This document shows positions 1-44,056 of a DNA stretch of 44,056 nucleotides, piece after piece. The notes beneath the pieces were generated by a model that worked only from the letters and a program-made list of their open reading frames with translations, searched no databases and had not been told where the DNA came from. Location of the stretch: assembly GCA_021808545.1 (NCBI GenBank), contig JAKBBM010000013.1:1-44056 (forward strand), given 5' to 3'. The first letter of the stretch is position 1. Every line of letters starts with the position of its first letter. The position numbers were made by a program, and so were the translations under genes. Source of the stretch: Pseudomonadota bacterium (GTDB lineage: Bacteria > Pseudomonadota > Alphaproteobacteria > Acetobacterales > Acetobacteraceae).

Positions 1-477
1 CAGATTACCGGTGGACGAGCCCGCGAACACTTTAATGCCGCACACACCCGGCATGGCCTCGAGCGGGCCCAGACCGTCGGCATTTTCCTTGGTCGCCCCC
101 ACATAAAAGCCAAAATCGCAATAGGCACGGCCGGGGATGTAATCATATTTCTGCTGCACACTGGCCGCATCCACGGTGGGGGGCGTGGTGTTGGGCATGT
201 CGAACGCCGTTGTCACCCCGCCCAGCACCGCGCCCAGCGAGCCCGAGCGCATATCCTCAACCCCCGGAATGCCGCCCTGCCCGCCATCGCGAAAATGCAC
301 ATGCGGGTCGATGATCCCAGGCAGCACATGCAGGCCAGAGGCGTTGAAATGCCGCTCAGCCGATCCGAGATTCTCGCCGATCGCCGCGATTTTCCCATGC
401 TTCACGCCGATATTGGTCGCAACCTCGCCCCAGGGCAGCACGATTGTGCCGTTCTCGATGATCAAATCGTAGCTCAT
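1..477 (-). CDS. Dihydroorotase, N-terminal part (cut by window edge)
   Basis: This is the N-terminal 159 residues of a dihydroorotase/allantoinase-type amidohydrolase, the enzyme that interconverts carbamoyl-aspartate and dihydroorotate in pyrimidine synthesis. Visible are the metal-binding HVHFRD motif (His59, His61), the following PGVEDM segment, FDMPNT, and GIKVF, where Lys149 is the likely carbamylated bridging lysine. The rest lies beyond base 1. ATG at 477 has GAGGA six bases upstream; this ribosome site straddles the end of the glycosyltransferase gene, whose stop is 9 bases away, so the two are probably co-transcribed. Whether it is catalytic or one of the inactive homologues cannot be decided from this part; the metal ligands seen are intact. 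Confidence 0.88.
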   Translation of the reverse strand, partial: MSYDLIIENGTIVLPWGEVATNIGVKHGKIAAIGENLGSAERHFNASGLHVLPGIIDPHVHFRDGGQGGIPGVEDMRSGSLGAVLGGVTTAFDMPNTTPPTVDAASVQQKYDYIPGRAYCDFGFYVGATKENADGLGPLEAMPGVCGIKVFAGSSTGNL

Positions 478-486
478 GGCTTTTCC

Positions 487-1380
487 TCAAACATTCAGTA
501 AAGACAGCGCCGCCTCAAGCACGGCGTCAACAGACAAACCCTCCATCGGCGCCGCGCCTTCTGGCCCCGGCGCCTGCGCAATGGCGGTACGCACCCCAGC
601 GGGCGCATATTCGCTGGCCTTGGAGCGGCCAAACAGGCCCAATGTCGGGGTGCCGGCGGCAGCCGCCAGATGCATCAGCCCCGAATCATTGCCCACGAAC
701 AGGCGGCATTGGCGCAGAGCGGCCGCCGCCTCGGGCAGGGTGAGCTTGCCCACCAGATCAATCGCCTGGGGAATCGCGGCCAGCACGGGGGCGGCTCGGC
801 GCGCCTCATCCGCGCCCGGCCCGCCAAAAATAGCCGCGCGCGCGCCGGGCAGCCGCGTCGCCAGGGTGGCAAACAGCGCCACAAAACGCTCTGCCGGCCA
901 GATCTTGCCATCCCAATTGGCGGTTGGCCCGAGCCCGATGATTGGGTCTTCCCCCAATAAAGCCGCAGCCTTCGCGTCATCCTCCGGTGCGGTCCACACC
1001 ACCGGCAACGGCGCCGGATGATAACCCAACGCCGCGCCCAGCTGCGCATAGCGCCGCCCGGGCCGGCGCCCGCCCTTTAAAATTCGCCGCCGCTTCGCCG
1101 CCAGAAACAAAGCCAAGCCCGAGCCGCGTACATCCACCACCAAATCCCAGACATGCCCCACCGTCTGCCGCCACAGGCTAAGCCAATGCCGGTCATGGCG
1201 CTGCTTGTCGAACACGATCAGCCGCTCCAGCGCCGGAAAGCGCTGGAACACCCCGGCACTTGGGCTGCCACAGGCAATGGTGAAGCGCGCCTTGGGGTGC
1301 GCGCGGCGCAGCTGTTCGAGAATGCCGCACGAGATCACGGCATCGCCAATGCGCGAAGAGGCAATGAACAATATCTTCAT
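487..1380 (-). CDS. Glycosyltransferase family 9 (heptosyltransferase-like)
   Basis: A 297-residue family 9 glycosyltransferase, the group that adds ADP-activated heptose to the lipopolysaccharide inner core in the cytoplasm. It starts with the family signature MKILFIASSRIGDAV and has the C-terminal nucleotide-sugar segment FVGNDSGLMHLAAAAGTP followed by LGLFG. Length is a little below typical WaaC/WaaF (about 320-350). No Shine-Dalgarno site is obvious, and the gene is divergent from the YgfZ-like gene with 81 bases between starts. The exact acceptor sugar cannot be read from the sequence. Other surface-sugar genes nearby (2896-5955, 16749-17819) fit an envelope role, but the gene is followed by dihydroorotase, an unrelated pathway. 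Confidence 0.85.
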   Translation of the reverse strand: MKILFIASSRIGDAVISCGILEQLRRAHPKARFTIACGSPSAGVFQRFPALERLIVFDKQRHDRHWLSLWRQTVGHVWDLVVDVRGSGLALFLAAKRRRILKGGRRPGRRYAQLGAALGYHPAPLPVVWTAPEDDAKAAALLGEDPIIGLGPTANWDGKIWPAERFVALFATLATRLPGARAAIFGGPGADEARRAAPVLAAIPQAIDLVGKLTLPEAAAALRQCRLFVGNDSGLMHLAAAAGTPTLGLFGRSKASEYAPAGVRTAIAQAPGPEGAAPMEGLSVDAVLEAALSLLNV

Positions 1381-1461
1381 GTGCGCGCGGCTGTAGCGCG
1401 TTTGGCGCCGCCCGCAAACCAGCGCTTGCCCTGCCCGCCGCCAACGCCCATCTTGCCCGGC

Positions 1462-2271
1462 ATGAGCAAGATCACCCTTCTGCCCGATCGCGGCGTGCTG
1501 GCCGTGCGCGGGCCCGACCGTGTCAGCTTCCTCAACGGGCTGGTCAGCAACGATGCCGCGCTGGCCGCCCCGGGCCGCGCCGTGTGGGCGGCGTTACTGA
1601 CCCCGCAAGGCAAATATCTCGCGGATTTCTTCATGTTCGCGGGCGAGGATGCGCTGCTGCTGGACACACAAAAAACCGCCATCCCCGCCCTGCTCACCAA
1701 GCTCACCCGCTACCGGCTGCGTGCGGCGGTCACGCTCGTGGATGCTTCGGACCAACATGCCGTATATGCCGGCTGGGATGGCCCGCCGCCGCCCAGCCCG
1801 CTTGCCGCCCCCGATCCGCGCCTGACCGAGGCGGGGTGGCGTGCGCTTTGCCCCGCGCCCCTTACCGCCAACGCCACTGCAGACGACTATGCCGCGCACC
1901 GGATCGTCCTTGGCCTGCCCGATGGCCCGCCCGACCTGGAGCCCGAAAAAACCCTGCTGCTCGAAGCCGGGTTCGATGAATTGCACGGCATAGACTGGAA
2001 AAAAGGCTGCTATATGGGCCAGGAGCTGACCGCGCGCACCAAATATCGCGGGCTGGTCAAACGCCGGCTGGTGCCGGTGGACATCGCACAACCCGGCGCA
2101 GCGCCCGGCACGCCCATCTTGGCCGATCAGCGCGAAGTGGGAGAGCTGCGCAGCGTTGCGGGTGGGCTGGGCCTGGCCATGCTGCGGCAGGACGCGCTGG
2201 ACAAAAACCTGACGGCGGGCGATGCGCCGCTTAGCTGCCGCCCGCCCGCCTGGATGCACCTGCCGGGCTAA
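1462..2271 (+). CDS. ygfZ: YgfZ/CAF17-like folate-binding protein
   Basis: A 269-residue member of the YgfZ/GcvT-like family, tetrahydrofolate-dependent factors that help maintain or repair certain iron-sulfur enzymes. The family fingerprint KGCYMGQE followed by LTARTKYRG lies near residues 181-197; its Cys is the conserved functional residue. N-terminal LAVRGPDRVSFLNGLVSNDA is the usual folate-fold opening. ATG at 1462 was chosen because homology begins there (MSKITLLPDRG); the frame is open further upstream, but that part overlaps the divergent glycosyltransferase start and shows no family similarity. The last 41 bases overlap the convergent repeat-protein gene. No clear ribosome site. Confidence 0.88.
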   Translation: MSKITLLPDRGVLAVRGPDRVSFLNGLVSNDAALAAPGRAVWAALLTPQGKYLADFFMFAGEDALLLDTQKTAIPALLTKLTRYRLRAAVTLVDASDQHAVYAGWDGPPPPSPLAAPDPRLTEAGWRALCPAPLTANATADDYAAHRIVLGLPDGPPDLEPEKTLLLEAGFDELHGIDWKKGCYMGQELTARTKYRGLVKRRLVPVDIAQPGAAPGTPILADQREVGELRSVAGGLGLAMLRQDALDKNLTAGDAPLSCRPPAWMHLPG

Positions 2272-2677
2272 GACGCTGCCCCACGCTGCCGCCAAGCAGC
2301 GACCAATCCGCGCGCGGCAGCCGCCCTTCCTGGTACCCATTCCGTTCAAAATGCTGCTGGCCAGAGGCAAAAGCGCCCGCTCGCAACGCCGCCGCCACAT
2401 CTGGATAGGTTTGCAGATACCAAGCCTCATCCACCTGCACCGGATAAGGCAAGCGATTCTCGAAATAACCGGCGATCCGATAATGCGCGCCGGCGGATTG
2501 CATGGCGCCGGCCCGAACGGCTTCGGCCACATCGGCATAGGTCTGGAGGTACCAGACCTCATCAACATCGACTAAGGCCAGCACCTGAACCAGTAATTCT
2601 TTCAGCCGCGCTTCCGATAATTCAACATAATGCCCAGCCACGCCGGTATTGCTCATCAAATAGCTGTAGGATTGCAT
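2231..2677 (-). CDS. Small protein with two WYLQTYxDVA repeats
   Basis: Encodes 148 residues, dominated by two near-identical units of about 38 residues: DEVWYLQTYADVAEAV... ending NRLPY, and DEAWYLQTYPDVAAAL... ending GRLPR. Units with the pattern WYL-YPDVA-G--HY--GY-EGR are known as tandem modules in glycosyltransferases and large surface or secreted proteins of alphaproteobacteria; their function is not established. ATG at 2677 is preceded by GAGG with a 5-base spacer. No signal peptide. It is divergent from the large glycosyltransferase gene (2896), which suggests a shared role in surface sugar assembly (inference). The C-terminal tail is low-complexity and overlaps the ygfZ 3' end. Confidence 0.75.
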   Translation of the reverse strand: MQSYSYLMSNTGVAGHYVELSEARLKELLVQVLALVDVDEVWYLQTYADVAEAVRAGAMQSAGAHYRIAGYFENRLPYPVQVDEAWYLQTYPDVAAALRAGAFASGQQHFERNGYQEGRLPRADWSLLGGSVGQRLSPAGASRRAGGS

Positions 2678-2744
2678 ACAAACCTCAAATATACCGCGTA
2701 AGTTCTTCACCGCCCTAATGCGGCAGCGCACAAAAACCTTACGC

Positions 2745-2750
2745 TATAAT
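2745..2750 (+). promoter_or_regulatory. Possible -10 element (TATAAT) in the divergent gap
   Basis: A perfect TATAAT lies in the 218-base gap between the divergent repeat-protein gene and the large glycosyltransferase gene. The hexamer 17 bases upstream (GGCAGC) is a poor -35 match, so the call rests on the -10 alone. The rest of the gap includes a short AT-rich run near 2771-2785 and no further feature I can name. Confidence 0.3.
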
Positions 2751-2895
2751 TTCATTCGCGGGGAGGCGGTTTAAAATTTTTTTTGCGTGACAAGCCCTTA
2801 TTTATGGCTTGAGCCCATCTGCCCGATGAGGGAGAACGGCTAAAGGCGGTGCGCGCGGCACCGTCTTTCTGTGGCACTAACCGGGCGGATGACGC

Positions 2896-5800
2896 ATGGC
2901 GATTATTGGGCATGTCGACAATATGGAAGGCTGCTATGCCCTGGGATGGGCGATGGCCCAGCCCGATTCCGGCAATTGCACCATCAGCATCACCGACTCC
3001 CAGGGCGAGCTTCTGGCCAAGGGCCGTGCTGCGCGCCACCGGGCCGATCTGGCAGTACTCGGGCTGGGGCGCACCACGCTTGGCTTTCGCATTCCCGTGC
3101 CGCATGCCGACACGCCCCGCCGGCTGCATATCTGGGCCAATAACGAGCCCGTGCCCGGCTCGCCGCTGCAAACCGGCCCTGGCCTTTACGATGGCCAAGC
3201 CAGCCTGGAAGCCGATTATATCACCGGCTGGGTGACCGAGCGGCGGCCCGGCTTCACGCCCCCCTTCATTACCGTGCGCAACCATCTGGGTGTCGAGGTG
3301 GGGCGCGGCCAAAGCCAGTTCGACGATGATATGTCCGATCCGCTCTTTACCCCGGCGCGCTTTTCCATCCGGCTGGATGATTGCTGCTTTGGCGCGGGCG
3401 AAATGCCGCTGCATGTTTTCGCCGATGGCGTGCCCTTCGCCAGCACGGTCTGCAACCTGGCGCTCACCGGCAATCTTGAGGTTATCTCGGCCACGCGCTG
3501 CCAAGGCTGGCTATTCTCGCCCGATGTGCCCGAGCGCGCCTTCGAGATCGAGATTTTCCGCGATGGCGAAGCCGCCGCCACCGCCTTGTGCGACCAGGCG
3601 CGCGAAGATGTGCGCGCGGTCCATCCTGATTGCGCGACACCGGGCTTTGCCGCCACGCTGGAGGCACCGCCAGATCCCGCCTTTTACGCCATGACGCTCA
3701 GCCTGCGCCTGGCGGGTAGCCAGCGCGACCTGTTCGAAGGCCCTTACAAACTGGCCAGCCGGGCCGCCACCATTCATGCCGCGCACAAGGCGGCACGGCT
3801 CGCCCACCAGGACCTGCCCGATCTTGGCCCTACAGAACGCGCGGTGCTGACCCAGGCGCTGGGCGATTATCTCACCCGCATGCGGGTCGAGGACGGCATC
3901 ACCCTCACCCGGCAAATGCGCTCGGCCTTGCCCGACGCCCCCGCCCTGCCGCGCGTTGCCATCATCATCCCCATTTATCGCGGGGTCGAAATCACGCGCG
4001 CCTGTATCGAATCGGTGCTGGCGCACCGCAACCCGCAAACAGACCGGCTGATCCTGATCAACGATGCCTCGCCCGATGCGCAAATGGCCGGCATGCTTCT
4101 ACCCTATGCGCTGCGCGAAAATGTGCTGCTGCTCACCAACCCTGAGAATTTCGGCTTCGTACGCACGGTCAATCGCGGGCTGGGCCTGGCCCCGGATATG
4201 GATGTGCTGCTGCTGAACGCCGATACGGTGCTGCATACGGGCGGGCTAGATGAGCTCTTGCGCGTGGCCCATGCAGCGCCTGAGATTGGCACGGTCACGG
4301 CGCTGTCGAACAATGCGACCATCTTCTCCTACCCACATGCCAGCCTGCGCCATCCGGAACTCGACGATATGTCCTGGCCCGAACTCGCGGCCCTGGCGCT
4401 GGCGCATAATGCAGGCCTCACCGCCGATGTGCCCACCGGCCACGGGTTCTGCATGCTGATCAAGGCCGCGCTGATCCGCCGCATCGGGCATCTGGATGAG
4501 GCGTTTGGCCGCGGCTATGGCGAGGAGAATGATTTCTGCGCCCGCGCGGCTGATCTTGGCTATCGCAATGTCGCCGCAGGCGGCGTGCTGGTCGAGCATA
4601 AAGAGAGCATCTCCTTCGAAAATGAGCGCGCGAGCCTGCTCGCGCAAAATCTGCCGCGCCTGAACGCGCTCTACCCCGAATACACGCCGCTGATCATGGC
4701 ATTCGAGCGCGAGGATGGGCTGCGCGCCCTGCGTTGGGCGCTGGACCGCGCGCGGCTGGAGCGTGCCCGCACTGCGGGCCAAACATTTGTGCTGATCGTG
4801 GCCAATGCGCTGGAAGGCGGCACGCCGCGCGCCATTGACGATATTGAGCGCCATGCCGGCTATGGCGGCGCCATCCCGCTCACCTTGCGCGTGTCGGAAG
4901 ACGGGCTGATGGAGCTGGAATGCCAAACCCCGCTCCTGCGCGCGAGCTTCCTGGAAACGGAATATGCGGCCCTGTTCGAGCTGCTTGATGCCGCTAATCC
5001 CAGCCTCGTGCTGCTGCACCAGCTGCTTGGCTTTGGCGCGGGCTTTGTGGAGGCGCTCATCCCCTGGCTTGCGGGCCGGACCAGCCTGTACTGGGCGCAT
5101 GATTTCTACCCGCTCTGCCCGCGCGTGACGATGATCGACGCGATCGGCCGTTTTTGCGGTGGCGCGGATGACGCCACCTGCGCGCGCTGCGTGGAGATGG
5201 AAGGGGCGCACGAAACCTCCCGGCTTACGGCGCTCACACCGGCAGAACATCGCGCGCTCTTTGCCCGCCTGCTGGGGGCGGCCTCGCATGTTCTGGCGCC
5301 CTCGGACGATGCGGCCCGCCATCTTTCCCGCATCTTCGCGGATATTGCGGTGGACGTGCTGCCCCATCCCGAATCCGGCGCCGACGCGCCAAATGGCCCG
5401 CGTACCGGCACGGATGACGAGATTGTGCTGCTGGGCGCCATCGGCCCGCATAAGGGCTCGCATCTCCTGCTCGAGATCGCGCGGCGCGCGCGCCTGACCC
5501 ACCCGAACCTGCATTTCCGCGTCATCGGCTATACCGATATCGACACAACGCTGCGGGCTGTCGGCAATGTCGCCATCACCGGTAAATACGCGCCCGAGGA
5601 CCTGCCCGAATTGCTGGCGCAAACGCGCGGGCGGCTTGCCTTGTTTCTGCCCAACTGGCCCGAGACCTATTCCTACACCCTCTCCGAGCTGGTGCTGCAC
5701 GGCTTTATCCCGCTGGTGCCCGATATTGGCGCGCCGGCCGAGCGTGTGCGCGCCGCGCGCTATGGCGTGGTGTTTCCCTTTCCGGCCTCGGCCGAAACCG

Positions 5801-5955
5801 TGCTTGCCACGATCGACGAAATCGCCAGCGGCAAGCGCCCCGCCTTCACGCGCGGGGGTGCGCCCAAGCGCTTTTTCTCCAAGCCCGAGGAGTTCACGCG
5901 GCTGCGCGCATTGCTGGCCCCTGCGCATGCCAGCCTTGCCGGCGCGGCGGACTAA
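2896..5955 (+). CDS. Multidomain GT2-GT4 glycosyltransferase with N-terminal beta domains
   Basis: A 1019-residue cytoplasmic glycosyltransferase with apparently two catalytic modules. Residues 1-290 contain three related beta-rich units, recognisable by GHVDNMEGCYALGWAM, YITGWVTERR and RCQGWLFSPD, each followed by an A/R-D-like turn. A GT2 (GT-A) module follows from about 353: PRVAIIIPIYRG, LILINDASPD, and the DxD-like LLLNADTVL near 440, with GHGFCML and the acidic GYGEENDFC region. From about 625 a second fold has the GT4-like loop IVLLGAIGPHKGSHLLLEIA and NWPETYSYTLSELVLHG. Such fusions usually build O-antigen or capsule chains, adding two sugars in turn (inference). ATG at 2896 follows GGGCGG. 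It is unusually long but continuous. Confidence 0.85.
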   Translation: MAIIGHVDNMEGCYALGWAMAQPDSGNCTISITDSQGELLAKGRAARHRADLAVLGLGRTTLGFRIPVPHADTPRRLHIWANNEPVPGSPLQTGPGLYDGQASLEADYITGWVTERRPGFTPPFITVRNHLGVEVGRGQSQFDDDMSDPLFTPARFSIRLDDCCFGAGEMPLHVFADGVPFASTVCNLALTGNLEVISATRCQGWLFSPDVPERAFEIEIFRDGEAAATALCDQAREDVRAVHPDCATPGFAATLEAPPDPAFYAMTLSLRLAGSQRDLFEGPYKLASRAATIHAAHKAARLAHQDLPDLGPTERAVLTQALGDYLTRMRVEDGITLTRQMRSALPDAPALPRVAIIIPIYRGVEITRACIESVLAHRNPQTDRLILINDASPDAQMAGMLLPYALRENVLLLTNPENFGFVRTVNRGLGLAPDMDVLLLNADTVLHTGGLDELLRVAHAAPEIGTVTALSNNATIFSYPHASLRHPELDDMSWPELAALALAHNAGLTADVPTGHGFCMLIKAALIRRIGHLDEAFGRGYGEENDFCARAADLGYRNVAAGGVLVEHKESISFENERASLLAQNLPRLNALYPEYTPLIMAFEREDGLRALRWALDRARLERARTAGQTFVLIVANALEGGTPRAIDDIERHAGYGGAIPLTLRVSEDGLMELECQTPLLRASFLETEYAALFELLDAANPSLVLLHQLLGFGAGFVEALIPWLAGRTSLYWAHDFYPLCPRVTMIDAIGRFCGGADDATCARCVEMEGAHETSRLTALTPAEHRALFARLLGAASHVLAPSDDAARHLSRIFADIAVDVLPHPESGADAPNGPRTGTDDEIVLLGAIGPHKGSHLLLEIARRARLTHPNLHFRVIGYTDIDTTLRAVGNVAITGKYAPEDLPELLAQTRGRLALFLPNWPETYSYTLSELVLHGFIPLVPDIGAPAERVRAARYGVVFPFPASAETVLATIDEIASGKRPAFTRGGAPKRFFSKPEEFTRLRALLAPAHASLAGAAD

Positions 5956-6026
5956 AAGGGCAAGGCTTGGCCCAGGCCGCGCCTTCCCCTACCTGAGACG
6001 CGCAGCATCATCGCAGGACGGATAAC

Positions 6027-7394
6027 ATGGATTTCGACTTTTTCGTGATCGGCGGCGGCTCGGGCGGCGTGCGCGCGGCGCGCATCGCGGCCACGCATGG
6101 GGCGCGCGTTGGCATCGCCGAGGACAGGTTCTGGGGCGGCACCTGTGTCAATATCGGGTGCGTGCCCAAAAAATTTCTGGTCATGGCGGCCGAATATGGC
6201 GCCACCGCGCATGATGCGCGCGGCTTTGGCTGGGACGTGAATACCGGCACTCATGACTGGCCCGCCCTGCTGCGCGCCAAGGATACCGAAATCGCCCGGC
6301 TGAACGGCATTTACACAGGCCTGCTGGACAAGGCCGGTGCTACAATCTTCAACGCAAGGGCGCGCTTCATCGATGCGCATACGCTCGATGTCGGTGGCCA
6401 GCGCATAACCGCCCATAAAATCCTGGTCGCGACCGGCGGCCACCCCACCGGGCTCGACATTCCCGGCGCCGAGCACGCCATCATCTCCGACGATGCGTTT
6501 TTCCTGCCGCATATGCCAAAGCGCGTCGCCATTATCGGCGGCGGCTATATCGCGGTGGAATTCGCCGGCATTTTCGCGGGGTTGGGCGCCGAGACCCACC
6601 TAGTCTACCGCCAGCCCCTGCCCTTACGCGGGTTTGACGAGGATTTGCGCAGCGGCCTGGCCGAGGCGCTGACCGCCAATGGCGTACATCTGCATCCTCA
6701 TCAGGAGCCGGCGGAAATCACGCTGCACGGCGAAGCCCGCCGCCTTACCTTAAAAAGCGGCAGCGTATTGGAGACGGATCTGATCTTCTTCGCCACCGGA
6801 CGCGCGGCCAATACGGGCGATCTGAACCTTGCCGCCGCCGACGTTAAAACCGGCACACAGGGCGAAATTCTGGTGGATGAAGGCTTTGCCACCAGCACCC
6901 CGCATATTTACGCGGTGGGTGATGTGACCGACCGGCTGAACCTCACCCCCGTAGCCACCGCGCAAGGCCATGCCCTAGCCGATACGCTGTTTGGCGGCAA
7001 CCCGCGCGGGGTGAGCCTTGATTCCGTACCCACAGCGGTATTCTCGATCCCGCCGCTGGCCACCGTGGGGCTGACCGAGGCCGAGGCCGCCGCCCAAGGC
7101 CCAGTTAAAATCTTCATCTCCCGCTTCACGCCCATGCGCCACACCCTTACCGGGCGCGCGCGCAAGACGCTGATGAAGCTGGTGGTGGATGCCGCCACCG
7201 ACCGCGTTTTGGGGGCGCACATGCTGGGCGAGGACGCGCCCGAAATCATGCAGGGGCTGGGCATCGCGCTCACCGCTGGGGCGACCAAAACCGATTTTGA
7301 CCGCACCATCGGCATCCACCCCACCGCGGCCGAGGAATTCGTGACCATGCGCACACAGACCAGGGTTGCCGGGCTCAGGGCGGCGGGCGAGTAG
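6027..7394 (+). CDS. gor: Glutathione-disulfide reductase
   Basis: A 455-residue FAD- and NADPH-dependent disulfide reductase that keeps glutathione reduced. The N-terminal FAD loop GGGSGG (9-14) is followed by the redox-active pair in [13 protein letters not shown] (Cys40, Cys45). The NAD(P) loop is [18 protein letters not shown] motif YAVGDVTD, and the dimer-interface catalytic His431-Glu436 lies in [11 protein letters not shown]. Length matches glutathione reductase (about 450). Dihydrolipoamide dehydrogenase and mercuric reductase share the fold, but the [10 protein letters not shown] form and the C-terminus favour Gor. ATG at 6027 has AGGA about 9 bases upstream. 72 bases separate it from the glycosyltransferase, so it may have its own promoter. 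Confidence 0.92.
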
Positions 7395-7468
7395 CCTTCC
7401 GCGCGGCGCATGCTTATAACGGTGCGACGAGGAATAACGGGCGGATCAGCGCCGCCCCTGGAGAGATG

Positions 7469-8860
7469 ATGGATACGACCCCCCCAGCCCTGCGCCATTC
7501 CGGCTGGACTCCCGGTAGCTGGCGCGCCTGCCCCATCCGGCAGGTGCCAACCTACCCCGATGCCGCCGCCCTGGCCGCGATGGAAACCAAGCTGACGCGC
7601 TATCCCCCGCTCGTGTTCGCGGGCGAGGCCCGCAACCTCAAAGCCGCCCTGGCCGAGGCCGCGCTGGGCCGGGCCTTCGTGCTGCAAGGCGGCGATTGCG
7701 CCGAGAGTTTCGGGGATTTCACCGCCAACATCATCCGCGACACGTTCCGCGTGCTGCTGCAAATGGCCGTGGTGCTCACCTTTGGCGGCGGGGTGCCGGT
7801 GGTCAAGCTTGGGCGCATGGCTGGGCAATTCGCCAAGCCCCGCTCATCCGATACCGAAACGCAAGGCGATGTCAGCCTGCCCTCTTACCGGGGCGACATC
7901 ATCAACGGCCCGGATTTCACGGCCCAAGCTCGCACGCCCGACCCCGCGCGCATGGAAACCGGCTATTTCCAGTCCGCCGGCACGCTCAACCTGCTGCGCG
8001 CCTTTGCCTCGGGCGGCTATGCCGACCTGCATGAGGTACATCGCTGGAACCTGGATTTCGTGCGCAATTCGCCCCTGGCCGCGCGCTACCAGGATCTGGC
8101 CGGGCGCATCGACGAAACGCTGCGCTTCATGGCCGCGTGCGGGCTCACCAGCAGCTCCACCCCGCAAATCCACGAGACGGATTTTTACACCAGCCACGAG
8201 GCGCTGCTGCTGCCCTATGAGCAGGCGCTGACGCGCGAGGATTCCACCACGGGCGACCATTATGCCTGCTCGGCGCATTTCTTGTGGATCGGCGACCGCA
8301 CCCGCCAGGCCGAGGGCGCGCATGTCGAATTCATGCGCGGCATCAAAAATCCAATCGGCATGAAGGTCGGCCCCTCGATGGAGCCGGACGATCTGCTGCG
8401 GATCATGGATATCCTGGACCCTGAGAACGAGCCCGGGCGCCTCACCCTCATTGCCCGCATGGGGGCGGACAAGGTGGCCGATAAGCTGCCCCGGCTCTTG
8501 CGCGCGGTTAAACAGGCCGGGCGCACGCCGGTCTGGCTGTGCGATGCGATGCACGGCAACACCATCGCCACGGCGGCCAAGGTCAAAACCCGGCGGTTCG
8601 ATGCGATTCTGGCCGAGCTGCGCGGCTTTTTCGACGCGCACGCGGCAGAAGGCACCATTGCCGGCGGCGCGCATATGGAAATGACCGGCCAGAACGTGAC
8701 CGAATGTGTGGGCGGGGCGCGCGGCCTCTCAGAGGATGATCTCGGCGCGCGTTACGAGACCTTCTGCGATCCAAGGCTGAATGCCGAACAATCGCTGGAA
8801 CTCGCCTTCTATCTTGCCGAGGAGTTGAAAACCCGCCGAAGCGCGAGACGCCCTGCGTGA
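7469..8860 (+). CDS. Class II 3-deoxy-7-phosphoheptulonate synthase
   Basis: A 463-residue class II (plant/actinobacterial type) DAHP synthase, which condenses phosphoenolpyruvate and erythrose-4-phosphate in the first step of the shikimate pathway. Diagnostic stretches are [11 protein letters not shown] (metal-binding Cys), [38 protein letters not shown] and [14 protein letters not shown] with FCDPRLN. It is unrelated in sequence to E. coli AroG/F/H. Two adjacent ATGs occur (7466, 7469); GGAG at 7460-7463 fits the second better (5-base spacer). The stop codon overlaps the GTG start of the next gene by 4 bases, implying translational coupling with NAD salvage genes. Confidence 0.93.
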
Positions 8861-9993
8861 TACAAGAGCCGCTCGCGGACGCGCAGATCGCCGCGCGCAC
8901 GGACACGTATTTCAACCGCACGCGGGCCATCGTCGCGCGTTTTGGCGATAAGCGGGTCACATACGCCATCTTCCTGCGCCGCCCGGTGCTCTGCGCCCCC
9001 GCCTTGCTCACCGCCTGGCTGCAGGAGGTGGCGCGCGCGCGCGCGCAAGAATTCGAGATCGAGCTAACCAGCCCGGAAGGCGCCTGGGTAGGGGCGGGCG
9101 AGCCGCTGCTCTACATCACCGGCAGTTTTCAGGCCCTGGCCGATCTGGAAACGCTGGCGCTGCAAAAAATCGGCGCCGCGTGCGTGGCCGCGCATAACGC
9201 TTTTCAAATGTGCATGGCCCTGCCGCGCGCCGCCTTCCTGGCCATGGAAGCGCGCCATTGCGCCGGTGCCGAGATGCAGGAAATGATGGCCTATGCCGCC
9301 TCCGTCGGCTCCCGCGCCGCGCAGCAGGAAGGGGCGAAGGGCTTCATTGGCAACGCCAATGACTGGACAGCGCATTATTTCAACGCCCCGGTCGGCTATG
9401 GCACCATGCCGCATGCGCTCATCGGCTATGCCGGCTCCACCTTACGCGCGGCCGAGATGTTCGCCGAAACCTTCCCGCACGATAATCTTACCGTCCTGGT
9501 CGATTATTTTGGGCACGAGATCACCGACGCGCTGGCGGTCTGCCGCCGTTTTCCGGCACTGGCCGAGTCTGGCCGGCTCTCCGTGCGGCTGGACACGCAT
9601 GGCGGGCGCTTCATGGAGGGGCTTGACCCGCAAGAAAGCTACGCCGTGCTGGAGCGCCACGCCCCGGGCGCGCTGCGCCGCTACCGCAGCCAGACCGAGC
9701 TTGGCTACCTGATCGGCACCGGGGTTTCCGCCGCCGCCATCTGGAAAATGCGCGAAACATTGGACATGGCCGGGTTCGAGCAGGTGCGCATCGTCGCCTC
9801 CTCTGGCTTTGGGGCGGAAAAATGCGCGGTGATGGCCGATGCCAGCGCGCCGATCGACGTGGTGGGCACGGGCAGCTTCATCCCCGAGAAATGGAGTGAA
9901 ACCTACGCCACGGCCGATATCGTGGCGTATGACGGCCAGCCTCTGGTGAAGCTGGGACGCGAATTCCTGCTGCGTGGACACAAGAACATATGA
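8857..9993 (+). CDS. pncB: Nicotinate phosphoribosyltransferase
   Basis: A 378-residue nicotinate phosphoribosyltransferase-family protein, converting nicotinate and PRPP to nicotinate mononucleotide for NAD salvage. Family features are the N-terminal [11 protein letters not shown], the active-site region [39 protein letters not shown], and the C-terminal phosphate-binding [11 protein letters not shown] and VVGTGSF. The start is GTG at 8857, overlapping the DAHP synthase stop (GTGA). The stop overlaps the nadE start (ATGA), placing the first and last enzymes of the nicotinate-to-NAD route side by side; NadD is not in the window. A pure (GC)8 run at 9031-9046 encodes the ARARA stretch. Confidence 0.88.
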
Positions 9994-11657
9994 CCGAGAC
10001 GCTGAAAATCGCCATCGCGCAGATCAATCTCCAGGTCGGTGCGATCGATAAAAATGTCGCCGCCATCCGCCATGCGCGCGCGCAAGCCGCCGCCATGGGG
10101 GCCGATCTGGTGGTCACCCCGGAGCTCTCCATCGCCGGCTACCCGCCGGAGGATCTCGTGCTCAAGCCCGCCTTCGTGCGCGCCTGCGCGCACGCGGCCG
10201 AGGATCTGGCGCGCGAGACGGCGGATGGCGGCCCGGCCCTCATTGTCGGCCTGCCCTGGCGCGCGGGCGACAAGCTGCATAATGCCGCCTTCCTGCTGGA
10301 AAACGGGCAAATTTCCGCCCGTCGCGCCAAGGTGGAGCTGCCCAATTACGGCGTGTTCGATGAAAAGCGCGTGTTTCAGCCAGGCCCAGCGCCTGGCCCC
10401 ATCATGTTCCGCGGCTTCCGGCTGGGGTTGATGATCTGCGAGGATTGGTGGCTGCCGCATGTGTGCGAGACGCTGGCCGAAACCGGCGCGGAAATGCTGC
10501 TCTCCATCAATGGCTCACCATTTGAGGATGGCAAGCAGAGCCTGCGCGTGCGCCTAGCCCGGCAGCGCGTGGCCGAGACCGGCCTGCCCTATATGTTCGC
10601 CGCCCTGGTCTGCGGTCAGGATGAGGTGGTGTTTGATGGCGCCTCCTTCGTGCTCAATGCCGACCAGTCCCTGGCCGTGCAGATGCCGCATTTCACCGAA
10701 TCAGTGACATTGACCGAATGGACCCGCCCCCCCCATGGCGGGCTGGTCTGCACACCGCAAGAGCTTGCCCCCGAGCCCGAGCGCCTGTCGCTGATCTACC
10801 AGGCGATGATGCTGGGCCTGCGCGATTATGTGGAGAAAAACGGCTTTCCCGGCGTGGTGCTGGGGCTTTCGGGCGGGATTGATTCCGCCCTGTCGGCGGC
10901 TGTCGCGGCCGATGCGCTGGGGCCAAAGCGCGTGCGCGCGGTGATGCTGCCCAGCCCCTATACCTCCGACCATTCGCTGGAAGATGCCAAAGCCTGTGCC
11001 GTCATGCTCGGCATCCCGTATGAGACCATTCCCATCACCGGGGCGATGGAGGCGTTCACCGCCGCCCTTACCCCCATTTTTGGCGACCGCGCGGCCGATA
11101 CCACGGAAGAGAATATCCAGCCGCGCGCGCGCGCCCTCATTCTCATGGCGCTGTCCAATAAATTCGGTCCGATGCTGCTGACCACCGGCAATAAATCCGA
11201 AATGTCGGTAGGTTACGCCACGCTGTATGGCGATATGTGCGGCGGCTTCTCGGTGCTGAAGGATGTGTACAAAACCACCGTGTTCGCGCTCTCACGCTGG
11301 CGTAACGCGCATATCCCCCCCGGCGCGCATGGCGTGCATGGGCCGGTGATGCCCGAGCGCGTGATCACCAAGCCGCCCTCGGCCGAGCTGAAACCCAACC
11401 AGACCGACCAGGACTCCCTGCCCCCCTATGATGAGCTGGATGCGATCTTGCGGCGGCTGGTCGAAGAGGAAGCCTCGATCGACGAGGTCGCGGCCGAAGG
11501 ATTTGAGCGCGCCACCGTGCTGCGCGTGCAAAAACTGCTCGACCGCGCCGAATATAAGCGCCGCCAGGCCCCGCCCGGCGTTAAAATCACTTCGCGCGCC
11601 TTTGGGCGCGACCGGCGCTATCCGCTCACCAACGGCTTCACCCGCCTGATGCAATAG
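9990..11657 (+). CDS. nadE: Glutamine-dependent NAD(+) synthetase
   Basis: A 555-residue two-domain NAD synthetase that amidates nicotinic acid adenine dinucleotide using ammonia released from glutamine. The N-terminal nitrilase-like glutaminase domain (about 1-260) has the catalytic triad Glu45 (VVTPELSIAGYPPED), Lys114 (ARRAKVELPNYG) and Cys150 (LMICEDWW). The C-terminal synthetase domain has the P-loop LGLSGGIDSAL at 294-299, then TTGNKSEMSVGYATLYGDM and the KPPSAEL motif. Length is typical. ATG at 9990 overlaps the preceding stop by 4 bases. A C8 homopolymer at 10727-10734 is intact in frame. Confidence 0.95.
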   Translation: MTETLKIAIAQINLQVGAIDKNVAAIRHARAQAAAMGADLVVTPELSIAGYPPEDLVLKPAFVRACAHAAEDLARETADGGPALIVGLPWRAGDKLHNAAFLLENGQISARRAKVELPNYGVFDEKRVFQPGPAPGPIMFRGFRLGLMICEDWWLPHVCETLAETGAEMLLSINGSPFEDGKQSLRVRLARQRVAETGLPYMFAALVCGQDEVVFDGASFVLNADQSLAVQMPHFTESVTLTEWTRPPHGGLVCTPQELAPEPERLSLIYQAMMLGLRDYVEKNGFPGVVLGLSGGIDSALSAAVAADALGPKRVRAVMLPSPYTSDHSLEDAKACAVMLGIPYETIPITGAMEAFTAALTPIFGDRAADTTEENIQPRARALILMALSNKFGPMLLTTGNKSEMSVGYATLYGDMCGGFSVLKDVYKTTVFALSRWRNAHIPPGAHGVHGPVMPERVITKPPSAELKPNQTDQDSLPPYDELDAILRRLVEEEASIDEVAAEGFERATVLRVQKLLDRAEYKRRQAPPGVKITSRAFGRDRRYPLTNGFTRLMQ

Positions 11658-11819
11658 CCGCACAGGCCAGCAGCCATGCGCGGGCGGAAAATTTGTTCAT
11701 TTCCTCTCGCCTTTTCCCGCCAATCGGGTATTACACCCTTTGCCCCGCGCGCGGGCGGGTCAAAACGGGGCTTCATCCCGGATCGACAATGTTTTTAAGT
11801 TTCAAGAGGTTGTTTGCCG

Positions 11820-14537
11820 ATGCCGGTGACGTATTCCGCCGAGGATTTTGACCGGGTGTTTGATGCGACCGTGCTGCGCCGGGCGCAGAGCGTGATCGCG
11901 CTGGGCTTTGTGAAAGATGTGTCGCTGGATGGCGACACCATTACCGGCACCGTCGAGGATATGGACGGTACCCGGCGCGCGACCAGCATCACGCCTGAGC
12001 GCAAGGGCAGCCGCGTCTCCTTCGCCGAGCGCGAATGTTCCTGCGGCGAGCGGGGCTGCCGCCACTTGGCCGCCACGGCACTTGCCGCCCTGGCCAAATT
12101 CCCAGCCCTGCGCAAGCCCGAGCCCAAGAGCCTGATCGACACGATCATCCCCGCGCATGAACGCCCGCCAGGCCCCGCACCGGCGCCGCGCATCCGCCCG
12201 GGCGGGCGCCGGCCCAAGGCAGCGAACATCATTCTGCCCACCCTCCCCGAAGCGCCCGAGCCCGGTGCCGCCGTGCTGGAGCGCACCGCCACCCCGGTGC
12301 TGCGCCTGCGCCGCGTGCATGGGCCGGATGATCATAACCGCCAACGCATGATCGACGTACTGACACTCGATTTCGATTATGGCGGCGTGCGGGTGGATGG
12401 CGCGGATGAGAGCGCCTTCATCCGCATTCGCTCGGGCGGGCAGATCGCCTTTATCCGCCGCGACCCGGCGGCCGAGGCCGCCGCACTGGACCTGCTCCGC
12501 CCGGACGGGTTCGTGCAGATGCGCGTGGCCGACGGCAAATCCGCGCGCGGCCAGCGCGTACTGGTGTTTCGCGGGCCCGAGGCCGCCTCCAGATGGCACC
12601 ATTTCGTCGCGGTGCGCGTGCCCGAGCTGACCCAGCTTGGCTGGCAAAGCCATATCGACGCCAATTTCGGCCCCCAGCTAGCCGAAAATGTCGGCAATAT
12701 CGACGTACAGGTGGAAGACGGCGAGAAAGGCACGTTCAGCCTGGAATTCGGCATCGAGATCGATGGCGAGCGGGTGCCCTTGCTGCCTATTCTCGAACAT
12801 TTACTGGCGCGCGGCGGGGTTGATGCCGCACAGATCGTGGAAGGCGAGATCATCACCAGCCTGGATGACGGGCGGGTGGTGAAACTGCCGGCCGAGCGCA
12901 TCAAGCGTCTGCTCGCCGTGATGGGCGACCTGATTGAGGCGGCCGGGCGCACGGCGGAGAAAAATCTGGTGCTGCCCGTGGGGGCGGCGGCCACCGTGCT
13001 CGAGCTTGAGGATGTGCTGACCACCTCCTGGCAAAACGCGGCCGATATCGAGGCTTATGTCGAGCGCTTCCGCGGCGAGCCGGACATCATCCCGGTCGAG
13101 GTGCCCGAGAATTTCAAGGCAAGCTTGCGCCCCTATCAGCAGCATGGCGTGGACTGGCTGCAGCATCTGGCCAGCCACGGGCTGGGCGGGTTCCTGGCCG
13201 ACGATATGGGGCTTGGCAAAACTGCCCAGACCATCGCACATATTTGCGTGGAACATGCCGAGGGACGGCTGACCTCGCCTGCCCTCATCGTGGTGCCGAC
13301 CAGCCTGGTCGCCAACTGGACGGCGGAGCTCTCCAAATTCGCCCCGCATCTCAATGTCGTGGTGCTGCACGGCATGGAGCGGCATGAGAAGCGCGACAAG
13401 CTGGACGATGTGAATGTCGTCGTCACCACCTACACGGTGCTGACCCGCGACATAGAGGCGATGAAGCCGCTGCCCTGGCATCTGGTGGTGCTGGATGAGG
13501 CACAGGCGATCAAATCGCCCGAGGCGCGGGCCACGCGCGCGGTCTGCCAGCTCAAGACCACCAACAAGGTTTGCCTCTCCGGCACGCCGATCGAGAATAA
13601 TCTCGACGAGCTATGGTCGCAATTCGCCTTTCTTATGCCCGGGCTGCTGGGCGACCGGCGGGGCTTTACCAAGCGCTTCCGCACGCCGATCGAGAAAAAT
13701 GGCGACCCGGTGGTGCGCGGCCAGCTTGTGCAGCGCATTGCGCCCTTCATCCTGCGCCGCACCAAGCAGGAGGTGGCGACCGAATTGCCGCCCAAACACA
13801 CCATCCTGCGCCGCATCACCCTGGCGCCCGACCAGCGCGCGCTGTACGAGACCATTCGCGGCACGCTGTATGAGACCGTGCGCGAGCAGATGGCCGAGCG
13901 CACGCTGGCGCAAAGCCGCGTTATCGTGCTCGACGCGCTGCTCAAGCTGCGCCAAGCTTGTTGCGATCCGCGCCTGGTTCGGCTGGGCGATTCGCGCGGC
14001 GTGGAAAGTTCGGCCAAGCTCGACGATCTGATGGAGATGGTGTCGGAGCTGATCCCCGAAGGCCGGCGCATCCTGGTCTTCTCGCAATTCACCTCGATGC
14101 TCGATCTCATCAAGCCCCGGCTCAACGCGGCGGGGATTCCCTTTGTTGAGCTGCGCGGCGACACGCGCGACCGCGCCACCCCGGTGCAGCGTTTCGAGGC
14201 AGGTGAAGTGCCCTTGTTCCTGATTTCGCTGAAAGCTGGCGGGCGGGGTCTTAACCTCACCTCGGCCGATACCGTGATCCATTACGACCCCTGGTGGAAC
14301 CCGGCGGTGGAGGCCCAGGCCTCCGACCGCGCGCACCGTATCGGGCAGAAGCGTTCAGTGTTTGTTTATAAACTCATCGCCACCGACACGGTGGAGGAGC
14401 GTATTCTGGAATTGCAACAGCGCAAGGCGGAGCTGGCCAGCATTGCCTTCGCCGAAGGCGGGGGCATGGCCTTTAATGCCGAGGATATCGACTTCCTGTT
14501 CGGCGCCGACCAGGCGGCCAGCGCCGAGGCGGCGTAA
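11820..14537 (+). CDS. SNF2-family helicase with SWIM zinc finger
   Basis: A 905-residue SWI2/SNF2-type DNA translocase. A SWIM zinc finger (CSCGERGCRH, about residues 73-82) is followed by an uncharacterised region to about 430 and then the ATPase core: motif I DDMGLGKTAQT near 461-470, motif II LDEAQ near 557-561, SGTPIENN, and lobe 2 with SQFTSMLDLI, LKAGGRGLNLTSAD and QASDRAHRIGQ near 830-842. Bacterial relatives include RapA-like and SWIM-SNF2 proteins thought to remodel nucleoprotein or RNA polymerase complexes; the substrate here is unknown. ATG at 11820 was chosen (AGAGG at 11805-11809); a TTG two codons upstream is possible. The gene ends at two tandem hairpins. Confidence 0.9.
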   Translation: MPVTYSAEDFDRVFDATVLRRAQSVIALGFVKDVSLDGDTITGTVEDMDGTRRATSITPERKGSRVSFAERECSCGERGCRHLAATALAALAKFPALRKPEPKSLIDTIIPAHERPPGPAPAPRIRPGGRRPKAANIILPTLPEAPEPGAAVLERTATPVLRLRRVHGPDDHNRQRMIDVLTLDFDYGGVRVDGADESAFIRIRSGGQIAFIRRDPAAEAAALDLLRPDGFVQMRVADGKSARGQRVLVFRGPEAASRWHHFVAVRVPELTQLGWQSHIDANFGPQLAENVGNIDVQVEDGEKGTFSLEFGIEIDGERVPLLPILEHLLARGGVDAAQIVEGEIITSLDDGRVVKLPAERIKRLLAVMGDLIEAAGRTAEKNLVLPVGAAATVLELEDVLTTSWQNAADIEAYVERFRGEPDIIPVEVPENFKASLRPYQQHGVDWLQHLASHGLGGFLADDMGLGKTAQTIAHICVEHAEGRLTSPALIVVPTSLVANWTAELSKFAPHLNVVVLHGMERHEKRDKLDDVNVVVTTYTVLTRDIEAMKPLPWHLVVLDEAQAIKSPEARATRAVCQLKTTNKVCLSGTPIENNLDELWSQFAFLMPGLLGDRRGFTKRFRTPIEKNGDPVVRGQLVQRIAPFILRRTKQEVATELPPKHTILRRITLAPDQRALYETIRGTLYETVREQMAERTLAQSRVIVLDALLKLRQACCDPRLVRLGDSRGVESSAKLDDLMEMVSELIPEGRRILVFSQFTSMLDLIKPRLNAAGIPFVELRGDTRDRATPVQRFEAGEVPLFLISLKAGGRGLNLTSADTVIHYDPWWNPAVEAQASDRAHRIGQKRSVFVYKLIATDTVEERILELQQRKAELASIAFAEGGGMAFNAEDIDFLFGADQAASAEAA

Positions 14538-14566
14538 AGCCCGCAAATTTTATAAGTTTTTTGGGG

Positions 14567-14629
14567 CCGCCCCTTTTTTACAAAAAAGGGGCGGGGTCTT
14601 CGTGGGGGATTTTTGAAAAAATCCCCCAC
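14567..14629. terminator. Two tandem hairpins between convergent genes
   Basis: Two near-perfect hairpins lie back to back between the SNF2 gene (+) and dinB (-). The first has arms 14567-14579 and 14582-14594 (CCGCCCCTTTTTT and its complement); the second has arms 14602-14614 and 14617-14629 (GTGGGGGATTTTT and its complement). Each carries a GC stem whose inner part is an A/T run, so each looks like a terminator readable from either strand. Loops are only 2 bases, so the innermost pairs must open. Bidirectional termination is the likely role (inference). Confidence 0.65.
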
Positions 14630-14642
14630 CCCCCAAAACCTT

Positions 14643-15896
14643 TTATTTTCCCGCCAGCCCGCGCCCGCGCCGCACCACATCCGCGCCAAAACGGGCGCGC
14701 AAGGCATCTATCGCCTCTTGCCGGGCGCGCTTTTTGGGGGTGGTCAGGTCGGCCAAATCACCCTGATCCGCCAAATCCGCCGCCACCAGCGGCACCGCGC
14801 CGATGCCGATCAGCCGGAAAGCCGTGCCATCCGCCTCGCGCCGCAACAGCGGGCACGCGGCCTCAAACATCGTCTCGGGCAATTGGGTGGGGTTGGGCAG
14901 ACGCAGACTGCGCGTACGGGGCACAAAGGACGCGGTTTTGAGCTTCAGCACCAGCCCGCTGGCGGCCAGCCCCGCGCGCCGCAAACGCCGCCCCAGTTTT
15001 TCGCATAAGGGCCAGAGCGCATCCTCCAGCGCCTTGGGCGCGCGCAAATCCTGGGCAAAGGTCGTCTCGGCGCTGATGGATTTGGCCTCGCGCCCAGGCG
15101 TTACCGGGCGGTTATCATCGCCCTTCGCGCGCGCAACCAGGGATGGCCCATCCTCGCCCAGACGCAGGCTCGCGGCCTCATCCAGGCTGGCAAGCTGGCC
15201 AACGCTGACAATGCCAAGCCCCGCCAGCCGGCGCACCATGGCCGGGCCAATGCCGGGCAGGACCCCCACCGGCTCGGGCGCCAGCAGCGATACCGCCTGC
15301 CTATCCATCACGCAAAAGCCGCGCGGCTTGCCGCGCTCGGCCGCCAATTTCGCCAGCAGCCGGTTGGGCGCCAGGCCAATGGAGACGGTAATACCCAGCT
15401 CCGCCTCCACCTGCCGGGCCAGGCGCGCCAGCATAATGGCGGGCGGCGCGCCATGCAGCGCCTGCGTGCCGGAGAGATCCAGCACCGCCTCGTCGATCGA
15501 GAGCATCTGCACCAGCGGGGTCAAACGCTCCAGCATGGCCCGCACTTGGGCCGAAACGGCGCGGTATTTCGCCCCATCGGGCGGCAGCACCACCGCTTGC
15601 GGGCACAGCTTACGGGCCTTGAACATCGGCATGGCCGAGCGCACCCCATAAAGCCGGGCGATATAACAGCAGGTTGAAACCACGCCGCGCGCGCCACCGC
15701 CCACAATCAGCGGCACATCGCGCCATTCCGGCCGGTCGCGTTTTTCCACGGCGGCGAAGAAGGCATCGCAATCGACATGGCCGATGGCAAGATCAAACAA
15801 GGCCGGATGCCGGATCAGGCGCACGCCGCCGCAAGCCGGGCAAATGTCACGCCCGGGCGGCAAAACCATATCGCAATCGCGGCAAAAGGCAGGCAT
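14643..15896 (-). CDS. dinB: DNA polymerase IV with N-terminal zinc-ribbon-like extension
   Basis: A 417-residue Y-family translesion DNA polymerase. An N-terminal four-cysteine motif (Cys5, Cys8, Cys19, Cys22; CRDC and CPAC) precedes the polymerase, as in many alphaproteobacterial DinB proteins. Catalytic acidic residues are Asp42 in HVDCDAFFAAVEKRD and Asp135-Glu136 in LSIDEAVLDL. The steric-gate region, GVVSTCCYIARLYGV and the helix-hairpin GVLPGIGPAMVRRL follow; the C-terminal little-finger domain runs from about 250. No beta-clamp motif is obvious at the C-terminus, and no LexA box is visible upstream. It lies 18 bases after the SDR gene on the same strand. No strong ribosome site. Confidence 0.93.
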   Translation of the reverse strand: MPAFCRDCDMVLPPGRDICPACGGVRLIRHPALFDLAIGHVDCDAFFAAVEKRDRPEWRDVPLIVGGGARGVVSTCCYIARLYGVRSAMPMFKARKLCPQAVVLPPDGAKYRAVSAQVRAMLERLTPLVQMLSIDEAVLDLSGTQALHGAPPAIMLARLARQVEAELGITVSIGLAPNRLLAKLAAERGKPRGFCVMDRQAVSLLAPEPVGVLPGIGPAMVRRLAGLGIVSVGQLASLDEAASLRLGEDGPSLVARAKGDDNRPVTPGREAKSISAETTFAQDLRAPKALEDALWPLCEKLGRRLRRAGLAASGLVLKLKTASFVPRTRSLRLPNPTQLPETMFEAACPLLRREADGTAFRLIGIGAVPLVAADLADQGDLADLTTPKKRARQEAIDALRARFGADVVRRGRGLAGK

Positions 15897-15914
15897 GGCC
15901 CGGGGAGTTTAAGC

Positions 15915-16697
15915 TTAAGGCATCCGGTCGTCGATGACATAAGCGCCGGTAATGCCGCCATCCACCGGATACGCCGCGCCGGTGATGTAGCTGGCCTCGT
16001 CGGACGCCAGAAACGCGACCAGATTGGCAATCTCGCCGGGCTGGGCCAGCCGGCCCATGGGCATATAGGGGCGGCGCAGGCGCCAGGCTTCGTCATCCGC
16101 CATAAAGGCCTGCACCAGGGGCGTTGCCGTGGGGCCAGGGCAGATGGCAACCGCACGTATCTGGCGGCGCGCATAGGTCATGGCGATCTCGCGGGTCATC
16201 GCCAGCACGCCGCCCTTGGCCGCCGTATAGGCGATTTGCGGAAAGGCCGAGCCGACCAGTGCGACGATGGAGGCGTTATTGATGATCACCCCACGCCCCG
16301 CGCGCTCTAAATACGGGATCCCCGCCTTGCAGCACAGAAACACCGAGGTGAGGTTGGCGGCGATGGTCTGCTCCCAGGTGGCAAGCGGCGTTTCCACCGG
16401 GCCGGCATCATCGGCCGCGCAAATCCCGGCATTATTAAAAATCACATCGAGCCCGCCAAACGCCTCAGCGGCCTGGGCGAACATTGCCTCCACCTCGGCC
16501 GCGCGCGTTAAATCGCCAATTATCGCCTCGGCCCGCCCGCCATCAGCGCGGATGGCGTCCACCGCCGCCAATACGGCTTCCTCGTTCAGGTCGGCGCAGA
16601 GCACCGCCGCCCCTTCGGTGGCGCATTTTTGCGCCGTGGCGCGGCCAATGCCGCCGCCGGCCCCGGTAATAAAAACCCGCTTATCTTTTAACCGCAT
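15915..16697 (-). CDS. SDR-family oxidoreductase
   Basis: A 260-residue classical short-chain dehydrogenase/reductase, NAD(P)-dependent. The cofactor loop TGAGGGIG lies at 11-18, Asp36 (CADLN) after beta-2 suggests NAD rather than NADP preference, NNAG at 88-91, and the catalytic Ser143, Tyr157 and Lys161 (YTAAK) are present, with the C-terminal PVDGG. The substrate cannot be told from sequence. MRLKDKR at 16697 was preferred (GGGAG upstream, typical family start); an in-frame ATG at 16724 with AAGGG five bases upstream would add nine residues. It sits between an acyltransferase (51 bases upstream) and dinB on the same strand; no functional link is apparent. Confidence 0.88.
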   Translation of the reverse strand: MRLKDKRVFITGAGGGIGRATAQKCATEGAAVLCADLNEEAVLAAVDAIRADGGRAEAIIGDLTRAAEVEAMFAQAAEAFGGLDVIFNNAGICAADDAGPVETPLATWEQTIAANLTSVFLCCKAGIPYLERAGRGVIINNASIVALVGSAFPQIAYTAAKGGVLAMTREIAMTYARRQIRAVAICPGPTATPLVQAFMADDEAWRLRRPYMPMGRLAQPGEIANLVAFLASDEASYITGAAYPVDGGITGAYVIDDRMP

Positions 16698-16748
16698 TGC
16701 ACGGCGCTCCCACAGCCTGGCCATACAGGCCCTTCATGGCGCTTTGTC

Positions 16749-17819
16749 TCACTGGCTGGCGGCTGGCGCAATCATCCGCGCGGCTGTGTTTTTATGGGAC
16801 CGCGTAAAAACCCGCTCCACCCCATGATGCAGCACCATGGCCGCCAAGCATGAGAGCAGCAGCGCACACGGCAGATACCACATGCTGAACCAAACAGCCC
16901 GCCCCCGCGCCAAGGGGCCCAGATACAGCGCCACCGCGCGCGCCACCGGCTCGTTCACAAGGTAAAGCGGATAGGAAATGGCGCCGAGATAACGCAAGAC
17001 GGGATGTTCCAAAATCCGCCCCCAGGGGCGCGTTTGCGCCAGCATCACACCCGCCCAGGCCAGCGGCACCAGCGCCTTGGCCGGCGCCACGGCGGCCGCC
17101 AGCAGGCAGGTCACGGCCAGGCACAGGGCGAACAGCCCCGCCCCGCCGCCGCGCAGCCATACGGCGCTGGCCAGCCCCAGCGCGAACCAGCAGGCGGCAT
17201 CGGGCAGAAAGGCGCGGCTGAACAGGCCGGGCGGCAACGCGGTTGCGGCCAGCAGCAGGCGGTAGAGCACCGCCACCCCCAGCATCGCCAAAGCCAGGCG
17301 CCCCAACCGGCGCGGCGCGATGAGCCCCACCAGCAGGTAGAATTGCCACTCAGTCGAAAGGCTCCAGGCCGGGCCAAGCAGGGTGACATAGGCATAAGGC
17401 AGCCAGTTTTGTGGAATAAGCCCCTGCAACAGCACCAGATGCGCCACCACATGCGGCCAAAGCGGCACTGGCAGCCCGGGCGCGACAATCTGCCGCGCCG
17501 TCCCCCCAGCCCAGGGCAGCGCGCTAAGCGGATCGCCCCAGCCCATGAGCCAGATGCTGAGCGCCAGCACCACAAAATAAACCGGCAATAGCCGCCAGGC
17601 GCGCGCCGCCATAAAAGGCGAGAAGTGCTGGCCAAACCGCTCCAGGGAATTGACGATAACCAGCCCGCTCAGCGCGAAGAACAGATCGACCGCCGCCTCG
17701 CCATGGCTGAACAGCGACGCAACCGCGCCCGGCACCACCGCCAGCGGCAGCACATGGCCGAGCATGACGTAAACCGCCAGCACGCCCCGCAACCCATCCA
17801 TCCGCACCAGCCGCCGCAT
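16749..17819 (-). CDS. Membrane acyltransferase (acyltransferase 3 family)
   Basis: A 356-residue polytopic membrane protein of the OafA/acyltransferase-3 family, enzymes that O-acetylate or acylate surface polysaccharides. Signatures are MDGLRGVLAVYVMLGHVLP at the N-terminus (catalytic His in LGH), the FFALSG motif with FMAARAWRLLPVYF, and GPAWSLSTEWQFYLL. About ten hydrophobic spans are visible. The most likely target is lipopolysaccharide or exopolysaccharide made by the glycosyltransferases elsewhere in the window (inference). The weak ribosome site is AGG about 9 bases before ATG. The gene is divergent from msrA, with 102 bases between starts. Confidence 0.88.
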   Translation of the reverse strand: MRRLVRMDGLRGVLAVYVMLGHVLPLAVVPGAVASLFSHGEAAVDLFFALSGLVIVNSLERFGQHFSPFMAARAWRLLPVYFVVLALSIWLMGWGDPLSALPWAGGTARQIVAPGLPVPLWPHVVAHLVLLQGLIPQNWLPYAYVTLLGPAWSLSTEWQFYLLVGLIAPRRLGRLALAMLGVAVLYRLLLAATALPPGLFSRAFLPDAACWFALGLASAVWLRGGGAGLFALCLAVTCLLAAAVAPAKALVPLAWAGVMLAQTRPWGRILEHPVLRYLGAISYPLYLVNEPVARAVALYLGPLARGRAVWFSMWYLPCALLLSCLAAMVLHHGVERVFTRSHKNTAARMIAPAASQ

Positions 17820-17921
17820 AATGCAACCTAAGCGAGAATCTTAACACACGCCAAGCCGCGTCTCTTGCATTGGCGGCATTGATGCCAAAATAAATCCAAT
17901 TCTCCGCTCACAGGCTTTGCC

Positions 17922-18647
17922 ATGCCGCATCCAGGCTCACGCAAACAACATCTATGCCGGCGCTACCTCACCTTGCTGGTGCTGGCGGCGGGGCTTGTCA
18001 TCGGCCAGCGCGCCTACGCGCGCACGCTGCCGCCCGCCCCCGCTTATAATCCGCCGCAAACCCAAAACCGCGAGACCGCCATTCTCTCCGGCGGGTGTTT
18101 TTGGGGCATGCAGGGCGTGTTTGAGCATGTGAAAGGGGTGATCTGGGTTGCGGCCGGCTATACGGGCGGGTCCGCCGCCACAGCGCATTATGCGGATGTG
18201 AGCACGGGCCGCACCGGCCATGCGGAATCAATAAAAATCCGGTTTGACCCGCGCCGTGTCTCTTACGGCACGCTGCTGCGGATTTACGTGTCCATCACCA
18301 CCGACCCGACCACGCTGAACCGCCAAGGTCCCGATATTGGCCCGCAATATCGCTCACAAATCTGGACCACGAGCCCCGCGCAACAGCGTATCGCCCGCCT
18401 TTATCTGGGCCAGCTCACCCAGGCGCATAGTTTCGCGCGGCCCATTGTCACCAAAATCACGCCCGCCATGCCCTTTTACCTGGCAGAACGCCACCACCAG
18501 GATTTCATGGTCCGGCACCCGGATGATCCCTATATCCTGATCAACGATCAGCCTAAGCGCCACGCCCTGGCGCGGGATTTCCCCGCCCTCTACCGCGCCA
18601 CGCCGGTGCTGTTGCCGCCCGCTCTCGTGCATGAGAGCCCGCCATGA
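17922..18647 (+). CDS. msrA: Peptide-methionine (S)-S-oxide reductase, exported form
   Basis: A 241-residue MsrA, which reduces the S-epimer of methionine sulfoxide in proteins. The catalytic Cys59 lies in SGGCFWGMQG, followed by GYTGG and YADVSTGRTGHAE, all diagnostic. Residues 15-33 form a hydrophobic segment (LTLLVLAAGLVIG) ending AYA-R, a plausible signal peptide, so it probably acts in the periplasm rather than the cytoplasm. The recycling cysteines usual at the C-terminus are not seen; the tail is Pro-rich. The gene overlaps msrB by 4 bases (ATGA), a coupled pair. ATG at 17922 has AGG 8 bases upstream. Confidence 0.92.
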   Translation: MPHPGSRKQHLCRRYLTLLVLAAGLVIGQRAYARTLPPAPAYNPPQTQNRETAILSGGCFWGMQGVFEHVKGVIWVAAGYTGGSAATAHYADVSTGRTGHAESIKIRFDPRRVSYGTLLRIYVSITTDPTTLNRQGPDIGPQYRSQIWTTSPAQQRIARLYLGQLTQAHSFARPIVTKITPAMPFYLAERHHQDFMVRHPDDPYILINDQPKRHALARDFPALYRATPVLLPPALVHESPP

Positions 18648-19156
18648 GAGCCCGCCGCCGGACCCTTCTGCTGGCTGGAATCGCGGCCCTGGCGGCACGT
18701 ATCCCGCCCGTGCGCGCCGCCGCCACGCCTTATACGGTCACGCATAGCGAGGCCACATGGCGCAAGCTGCTGACCCCAGGACAATATGACATATTGCGCC
18801 AGCAAGGGACGGAGCCGCCTTTTTCCAGCCCGCTGCTGCATGAGCACCGCGCCGGGCTGTTCACCTGCGCTGGCTGCGCCCTGCCGCTTTTTTCCTCTCG
18901 CACCAAGTATGACAGCCATACAGGCTGGCCGAGCTTTTACGCCGCCCTGCCCCATGCCGTGCGCACCCGCACCGATACATCTTACGGCATGGTCCGCACC
19001 GAGGTGCATTGCCGCCGCTGCGGCGGGCATCTTGGCCATTTATTCCATGATGGCCCGCCCCCAACCGGGCTGCGCTATTGCATTAACGGGCTGGCACTTA
19101 TCTTCAAACCCGCGTCGCCGCCGCCAGCGCCGCCAGCGCCGCCGCATCCTGGTTGA
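18644..19156 (+). CDS. msrB: Peptide-methionine (R)-S-oxide reductase, exported form
   Basis: A 170-residue MsrB, the partner enzyme for the R-epimer of methionine sulfoxide. Zinc ligands are Cys75, Cys78 (CAGC) and Cys123, Cys126 (CRRC); the catalytic Cys146 lies in RYCING, where many homologues have RYCINS. The N-terminus MRARRRTLLLAGIAALAARI ending VRA is a likely signal peptide with an Arg-rich start, perhaps Tat-like, so both Msr enzymes of this operon appear exported. A Pro/Ala-rich tail (PPAPPAPPHPG) follows the fold; it is encoded where the gene overlaps pabC by 53 bases on the opposite strand. Confidence 0.92.
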   Translation: MRARRRTLLLAGIAALAARIPPVRAAATPYTVTHSEATWRKLLTPGQYDILRQQGTEPPFSSPLLHEHRAGLFTCAGCALPLFSSRTKYDSHTGWPSFYAALPHAVRTRTDTSYGMVRTEVHCRRCGGHLGHLFHDGPPPTGLRYCINGLALIFKPASPPPAPPAPPHPG

Positions 19157-19910
19157 GCGCGGCATCATTCAGCCGCGCCCCCGCGCGCAAGGACAGCACA
19201 TTGCCAATGGCCAGCCCCGCACACGCGGTCATATCTGCCGGGCTCAGCGGGGCTTCACGCACCAGCCCGGCCTGCATCAGCCGGGCGCGGCGGATGCCAG
19301 GCAGCACGCCATCGGCCAGCGGCGGGGTCAGCCAGGCTTGTCCATCATGCAAAAACACATTGCCCGCCGTCGCCCCGGCCACGCGGCCGGCATGGTTGAG
19401 CAAAATGGCATCATCCGCCCCCTGCTCGCGCGCTTCCAGCCGGGCCAGGATGTTGGGCAGGTAATTCAGGCTCTTCACCCCGCACAGCGGCGATCGCTCA
19501 TCGCGCCGCAGGCTGGAGACAATGAGCGTAAGCGCGCCCGTGGCGGGAGCCTGGGCAAAGCCCGTCACCATAAGTGTGGGCTGGGTCTCATCGGGCGGCA
19601 ACAAACCCCTGGGGCCGGGGCCGCGTGTGAGTGTCAGGCGCAGCGCGCCCTCATCCAGCCCATTGGTGGCGATCACCTGGCTCAGAATCGCGGCCATCCC
19701 GGCCTCATCAAACGGCAGTTCCAGGCGCAGCAAAGCCGCGCCGGCCGCCAGCCGCGCGAAATGCAGCGCGCCGTCGCGCACCTTGCCCGCGCGCACGGCC
19801 AACGTCTCGAACACGCCATCGCCCAGCAACAACCCCCGGTCGGCGGGGTCAATCCGCGCGGCAGCGGCGGGCTGCATGCGCCCGTTCAGCCAGATCTGCG
19901 CCTTATCCAT
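19104..19910 (-). CDS. pabC: Class IV aminotransferase, probable 4-amino-4-deoxychorismate lyase
   Basis: A 268-residue fold-type IV PLP enzyme. The PLP lysine is Lys146 in CGVKSLNYLPNILARLEA, with the family N-terminus GLLLGDGVFETL and AGATAGNVFL. The fold is shared by branched-chain and D-amino-acid aminotransferases, so the specificity rests on context: it starts inside the last codons of pabB (8-base overlap), and PabB makes the substrate that PabC splits into p-aminobenzoate and pyruvate for folate synthesis. It is the last gene of the bioF-hydrolase-bioC-pabB-pabC unit, and its 3' end overlaps convergent msrB. Confidence 0.83.
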   Translation of the reverse strand: MDKAQIWLNGRMQPAAAARIDPADRGLLLGDGVFETLAVRAGKVRDGALHFARLAAGAALLRLELPFDEAGMAAILSQVIATNGLDEGALRLTLTRGPGPRGLLPPDETQPTLMVTGFAQAPATGALTLIVSSLRRDERSPLCGVKSLNYLPNILARLEAREQGADDAILLNHAGRVAGATAGNVFLHDGQAWLTPPLADGVLPGIRRARLMQAGLVREAPLSPADMTACAGLAIGNVLSLRAGARLNDAALNQDAAALAALAAATRV

Positions 19911-21243
19911 CGCATCCCTCCAGCAGCTTCTCCAGTTTCAGCCGCATTTCAGCATATTCGGCGGCGGGATCGCTATCCCAGGTAATGCCGCCTCCCGCCT
20001 GGGCATAAAGCCGCTCACGCGTGGCCACCAGGGTACGGATGATGATGGCGCTATCCATGGCGCCATCATGCCCAATCCAGCCCAGCATACCACAATAGGC
20101 ACCGCGCGGGGCGGATTCCAGCGCATCGATAATCTGCATGGCCCGGCGCTTGGGCGCGCCGGTAATGGAGCCGCCGGGGAAGGTTGCACGCAGCAAATCT
20201 GTTGGCCCCAGCCCCGCGCGCAAGCGGCCGGTTACGGCGGAGACCAGATGATGCGCCTGCGCATAAGACTCCACCGCCAGTAATTGCGGCACATCTATGG
20301 ACCCGGTCTCGCAAACCTGGCCCAAATCGTTGCGCAATAGGTCGGTAATCATCAGATTCTCCGCCCGCTCCTTGGGCGAGGCCAAAAGCTGGGCGGCAAA
20401 AGCGGCGTCGGCCGCCTGGTCGGCCGCGCGCGGGGCCGTGCCTTTAATCGGCCGTGTCTCCACCAGCCCATCCGGTACCAAGCGCAAAAACCGCTCCGGC
20501 GAGGTGCAGCAAAGCACCACGCCATCCCCACCATCGAGATACGCGGCAAACGGGGCCGGGCTGCGCCGGCGCAAGGCGGCATAATAGGCGGCGGGTTGAA
20601 ACGCCGCCGCGCGCGGGGCGCTAAAGCGGGTGGTGAAATTGGCCTGGTAAACATCCCCCGCCGCGATATAGGTGCGCAATGCCTCAATCCGCGCCTTGTA
20701 CTGGGCAGGCGGCAATTCGGCCCGCCAATCTGGCCTTGCCACGGGCGGCATGGGCGGCAGAGGCTCCGCCAGCCGCGCGGTAAAATCCGCCAGGCGGGCG
20801 GGCGCATCGCCTGCATTCCGGTCCCCGGCCAGCGCGAACAGGCGCTTTTGCCCATGGTCGAAGGCCAACAGCGTGTCATACAGCCCAAACCAGCCGCCCG
20901 GCAGGCCGGGCATGGGGGCAAAACGGCTTTGCACCCCCGCCGCATGGCAGCCCAGATCATAGCCAAGCCAGCCCACCGCCCCGCCAGCAAAGGCAAACGG
21001 CCAAGATACGGGCGGCGCATGGTCCGCCGGGCGCATCTCCTCCAGCCAGGCGCCAAGCCGCGCGTACGGGTCATCCACTAGAGGATCGAGCCGCAATATA
21101 GCCACGGGATCCAGCCCGATATAGCTGACCTTGGCGCGCGGATCGTCGTTAGCCGCGCTATCCAGAAAGGCAAAGCCCGGCGCATCGGCCAGGGTCAGAA
21201 ACACCTGCCCGGGGTCGCGCCAGGGCAGCTCGCGCATCATCAT
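19903..21243 (-). CDS. pabB: Aminodeoxychorismate synthase component I
   Basis: A 446-residue chorismate-utilising enzyme making 4-amino-4-deoxychorismate from chorismate and ammonia. The catalytic lysine expected of PabB is present in RPIKGTAPR (Lys267), which distinguishes it from anthranilate synthase TrpE; FPGGSITGAPKRRAM and AGGGITWDSDP are the other family hallmarks. The PabA glutaminase subunit is not in the window. Three ATGs stand in a row (21243, 21240, 21237); the first forms an ATGA overlap with the bioC stop and is chosen. The chorismate it uses comes from the pathway begun by the DAHP synthase at 7469. Confidence 0.9.
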   Translation of the reverse strand: MMMRELPWRDPGQVFLTLADAPGFAFLDSAANDDPRAKVSYIGLDPVAILRLDPLVDDPYARLGAWLEEMRPADHAPPVSWPFAFAGGAVGWLGYDLGCHAAGVQSRFAPMPGLPGGWFGLYDTLLAFDHGQKRLFALAGDRNAGDAPARLADFTARLAEPLPPMPPVARPDWRAELPPAQYKARIEALRTYIAAGDVYQANFTTRFSAPRAAAFQPAAYYAALRRRSPAPFAAYLDGGDGVVLCCTSPERFLRLVPDGLVETRPIKGTAPRAADQAADAAFAAQLLASPKERAENLMITDLLRNDLGQVCETGSIDVPQLLAVESYAQAHHLVSAVTGRLRAGLGPTDLLRATFPGGSITGAPKRRAMQIIDALESAPRGAYCGMLGWIGHDGAMDSAIIIRTLVATRERLYAQAGGGITWDSDPAAEYAEMRLKLEKLLEGCDG

Positions 21244-21995
21244 GCGGCAAAGCCCTGCCCATAGAGAATTTGGTAACGGGCGGTAAACCCATCCTCAAAG
21301 CGCGCCAGTACCCGGCGCAACGCGGCCGGCGATAACGGCTCATGCCCCAATGCGGGCTGCCCGGCACCAATCCGCTTCAGCGCGCGCAAAAACGCCAGCC
21401 CGCTGGCATGCGGCTCCTCCAGCCATTCCACCGCGATATGCCCGTTCAGACCAGGCGGCCAGGGAAACGCCGCCGCCTCCGGATACGCATGCAGCCCGCA
21501 CGCCAGGCCGAGTGCCGCATGGGCCTGCCGCCAGGCGGCAAAACTCTCTTGCCCCAGCGTGGCAAAGGCCAGCTGCCCGCCCGGGGCCAGGCATAAGGCC
21601 AACCGCCGCAGCCCATCCCTCAGATCGGGCAGCCATTGCAGCGCCAGGCTGGAGACCACAAGGTCAAACCCGCCGGTTAGATCGGCATCCGGATGGGCGC
21701 CATCCATTACCCTGTAGGCGTGGCCAGCCCCAAGCCGCGCCTGGCAGCGTTGCAGCATGGCGGGGGCAATATCGGTCAGCACCAGCGTGCTTTCGGGGAA
21801 CAGGGCGGCCAGTTCGGCACTCAAAAACCCGGTGCCGCAGCCAATTTCTAGAATCCGGCGCGGCGGGGCCTTGGGCCATTGCGCGGCAATGCGCCGGGCC
21901 AGGCGGCGCGCCGCCGCGCGCTGGATGGGGGCGGCATCGTCATACGTGCCAGCGCCCAAGCCAAAGGCGGCGGCAATGCGCGCTTGCCGGCTCAT
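21240..21995 (-). CDS. bioC: Malonyl-ACP O-methyltransferase
   Basis: A 251-residue SAM-dependent methyltransferase of the BioC type. BioC methylates malonyl-ACP so that fatty acid synthase can extend it to the pimeloyl ester, the first step of biotin synthesis. SAM motif I is EIGCGTGFLSAEL (50-62), with VLTDIAPAML and the BioC-typical DLVVSSLALQWLPDL. The N-terminal RIAAAFGLGAGTYDDAA is also characteristic (usually FGRAA..YD..A..Q). It overlaps the hydrolase gene upstream and pabB downstream by 4 bases each, so translation is coupled. Confidence 0.88.
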   Translation of the reverse strand: MSRQARIAAAFGLGAGTYDDAAPIQRAAARRLARRIAAQWPKAPPRRILEIGCGTGFLSAELAALFPESTLVLTDIAPAMLQRCQARLGAGHAYRVMDGAHPDADLTGGFDLVVSSLALQWLPDLRDGLRRLALCLAPGGQLAFATLGQESFAAWRQAHAALGLACGLHAYPEAAAFPWPPGLNGHIAVEWLEEPHASGLAFLRALKRIGAGQPALGHEPLSPAALRRVLARFEDGFTARYQILYGQGFAA

Positions 21996-22618
21996 GCCAG
22001 ACGCGCGGCAAAGCTGGTGAGCTGCTCAGCACACCAGACCGGGGCTTCCAGCGGCAGCAAATGCCCGCCCGGATGCCAAAGGGTGCGCGCGGATTCAAAC
22101 AAGGCCTGGCTCATGGCGGGTGTCACCAGCGGGTCCGCCGCGCCGCATAGGGCAAGATCGACCGCACAATCCCGCTTATCCCATGCGGCCAAACCCTCCA
22201 GCCCCGCCGCCAGCCGTGCCAGAGTGGGGGCGGCCTGTGGCGGGCCCGCACTGCCGCAGAGATGATGAAACAAGGCCAAAACCTCGCCCGGGGCGGTCTC
22301 CAACCGGCGGCGCATGCGCGTGAGCACGCGTGACGCCTGCCCCTGGGCAAAATCCGGCCGCTGGGCAAAGCAGGAAAACCCGTTAATGCCCACCAGGGCG
22401 CGCCAGGGCAGCGGGCACTCATGCAACAGCCAGAGCAGACCAAAGGAATGGCCCACCGCCACCACCGGCCGCCCTGCTTGCGGTGCGGGGTAAATGGATG
22501 GGCCGAAAAACCCAAGATCCCAGACCAGCACATCCTCAGGGGGCAGGTACGCGCCCAGCCTGTCCCAGAAAGCAGCATCGAATCCCCAGCCATGCACGAG
22601 CAGAAAAAGCGGCTTCAT
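21992..22618 (-). CDS. Alpha/beta hydrolase, candidate pimeloyl-ACP methyl ester esterase
   Basis: A 208-residue alpha/beta hydrolase. The nucleophile is Ser58 in GHSFG; Asp162 (GAADPLV) and His186 (PGGHLLPLEAP) complete a plausible triad, and LVHGWGFDAAFWD gives the oxyanion region. It lies between bioF and bioC with 4-base overlaps on both sides, the position at which biotin operons carry the esterase (BioH, BioG, BioJ, BioK, BioV types) that removes the methyl group added by BioC. It is shorter than BioH (about 256) and has GHSFG rather than GWSLG, so it may be a distinct esterase type. Role from context; catalytic residues seen. Confidence 0.78.
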   Translation of the reverse strand: MKPLFLLVHGWGFDAAFWDRLGAYLPPEDVLVWDLGFFGPSIYPAPQAGRPVVAVGHSFGLLWLLHECPLPWRALVGINGFSCFAQRPDFAQGQASRVLTRMRRRLETAPGEVLALFHHLCGSAGPPQAAPTLARLAAGLEGLAAWDKRDCAVDLALCGAADPLVTPAMSQALFESARTLWHPGGHLLPLEAPVWCAEQLTSFAARLA

Positions 22619-23787
22619 CGGGTCAGCCGGATCACGGTTTCGGCCAGGGCGGCCACATCCTCGGCCCGGTGGCGGGCGGAAAAGGCAAAACGGATGCGGC
22701 TCGTGCCCAAAGGTACGGTGGGCGGGCGGATTGCCACGGCATAATAACCCGCCTTGGCCAAGGCGGCCGATAGTGCCAGAGCGCGCGCCTCATCGCCCAG
22801 AATCAGCGGCACGATCTGCGTGGATGAGCGCCCCGTATCCAGCCCCGCCGCATTCAGCCGCGCGCGAAAATCCGCCGCCAGCTCCAGCACATGCGCGCGC
22901 GCTTCATCCAGGCCGGGCAGCAGGTCAAGGGCTGCCTCCATGGCTCCCAGCACGGCGGGCGGCAGGGCGGTGCTGTAAATCACCCCGCCGCAGCGATTGA
23001 TGAGATACTCCCGCAACGCCGCCGAGCAGGCGGCATAAGCACCAAACCCGCCCAGCCCCTTGCTGAACGTGCCCATGGCCAGCGTGTTGGGCAGCCCATG
23101 CGCCAGGCCAAACCCGCCAGGGCCAAACAGGCCGGTGGCATGCGCCTCATCCAGATACAAAAACGCGCCATAACGGGCGGCAAGCTCGGCCAGGGCGGGC
23201 AGATCGGGGCTGTCGCCATCCATGCTGAACACGGTTTCAGTGATGATGAAGCGCGGCCGGTCCTGGTCCGCATCGCGCGCCAGCAATGCCGCCAGATGGG
23301 CGAGATCGTTATGGCGAAAACGGATCTGCCGCACGCCAGCGGCCAGACAGCCCTGGATCAGGCTCGCATGGTTCAGTCGGTCGGCATAAACAAGCGGCTT
23401 AGCCCCCAGCACGTTTACATCGAACAAGGCGGGCAGCAGGGTCATATTGGCCTGGGCGCCGCTGGCGAACAGCAGCGCAGCCCCCATTTGCTTGCCCGCG
23501 GCGAGCCGCGTCTCAATTTCGCCCGCGGGCGGCAAATTGCCCCCCACCAGGCGCGAAGCCGCCGCGCCCGCGCCCCAGCGCGCGGCATGGGCGCTAGCAC
23601 GCGCGATTAAATCCGGGTGGTGCGAGAGGCCCAGATAATCATTGGCGGATACATCGAGCAGCGTGCGCCCATCTTCCAGGCGCAGGCGCAGATCGGGGCC
23701 GCGATCAACAACCCTAAGGCGGCGGCGGCGGCCAGCCGCTTCCAGCCTCGTCAGGCAATCGCGCCAATAGGCGTCATAATCTTGCAT
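22615..23787 (-). CDS. bioF: 8-amino-7-oxononanoate synthase
   Basis: A 390-residue PLP-dependent alpha-oxoamine synthase condensing pimeloyl-ACP with alanine, the first committed ring-forming step of biotin synthesis. Key parts are NDYLGLSHHP, GAGAAASRLVGGN, FASGAQANM, the PLP-contacting YLDEAHATGLFG (Asp213, His216) and the Schiff-base Lys243 in TFSKGLGGFGAY. Other members of the family make aminolevulinate or aminoketobutyrate; the neighbouring bioC and hydrolase support BioF. It is the first gene of a five-gene run of overlapping frames ending in pabC, 29 bases after the lipoprotein gene. bioA, bioD and bioB are not in the window. Confidence 0.92.
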   Translation of the reverse strand: MQDYDAYWRDCLTRLEAAGRRRRLRVVDRGPDLRLRLEDGRTLLDVSANDYLGLSHHPDLIARASAHAARWGAGAAASRLVGGNLPPAGEIETRLAAGKQMGAALLFASGAQANMTLLPALFDVNVLGAKPLVYADRLNHASLIQGCLAAGVRQIRFRHNDLAHLAALLARDADQDRPRFIITETVFSMDGDSPDLPALAELAARYGAFLYLDEAHATGLFGPGGFGLAHGLPNTLAMGTFSKGLGGFGAYAACSAALREYLINRCGGVIYSTALPPAVLGAMEAALDLLPGLDEARAHVLELAADFRARLNAAGLDTGRSSTQIVPLILGDEARALALSAALAKAGYYAVAIRPPTVPLGTSRIRFAFSARHRAEDVAALAETVIRLTR

Positions 23788-23816
23788 CAGGGCGCTGGCT
23801 TAGCCCAAGCCTGGGG

Positions 23817-24164
23817 TCAGTGCCAGCCATTATCCGGGCCGCCATCGCCCCAATGGTCACCGCCTTGGCGATCGCGGCCCTGGTCATGACCATGATCCTG
23901 CCCACGGCCTTGCCTATCCTCATGCCCCGGCGGCGGCGGTGGCGGGCGGCCATCGCCGCGATGGTCATAATGGTCGCGATGATCGTCCTCATGCCCGCCG
24001 CCGGTCACACCAAACACCACGGTCGGCGCCGGGGCGGGCGCATAGACGGGCCGCGGTGGTGCGCGATAATACGCCCCACCGCTATAATAGCCGGCGCCGC
24101 CATACACACAGCCGCTCAAACCAAGAGCCAGCCCAAGGGGAAGAATAAGAAACCGTTTCATCAT
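23817..24164 (-). CDS. His/Asp/Gly-rich lipoprotein of unknown function
   Basis: A 115-residue predicted lipoprotein. Residues 1-19 form a signal peptide ending in the lipobox LSGC, so Cys19 would be lipidated. Then come a Tyr/Gly/Pro segment (GGAGYYSGGAYYRAPP), a short hydrophobic TVVFGVTGGG, and a hydrophilic tail with about a dozen His and many Asp (HEDDHRDHYDH, DHGHDQGRDRQGGDHW). The tail could bind Ni, Zn, Cu or Co at the cell envelope (inference). No family assignment beyond small glycine/tyrosine-rich lipoproteins. Two adjacent ATGs (24164, 24161); no clear ribosome site. It lies 42 bases after cysQ and 29 before bioF on the same strand. Confidence 0.72.
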   Translation of the reverse strand: MMKRFLILPLGLALGLSGCVYGGAGYYSGGAYYRAPPRPVYAPAPAPTVVFGVTGGGHEDDHRDHYDHRGDGRPPPPPPGHEDRQGRGQDHGHDQGRDRQGGDHWGDGGPDNGWH

Positions 24165-24206
24165 ACCCAGATGGTCATCCCGCCCCGTGGCGGCAATGCG
24201 GCAAAA

Positions 24207-24962
24207 TCAGCGCAATCCCCAGGCAAAGAAATCCGGGTTTTCCCAGCCCGGCTTGCCATAGCGCAACGGCGCGTCATCACGCGTCAGCACCACGCCGCCA
24301 GCGGCCTCCAGCACCGCCTGCGGGGCGGCGGTGTCCCACTCCATGGTGCGGCCCAGGCGCGGATAAAAATCCGCCACCCCCTCGGCCAGGCGCAGAAATT
24401 TCAACGCCGAGCCAATATTGCACAGCGCCGCCACGCGGTATCCGGCCAGGCAAGCGGCCAGTTCAGGCGCATCGGCATAATGGCGCGAGGCCATCACACT
24501 CAACCCCGCCGGCGGGGCTTTGCGGGCTGATATGGGCTGCTCGTCTTCGCCCCGGCGACGCCAGGCCCCTTGGCCCACAAGCCCGTAATGCAGTTCTTCC
24601 AACGCTGGCGAGGCCACCGCCCCCAATACCGGCGCGCCATCGCGGATCAGCCCGATATTGACCGTGAATTCATCCCGCCCGGCGGCGAATTCGCGCGTGC
24701 CATCCAGCGGGTCCACCAGCCAGAACAAGGGGCTGGGCGCGGTCACGCGCCCGGCCGCCACCTCTTCCTCAGCGATTACCGGAATCTCAGGGGCCGCCGC
24801 GCGCAGCCCGGCCACAATCAGCGCCTCGGCCCGCATATCCGCCACCGTAACAGGCGTTTCATCCGCCTTGGCCGCAACCGCGAAGCCGCCCGCGCGCACC
24901 GCGCGGATTTCAGCCGCCGCCGCGGCGGCCAAAGTCACAGCCAGTTGTAAAAGGTCCCGCAT
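24207..24962 (-). CDS. cysQ: 3'(2'),5'-bisphosphate nucleotidase CysQ
   Basis: A 251-residue inositol-monophosphatase-superfamily enzyme. CysQ removes the 3' phosphate from 3'-phosphoadenosine 5'-phosphate left over from sulfate assimilation and from 4'-phosphopantetheine transfer. Metal ligands are visible in IAEEE (about 65-67), WLVDPLDGTREF (Asp84, Asp87) and MEWDTAAPQAVLEAAGG. TVADMRAE is the N-terminal family motif. ATG at 24962 is chosen because AGGAG lies six bases upstream; an in-frame ATG at 24968 directly abuts that site. It is divergent from pepA and may head the transcript that continues into the lipoprotein and biotin genes. Confidence 0.9.
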   Translation of the reverse strand: MRDLLQLAVTLAAAAAAEIRAVRAGGFAVAAKADETPVTVADMRAEALIVAGLRAAAPEIPVIAEEEVAAGRVTAPSPLFWLVDPLDGTREFAAGRDEFTVNIGLIRDGAPVLGAVASPALEELHYGLVGQGAWRRRGEDEQPISARKAPPAGLSVMASRHYADAPELAACLAGYRVAALCNIGSALKFLRLAEGVADFYPRLGRTMEWDTAAPQAVLEAAGGVVLTRDDAPLRYGKPGWENPDFFAWGLR

Positions 24963-25048
24963 GGGCATCTCCTAACCGCCCGCTCACCTCTGGCCAAGCC
25001 CTCGCACTTTGCTATGGTCATGACCGCACGATGACAGAGGACGCCAAT

Positions 25049-26545
25049 ATGCTGGAGATTTCATTCGCCAAGGCAACCCTACCCAAGGAAGGCGTGCTGG
25101 TCCTGCCCTGGGCGGAAGGTACCGCCCTGGCGGGCCAGGCCGCAGCGCTGGATAAAAGCCTGAAAGGCGGGCTAGCCCGCGCGCTGGAAGCCGCCGCCTT
25201 TAAAGGCAAGGCAGGGCAAAGCCTGACTTTATACGCCGCCGGTCCCTATAAGCGCATTCTGGTGCTGGGGCTGGGCAAGGCGGAGGCGCCACGCGCCGCC
25301 GAAACACTGGGCGGGCGGCTCGCCGCCGCGCTGGCATCCGAGGCCGAAGCCAGCCTGCTGGCCGAGGATCTCACCCCCGCCCAGGCCGCCGCGGCCGGGC
25401 TGGGCGCACGGCTGCGCGCCTACCGGTTCGACGTCTACCGCACCACGCTGAAGCCAGACGAAGCCCCCAAGCTCGCCCAGCTTAAAATTCTCTGCGCCGA
25501 CCCACACGCGGCCGAGGCCGATTTCACCCCGCTCGCTGCCGTGGCGCATGGGGTGGAATTCACCCGCGATCTGGTCACCGAGCCGGCCAATATTCTCTAC
25601 CCGGCGGAATTCGCCAAACGCGCCGAGGGGCTGAAGAAGCTGGGCGTGAAGGTGGAATTGTTCGACGAGGACGATCTGAAAAAGCTGGGCTTTGGCGCGC
25701 TGCTGGCGGTGGCGCAAGGCAGTGCGCGCGCGCCGCGCATGGTGGTGATGCAATGGCTTGGCGCCTCCAGCCATGAGGGCGAGGGCAAGAAGGCGAAAAA
25801 GCCCAAAGACCCGCTGGTCTTCGTCGGCAAGGGGGTGACCTTCGATTCCGGCGGCATCTCGCTCAAGCCCGCTGGCGGCATGGAAGACATGAAATGGGAC
25901 ATGGCCGGTGCCGGCGCCGTGGCCGGCGCCATGGCGGCCCTGGCCGGGCGGCGCGCCAAGGTTGACGCGGTCGGGCTGATCGGGCTGGTGGAGAATATGC
26001 CAAGCGGCACCGCCACCCGCCCGGGCGACGTGGTGAAAAGCCATTCCGGCCAGAGCATCGAGATATTGAACACCGACGCCGAAGGCCGGCTGGTGCTGGC
26101 CGATGTGCTGCATTACGCCGTCCAGCGTTTTTCGCCTAAATATATGGTCGATCTCGCGACCCTGACCGGGGCCATCATCATCGGGCTGGGGCATGAATAT
26201 GCCGGGCTGTTCGCCAATGATGACGAGCTGGCCGCCCAACTCACCACCGCTGGCGCATTGGTGGGCGAGAAACTCTGGCGCATGCCGCTGGCCGCCCCGG
26301 GTGAGGCGTATGACAAGGAGCTGAACTCCCCGATCGCGGATGTGAAGAATATTGGCGGCGGGCGCGCCGCCGGCTCGATCACGGCGGCGCAGTTCCTGCA
26401 ACGCTTCGTGGATAAAACCCCCTGGGCGCATCTGGACATTGCCGGCATGGCCTGGGCCACGAAAGAGGCGCCGGTCACACCCAAGGGCGCCACAGGCTTT
26501 GGCGTGCGATTGCTTGACGCGTTCGCGCGCGGCTTTGAGGATTAA
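25049..26545 (+). CDS. pepA: Leucyl aminopeptidase (M17 family)
   Basis: A 498-residue M17 leucyl aminopeptidase, a two-metal cytoplasmic exopeptidase; some members also bind DNA. The metal-binding and catalytic signatures are KGVTFDSGGISLKP (near 260), GLVENMPSG, and NTDAEGRLVLADVL (near 342-355), with VDLATLTGA and GHEYAGLFAN. ATG at 25049 (MLEISFAKA) is preferred since AGAGGA stands eight bases before it; an ATG six codons upstream has no ribosome site. A perfect hairpin follows the stop. Divergent from cysQ. Confidence 0.94.
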   Translation: MLEISFAKATLPKEGVLVLPWAEGTALAGQAAALDKSLKGGLARALEAAAFKGKAGQSLTLYAAGPYKRILVLGLGKAEAPRAAETLGGRLAAALASEAEASLLAEDLTPAQAAAAGLGARLRAYRFDVYRTTLKPDEAPKLAQLKILCADPHAAEADFTPLAAVAHGVEFTRDLVTEPANILYPAEFAKRAEGLKKLGVKVELFDEDDLKKLGFGALLAVAQGSARAPRMVVMQWLGASSHEGEGKKAKKPKDPLVFVGKGVTFDSGGISLKPAGGMEDMKWDMAGAGAVAGAMAALAGRRAKVDAVGLIGLVENMPSGTATRPGDVVKSHSGQSIEILNTDAEGRLVLADVLHYAVQRFSPKYMVDLATLTGAIIIGLGHEYAGLFANDDELAAQLTTAGALVGEKLWRMPLAAPGEAYDKELNSPIADVKNIGGGRAAGSITAAQFLQRFVDKTPWAHLDIAGMAWATKEAPVTPKGATGFGVRLLDAFARGFED

Positions 26546-26555
26546 TGCGATATCA

Positions 26556-26580
26556 GGCCGGGCGGAGACACCGCCCGGCC
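26556..26580. terminator. Hairpin between convergent pepA and small SOS-box gene
   Basis: A perfect 10-base stem (26556-26565 with 26571-26580, GGCCGGGCGG and its complement) with loop AGACA, starting 11 bases after the pepA stop and ending 11 bases before the end of the convergent 77-codon gene. There is no U-run on either side, so it may be a weak or factor-assisted terminator, or a 3' stabiliser for both transcripts. Confidence 0.55.
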
Positions 26581-26590
26581 GTAGCGCCGC

Positions 26591-26824
26591 TTATGTCAGC
26601 GGGCTCAAGCACAGCCGCCGCCCCTCTCCGGCAATGGTGGCGATCCGCCCGCCCTCCTTGCCGGTCAGCATCACCATGTCGCCCGCACTCAGCAAATCCG
26701 CCGCATCGGCGAAATAACCCGCCATGCTGGCGGTGCGGAAATTATCGTTCTCCGCCTTATAGTGCCAAAGCGTGAAGCCGTTGGCATAGGCGAGGACGGA
26801 AAGATTGCGCAACGTGAACGCCAT
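26591..26824 (-). CDS. 77-residue protein, predicted LexA-controlled
   Basis: A small soluble protein beginning MAFTLRNLSVLAYANGFTLW and containing HYKAENDNF, AGYFADAADLLSAGDMVML and GRIATIAGEG. I do not know a function. Short proteins with an ANGFTLWHY core followed by a GYF...AADLL..GDM segment recur in alphaproteobacterial genomes (recollection, not searched). There is no signal peptide, membrane span or catalytic motif. ATG at 26824 has AAGGAAA about seven bases upstream. The promoter (26875-26903) carries a LexA box on its -35 element, so expression should rise on DNA damage (inference). It is divergent from the S24 repressor and convergent with pepA. Confidence 0.8.
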   Translation of the reverse strand: MAFTLRNLSVLAYANGFTLWHYKAENDNFRTASMAGYFADAADLLSAGDMVMLTGKEGGRIATIAGEGRRLCLSPLT

Positions 26825-26852
26825 GGGGGTTTCCTTTCGGGTAGATATTAAC

Positions 26853-26884
26853 TTAAGGTTGTATTCCGTTAAGGTTTATATTCC
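26853..26884. repeat. Two direct repeats over the -10 and start of the small gene's promoter
   Basis: TTAAGGTTGTATTCC (26853-26867) is followed by TTAAGGTTTATATTCC (26869-26884), spaced 16 bases start to start. The second contains the -10 hexamer of the 77-residue gene; the first lies at the predicted transcription start. The arrangement suggests binding sites for a further regulator, perhaps the adjacent S24 protein (inference). Confidence 0.5.
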
Positions 26885-26903
26885 TATGATGAGAACATAA
26901 CAA
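26875..26903 (-). promoter_or_regulatory. Sigma70-type promoter of the 77-residue gene
   Basis: On the minus strand, TTGTTA (26898-26903) and TATAAA (26875-26880) are separated by exactly 17 bases, a good housekeeping promoter. Transcription would begin near 26868, about 44 bases upstream of the ATG at 26824. The -35 lies wholly inside a LexA-box match and the -10 lies inside one of two direct repeats, so both could be occluded by regulators. Confidence 0.65.
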
Positions 26904-26907
26904 GAAC
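26893..26907 (-). promoter_or_regulatory. LexA (SOS) box, alphaproteobacterial type
   Basis: GAAC-N7-GAAC on the plus strand, that is GTTC-N7-GTTC on the minus strand (GTTCTTGTTATGTTC), exactly matches the established alphaproteobacterial LexA consensus. Its spacer contains most of the -35 hexamer of the promoter for the 77-residue gene, an ideal repression position. It lies 118 bases from the divergent S24 repressor start, so control of that gene is less certain. I saw no second exact match elsewhere in the window. Confidence 0.7.
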
Positions 26908-26967
26908 ATTTTGCCGAGTCATGACAAAAATTTGCGGTTTTTTCGGACAAAATTCCTATTTTTCAGG

Positions 26968-26995
26968 TTGCGATCTTACAAAAACCAGATAAAGT
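26968..26995 (+). promoter_or_regulatory. Possible promoter of the S24 repressor gene
   Basis: TTGCGA (26968-26973) and TAAAGT (26990-26995) are 16 bases apart, placing a start near 27002, just over the palindrome at 27000-27011 and 23 bases before the ATG at 27025. The match is moderate. Confidence 0.35.
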
Positions 26996-27011
26996 TTTGA
27001 TCTTGCAAGAT
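26972..27011. promoter_or_regulatory. Candidate operator: ATCTTGCAAGAT palindrome and upstream half-site
   Basis: A perfect 12-base palindrome ATCTTGCAAGAT lies at 27000-27011, and a similar sequence, GATCTTACAA, at 26972-26981, about 27 bases upstream. Both flank or overlap the predicted start site of the S24 repressor gene, the classic position for autorepression by a CI/LexA-like dimer (inference). Confidence 0.45.
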
Positions 27012-27024
27012 TGGTTCTTCCCCT

Positions 27025-27669
27025 ATGCGGCATGATGATATCTGGCGCGCGATCGACACTTTGGCGGCGGAGCATGGGCTCTCGCCCTCGGGTCTTGCGC
27101 GCCGGGCCGGGCTGGACCCAACCAGCTTTAACCTCTCCAAACGCCGCACCGCCGATGGCAGGTTCCGCTGGCCCTCGACCGAGAGCCTGGCGAAAATCCT
27201 GAGCGCCACCGGCGCCAAGCTGGAAGATTTTACCGCCCTGGTCAAAGGCGCGCGCGCCCTGCCCGAGGCGCGCAGCAAAGGGCGCAACCGGCTGCCGCTA
27301 ATCGGCATGGCCCAGGCCGGGGCGGATGGGTTTTTCGACGATGGCGGCTATCCGGCCGGGGCCGGATGGGATGAGGTGGAATTGCCCAGCACAGCCGATG
27401 CCAACGCCTACGCGCTCACCATCAATGGCGACTCGATGGAACCGGTCTACCGCGAGGGCGATGCGATCGTGGTCTCGCCCGCCGCCCCGGTGCGGGTGGG
27501 CGACCGGGTGGTGGCACGCCTGACCAGCGGCGCCGTCATGGCCAAGCAGCTAACCCGGCGCACCGCCGCGCGGATCGAACTGGCCAGTCTCAACCCCGCC
27601 TATCCCGAGCTGCGCTTTGCCACCCGCGAGGTGGTGTGGATGCACCGGATCATCTGGGCCAGCCAGTAA
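27025..27669 (+). CDS. LexA/CI-like transcriptional repressor with S24 self-cleavage domain
   Basis: A 214-residue regulator with an N-terminal helix-turn-helix (about 5-60; LSPSGLARRAGLDPTSFNLS) and a C-terminal S24 peptidase domain. The self-cleavage parts are intact: Ala98-Gly99 in LIGMAQAGADG, nucleophile Ser137 in GDSMEPVYREGD, and general-base Lys174 in AVMAKQL. It is not the main LexA, whose N-terminus differs; it resembles chromosomally conserved phage-repressor-like proteins of alphaproteobacteria. If RecA filaments trigger cleavage, it would release its targets on DNA damage (inference). Divergent from the 77-residue gene and 90 bases before the roadblock gene, with which it may be co-transcribed. 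ATG at 27025 has no strong ribosome site. Confidence 0.88.
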   Translation: MRHDDIWRAIDTLAAEHGLSPSGLARRAGLDPTSFNLSKRRTADGRFRWPSTESLAKILSATGAKLEDFTALVKGARALPEARSKGRNRLPLIGMAQAGADGFFDDGGYPAGAGWDEVELPSTADANAYALTINGDSMEPVYREGDAIVVSPAAPVRVGDRVVARLTSGAVMAKQLTRRTAARIELASLNPAYPELRFATREVVWMHRIIWASQ

Positions 27670-27759
27670 CCCGCCATTTTGTCCAAAAACGCGCTTTATA
27701 TTGCGAAACGTCATAATTTCGTTAAGTCTACGATCATGTTCACGCCCGCCGGAGGCCGC

Positions 27760-28125
27760 ATGCGCGAAACTGATATCAACGCCGTCCTGTCCAGCCTCAA
27801 TGGCGGCTTGTCCGAAATCGAGGCTTCGTTCCTGGTTTCGCTGGATGGTCTGATCATGGCCTCTGCCCTGGCCCCTGGCATGGATGAGACACAAACCAGC
27901 GCCCTTGTCGCGGCGGTGCTGACGCTGGGCGCGCAAATCGCCGCCGAAGTGCAGCGCGGCGCGCTGGAACAGGTCCTGATCACCGGAACGGCGGGACATA
28001 TCCTGATCCAGCAGGCCGGCGACCATGCGGTGCTGTGCACGGTGGCCGGTAAAACGGTCAAGCTCGGGCTCTTATTTCTTGATACAAACCGCGCCGCCCA
28101 AGCTGTGAAAGCGCTTCTGCAATAA
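27760..28125 (+). CDS. Roadblock/LC7-domain protein
   Basis: A 121-residue single-domain roadblock/LC7 protein. Recognisable are INAVLSSLNGGLSEIEASFL, VSLDGLIMASAL, the helix with ALVAAVLTLGAQIAAEV, and HAVLCTVAGKTVKLGLLFLD. In bacteria such proteins regulate MglA-type Ras-like GTPases in polarity and motility, or act as dimeric platforms; no such GTPase gene is in the window. ATG at 27760 has GGAGG four bases upstream; an in-frame ATG at 27736 would add eight residues. The stop overlaps the next start by one base (TAATG), and the next protein contains a diverged copy of this domain, so the pair probably arose by duplication and forms heterodimers (inference). Confidence 0.85.
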   Translation: MRETDINAVLSSLNGGLSEIEASFLVSLDGLIMASALAPGMDETQTSALVAAVLTLGAQIAAEVQRGALEQVLITGTAGHILIQQAGDHAVLCTVAGKTVKLGLLFLDTNRAAQAVKALLQ

Positions 28126-28979
28126 TGCCCGCACCAGCACTGTCCGCCCGCGCGGCGCCGCAAGCCGCCGGCACCTTGCTGGCGCGCGGCGCAACCGTCA
28201 TCGAGACTCATCTGCCCCCCGGGCAGAATGCATCGCGCGCCGCGGACTTGGCGGCCAGCCTCCTGGCACGGGGCGAACAGATCTCAAACGGGCTAGGGCG
28301 CGGCGCGCTGCTGCATGTGCTGGTGCGAGGCCAGGCTGGCAACGCGCTCATCCTACCCGCCGGTGAAGGCCGCCACTTACTGACCCTGGGCGGCCAATCC
28401 ATGCAATTGGGGCTCTTGTTTCTGAACGCCAGCCGCACGCTCACCGCTCTCGCCGCCGAATCGTCCGCGCCAGCGCCCGCCGCAACGCCCGACCGCCCGC
28501 AATTTGGGGCCTTGGTGCCGATGCTGACACTCAAACCGGGCGATGCGGCGCTGATCCGCCAGATCAGCGCCGCCATGCGGCCTTATCTGCCCGTTCTCAC
28601 CGCGCGGTTTTTCGATATGCTGTATGAAGAAGCCGCCCTGACCGACAGCCCCGCACCGCTGCGCGACCTGCACACCTCTTGGCTGCACAGCCTGTTCACC
28701 GGACACGAGTACGGCCCCGATTTCGTGCAACGGCAATTGGCATTTGGCGCGGCCTTTGCCCAGGCCGGCTTCACCGCCCCGCTGGCCGCGGCCAACACGG
28801 CGTTTTTACGGCTGGCGCTGCCCCCCACCCTGGCCGCCTGCCTGCCGCCATCCGCCGAGTCCAGCGCCGCCAGCGCCATCAATATCGCCTTGCTGCGCCT
28901 GCTGGAAAATTGCCACAGCCTGCTGGCCGCCGGACGCGCGCGCCTTGGCAGCGGCGCCGCGCGCGCGCCGGCCGCGTAA
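28125..28979 (+). CDS. Roadblock-protoglobin fusion lacking the heme histidine
   Basis: A 284-residue protein with two parts. Residues 15-110 align with the upstream roadblock protein (GRGALLHVLVRGQAGNALIL against QRGALEQVLITGTAGHILIQ; LGLLFLNASRTLTAL against LGLLFLDTNRAAQAV). After an Ala/Pro linker (111-125), residues 132-270 resemble globin-coupled-sensor protoglobins: MRPYLPVLTARFFDMLYEEA, HTSWLHSLFTGHEYGPDF and VQRQLAFGAAFAQAGF. In the family motif R...G..H...GL the His ligates heme; here that place is Phe211, so heme binding as in HemAT is unlikely. It may sense another ligand, as non-heme globins such as the RsbR N-terminus are thought to do. Coupled to the roadblock gene by TAATG. The globin assignment is by motif, not by a search. 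Confidence 0.72.
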   Translation: MPAPALSARAAPQAAGTLLARGATVIETHLPPGQNASRAADLAASLLARGEQISNGLGRGALLHVLVRGQAGNALILPAGEGRHLLTLGGQSMQLGLLFLNASRTLTALAAESSAPAPAATPDRPQFGALVPMLTLKPGDAALIRQISAAMRPYLPVLTARFFDMLYEEAALTDSPAPLRDLHTSWLHSLFTGHEYGPDFVQRQLAFGAAFAQAGFTAPLAAANTAFLRLALPPTLAACLPPSAESSAASAINIALLRLLENCHSLLAAGRARLGSGAARAPAA

Positions 28980-29071
28980 CGGCCCTCCCGCGCAACCGCG
29001 CACTCTTACATCCCGGCGGGCGAATCACCCATGCGCGCAGGCAAGCCGAGGCATCTCGCCAACGCGCTTGA

Positions 29072-29089
29072 CGCTCTGGCGCAAGAGCG
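29072..29089 (+). terminator. Weak hairpin after the roadblock-globin gene
   Basis: CGCTCT (29072-29077) and AGAGCG (29084-29089) form a six-base stem with a 6-base loop, about 95 bases after the stop at 28979. There is no U-run. It lies in the 182-base gap before the tRNA gene, in which I see nothing else except the AT-rich stretch 29110-29145 on the 3' side of the tRNA. Confidence 0.25.
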
Positions 29090-29153
29090 CGAAAAGCCAT
29101 GCCAACATCTTGATATTAAACGGCTATTTTAAATTGATGATTGAAATGGCTGA

Positions 29154-29245
29154 GGTGGATATGGTGGGCGCGACAGGGATTGAACCTGTGACCCCCACCA
29201 TGTCAAGGTGATGCTCTACCGCTGAGCTACGCGCCCATATCCACC
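29154..29245. repeat. Inverted repeat flanking tRNA-Val
   Basis: GGTGGATAT (29154-29162) and its perfect complement ATATCCACC (29237-29245) stand immediately outside the tRNA acceptor stem, so the precursor RNA could form a 9-pair extension of the acceptor helix with the CCA region bulged out. It may affect 5' and 3' processing, or be a remnant of an insertion (inference). Confidence 0.55.
29162..29236 (-). tRNA. tRNA-Val (anticodon GAC)
   Basis: On the minus strand a complete cloverleaf can be drawn: acceptor GGGCGCG paired with CGCGCCC, D-arm GCTC-AGCGGTA-GAGC, anticodon stem TCACC/GGTGG with loop TTGACAT (anticodon GAC), T-arm with GGTTCAATC, and an encoded 3' CCA. Length is 75 bases. It reads GUC and GUU valine codons. 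Flanking sequence extends the acceptor helix (see the repeat entry). Confidence 0.95.
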
Positions 29246-29283
29246 GGGGCTTACTAGCGGCGTTGCGCGACGGAGGCAAGAGC

Positions 29284-30579
29284 TTGCAGGTGGGTATACG
29301 CAAAACATGGGCGCGGCGGGGCTTCTCCCGCCGGATCTGGCGGCGGCGGCTGGTTTTCTGGGGCGGCGCGCTGCTGGTTGGGGTGGTCAGCGTCGTGTTC
29401 GCCCTGGCTTCAAACTGGGCGCAGGCCCGTTTTTTTAGTCTGCGCGGGCAATTCTGGGCGTTGCCACTGCTCATTACCCCGGCTGGATTCGTGGCCTGCG
29501 CCTGGGCCGCGCGCGAGATCTTTCCCGGTGCGCAGGGCAGCGGCATTCCGCAAGCCATCGCCGCGCGCCAATTGCCCCGTGGCATCGCCCGCCAGCGCCT
29601 ACTCTCGGTGCGGCTCTGCGCGGCCAAGATCGGGCTCACCGTCATCGGGCTGCTGTGCGGTGCCTCGGTCGGGCGCGAGGGCCCGACCGTGCAAGTCGGC
29701 GCGTCCATCATGCTTCAGGTTTCGCGGCTGCGCGGCCTCTCGAATGAGCGCGGGCTGATCCTGGCCGGCTCGGCCGCCGGTATTGCCGCCGCCTTCAACG
29801 CGCCGCTGGCCGGCATCGTCTTCGCCATCGAGGAAATGAGCCGCTCCTTCGAAGCCCGCACCAACGGCCTCGTGCTGATCACGGTGATCATAGGCGGTCT
29901 GGTTTCACTCGGCCTGACCGGCAATTACACATATTTTGGCACCACCCATGCCGCCGTCGCCAGCCTGTGGGACTGGGCGATGGTCGCCCTGTGCGGCACG
30001 GTGGGGGGGCTGGCGGGCGGTGCTTTCAGCCGGCTGCTGCTCGAGGCCACGGCGCTCGCCCGGGTCTGGATCGCGGCCAATCCGCGCCGGCGCCGGTTTT
30101 TATTCCCCCTGGGCTGTGGCGTCGCGGTGGCGCTGCTGGGCCTGTGCACCGGAGGCGAGACCTTTGGCACCGGCTACGCCCAGGCCCGCGCCGCGGTGGA
30201 GGGCCACGCCCTGGCCTGGTATTTCTGGCCGGCCAAGCTGCTGGCCACGCTGGCCACCGCCATTTCGGGCATTCCGGGCGGCATTTTCGCGCCCTCGCTC
30301 GCGGTGGGGGCGGGGCTGGGCGCCTGGCTGGTGGGCACAACCGGCAGCGCCATGAGCCTGGGCGCCGTGCTGGGCATGGCCGGCTATTTCGCGGGCGTGG
30401 TGCAGGCGCCGATGACGGCCTTTGTCATCATCCTGGAAATGACCGGCAATAACGCCAACGTCATTCCGCTAATGCTGGCGGCTATGCTGGGGCTGGGCGC
30501 TTCCAAGCTGGTGCTGAACCAGCCGGTCTATCATGGGCTGGCCAAGGCCTTTCTCTCGCCGCCGGACAAAACGGGCTGA
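29284..30579 (+). CDS. clcA: CLC-type chloride/proton antiporter
   Basis: A 431-residue CLC-family membrane protein. All three chloride-coordinating signatures are present: GSGIP (85-89), GREGPTVQ with the gating Glu132, and GGIFAPSL near 335. The second of two Glu in FAIEEM (184) matches the internal proton-transfer glutamate of ClcA, so it should be a 2 Cl-/H+ antiporter rather than a channel; such antiporters aid extreme acid resistance in enterobacteria. About ten or more hydrophobic spans. No ATG fits: TTG at 29284 lies seven bases after GGAGG, with GTG at 29290 and TTG at 29263 as alternatives. The 3' end overlaps the convergent peptidase gene by 49 bases. Confidence 0.9.
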   Translation: MQVGIRKTWARRGFSRRIWRRRLVFWGGALLVGVVSVVFALASNWAQARFFSLRGQFWALPLLITPAGFVACAWAAREIFPGAQGSGIPQAIAARQLPRGIARQRLLSVRLCAAKIGLTVIGLLCGASVGREGPTVQVGASIMLQVSRLRGLSNERGLILAGSAAGIAAAFNAPLAGIVFAIEEMSRSFEARTNGLVLITVIIGGLVSLGLTGNYTYFGTTHAAVASLWDWAMVALCGTVGGLAGGAFSRLLLEATALARVWIAANPRRRRFLFPLGCGVAVALLGLCTGGETFGTGYAQARAAVEGHALAWYFWPAKLLATLATAISGIPGGIFAPSLAVGAGLGAWLVGTTGSAMSLGAVLGMAGYFAGVVQAPMTAFVIILEMTGNNANVIPLMLAAMLGLGASKLVLNQPVYHGLAKAFLSPPDKTG

Positions 30580-32756
30580 AAGCGCGGATCGCCCGTGCGC
30601 CACAGAATGAAGGCCATGATATCGGCGGTCTGATCATCCTGCTGGGCACGGGTGGCGCCAATCCCATGCCCCGCATCCGCCTGCACGCGCAACAGCACCG
30701 GGTTGCGCGCCGCCGTGGCCGCTTGCAGCCGGGCGGCCATTTTCGCCGGCTCCCAGGGGGGCACGCGCGGATCATGCAACCCGGTGGTGAGCAGAACAGA
30801 GGGGTATTTCACGCCCTCATGCACATGTTGATAGGCATCCATGGCATAGAGGTCCAAAAACCCCTGCCGCGTTTTCACGCTGCCAAATTCCGGGATATTG
30901 GGTGGGCCGTTGGGTGAAAATTCACTGCGCACCGTATTCGACACGCCGACCATGTCGATGATTACGGCAGCCAGCGCCGGGCGCTCGGTCATCAACCGCC
31001 CGACCGTGATGCCCCCGGCCGAGCCTCCCATCACGGCCAGGCGCCGATGCGAGGTATAGAACGCATCGATCAGATGCAGGGCGCAATCTTGCGCATCCTG
31101 CCAGCTATGGAATTTCTCCGCCTTCTGCCCGGCCTTGTGCCAATCCTCGCCCAGCTCGCCACCGCCGCGCACATGCGCCACGGCGAACACGCCGCCCTGG
31201 TCGAGAAACGGCAGCCAGCGCGCGAGAAAGACAGGATCCAGCGTGATGCCGTAGGCGCCATAAGCCTCCAGCAGCAGAGGCGCCGTGCCGTCATGCTTTA
31301 ACGCCTTGCGGGAAATAACCGACACCGGCACCCGCGTGCCATCCCGCGCCAGGGCAATACGTTCCTGCGCCTGATAGGGCGACAGATCGATCGGCGGCTG
31401 AGGTGCCAGATCCGTCAGCGCCATGGCGCCATCCGCCTTAAGCCGGTACAGGGCCAGCGGACGCACCCAGCCCTCAAGCGCCACCCAGGCGCCATCCTGG
31501 CGCGGGTCGGCATCAAGCTGCGCCACCGCCCCGGCGAACGGCAGGGCGATGGTTGCAAGCCCCCCGCCCAGCGCCAGATGCCGGATCCGGCCAAGCCCGG
31601 CCGCCAGTTCCTGAATGTAAAGCCCGTTGCGCGCCGCCACGATGTTGCGGATCACCACGGCGCTTTGCGGTACCACCTCCACCGCATCCGTAAAATCCGG
31701 CCTGGCCGCCGAGACCTTCACCACCCGGTAGCGGGGCGCGTGCTTGTGGGTGAGCAGATAAATATCGTCCCCCGTCAGAGCGACATTGGTGACCGCGTCC
31801 GCCGCATCGCAAATGCGCGCCCATCCCGGCCGGCCGGCCAGCACATCGGCCAGCGGGGCCACGTAAAGTGTCAGCTCATTGCGCACGCCGGCCGCCAGTA
31901 TGGCGATGGCAATTTTAGAATCCGGTGCTGTGACGATGAAGGGAAACTCGATATCCCGCACCGCAATGCCCGCCTGCACGCCCTGGCCGAACATTTTGCG
32001 GTCCAGGGCCGGGTCGGTGCCCAGCCTATGCAGCCAGCAGAGGCTTTTTTCCTCGTAATGCAGGCTTTGGGGCGGCACGTCCTGCAGCCGGTTATAGAAA
32101 AAGCCGGACCCGTCCGGCAGCCAGCTTGGCGCGGCATTGGTCGTGCGGTCGATCGCGATGGGCAGAAGTTTGCCGCTCGCCACCGCCACCACGCGCAAGG
32201 TCGATTGCTCCGACCCGCTGGCCGAACAGCCAAACACCACGTGCGCGCCATCGGGCGAAACCCGCCACCAATCCAGCGCCTGATGCGCGCGCCCATGGGC
32301 AAACCAGGCTGGGTCAATCAGCAGCCGGGCGGGCGCATCCAGCCGGTGCCGCACATAAAGCTTAGAGATTTCCGCCCCCGCCGGGCGCAATTCGGTAAAA
32401 ATCAGCTCCCCCGCCACCTGCAACCCGCGCAGCGCTGCGAGCACGCCGGTGCGGGCGGCAATGGCGCGCCGCAGCGCATCGCGCCCTGGAATCCGGTCCA
32501 GAATCGCCGCCGCATAGGCTCCTTGCGCGCGGACATAACGCCGCCACGCCGCATCCATGGATTCCATCCAGCGATACGGATCGGTGACCCTGTGGCCATA
32601 ATAAATTTCGCTGACAGGACGCACCGGCGCCACCGGCGGGCCATGGCCAATCACCAGATCCACGGGCCGGGCATAGGCCATGGCCCAGGCAGCCCCTGGC
32701 AAAATGCCAAGGCTGGCGGTACTGCCCAGCAGCGCACGGCGGGATAAAGGCGTCAT
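30531..32756 (-). CDS. Prolyl oligopeptidase-family serine peptidase, exported
   Basis: A 741-residue S9A-family peptidase: a beta-propeller (about 75-450) in front of a C-terminal alpha/beta hydrolase domain. The nucleophile lies in MGGSAGGITVGRL (about 576), Asp in GLHDPRVP (about 658) and His in ADAGHGIG (about 696). YGHRVTDPYRWMESMD is the N-terminal family hallmark. The first 27 residues (SRRALLGSTASLGILPGAAW) look like a signal peptide with a twin-arginine-like start, so it probably degrades proline-containing peptides in the periplasm. ATG at 32756 has an excellent ribosome site, GGGAGG, six bases upstream. It lies 62 bases after dnaE on the same strand and overlaps clcA at its 3' end. 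Confidence 0.9.
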   Translation of the reverse strand: MTPLSRRALLGSTASLGILPGAAWAMAYARPVDLVIGHGPPVAPVRPVSEIYYGHRVTDPYRWMESMDAAWRRYVRAQGAYAAAILDRIPGRDALRRAIAARTGVLAALRGLQVAGELIFTELRPAGAEISKLYVRHRLDAPARLLIDPAWFAHGRAHQALDWWRVSPDGAHVVFGCSASGSEQSTLRVVAVASGKLLPIAIDRTTNAAPSWLPDGSGFFYNRLQDVPPQSLHYEEKSLCWLHRLGTDPALDRKMFGQGVQAGIAVRDIEFPFIVTAPDSKIAIAILAAGVRNELTLYVAPLADVLAGRPGWARICDAADAVTNVALTGDDIYLLTHKHAPRYRVVKVSAARPDFTDAVEVVPQSAVVIRNIVAARNGLYIQELAAGLGRIRHLALGGGLATIALPFAGAVAQLDADPRQDGAWVALEGWVRPLALYRLKADGAMALTDLAPQPPIDLSPYQAQERIALARDGTRVPVSVISRKALKHDGTAPLLLEAYGAYGITLDPVFLARWLPFLDQGGVFAVAHVRGGGELGEDWHKAGQKAEKFHSWQDAQDCALHLIDAFYTSHRRLAVMGGSAGGITVGRLMTERPALAAVIIDMVGVSNTVRSEFSPNGPPNIPEFGSVKTRQGFLDLYAMDAYQHVHEGVKYPSVLLTTGLHDPRVPPWEPAKMAARLQAATAARNPVLLRVQADAGHGIGATRAQQDDQTADIMAFILWRTGDPRFQPVLSGGERKALASP

Positions 32757-32818
32757 GGCTCACCTCCCTTGGGATCTGCCAGCATTCCTATATCGCGACA
32801 GACAGGCTCACGCCACGC

Positions 32819-35800
32819 TCACGCATCCTCCACCATCTCCACACCCGGCACCAGCTTCATCGCCTGGGCCAGCCGGGGCGAGACATTGAACCCGCCCGGC
32901 AGGATGATGTCGAGATTGCGCGCCGTCCCGGTGCGCGGCACCAGCACCACGCGCCCCTTGCCGCGTCCCTCGCGCGTGAGCAGCGCTCGGATATGGGGCA
33001 GCGCCTCGCTCTTATCGAGCCAGATGCGGATGCCCGCCCCCGCCTGTGCCGCCGCCTGGTCCAAGGGCACGATGTCGGACGCGGTAATGCGCAAGGATTC
33101 GCCTTCCATCTTCACATCCGCCGTTACCAGCAAGGCCGTGCCTTCCTCCAATATCTCGCGGCTGCGGTTCAGCACCTCGGAGAACAAGGTGACCTCGAAA
33201 CTGCCCTGCACATCCGACAGAGTGGCCCACATCATGCGGCTGCCGGTGCGGGTGATGCGCTCCTTGCGCGCCCCCAGCGTGCCGGCGAGCTTAATCCGGC
33301 AGGCCCCTGCCTCGGCCCGGCGCTGAATGGCGCCAGAGGGCACCACATCCAGCCGCTTCAGCGCCTGGGCGTACATATCCAGCGGATGCGCGGACACGTG
33401 AAACCCGATCGCCTCGGCCTCAAAAGCCAGGCGCTCCAGCTCTGGCCAGTCGGGTGTTGCGGCCAGGCGGATAGGCTCTGGCCCAGCCCCGCCAAACAGG
33501 CCAATCTGCCCACTCTCGCGCTCCTGCGCAACACCTTGCGCGGTGCGCATGACCGTCTCGGCGGCGCTGAAGATCCGCGCGCGGTTTGTCTCCAAACAAT
33601 CGAACGCCCCAGCCTTGGCGAGGATCTCGATCTGCGCGCGGGTCAGGCTTTTGGCATCGATCCGGGCGGCGAAATCGGCCAGATCGCGAAACGGCTTATC
33701 GCCGCGCGCGCGGACCAACTCCTCCATCGCGCCCAGCCCCACGCGCTTGATCGCGCCCAGCGCGTAGCGGATGCCGTATGTGCCATCCTCCAGCAATTCC
33801 GGCTGAAAATCGGCGCCGGATTTGTTGATGTCGGGCGGCAGCACCTTAATGCCCGAGCGCAGCGCATCGCCGCGCAGAATGGCGAGCTTGTCGGTATTGG
33901 CGATCGAGAGCGACATGCAGGCCGCCATGAAGGCAACAGGATAATTCGCGCGCAAATAGGCGGTTTGGTAGGAGACCAGCGCGTACGCCGCGGCGTGGGA
34001 TTTATTGAAGCCATAATCGGCGAATTTCGCCATGAGGTCGAAGATCTCGTTGGCCTTGGCCGCGGTGAAGCCCTGCTTTAGCGCGCCCTCGCAAAAAATC
34101 TCGCGCTGCTTGTCCATCTCGGCGCGGATTTTCTTGCCCATGGCCCGGCGCAGCAAATCGGCTCCGGCTAGGCTGTAGCCCGCCATCACCTGGGCGATCT
34201 GCATCACCTGTTCCTGATAGACGATAATGCCATACGTCTCGGCCAGAATCGTGTGAATGGCAGGGTCTGGCGCCTCCCACGGCGCGCCGCGCTTGCGGGC
34301 GCAATATTCGGGAATATTCGCCATCGGCCCTGGCCGGTTAAGCGCCTGAATGGCGACCAGATCCTCGAACCGGTCCGGGCGCATCTGCTGCAAGGCGCTC
34401 CGATAACCCGCGGTTTCAAAGGTGAACACGCCGGCCGTGTCACCGCGCCCGATCATCTCGTAGGTTTTCTTGTCATCCAGCGGAATGGCCGAGATATCGA
34501 GCTCAATCCCCTGCGCGCGCAAAAAGCCCAGCGCGCGGTCGATGATGGTGAGCGTGGTGAGACCCAGGAAGTCGAACTTCACCAGCCCCGCCTGTTCCAC
34601 ATATTTCATGGAATATTGCGTCACCAGCAGGTCCGAGCGCGGGTCTTTATAAAGCGGCACCAGCTCCACCAGCGGGCGGTCGCCAATGACCACGCCGGCG
34701 GCATGGGTGGAGGCATGGCGGTACAGCCCCTCGATCTGCTGGGCGATTTCCAGCAGCCGGGCGAGCCCCTCATCGGAATCGCGCAGATCGCGCAGCTTGA
34801 TCTCGCCGTCAATCGCCTCGCGCAGGCTCACCGGCTTGGCCGGGTTGTTGGGGATCAGCTCCGCCACCTTGTTCACCTGGCCGTAGGGCAGGCCCAGCAC
34901 GCGGCCCACATCGCGCACGGCGGCGCGCGCCTGCAGCTTGCCGAAGGTGATGATCTGCGCCACACGCTCGGCCCCATATTCGCGGGTGACATAGGCAATC
35001 ACCTCATCGCGCCGCTCCTGGCAGAAATCGATATCGAAATCCGGCATCGAGACGCGCTCGGGATTCAGGAATCGCTCAAACAGCAAGCCATAGCGCAGCG
35101 GGTTCAGATCGGTGATGCGCAACGCCCAGGCGACGAGTGAGCCCGCACCCGAGCCGCGCCCCGGCCCCACCGGAATACGCTGCCCCTTCGCCCATTGGAT
35201 AAAATCCGCCACGATCAGGAAGTAGCCGGGAAAGCCCATCTGGATGATGATCCCGAGCTCGAATTCCAGCCTCTGCCAATACTCGCCGCGCGCATCCTCG
35301 GGCACGCCCTCGGCATCCAGCCGGGCGCGCAACCCTTCCTCGGCCATGGCGCGCACGGTTTCGGTCTCGCTCGCCCCTTCGCGCACTTTCGGGCAGGTGG
35401 GCAAAAGCGGCTTTCGGCTTTGCGCCATCACCGCGCAGGAACGCGCGATGGCCAGCGTATTGTCGCACGCCTCCGGCAGATCGGCGAACAGTTCGCGCAT
35501 TACCCGGGCTGGCTTGAACCAATGCTGCGGTGTCACCCGGCGGCGGTCGGCCTCGGCCAGCACCCGCCCCTCGGCGATGCAGAGCAACGCGTCATGCGCC
35601 TCGAACATTTCCGGTGCCGCGAAGAAACATTCATTCGTCGCCACAATGGGCAAGGCCAGCCTGTCGGCCAATGCCAGCAACCCCGGCTCCACCGCCTGTT
35701 CCAGCTTGGTGCCATGGCGCTGCAATTCTACCGCCATGCGTCCGCCAAAGGCATCCGCCAGTTCGCGCAAAAGCGCCTCGGCCTCGGCCATCTGCCCTTC

Positions 35801-36229
35801 GGCCAACAACCGCCCGGCCGGGCCCAGCGCACCGCCGGTCAGCAAAAACAGCCCCGCCGCATGATCCAGCAAATCCGCCCGCGCGATTTGCGGCTTGATA
35901 CCGTCCCCGTCCAGAAAGCTCTTCGAGGTCAGGCGCTGCAAATTCGCATAGCCTTCCGCGTTCTGCGCCAGCAGCACCACATTGTCGGGCGCCACATTCA
36001 CGCCCGCGCGCGCCAGGCCGATCTGGCAGCCAATAACGGGCTGCACCCCGGCATTGGTGCAATATTGCGAGAATTCCAGCGCCCCGAACATGTTGGAGGT
36101 GTCGGTGATCGCCACCGCCGGCATGGAATCGTCCTTTGCCAGGGCCGCGATCCGCTCAGGCCGGATCGCGCCCTCGGACAGCGAATAGGCGGAATGCACC
36201 CGCAAATGCACAAAATCGGCGTGGGGCAT
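32819..36229 (-). CDS. dnaE: DNA polymerase III subunit alpha
   Basis: A 1136-residue replicative DNA polymerase (DnaE1 type). The N-terminal PHP domain opens with FVHLRVHSAYSLSEGAI; the polymerase domain has GRGSGAGSLVAWAL and the catalytic PDFDIDFCQERRDEVI near 395-410, then GIIVYQEQVMQIAQ and YGFNKSHAAAYALVSYQTA. Helix-hairpin-helix and OB-fold regions follow (MWATLSDVQGSFEVTLFSE). Length fits the DnaE1 family (about 1150) and exceeds error-prone DnaE2 proteins, which also sit with imuA/imuB; none are here. ATG at 36229 begins just after a repeat cluster separating it from truA. The upstream ribosome site GAGG lies six bases before the start. Confidence 0.95.
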   Translation of the reverse strand: MPHADFVHLRVHSAYSLSEGAIRPERIAALAKDDSMPAVAITDTSNMFGALEFSQYCTNAGVQPVIGCQIGLARAGVNVAPDNVVLLAQNAEGYANLQRLTSKSFLDGDGIKPQIARADLLDHAAGLFLLTGGALGPAGRLLAEGQMAEAEALLRELADAFGGRMAVELQRHGTKLEQAVEPGLLALADRLALPIVATNECFFAAPEMFEAHDALLCIAEGRVLAEADRRRVTPQHWFKPARVMRELFADLPEACDNTLAIARSCAVMAQSRKPLLPTCPKVREGASETETVRAMAEEGLRARLDAEGVPEDARGEYWQRLEFELGIIIQMGFPGYFLIVADFIQWAKGQRIPVGPGRGSGAGSLVAWALRITDLNPLRYGLLFERFLNPERVSMPDFDIDFCQERRDEVIAYVTREYGAERVAQIITFGKLQARAAVRDVGRVLGLPYGQVNKVAELIPNNPAKPVSLREAIDGEIKLRDLRDSDEGLARLLEIAQQIEGLYRHASTHAAGVVIGDRPLVELVPLYKDPRSDLLVTQYSMKYVEQAGLVKFDFLGLTTLTIIDRALGFLRAQGIELDISAIPLDDKKTYEMIGRGDTAGVFTFETAGYRSALQQMRPDRFEDLVAIQALNRPGPMANIPEYCARKRGAPWEAPDPAIHTILAETYGIIVYQEQVMQIAQVMAGYSLAGADLLRRAMGKKIRAEMDKQREIFCEGALKQGFTAAKANEIFDLMAKFADYGFNKSHAAAYALVSYQTAYLRANYPVAFMAACMSLSIANTDKLAILRGDALRSGIKVLPPDINKSGADFQPELLEDGTYGIRYALGAIKRVGLGAMEELVRARGDKPFRDLADFAARIDAKSLTRAQIEILAKAGAFDCLETNRARIFSAAETVMRTAQGVAQERESGQIGLFGGAGPEPIRLAATPDWPELERLAFEAEAIGFHVSAHPLDMYAQALKRLDVVPSGAIQRRAEAGACRIKLAGTLGARKERITRTGSRMMWATLSDVQGSFEVTLFSEVLNRSREILEEGTALLVTADVKMEGESLRITASDIVPLDQAAAQAGAGIRIWLDKSEALPHIRALLTREGRGKGRVVLVPRTGTARNLDIILPGGFNVSPRLAQAMKLVPGVEMVEDA

Positions 36230-36252
36230 GGCGACTCCTCAAGGCCCCTCAG

Positions 36253-36394
36253 CATAGAGCCGGATGACATGAGATGGAACCGTTTCAGCGCTTCCACCTC
36301 ATGTCTGAATCCGCCTCTATGTTATATCTTAGAGGGCGATTCAGACATCAGATTGGCCCGCAAAGCGGGCCAGTCTGATGTCATCGCACTCTAA
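36253..36394. repeat. Cluster of four alternating palindromic repeat units
   Basis: One unit, roughly TAGAG-GCGAT-(TCA)-GACAT-SAGA followed by a variable end, occurs four times in alternating orientation: near 36254-36279 (+), 36292-36319 (-), 36330-36361 (+) and 36364-36392 (-). Neighbouring copies form long hairpins, for example ACATCAGATTGGCCCGC with its complement across AAA (one mismatch). The variable ends pair within each two-copy set (GAGRTGGAA in the first, TTGGCCCGC in the second). It resembles REP/BIME clusters. It lies between truA and dnaE and extends into the truA coding region. Confidence 0.75.
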
Positions 36395-37147
36395 GGGCAG
36401 CGGCGGGTCATATTCAACCTGGGTAAAATAAAGTCCCTCGGCCGGGGCGGTCATGCCCGCCCGGGCGCGGCTCTTCGCGGCCAGCACCTCGGCCAGACGC
36501 GCGCGCGGCCAGCGTCCCTCGCCCACTTTCATCAGGCTGCCCACCATGTTGCGCACCTGATGGTGCAAAAAACTGCGCGCCCGCGCCTCGATGATGATTT
36601 TCTCCCCCAGCCGGCGGACATTCAGCGCATCCAGCGTGCGCATCGGGCTTTTGGCCTGGCAGGCCGAGGCCCGGAACGAGGAAAAATCATGATGGCCCAG
36701 CAGGCTTTGCGCCGCGTCATGCATGGCGTCGGCATCCAAGGGCTGGCGCACATGCCAGACACGCCTGGCTTCCAAGGCGGGCGGTGTCGCCCGGTTGGAG
36801 ATGATATAACGGTAAGCCCGCCCGGTGGCGGCAAAGCGCGCATGCCAGCCTTGGGGGGCGATACAGCAGCGCAGCACCACGATGGGATGCGGCTTTAAGT
36901 GAAAATTCATCGCCTCGCGGATGCGAAACGGCGTCAAATCCGGCAAATCCACCTGCACGATCTGGCCTGTGGCATGCACGCCCGCATCGGTCCGCCCGGC
37001 GGAGACGGCTTCTCGCACCTCGCCCCCGCCGCGCAGGCGGGTCGCGGCTTCCTCCACCACCTGCTGGATGGCAAGCCCATGCTTCTGACGTTGCCAGCCC
37101 ATGAAGGGCGTGCCGTCATACTCGATTTCGAGTGCCCAGAGGGTCAA
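36341..37147 (-). CDS. truA: tRNA pseudouridine(38-40) synthase
   Basis: A 268-residue TruA that makes pseudouridine at positions 38-40 of the tRNA anticodon arm. The catalytic Asp54 lies in [40 protein letters not shown] and [14 protein letters not shown] are further signatures. The expected C-terminus is around [14 protein letters not shown]; the last 17 residues ([17 protein letters not shown]) are encoded by the palindromic repeat cluster and look like a recent addition that replaced the old stop. ATG at 37147 overlaps the fmt stop by 4 bases, giving the usual def-fmt-truA order. Confidence 0.93.
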
Positions 37148-38049
37148 TAAAACCGGGCTCCGGGCGGGGGGGTGAAGCCGCGCAGAAAATCCTCGGCACT
37201 CATCGCGGCACGGCCCGCGCGCTGCAGGCGGGTGGGGCGCAGCGCGCCCTCGCCGCAGGCGATGGTCAGGCGCTCATCCAAAATTGTACCCGGAATCCCC
37301 TCGCCCGGCACGATTTCAGCGGCCAGGAATTTAAGCGGCACATCCCCCAGCAGCGCCAGCGCGCCCGGCCAGGGATGGTAGGCGCGGATCAGCCGCTCCA
37401 GCGCCACGGCAGGGCGGGTGAAATCCAGCCTGGCATCCTCGCGCGTCAGCTTGGGCGCATAGGTCGCCAACGCCTCATTCTGCGCCACGGGGGCTGGGGC
37501 TTCGGCCAAGGCGCGCAAAATCAGAGCGGCCCCCATCTCCGCCAGCCGGTCATGCAAATCGGCCGATGTATCGCGCGCGCCAATCGGCAAGGCCGCGCGC
37601 AGCAGCATGGGCCCGGTATCCAGCCCCGCTTCCATCTGCATGATGGTGATCCCGGTTTCGGTATCGCCGGCGGCAATGGCGGCCTGAATGGGGGCGGCCC
37701 CGCGCCAGCGCGGCAGCAGCGAGGCATGGATGTTCAGGCAGCCGTGCCTGGGCGCATCCAGAAAATCTTGCGGCAAAATCAGCCCGTAAGCGGCCACCAC
37801 GGCCGCCTCCAGCCCCAGCCCCTTAAAATAGGCCAGCTCTTCCCCATTGCCGCGCAGGCGGCGCGGCGTGCGCACGGGCAGGCCAAGCGCCTCGGCCGCC
37901 GCATGCACCGGGCATTTCTGCTCTTTCTGGCCGCGCCCGGCGGGCTTGGGCGGCTGCGTGTACACCGCCGCCACCTCATGCCCGGCAGCCATCAGGCCTT
38001 TAAGGGCGGGCACCGCGAAATCCGGCGAGCCCATGAAGGCGAGCCTCAT
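37144..38049 (-). CDS. fmt: Methionyl-tRNA formyltransferase
   Basis: A 301-residue enzyme that formylates initiator Met-tRNA using 10-formyltetrahydrofolate. It opens [19 protein letters not shown], and the catalytic set Asn106, His108 ([18 protein letters not shown]) and Asp144 (AGLDTGPM) is present; the C-terminal OB-like domain follows from about 205. ATG at 38049 is chosen because the family motif starts there, with AAGGA nine bases upstream; a start at 38112 would add 21 unrelated residues. It overlaps truA by 4 bases and follows def after 67 bases containing an inverted repeat. Confidence 0.94.
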
Positions 38050-38062
38050 GCGCCCGATCCTT

Positions 38063-38091
38063 CCAGATCGGACGCATGATTCATGATCTGG
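38063..38091. repeat. Short inverted repeat in the def-fmt gap
   Basis: CCAGATC (38063-38069) and GATCTGG (38085-38091) face each other across 15 bases that contain a smaller dyad, ATGATTCATGAT. It lies 14 bases upstream of the fmt start. It may be a degenerate mobile repeat or an mRNA hairpin near the ribosome site. Confidence 0.35.
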
Positions 38092-38116
38092 CGCGCGGGT
38101 ATCTTCGCCCAAGGGC

Positions 38117-38659
38117 TCATTGGCGCGCCTGCTTCTCTTTCTGCGCCTTGGCCAGCTTGCGGAGCAAAATATTGCGCTTGAGCGGGGTGAGATAATCCAC
38201 GAACAGCTTGCCGTTCAGATGGTCGATCTCATGCTGCAAACAGGCTGAGAGCAGCCCATCCGCCTCCACCGTCTGGGTCGCCCCCTGCTCATCCTGATAT
38301 TTCACCTTCACCCAGGCCGGGCGAATCACCTCGGCATATTGGTCGGGGATGGACAGGCAGCCTTCCTCATGCGGCGCCGTCTCATCCGAGGCGGCGACGA
38401 TTTCCGGATTGATCAGGGCCAGCGGGTGTGGGGTTTTGTCGGGGGCGACATCAACCACGATCACGCGCAAAAGCTCGCCCACCTGGGGGGCGGCCAAGCC
38501 AATGCCCGGCGCCTTGTACATGGTGGCGAACATGGAAGGGATAAGGGCGCGCACCGCCTCGGCATCGGCCTGGGTCACCGGGCGGGCGAGCCGGCGCAAT
38601 TTCGGGTCCGGGCAGATAAGAATGGGCAGAAGCGGCGCTTCGATCTGTGAGTCTGACAT
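38117..38659 (-). CDS. def: Peptide deformylase
   Basis: A 180-residue metalloenzyme removing the formyl group from new proteins. All three signature motifs are intact: GIGLAAPQ (52-59), EEGCLSIP with metal ligand Cys101, and QHEIDHLNG with His143, catalytic Glu144 and His147. ATG at 38659 gives the normal length; the open frame upstream to 38791 shows no family similarity. No clear ribosome site is seen. It is divergent from hsp20 (135 bases between starts) and heads def-fmt-truA. Confidence 0.95.
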
Positions 38660-38794
38660 GGAAACAGGATGTAATGCGCACGGGCCCCGCCTGCAACGCG
38701 CCCCTTGCATCCGCGCCGGTTTATGCCAACATGCAGTCACGGACGCCTTCGGGGTCCACCAACCTGCTTCGCTCGACCAAGGGGGAGCCAAACT

Positions 38795-39265
38795 ATGAAT
38801 ACGCGTGTGTTTACATCTCCACTATTTCTCGGGTTCGACCATCTCGAACAGATGATCGAGCGTGCCTCGAAAACCTCGTCGGACGGCTATCCGCCTTACA
38901 ATATCGAGCAGCTCAGCCCGGTCTCCTTACGTATCACCCTGGCTGTCGCCGGCTTCACCATGGATGACCTACAAATTACCCTGGAAGATAATCAGTTAGT
39001 AATTCGCGGGCGCCAGACTGATGACGGACATGGCCGCGTGTTCCTGCACAGGGGCATTGCGGCGCGGCAATTCCAGCGTGCCTTCGTCATCGCGGAGGGA
39101 ATCGAGGTGAAAGGAGCATGGCTCGATAATGGCCTTCTGCATGTGGATCTCATCCGCCCAGTGCCACAACCAGTGGTGAAAAACATTCCCATCGCCCGCG
39201 GCCAGGACAAAAGCTCGCCCCCCGCCCGCACGGTGGAGGGAGCCTTGCAGGAACCGGAAGGCTGA
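38795..39265 (+). CDS. Small heat shock protein, Hsp20/IbpA type
   Basis: A 156-residue alpha-crystallin-domain chaperone (domain about 33-135) that holds unfolding proteins. PPYNIEQLSPVSLRITLAVA, LQITLEDNQLVIRG, HRGIAARQFQRAFVIAEGIE and NGLLHVDLIRP are typical of the class A Hsp20 of alphaproteobacteria. ATG at 38795 has GGGGGAG eight bases upstream; upstream in-frame codons lack similarity. The gene is followed by a DUF1150 gene 122 bases on, a conserved pairing. A heat-shock sigma-32 promoter is expected, but I could not find a convincing match in 38660-38794. Confidence 0.92.
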   Translation: MNTRVFTSPLFLGFDHLEQMIERASKTSSDGYPPYNIEQLSPVSLRITLAVAGFTMDDLQITLEDNQLVIRGRQTDDGHGRVFLHRGIAARQFQRAFVIAEGIEVKGAWLDNGLLHVDLIRPVPQPVVKNIPIARGQDKSSPPARTVEGALQEPEG

Positions 39266-39387
39266 CCCGACAGCCAGCCCCCGGCAAAACCGCAAACAAG
39301 ACACAAAATTAACAAAATCAAACGTGAACAATACTCAAACGTCATCCCAGGGCCATGAATACCCCGGCGGCGTGAAAGGATAGCCCG

Positions 39388-39642
39388 ATGAATATCAAGA
39401 CTCATGACGGCACCGCCAATTTCGTTCCCGGCACGGTGCTGGACATTCACCATATTTCCGCCGATCAGCTGGCCCAGCTGGGGATGGAGGAAATCGCCTT
39501 TGTCAAACCCGTGATGACCGACGCCGGAGAGGCTTTCGCCATCCATGCCGCCGACGGCACGCCGATCGCAATCGCCGCCAGCGCCAATTTGGCCGCCGCC
39601 GCCATCATCCAGAACGACATGGTGCCCACCCTGGTGCATTGA
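39388..39642 (+). CDS. DUF1150 family protein
   Basis: An 84-residue acidic protein with VLDIHHISADQLAQLGMEEI, FVKPVM and AFAIHAADGTPIAIA, matching the small DUF1150 family found beside hsp20 in many alphaproteobacteria. No enzymatic motif; function unknown, probably part of the heat-shock response (inference). GAAAGGA seven bases before ATG at 39388 is a good ribosome site. A GC hairpin follows at 39649-39673. The gap upstream holds two copies of TCAAACGT 22 bases apart, at 39323 and 39345 approximately. Confidence 0.82.
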   Translation: MNIKTHDGTANFVPGTVLDIHHISADQLAQLGMEEIAFVKPVMTDAGEAFAIHAADGTPIAIAASANLAAAAIIQNDMVPTLVH

Positions 39643-39648
39643 CCAACC

Positions 39649-39673
39649 CCGCCGCGCGGCCACCGCGCGGCGG
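39649..39673 (+). terminator. GC-rich hairpin after hsp20-DUF1150
   Basis: A perfect 11-base stem, CCGCCGCGCGG (39649-39659) with its complement (39663-39673), loop CCA, six bases after the DUF1150 stop. No U-run follows, so it may stop transcription only weakly or protect the mRNA end. The hisG start is 66 bases downstream. Confidence 0.5.
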
Positions 39674-39738
39674 CATGACGCAAAACTGAAAATCCGCCCG
39701 ATCTAGCCACCCAAGATAGCCGGTGGTATTGCCCCGCC

Positions 39739-40386
39739 ATGTCGATCGTGCTCGCTTTGCCCAAAGGGCGTATTTTGAATGAGGCCGGCCCGCTGCTCGC
39801 CCGCGCCGGGATCTTCCCCGAGGCCGATTACGCGGACGAATCCTCACGCCGCCTGCGCTTTCCCACCAACCATCCAGGGCTGGACGCCATCCGCGTGCGC
39901 TCCTTCGATGTCGCCACGTTCGTCGCTTTCGGCGCCGCCGATCTGGGCATTTGCGGCGGCGATGTGCTGATGGAATTCGATTACCCGGAAGTCTATGCGC
40001 CGCTGGATCTTGGCATCGGCAAATGCCGCATCTCGGTCGCCGAACCCAAGGACGAGGCCGGGCAGACCGACCTTGCCCGCCAATCCCATATTCGGGTGGC
40101 CAGCAAATACCCCAATCTCGCCAAAAAACATTTCGCGGCCAAGGGCGTTCAGGCCGAGATCGTGGCGTTGAACGGCTCCATGGAGCTCGCTCCGGGGCTT
40201 GGCCTCTCGCGCCTGATCGTGGATCTGGTGCAGACCGGCAGCACGCTCAAGGCCAACGGGCTGGTGGAGACAGATGTGATCGCGCATGTCTCCTCGCGCC
40301 TCATCGTCAACCGTATCGCGCTGAAAACCCGCCCCGATGAAATCGGCGCCTGGATCAACGCGTTTGCTCAGGCGCTGGCGGCATGA
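39739..40386 (+). CDS. hisG: ATP phosphoribosyltransferase, short form
   Basis: A 215-residue HisG of the short (HisG-S) class, first enzyme of histidine synthesis, joining ATP and PRPP. LALPKGRILNEAGPLL, FGAADLGICGGDVL and the PRPP loop LNGSMELAPGLGLSRLIVDLV with TGSTLKANGL are visible. It lacks the C-terminal regulatory domain of long HisG, so by family precedent it should need HisZ, which is not in this window. The stop overlaps the hisD start (ATGA). Confidence 0.94.
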   Translation: MSIVLALPKGRILNEAGPLLARAGIFPEADYADESSRRLRFPTNHPGLDAIRVRSFDVATFVAFGAADLGICGGDVLMEFDYPEVYAPLDLGIGKCRISVAEPKDEAGQTDLARQSHIRVASKYPNLAKKHFAAKGVQAEIVALNGSMELAPGLGLSRLIVDLVQTGSTLKANGLVETDVIAHVSSRLIVNRIALKTRPDEIGAWINAFAQALAA

Positions 40387-41672
40387 GGCTGCTGAACACC
40401 ACCAGCCCGGATTTTGAGGCCGGGTTCGCCGCCCTGCTCATCCGCGCGCAGACCGCGCCGGCCTTAAGCGCGGCGGTGGCCGACATTATCGCCCGTGTGC
40501 GGGCTGAGGGCGATGCCGCCCTGCTCGATTACACACGGCAATTCGACCGGCTGGAGATGGAGGCTTCGGGCCTGCGCGTGCCCCAAAGCGCCATTGCCGC
40601 CGCATTGGCGCGCCAGCCGACTGAACTGCGCGATGCCCTGGAGCTGGCGGCGGCACGGATCAAGACCTTCCACGAAGCGCAATTGCCGCGCGATTTCGAG
40701 AGCGTGGACGCCACCGGCGCCACCACCGGCCTGCGCTGGGGCGCGCTGGACGCGGTGGGGCTGTACGTGCCCGGCGGCAAGGCGGCTTACCCCTCCTCGG
40801 TGCTGATGAACGCCATCCCCGCCCGCGTGGCGGGCGTTGAGCGCATCGCCATGACCGTGCCGGCCCCGGGCGGCGTGCTCAACCCGCTGGTCCTGGCCGC
40901 GGCCGGTATTGCCGGGGTGGATGAGATTTACCAGATCGGCGGCGCGCAGGCCGTGGCCGCGCTGGCTTATGGCACGGCCAGCATCCGCCCGGTGGACCGG
41001 ATTGTGGGCCCCGGCAATGCCTATGTGGCCGAGGCCAAGCGCCAGGTTTTCGGGCAGGTTGGCATCGATTCCATCGCCGGGCCGTCGGAAGTGCTGATTC
41101 TGGCCGACGAGGCGAACGACCCGCGCCATGTCGCCCTCGACCTGCTGGCCCAGGCCGAGCATGACGAGGATGCGCAATCCATCCTGATCACGACCAACGC
41201 CGCCTTCGCCGCCGCCGTGCAGAACGCGGTGATGTCCGCCTTAAGCAACCTCACCCGCGCGCCGATCGCGGCCGAGAGCTGGCGCCGCCATGGCGGGATC
41301 ATCCTGGTGCGCGGCTGGGACGAGGCCGTGACCCTCGCCAACCGCATCGCCCCTGAGCATCTGCAACTGATGCTGGACGATCCGGCCCCGATTTTCCGCC
41401 AGATCCGCCATGCCGGGGCGGTTTTCCTCGGCCGCCACACGCCCGAGGCGATGGGCGATTACGTAGCCGGGCCCAACCATGTGCTGCCCACATCCGGCAC
41501 GGCGCGCTTTGCCTCGGGTCTTTCGGTCTATGATTTCATGAAGCGCACCACCTATGTGGGGCTGACGCCGGAAGCCCTGAGCGCCCTTGGCCCCGCCGCC
41601 ATTACGCTCGCCACGGCCGAAGGGCTGACCGCACATGCTGGCTCGGTTGCGATTCGCATACCAAAAGCTTGA
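40383..41672 (+). CDS. hisD: Histidinol dehydrogenase
   Basis: A 429-residue zinc-dependent dehydrogenase carrying out the last two steps of histidine synthesis. Typical blocks are [82 protein letters not shown], and the catalytic Glu-His in IAPEHLQLM; the C-terminal [14 protein letters not shown] is complete. Coupled to hisG by a 4-base overlap. infA follows after 67 bases on the same strand. Confidence 0.96.
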
Positions 41673-41739
41673 CCTGAAGCTAAACCCGGCTCATTTGAGC
41701 GGCATTCTTTCCAATTCCATTTTTGTTCCAGAGGTGTGT

Positions 41740-41958
41740 TTGTCCAAAGAAGATATGATCGAGTTCACCGGGATGGTGACGGAACTTCTGCCCAATGCAA
41801 TGTTCCGCGTGAAGCTCGATAACGACCATGTCATCCTCGCCCATACCAGCGGCAAGATGCGCAAGAACCGTATCCGCGTGCTGGCGGGTGACCGCGTCAA
41901 TGTGGAAATGACCCCCTACGACCTGACCAAGGGCCGGATCACATTCCGCTTCAAATAA
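41740..41958 (+). CDS. infA: Translation initiation factor IF-1, TTG start
   Basis: A 72-residue IF-1, the S1/OB-fold factor that binds the ribosomal A site during initiation; the length equals E. coli IF-1. [60 protein letters not shown] and [11 protein letters not shown] are canonical. The start is TTG at 41740: GAGG (41731-41734) lies five bases before it, and the conserved SKED segment begins directly after. The nearest ATG (41755) would cut five conserved residues. The first gene of infA-maf-RNase E/G-yacG. Confidence 0.95.
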
Positions 41959-41960
41959 GC

Positions 41961-42506
41961 CTGGCCTCGGCCAGCCCCAGACGGCTTGACTTGCTGCGCC
42001 AGATCGGGATCGAGCCAGACGGAATTTTTGCTCCCGAGATCGACGAAACGCCTCTGCCGGACGAATTGCCCCGCCCTTATGCGCGGCGCATGGCTTGGGC
42101 CAAATTGCAGGCCTGTGCTGCCCCGGGAATTGTTATCGCCGCCGATACTGTGGTGGCCGCCGGACGGCGGATTTTGCACAAAACCAGCACGCGGGACGAG
42201 GCGGCAACCTATCTGCGCCTGCTCTCCGGCCGCCGGCATAAAGTCTTCAGCGCCGTGGCCGTGCGCGCGCCAGATGGGCGGATGGCATGCCGCATATCCG
42301 TCTCCGCCGTCGGATTCGCCCGGCTGGATGACGAGCAAATCCAAGATTACCTTGCCAGCGGCGAATGGGACGGCAAGGCCGGCGGCTATGCCATTCAGGG
42401 CCAGGCCGCGCGCTTCATCGATTTCATATCCGGCTCTTATTCCGGCGTGGTGGGGCTGCCCTTGCATGAAACCGCCAATTTGTTGCGTGGCCTGGGCTGG
42501 CGATGA
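41961..42506 (+). CDS. maf: Maf-family nucleotide pyrophosphatase, non-standard start
   Basis: A Maf/HAM1-like nucleoside triphosphate pyrophosphatase, thought to remove modified or excess nucleotides. The family N-terminal signature (L)ASASPRRLDLLRQIGI is encoded from 41961; AADTVV carries the catalytic Asp, and GEWDGKAGGYAIQGQ is also typical. No ATG, GTG or TTG lies in this frame between the upstream stop at 41889 and TTG at 41991, and starting at 41991 would remove ASASPRR. Translation must begin at CTG (41961, two bases after the infA stop), ATT (41943, AAGGG nine bases upstream) or ATA (41955), probably coupled to infA. The end overlaps the next gene by 4 bases. Confidence 0.85.
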   Translation: MASASPRRLDLLRQIGIEPDGIFAPEIDETPLPDELPRPYARRMAWAKLQACAAPGIVIAADTVVAAGRRILHKTSTRDEAATYLRLLSGRRHKVFSAVAVRAPDGRMACRISVSAVGFARLDDEQIQDYLASGEWDGKAGGYAIQGQAARFIDFISGSYSGVVGLPLHETANLLRGLGWR

Positions 42507-43357
42507 TCGCCGCCGCACGCCAGGGCAGCCGCGTGCGGATCGCCCGGCTCATGGGCGACCAGCTGCTTGATTACACGATCTGGGATCTCACCCAGCCTGA
42601 CGGGGTGGGGGATATTTATACCGGCCGGATCGAGGCGGTAATGCCCTCTTTGGCCGGGCGGTTCGTCATGCTGGGCGATATATCCGGCTTTCTGCCCGAT
42701 AGTGCGGGGGGCAAACATCTCACCGAAGGCCAATATGCCGCCCTGCGCGTGACCCGTGCGGCCCTGGGCGGCAAGGGCCCGCGCCTGGAACTGCTGTCCG
42801 ATGAGCAACCCGCCGCCAAGCCCGGCCTGCTGCGGCGCGGGCCTGGCCCGCTGCTGGAGCTGGCCGCCCGCCATCCGGACGATGAGATTCTGCTGGATGA
42901 TTACGAGCTTCTGGCCCAGCTGCGCCCCGCTCTGGGCATGCGGGCCCGCTTTGCCGCCCCGGCGTTTGACGCTGTGCTGGAAGATGAACTGGCCGCCCTG
43001 GCCGCGCCGTTTGCCGCCCTGCCGCATGGGGCCAGCCTGCATATCACCCCCGCCCCGGCGGCGACCCTGCTCGACATCGATGCCGGACCAGCAAGCGCCA
43101 TGCCGCCTTTGGCACTGAACCTGGCCATCATCCCCGAACTTTGCCGGCAGATCGCCTTGCGCAACCTCTCGGGCGGTATTCTGGTCGATTTCGCCGGCTT
43201 AAAGGCCGCGCAACGGCAAAAACTGGCCGAGCCCTTGCGCGCCGCCTTGAAACAGGACCCGCTGCGCCCCACCCTGCTCGGCATCTCGCATCTGGGATTC
43301 GCCGAAATCAACCGCCGGCGCATCCGCCCGCCCTTGCACGAGCTGCTTGCCTCATGA
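42503..43357 (+). CDS. Minimal ribonuclease E/G-like protein
   Basis: A 284-residue RNase E/G-family protein. The S1-like part (GVGDIYTGRIEAVMPSLAGR, then FVMLGDISGFLP) is followed by a reduced catalytic region with Asp193 (LLDIDAG) and Asp229 (NLSGGILVDF), which match the two magnesium-binding aspartates of RNase E; the Asn two places after the first Asp is Gly here. The zinc-link CPxC and the small domain of full RNase G (about 490 residues) are absent. Short members in this operon position are common in alphaproteobacteria. Activity on RNA is uncertain. Overlaps maf and yacG by 4 bases each. Confidence 0.8.
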   Translation: MIAAARQGSRVRIARLMGDQLLDYTIWDLTQPDGVGDIYTGRIEAVMPSLAGRFVMLGDISGFLPDSAGGKHLTEGQYAALRVTRAALGGKGPRLELLSDEQPAAKPGLLRRGPGPLLELAARHPDDEILLDDYELLAQLRPALGMRARFAAPAFDAVLEDELAALAAPFAALPHGASLHITPAPAATLLDIDAGPASAMPPLALNLAIIPELCRQIALRNLSGGILVDFAGLKAAQRQKLAEPLRAALKQDPLRPTLLGISHLGFAEINRRRIRPPLHELLAS

Positions 43358-43509
43358 CCTGCCCGATTTGTAACAAGCCCTCCCATCCGGTTCACAAGCC
43401 ATTCTGCTCCCGCCGCTGCGCGGAAGTCGATCTCGGGCGCTGGATGACCGACAGCTACAAGCTGCCCGGCTCCAGCCCGAGCGAGGATGAAGACGACGCC
43501 GAAAATTAA
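43354..43509 (+). CDS. yacG: YacG-family zinc protein, DNA gyrase inhibitor type
   Basis: A 51-residue zinc-finger protein with Cys3, Cys6, Cys18 and Cys22 (CPIC and CSRRC) and the family tail DLGRWMTDSYKLPG. In E. coli YacG binds GyrB and inhibits gyrase. The acidic C-terminus SPSEDEDDAEN is common in the family. ATG at 43354 overlaps the RNase stop (ATGA). The last gene of the infA operon; the stop overlaps the convergent methyltransferase by 3-4 bases. Confidence 0.93.
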   Translation: MTCPICNKPSHPVHKPFCSRRCAEVDLGRWMTDSYKLPGSSPSEDEDDAEN

Positions 43510-44056
43510 CCAGTTTCCGGTTCATCCGGCTTTTGTGCGACCAGATAGATCATCCGCCGCGCGGTATTGAGCGTGCCCGCCTCCACCGCCGGGCGCAGCA
43601 TCTCCTCCAGCCGGGCGCGCTCATCCGGCGTGAAGGATGTGGCCATGATCTCATCCAGGCACGGCGCCCAAGGGTGCGGCGCCGTGGCGCGGAATACCGC
43701 CCAGGGGGTGGGCGGAGATGGTGCGGCGATAATTTCAAGCTCCAGCCGCGCCCGGGTAAAGCCGGCCCGCTGGGCAAAGCCCAACAGCTCACGCTCGGTA
43801 TAATTGGTGATCGGGCTGGCCGCGATCGCGGTCTCATCATCGGGAAATTGTGCTGCCTTCCATTTATGCAGCACCGCCAGATGCGCATCCGGCGCCCGCG
43901 CCAGGGCGGTGCGCATCGCCATGGCACCCAGCGCCTCGTCGCGGAACAAGGGTTCGGCCACGGACAGCCAGCCTCCCGGCCGCAGCACACGGAAAATCTC
44001 GGCAAAAGCGGCGGGTTTGTCGGCCACATAAGCCAGACAGGAGCGGGCGGTGACGA
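43506..44056 (-). CDS. SAM-dependent methyltransferase, C-terminal part (cut by window edge)
   Basis: The frame runs off the window end, leaving 183 residues of a class I methyltransferase. VTARSCLAYVADKPAAFAEI (start of the visible part) followed by FRVLRPGGWLSVAEPLFRD is the post-motif-II region of UbiE-like methyltransferases; SAM motif I must lie upstream of base 44056. The C-terminal half (ITNYTERELLGFAQRAGF) supplies the typical R-Y/F-x-E-x-E-L segment. Substrate unknown. Convergent with yacG. Confidence 0.82.
   Translation of the reverse strand, partial: VTARSCLAYVADKPAAFAEIFRVLRPGGWLSVAEPLFRDEALGAMAMRTALARAPDAHLAVLHKWKAAQFPDDETAIAASPITNYTERELLGFAQRAGFTRARLELEIIAAPSPPTPWAVFRATAPHPWAPCLDEIMATSFTPDERARLEEMLRPAVEAGTLNTARRMIYLVAQKPDEPETG

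Follow-up and report, generated by a model that had tools for sequence, protein, structure and literature searches.

Two overlapping genes encode a roadblock protein and a roadblock-protoglobin fusion

The window analysed here is a 44,056-nucleotide stretch of DNA from a bacterium of the genus Acidocella (genome of 2.44 Mb, 93% complete). It carries two overlapping genes on the forward strand. P0001 (27760..28125, +) encodes a stand-alone roadblock/LC7 protein of 121 aa, recognized from its sequence and its match to Pfam Robl_LC7 (43 bits, E 3.8e-11, cut-off 23), and a GGAGG-like ribosome site lies immediately 5' of its ATG. P0002 (28125..28979, +) encodes a 284-aa roadblock-protoglobin fusion, as judged from Pfam, an AlphaFold2 model and Foldseek. 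The genes are coupled by TAATG, in which the stop of P0001 overlaps the ATG of P0002. The roadblock domain of P0002 comprises residues ~15–113 (28167..28463, +; match to P0001, alignment, models); residues 15–112 are 37% identical to P0001 (E 3.6e-13). The protoglobin domain comprises residues ~126–278 (28500..28958, +; Pfam Protoglobin, profile against solved structures). A preliminary description of the locus, made from sequence alone, had proposed a single roadblock protein coupled by TAATG to a diverged copy of itself with a protoglobin-like second half, and all of these elements are borne out. Overall, the gene pair is real and correctly described, and in part already precedented, as discussed below.

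Both Pfam matches of P0002 are weak. Robl_LC7 is borderline (21.6 bits in the protein scan, 23.8 in the whole-genome scan, cut-off 23), and Protoglobin scores 21.9 bits for the whole protein and 23.6 for the domain alone, both below the cut-off of 25. No STAS domain was matched in P0002 in the Pfam scan. The whole-genome profile scan returned P0001 and P0002 as the only roadblock matches, and P0002 is the sole protoglobin match in the scan of the 93% complete assembly. The roadblock domain of P0002 lacks its first helix and keeps the GRG-L--VLV-G--G and LGLLFL motifs. Its open frame spans 298 codons, and since none of the 14 in-frame codons 5' of the ATG is ATG, GTG or TTG, a mis-called start is ruled out and the missing helix is not a start-site error. 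Codon composition is of the coding type, and all length changes seen in the alignment are in-frame. A promoter and terminator scan found nothing.

An AlphaFold2 model of P0002 built from 34 sequences (mean pLDDT 81.4, pTM 0.64) recovers both the roadblock and the globin fold in Foldseek searches against the PDB. These gave a match to roadblock structure 9jue (best roadblock E 5.5e-5, TM by target 0.60; at most 0.64 for other roadblock structures among the matches listed) and matches to the sensor globins AfGcHK 5ohf_C (0.78), HemAT 1or6_B (0.74) and 2w31 (0.71). For a His-bearing relative from Acidocella aromatica (L067), modelled from the same sequences with pLDDT 86.0, the corresponding values are 0.89 for 9jue, 0.85 for 2w31 and 0.80 for HemAT 1or6_B. 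Residues 1–12 of P0002 have pLDDT below 50, giving no confident first roadblock helix, and a short helix before helix E (178–184 in the L067 model) is missing from the P0002 model. As modelled, both domains of P0002 resemble solved structures less than those of L067, which fits decay.

The gene order IMPase, PepA, S24 regulator, roadblock-globin genes, Clc, POP, DnaE is found whole in G150 and G087 and recurs in part in G110, G157 and G315; this recurrence supports the assembly at P0001/P0002. The S24 label comes from Pfam and the Clc label from the G150 orthologue; the other neighbours are labelled from a reading of their sequences. Upstream, the S24-peptidase regulator belongs to the core genes of the genus: it is matched in 35 of 38 genomes, 34 of them at ≥76% identity (counts that include our own genome and one partial match). 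Genomes across the genus that lack the roadblock-globin module carry it too, so it probably does not belong to the module. One relative (G306, L150) has none of the roadblock-globin genes at the site bounded by S24 and DnaE. Downstream, the opposite strand encodes a tRNA-Val (29162–29236), and the Clc channel gene follows beyond it. Operon neighbours were dropped as functional evidence, S24 being a core gene and Clc lying past an opposite-strand tRNA-Val. A Pfam search of 30 neighbouring proteins encoded in relatives revealed no common neighbour that would name an output.

The heme site of P0002

A profile of 15 globin domains (P0002 and 14 relatives) matches the solved sensor globins GsGCS 2w31 (E 2.9e-18), AfGcHK 5ohe (E 6e-11) and HemAT 1or4 (E 2.6e-10). 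In the profile alignment the family motif IGEAH falls on HemAT IASIH, where P0002 reads AFGAAF. Counted from the same alignment, the tyrosine of the family RFY motif corresponds to HemAT residue 70 and the histidine of IGxxH to residue 123, which we take to be the distal Tyr and the proximal His, respectively. P0002 has Phe211 at the proximal position (F8, HemAT His123; codon 28755..28757, +; profile and alignment) and Phe163 at the distal one (B10, HemAT Tyr70; codon 28611..28613, +; alignment of 49 globin domains), and so carries neither of the two residues of heme-binding protoglobins. A third phenylalanine, Phe207 (codon 28743..28745, +; alignment), stands four residues before the ligand position, where most relatives carry Ile. 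The preliminary description had placed Phe211 at the site of the proximal His, and the alignments agree; it did not mention Phe163, Phe207 or the missing helices of the two domains. A single base error fails to account for Phe211, because no His codon can be reached from its TTT in fewer than two base changes.

P0002 retains histidines at 183, 188, 194 and 264, which might conceivably hold heme. A globin fold that is otherwise kept but has lost its proximal His and distal Tyr is the pattern of RsbR-like non-heme globins, and judging from this loss P0002 has most likely given up heme binding and O2 sensing. A shortage of heme is unlikely to explain the missing ligands, since a ferrochelatase gene (349 bits) is present in the genome; the explanation that heme was lost because the organism makes none was rejected for this reason.

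Relatives within the genus and the order

The fusion family occurs in 16 of 38 genus genomes and in 14 of the 23 good-quality ones, 15 genomes falling below the line of 90% completeness and 5% contamination. We tabulated the globin domains of 20 distinct fusion proteins from these 16 genomes together with 29 other globin domains (28 stand-alone and one GGDEF-EAL sensor); fragments shorter than ~100 residues, of which there were two, were left out. Among the fusions, F8 is His in 14, Lys in four (G180, G263, G211, G320), Tyr in one (G087) and Phe in one, P0002, and it is His in 29/29 of the other domains. B10 is Tyr in 19/20 fusions, the exception being the Phe of P0002, and in 28/29 other domains, the remaining one having Met. 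All four His-less fusions of the Lys clade adjoin an unfused His-bearing globin gene. The heme-less globin sensor of the preliminary description is hence likely for P0002, whose ligand residues are missing, but not as a general feature, since most fusions keep the His. On these alignments the heme-less state reads as a derived condition of P0002 and two other lineages and not as a property of the system.

Across the order, the globin domain of this family was found in 12 of 299 genomes (our own included), all from the same genus; none was seen in the other 63 genera of this draw. P0001 has matches in 14 of the 299, two of them in other genera. Of the 11 other genus genomes that match it, 8 carry a stand-alone roadblock gene whose product is 55–62% identical to P0001; the other three contain fusions only. 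A stand-alone roadblock gene accompanies the fusion in 12 of 16 fusion genomes, our own included. None was seen in G150, G157 and G087 in the search with P0001, nor in G315, which was searched with P0002 only. The best match to P0002 in the 38 genus genomes is only 37% identical, and no close orthologue was found there. Both genes of the pair therefore have relatives in the genus, but the TAATG-coupled order of roadblock then fusion was seen in our own genome only and in none of the relatives' stretches, where the parts occur in other orders or are divergent. The preliminary expectation of the same gene pair in related genomes accordingly holds for the components and not for the exact arrangement.

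Protoglobin matches in frames of ~500–580 residues, such as a HemAT-type chemoreceptor at L128:496-2004, also recur across the genus; none lies in our own genome.

Relatives outside the genus

Scanning two peptide patterns against named genomes gave 30 loci, 14 in the genus itself and 16 outside. At 5 of the 16 a clear roadblock gene immediately precedes a separate globin gene, the unfused protoglobin having both His and Tyr in each case. These are L077:3569-4525 and L078:3518-4525 (two contigs of one Acidithiobacillus ferrivorans strain), L085:3485-4498 (another Acidithiobacillus), L090:3275-4390 (a Chromatiales assembly) and L081:2963-4057 (an Acidobacteriaceae assembly). In A. sulfuriphilus (L086) two globin genes flank a weak roadblock match (E 2.5e-7). 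Since at the other 10 outside loci (L080, L083, L084, L088, L091-L096), among them three Wohlfahrtiimonas, the available stretch has a globin gene but no roadblock gene, the pairing is not universal. No relative was found in viral contigs, and P0002 has no match on plasmids; an unfused globin of Acidithiobacillus gave two weak plasmid matches, to globin-coupled sensors.

Several of these loci have further features. A Protoglobin-GGDEF-EAL gene (L078:500-3157) lies just upstream of the A. ferrivorans pair and is a possible link to cyclic di-GMP, in one case. In the Acidobacteriaceae assembly a roadblock protein that by eye has hydrophobic N-terminal stretches (L081:4671-5432) adjoins a roadblock gene and two globin genes. 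An unfused globin of L086 (2080-2793) combines F8 His and B10 Met with Ile at an otherwise conserved E-helix His, and adjoins a gene with EAL and HDOD matches.

Repeated loss of the proximal histidine

We built a maximum-likelihood tree from 47 globin domains, omitting the GGDEF-EAL sensor and the L086 globin with B10 Met; in it, fused and unfused globins separate with support 97/90. The tree requires three separate losses of the proximal His among the fusions (Lys clade, Tyr, and Phe in P0002) and none among the 29 other globin domains, and three are still needed when the B10 and F8 columns are blanked. Grouping the six His-less fusions in a single clade is rejected (p-AU 7.6e-5), although long branches call for caution here. 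However, because the fused branch makes up 10.4 of 20.3 units of tree length, three losses against zero are not significant alone. The end branch of P0002 is the longest in either domain tree, 1.59 changes per column for the globin and 2.1 for the roadblock domain, compared with 0.41 for P0001 in the roadblock tree. The latter gives P0002 no firm place, and descent from a copy of P0001 or from an old fusion partner is compatible with it.

For the Lys-type fusions one of six pairs, G211-G320, is unsaturated (the other five have dS > 1) and gives dN 0.074, dS 0.572 and dN/dS 0.13 for the whole protein, and dN/dS 0.145 for the globin half. In the same two genomes dN/dS is ~0.08 for the unfused globin and ~0.03 for the roadblock protein. 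His-bearing fusions range from 0.24 to 0.61, which indicates only moderate constraint, and compared with them the Lys-type value of 0.13 gives no sign of unusual constraint. By this measure the Lys-type fusions look maintained, and a His-less fused globin can therefore be a kept protein. For P0002 itself, 2.5% of sequences generated by a first-order Markov model of its composition lack an in-frame stop over the 284-codon frame, and 8.7% of frames stay open after a simulated 0.5 substitution events per site, indels uncounted. Long complete neutrality of P0002 is thus disfavoured.

Possible partners and known systems

Bacterial roadblock proteins are known mainly as partners of small GTPases, MglB being the type case. 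We found no small Ras-like GTPase in our own 93% complete genome: Arf, Ras and Roc profiles gave no match over cut-off, the weak matches sitting in frames of 903 and 445 residues. The search used these three profiles, and a GTPase to which they give a low score, or one encoded in the missing 7% of the assembly, would have escaped it. Assignment of the pair to an MglA/MglB system was rejected on this result. P0001 is the only candidate roadblock partner for P0002 seen, because these two are the only roadblock matches in the genome. MglB is described as the GAP of the GTPase MglA, with an MglB/RomY complex in Myxococcus (PMC9481161). The Acidocella pair shares the roadblock fold with it, and here too a second protein would modulate a roadblock protein, but MglB acts on MglA, and no such GTPase was seen here.

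The preliminary description knew of no described system with this architecture, which is correct only in part. HGbRL of Methylacidiphilum infernorum is a published globin-roadblock fusion that binds heme through Lys-His ligation and that its authors regarded as unique to that genus (PMC4476040). Like P0002, it joins one globin to one roadblock/LC7 domain in a genome that also encodes a stand-alone roadblock protein; it has been proposed to be a heme sensor with a roadblock output. The two nevertheless differ in domain order and globin class, HGbRL having an N-terminal, HGbI-related globin followed by the roadblock domain and P0002 a C-terminal globin of the protoglobin family; P0002 thus falls outside the HGbRL family. 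HGbRL binds heme whereas P0002 has neither ligand residue, and M. infernorum has an MglA-like GTPase gene, with none found in our genome by the three profiles. On this evidence the Acidocella family is a second, separate joining of globin and roadblock domains. A search of the open-access literature returned no paper on an Acidocella-type roadblock-protoglobin and, by title, nothing relevant on Acidocella and globins.

Globin-coupled sensors have chemoreceptor, kinase, cyclase and similar domains as outputs, and their globin is N-terminal. P0002 shares its globin fold and family with HemAT, AfGcHK, GsGCS and DosC, and most of its relatives keep the ligand residues. A parallel for P0002 itself is Bacillus RsbR, classed as a non-heme globin without heme- and O2-binding residues, whose domain from B. 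anthracis was crystallised with a fatty acid (PMC4976288) and which is described as having no helices C and D (PMC4476040). Both have a sensor-type globin that lacks the heme-site residues and is shortened in the C/D region, and other species have heme-bearing relatives of it. RsbR differs in its output, a STAS domain in the large stressosome, and in its N-terminal globin; the domain joined to the globin in P0002 is a roadblock. A protoglobin kinase is described in PMC6211767, from which we draw no link to roadblock proteins.

A heme sensor that may have become a heme-independent regulator

We consider it about evenly balanced whether P0002 is a former heme sensor turned heme-independent regulator that pairs with P0001, and we prefer this explanation to those discussed below. 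The ancestral module would have combined a roadblock scaffold with a sensor globin that had all its heme ligands, encoded by neighbouring genes or as a fusion. P0002 would descend from a fused sensor whose globin lost both ligand residues, phenylalanines taking their place, and by analogy with RsbR this globin may have been kept as a heme-free regulatory domain, with another ligand or none. It would act on the roadblock domain of its own chain, which would pair with P0001 made from the same message, and either a non-gas signal or a fixed state would pass from P0002 to P0001. The data show the two domains, the overlap of the genes, the missing ligand residues, the kinship with His-bearing relatives and at least three losses on the tree; the absence of heme, the shared message, the pairing and any signal are what we infer, as is the two-protein switch of the preliminary description, for which the three profiles found no small-GTPase partner. 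The long branches of P0002, its poorer resemblance to solved structures, the only moderate constraint on His-bearing fusions, the remaining histidines, a coupled order seen only here and the 4 of 16 fusion genomes without a stand-alone roadblock gene speak against the explanation.

The main rival, because both domains of P0002 are eroded, is that P0002 is a decaying paralogue whose sensor function was lost and whose constraint has relaxed, the gene now being lost and P0001 retained. The preliminary description raised no such possibility, but with a P0002 branch far longer than that of P0001 (~four to five times in both domain trees) decay is a live alternative. It is also in keeping with the loss of roadblock helix 1 and of the short globin helix, with two Pfam scores just below cut-off in the protein scan, and with the 22 of 38 genus genomes that have no match, although 15 of the 38 are of lower quality. 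Nevertheless, the frame is intact with in-frame length changes and coding-like codon composition, the core roadblock motifs are retained and the parallel Lys lineage looks maintained, so that we regard decay as the less probable outcome, at something like a one-in-several chance. Lower still we place a pseudosensor that senses nothing and, as a fixed-state or antagonist subunit, tunes the amount of free P0001. Phe at three heme-site positions would suggest a filled pocket, the two genes overlap, and the Lys-clade fusions all have a His-bearing globin as neighbour; yet our 93% complete genome has no other protoglobin match left to antagonise, and we find this unlikely.

Least probable, in our estimate, is continued heme binding by P0002 through another residue such as His183, His188 or His194. 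Unusual ligands do occur in globins, as in the Lys-His pair of HGbRL (PMC4476040), and F8 is Tyr in one relative and Lys in four. However, both standard positions of P0002 are Phe, and the position of His183 is also His in nearly all His-bearing relatives, which argues that it is no new, compensating ligand.

More broadly, and quite tentatively, roadblock and protoglobin might constitute an undescribed GTPase-free gas-signalling module in Acidocella, Acidithiobacillus and others, in whose fused branch three ligand losses led to heme-free subunits, P0002 being the most extreme and forming a heterodimer with P0001. If true, such a module would give roadblock proteins a second mode of action with a measurable input (O2, CO, NO). 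The lasting interest lies in the recurrent loss of heme ligands in the roadblock-globin family rather than in a single gene pair: three losses within one genus, among His-bearing sisters, form a natural series from heme sensor to heme-free regulator, a step so far best known from RsbR.

One member of this series stands somewhat apart. The fusion of Acidocella sp. KAb 2-4 (G087, L055:7233-8150) has Tyr at the position of the proximal His, and its genome has no roadblock match besides the fusion. Tyr can be a heme ligand, and the Tyr-type fusion may be a separate kind of sensor.
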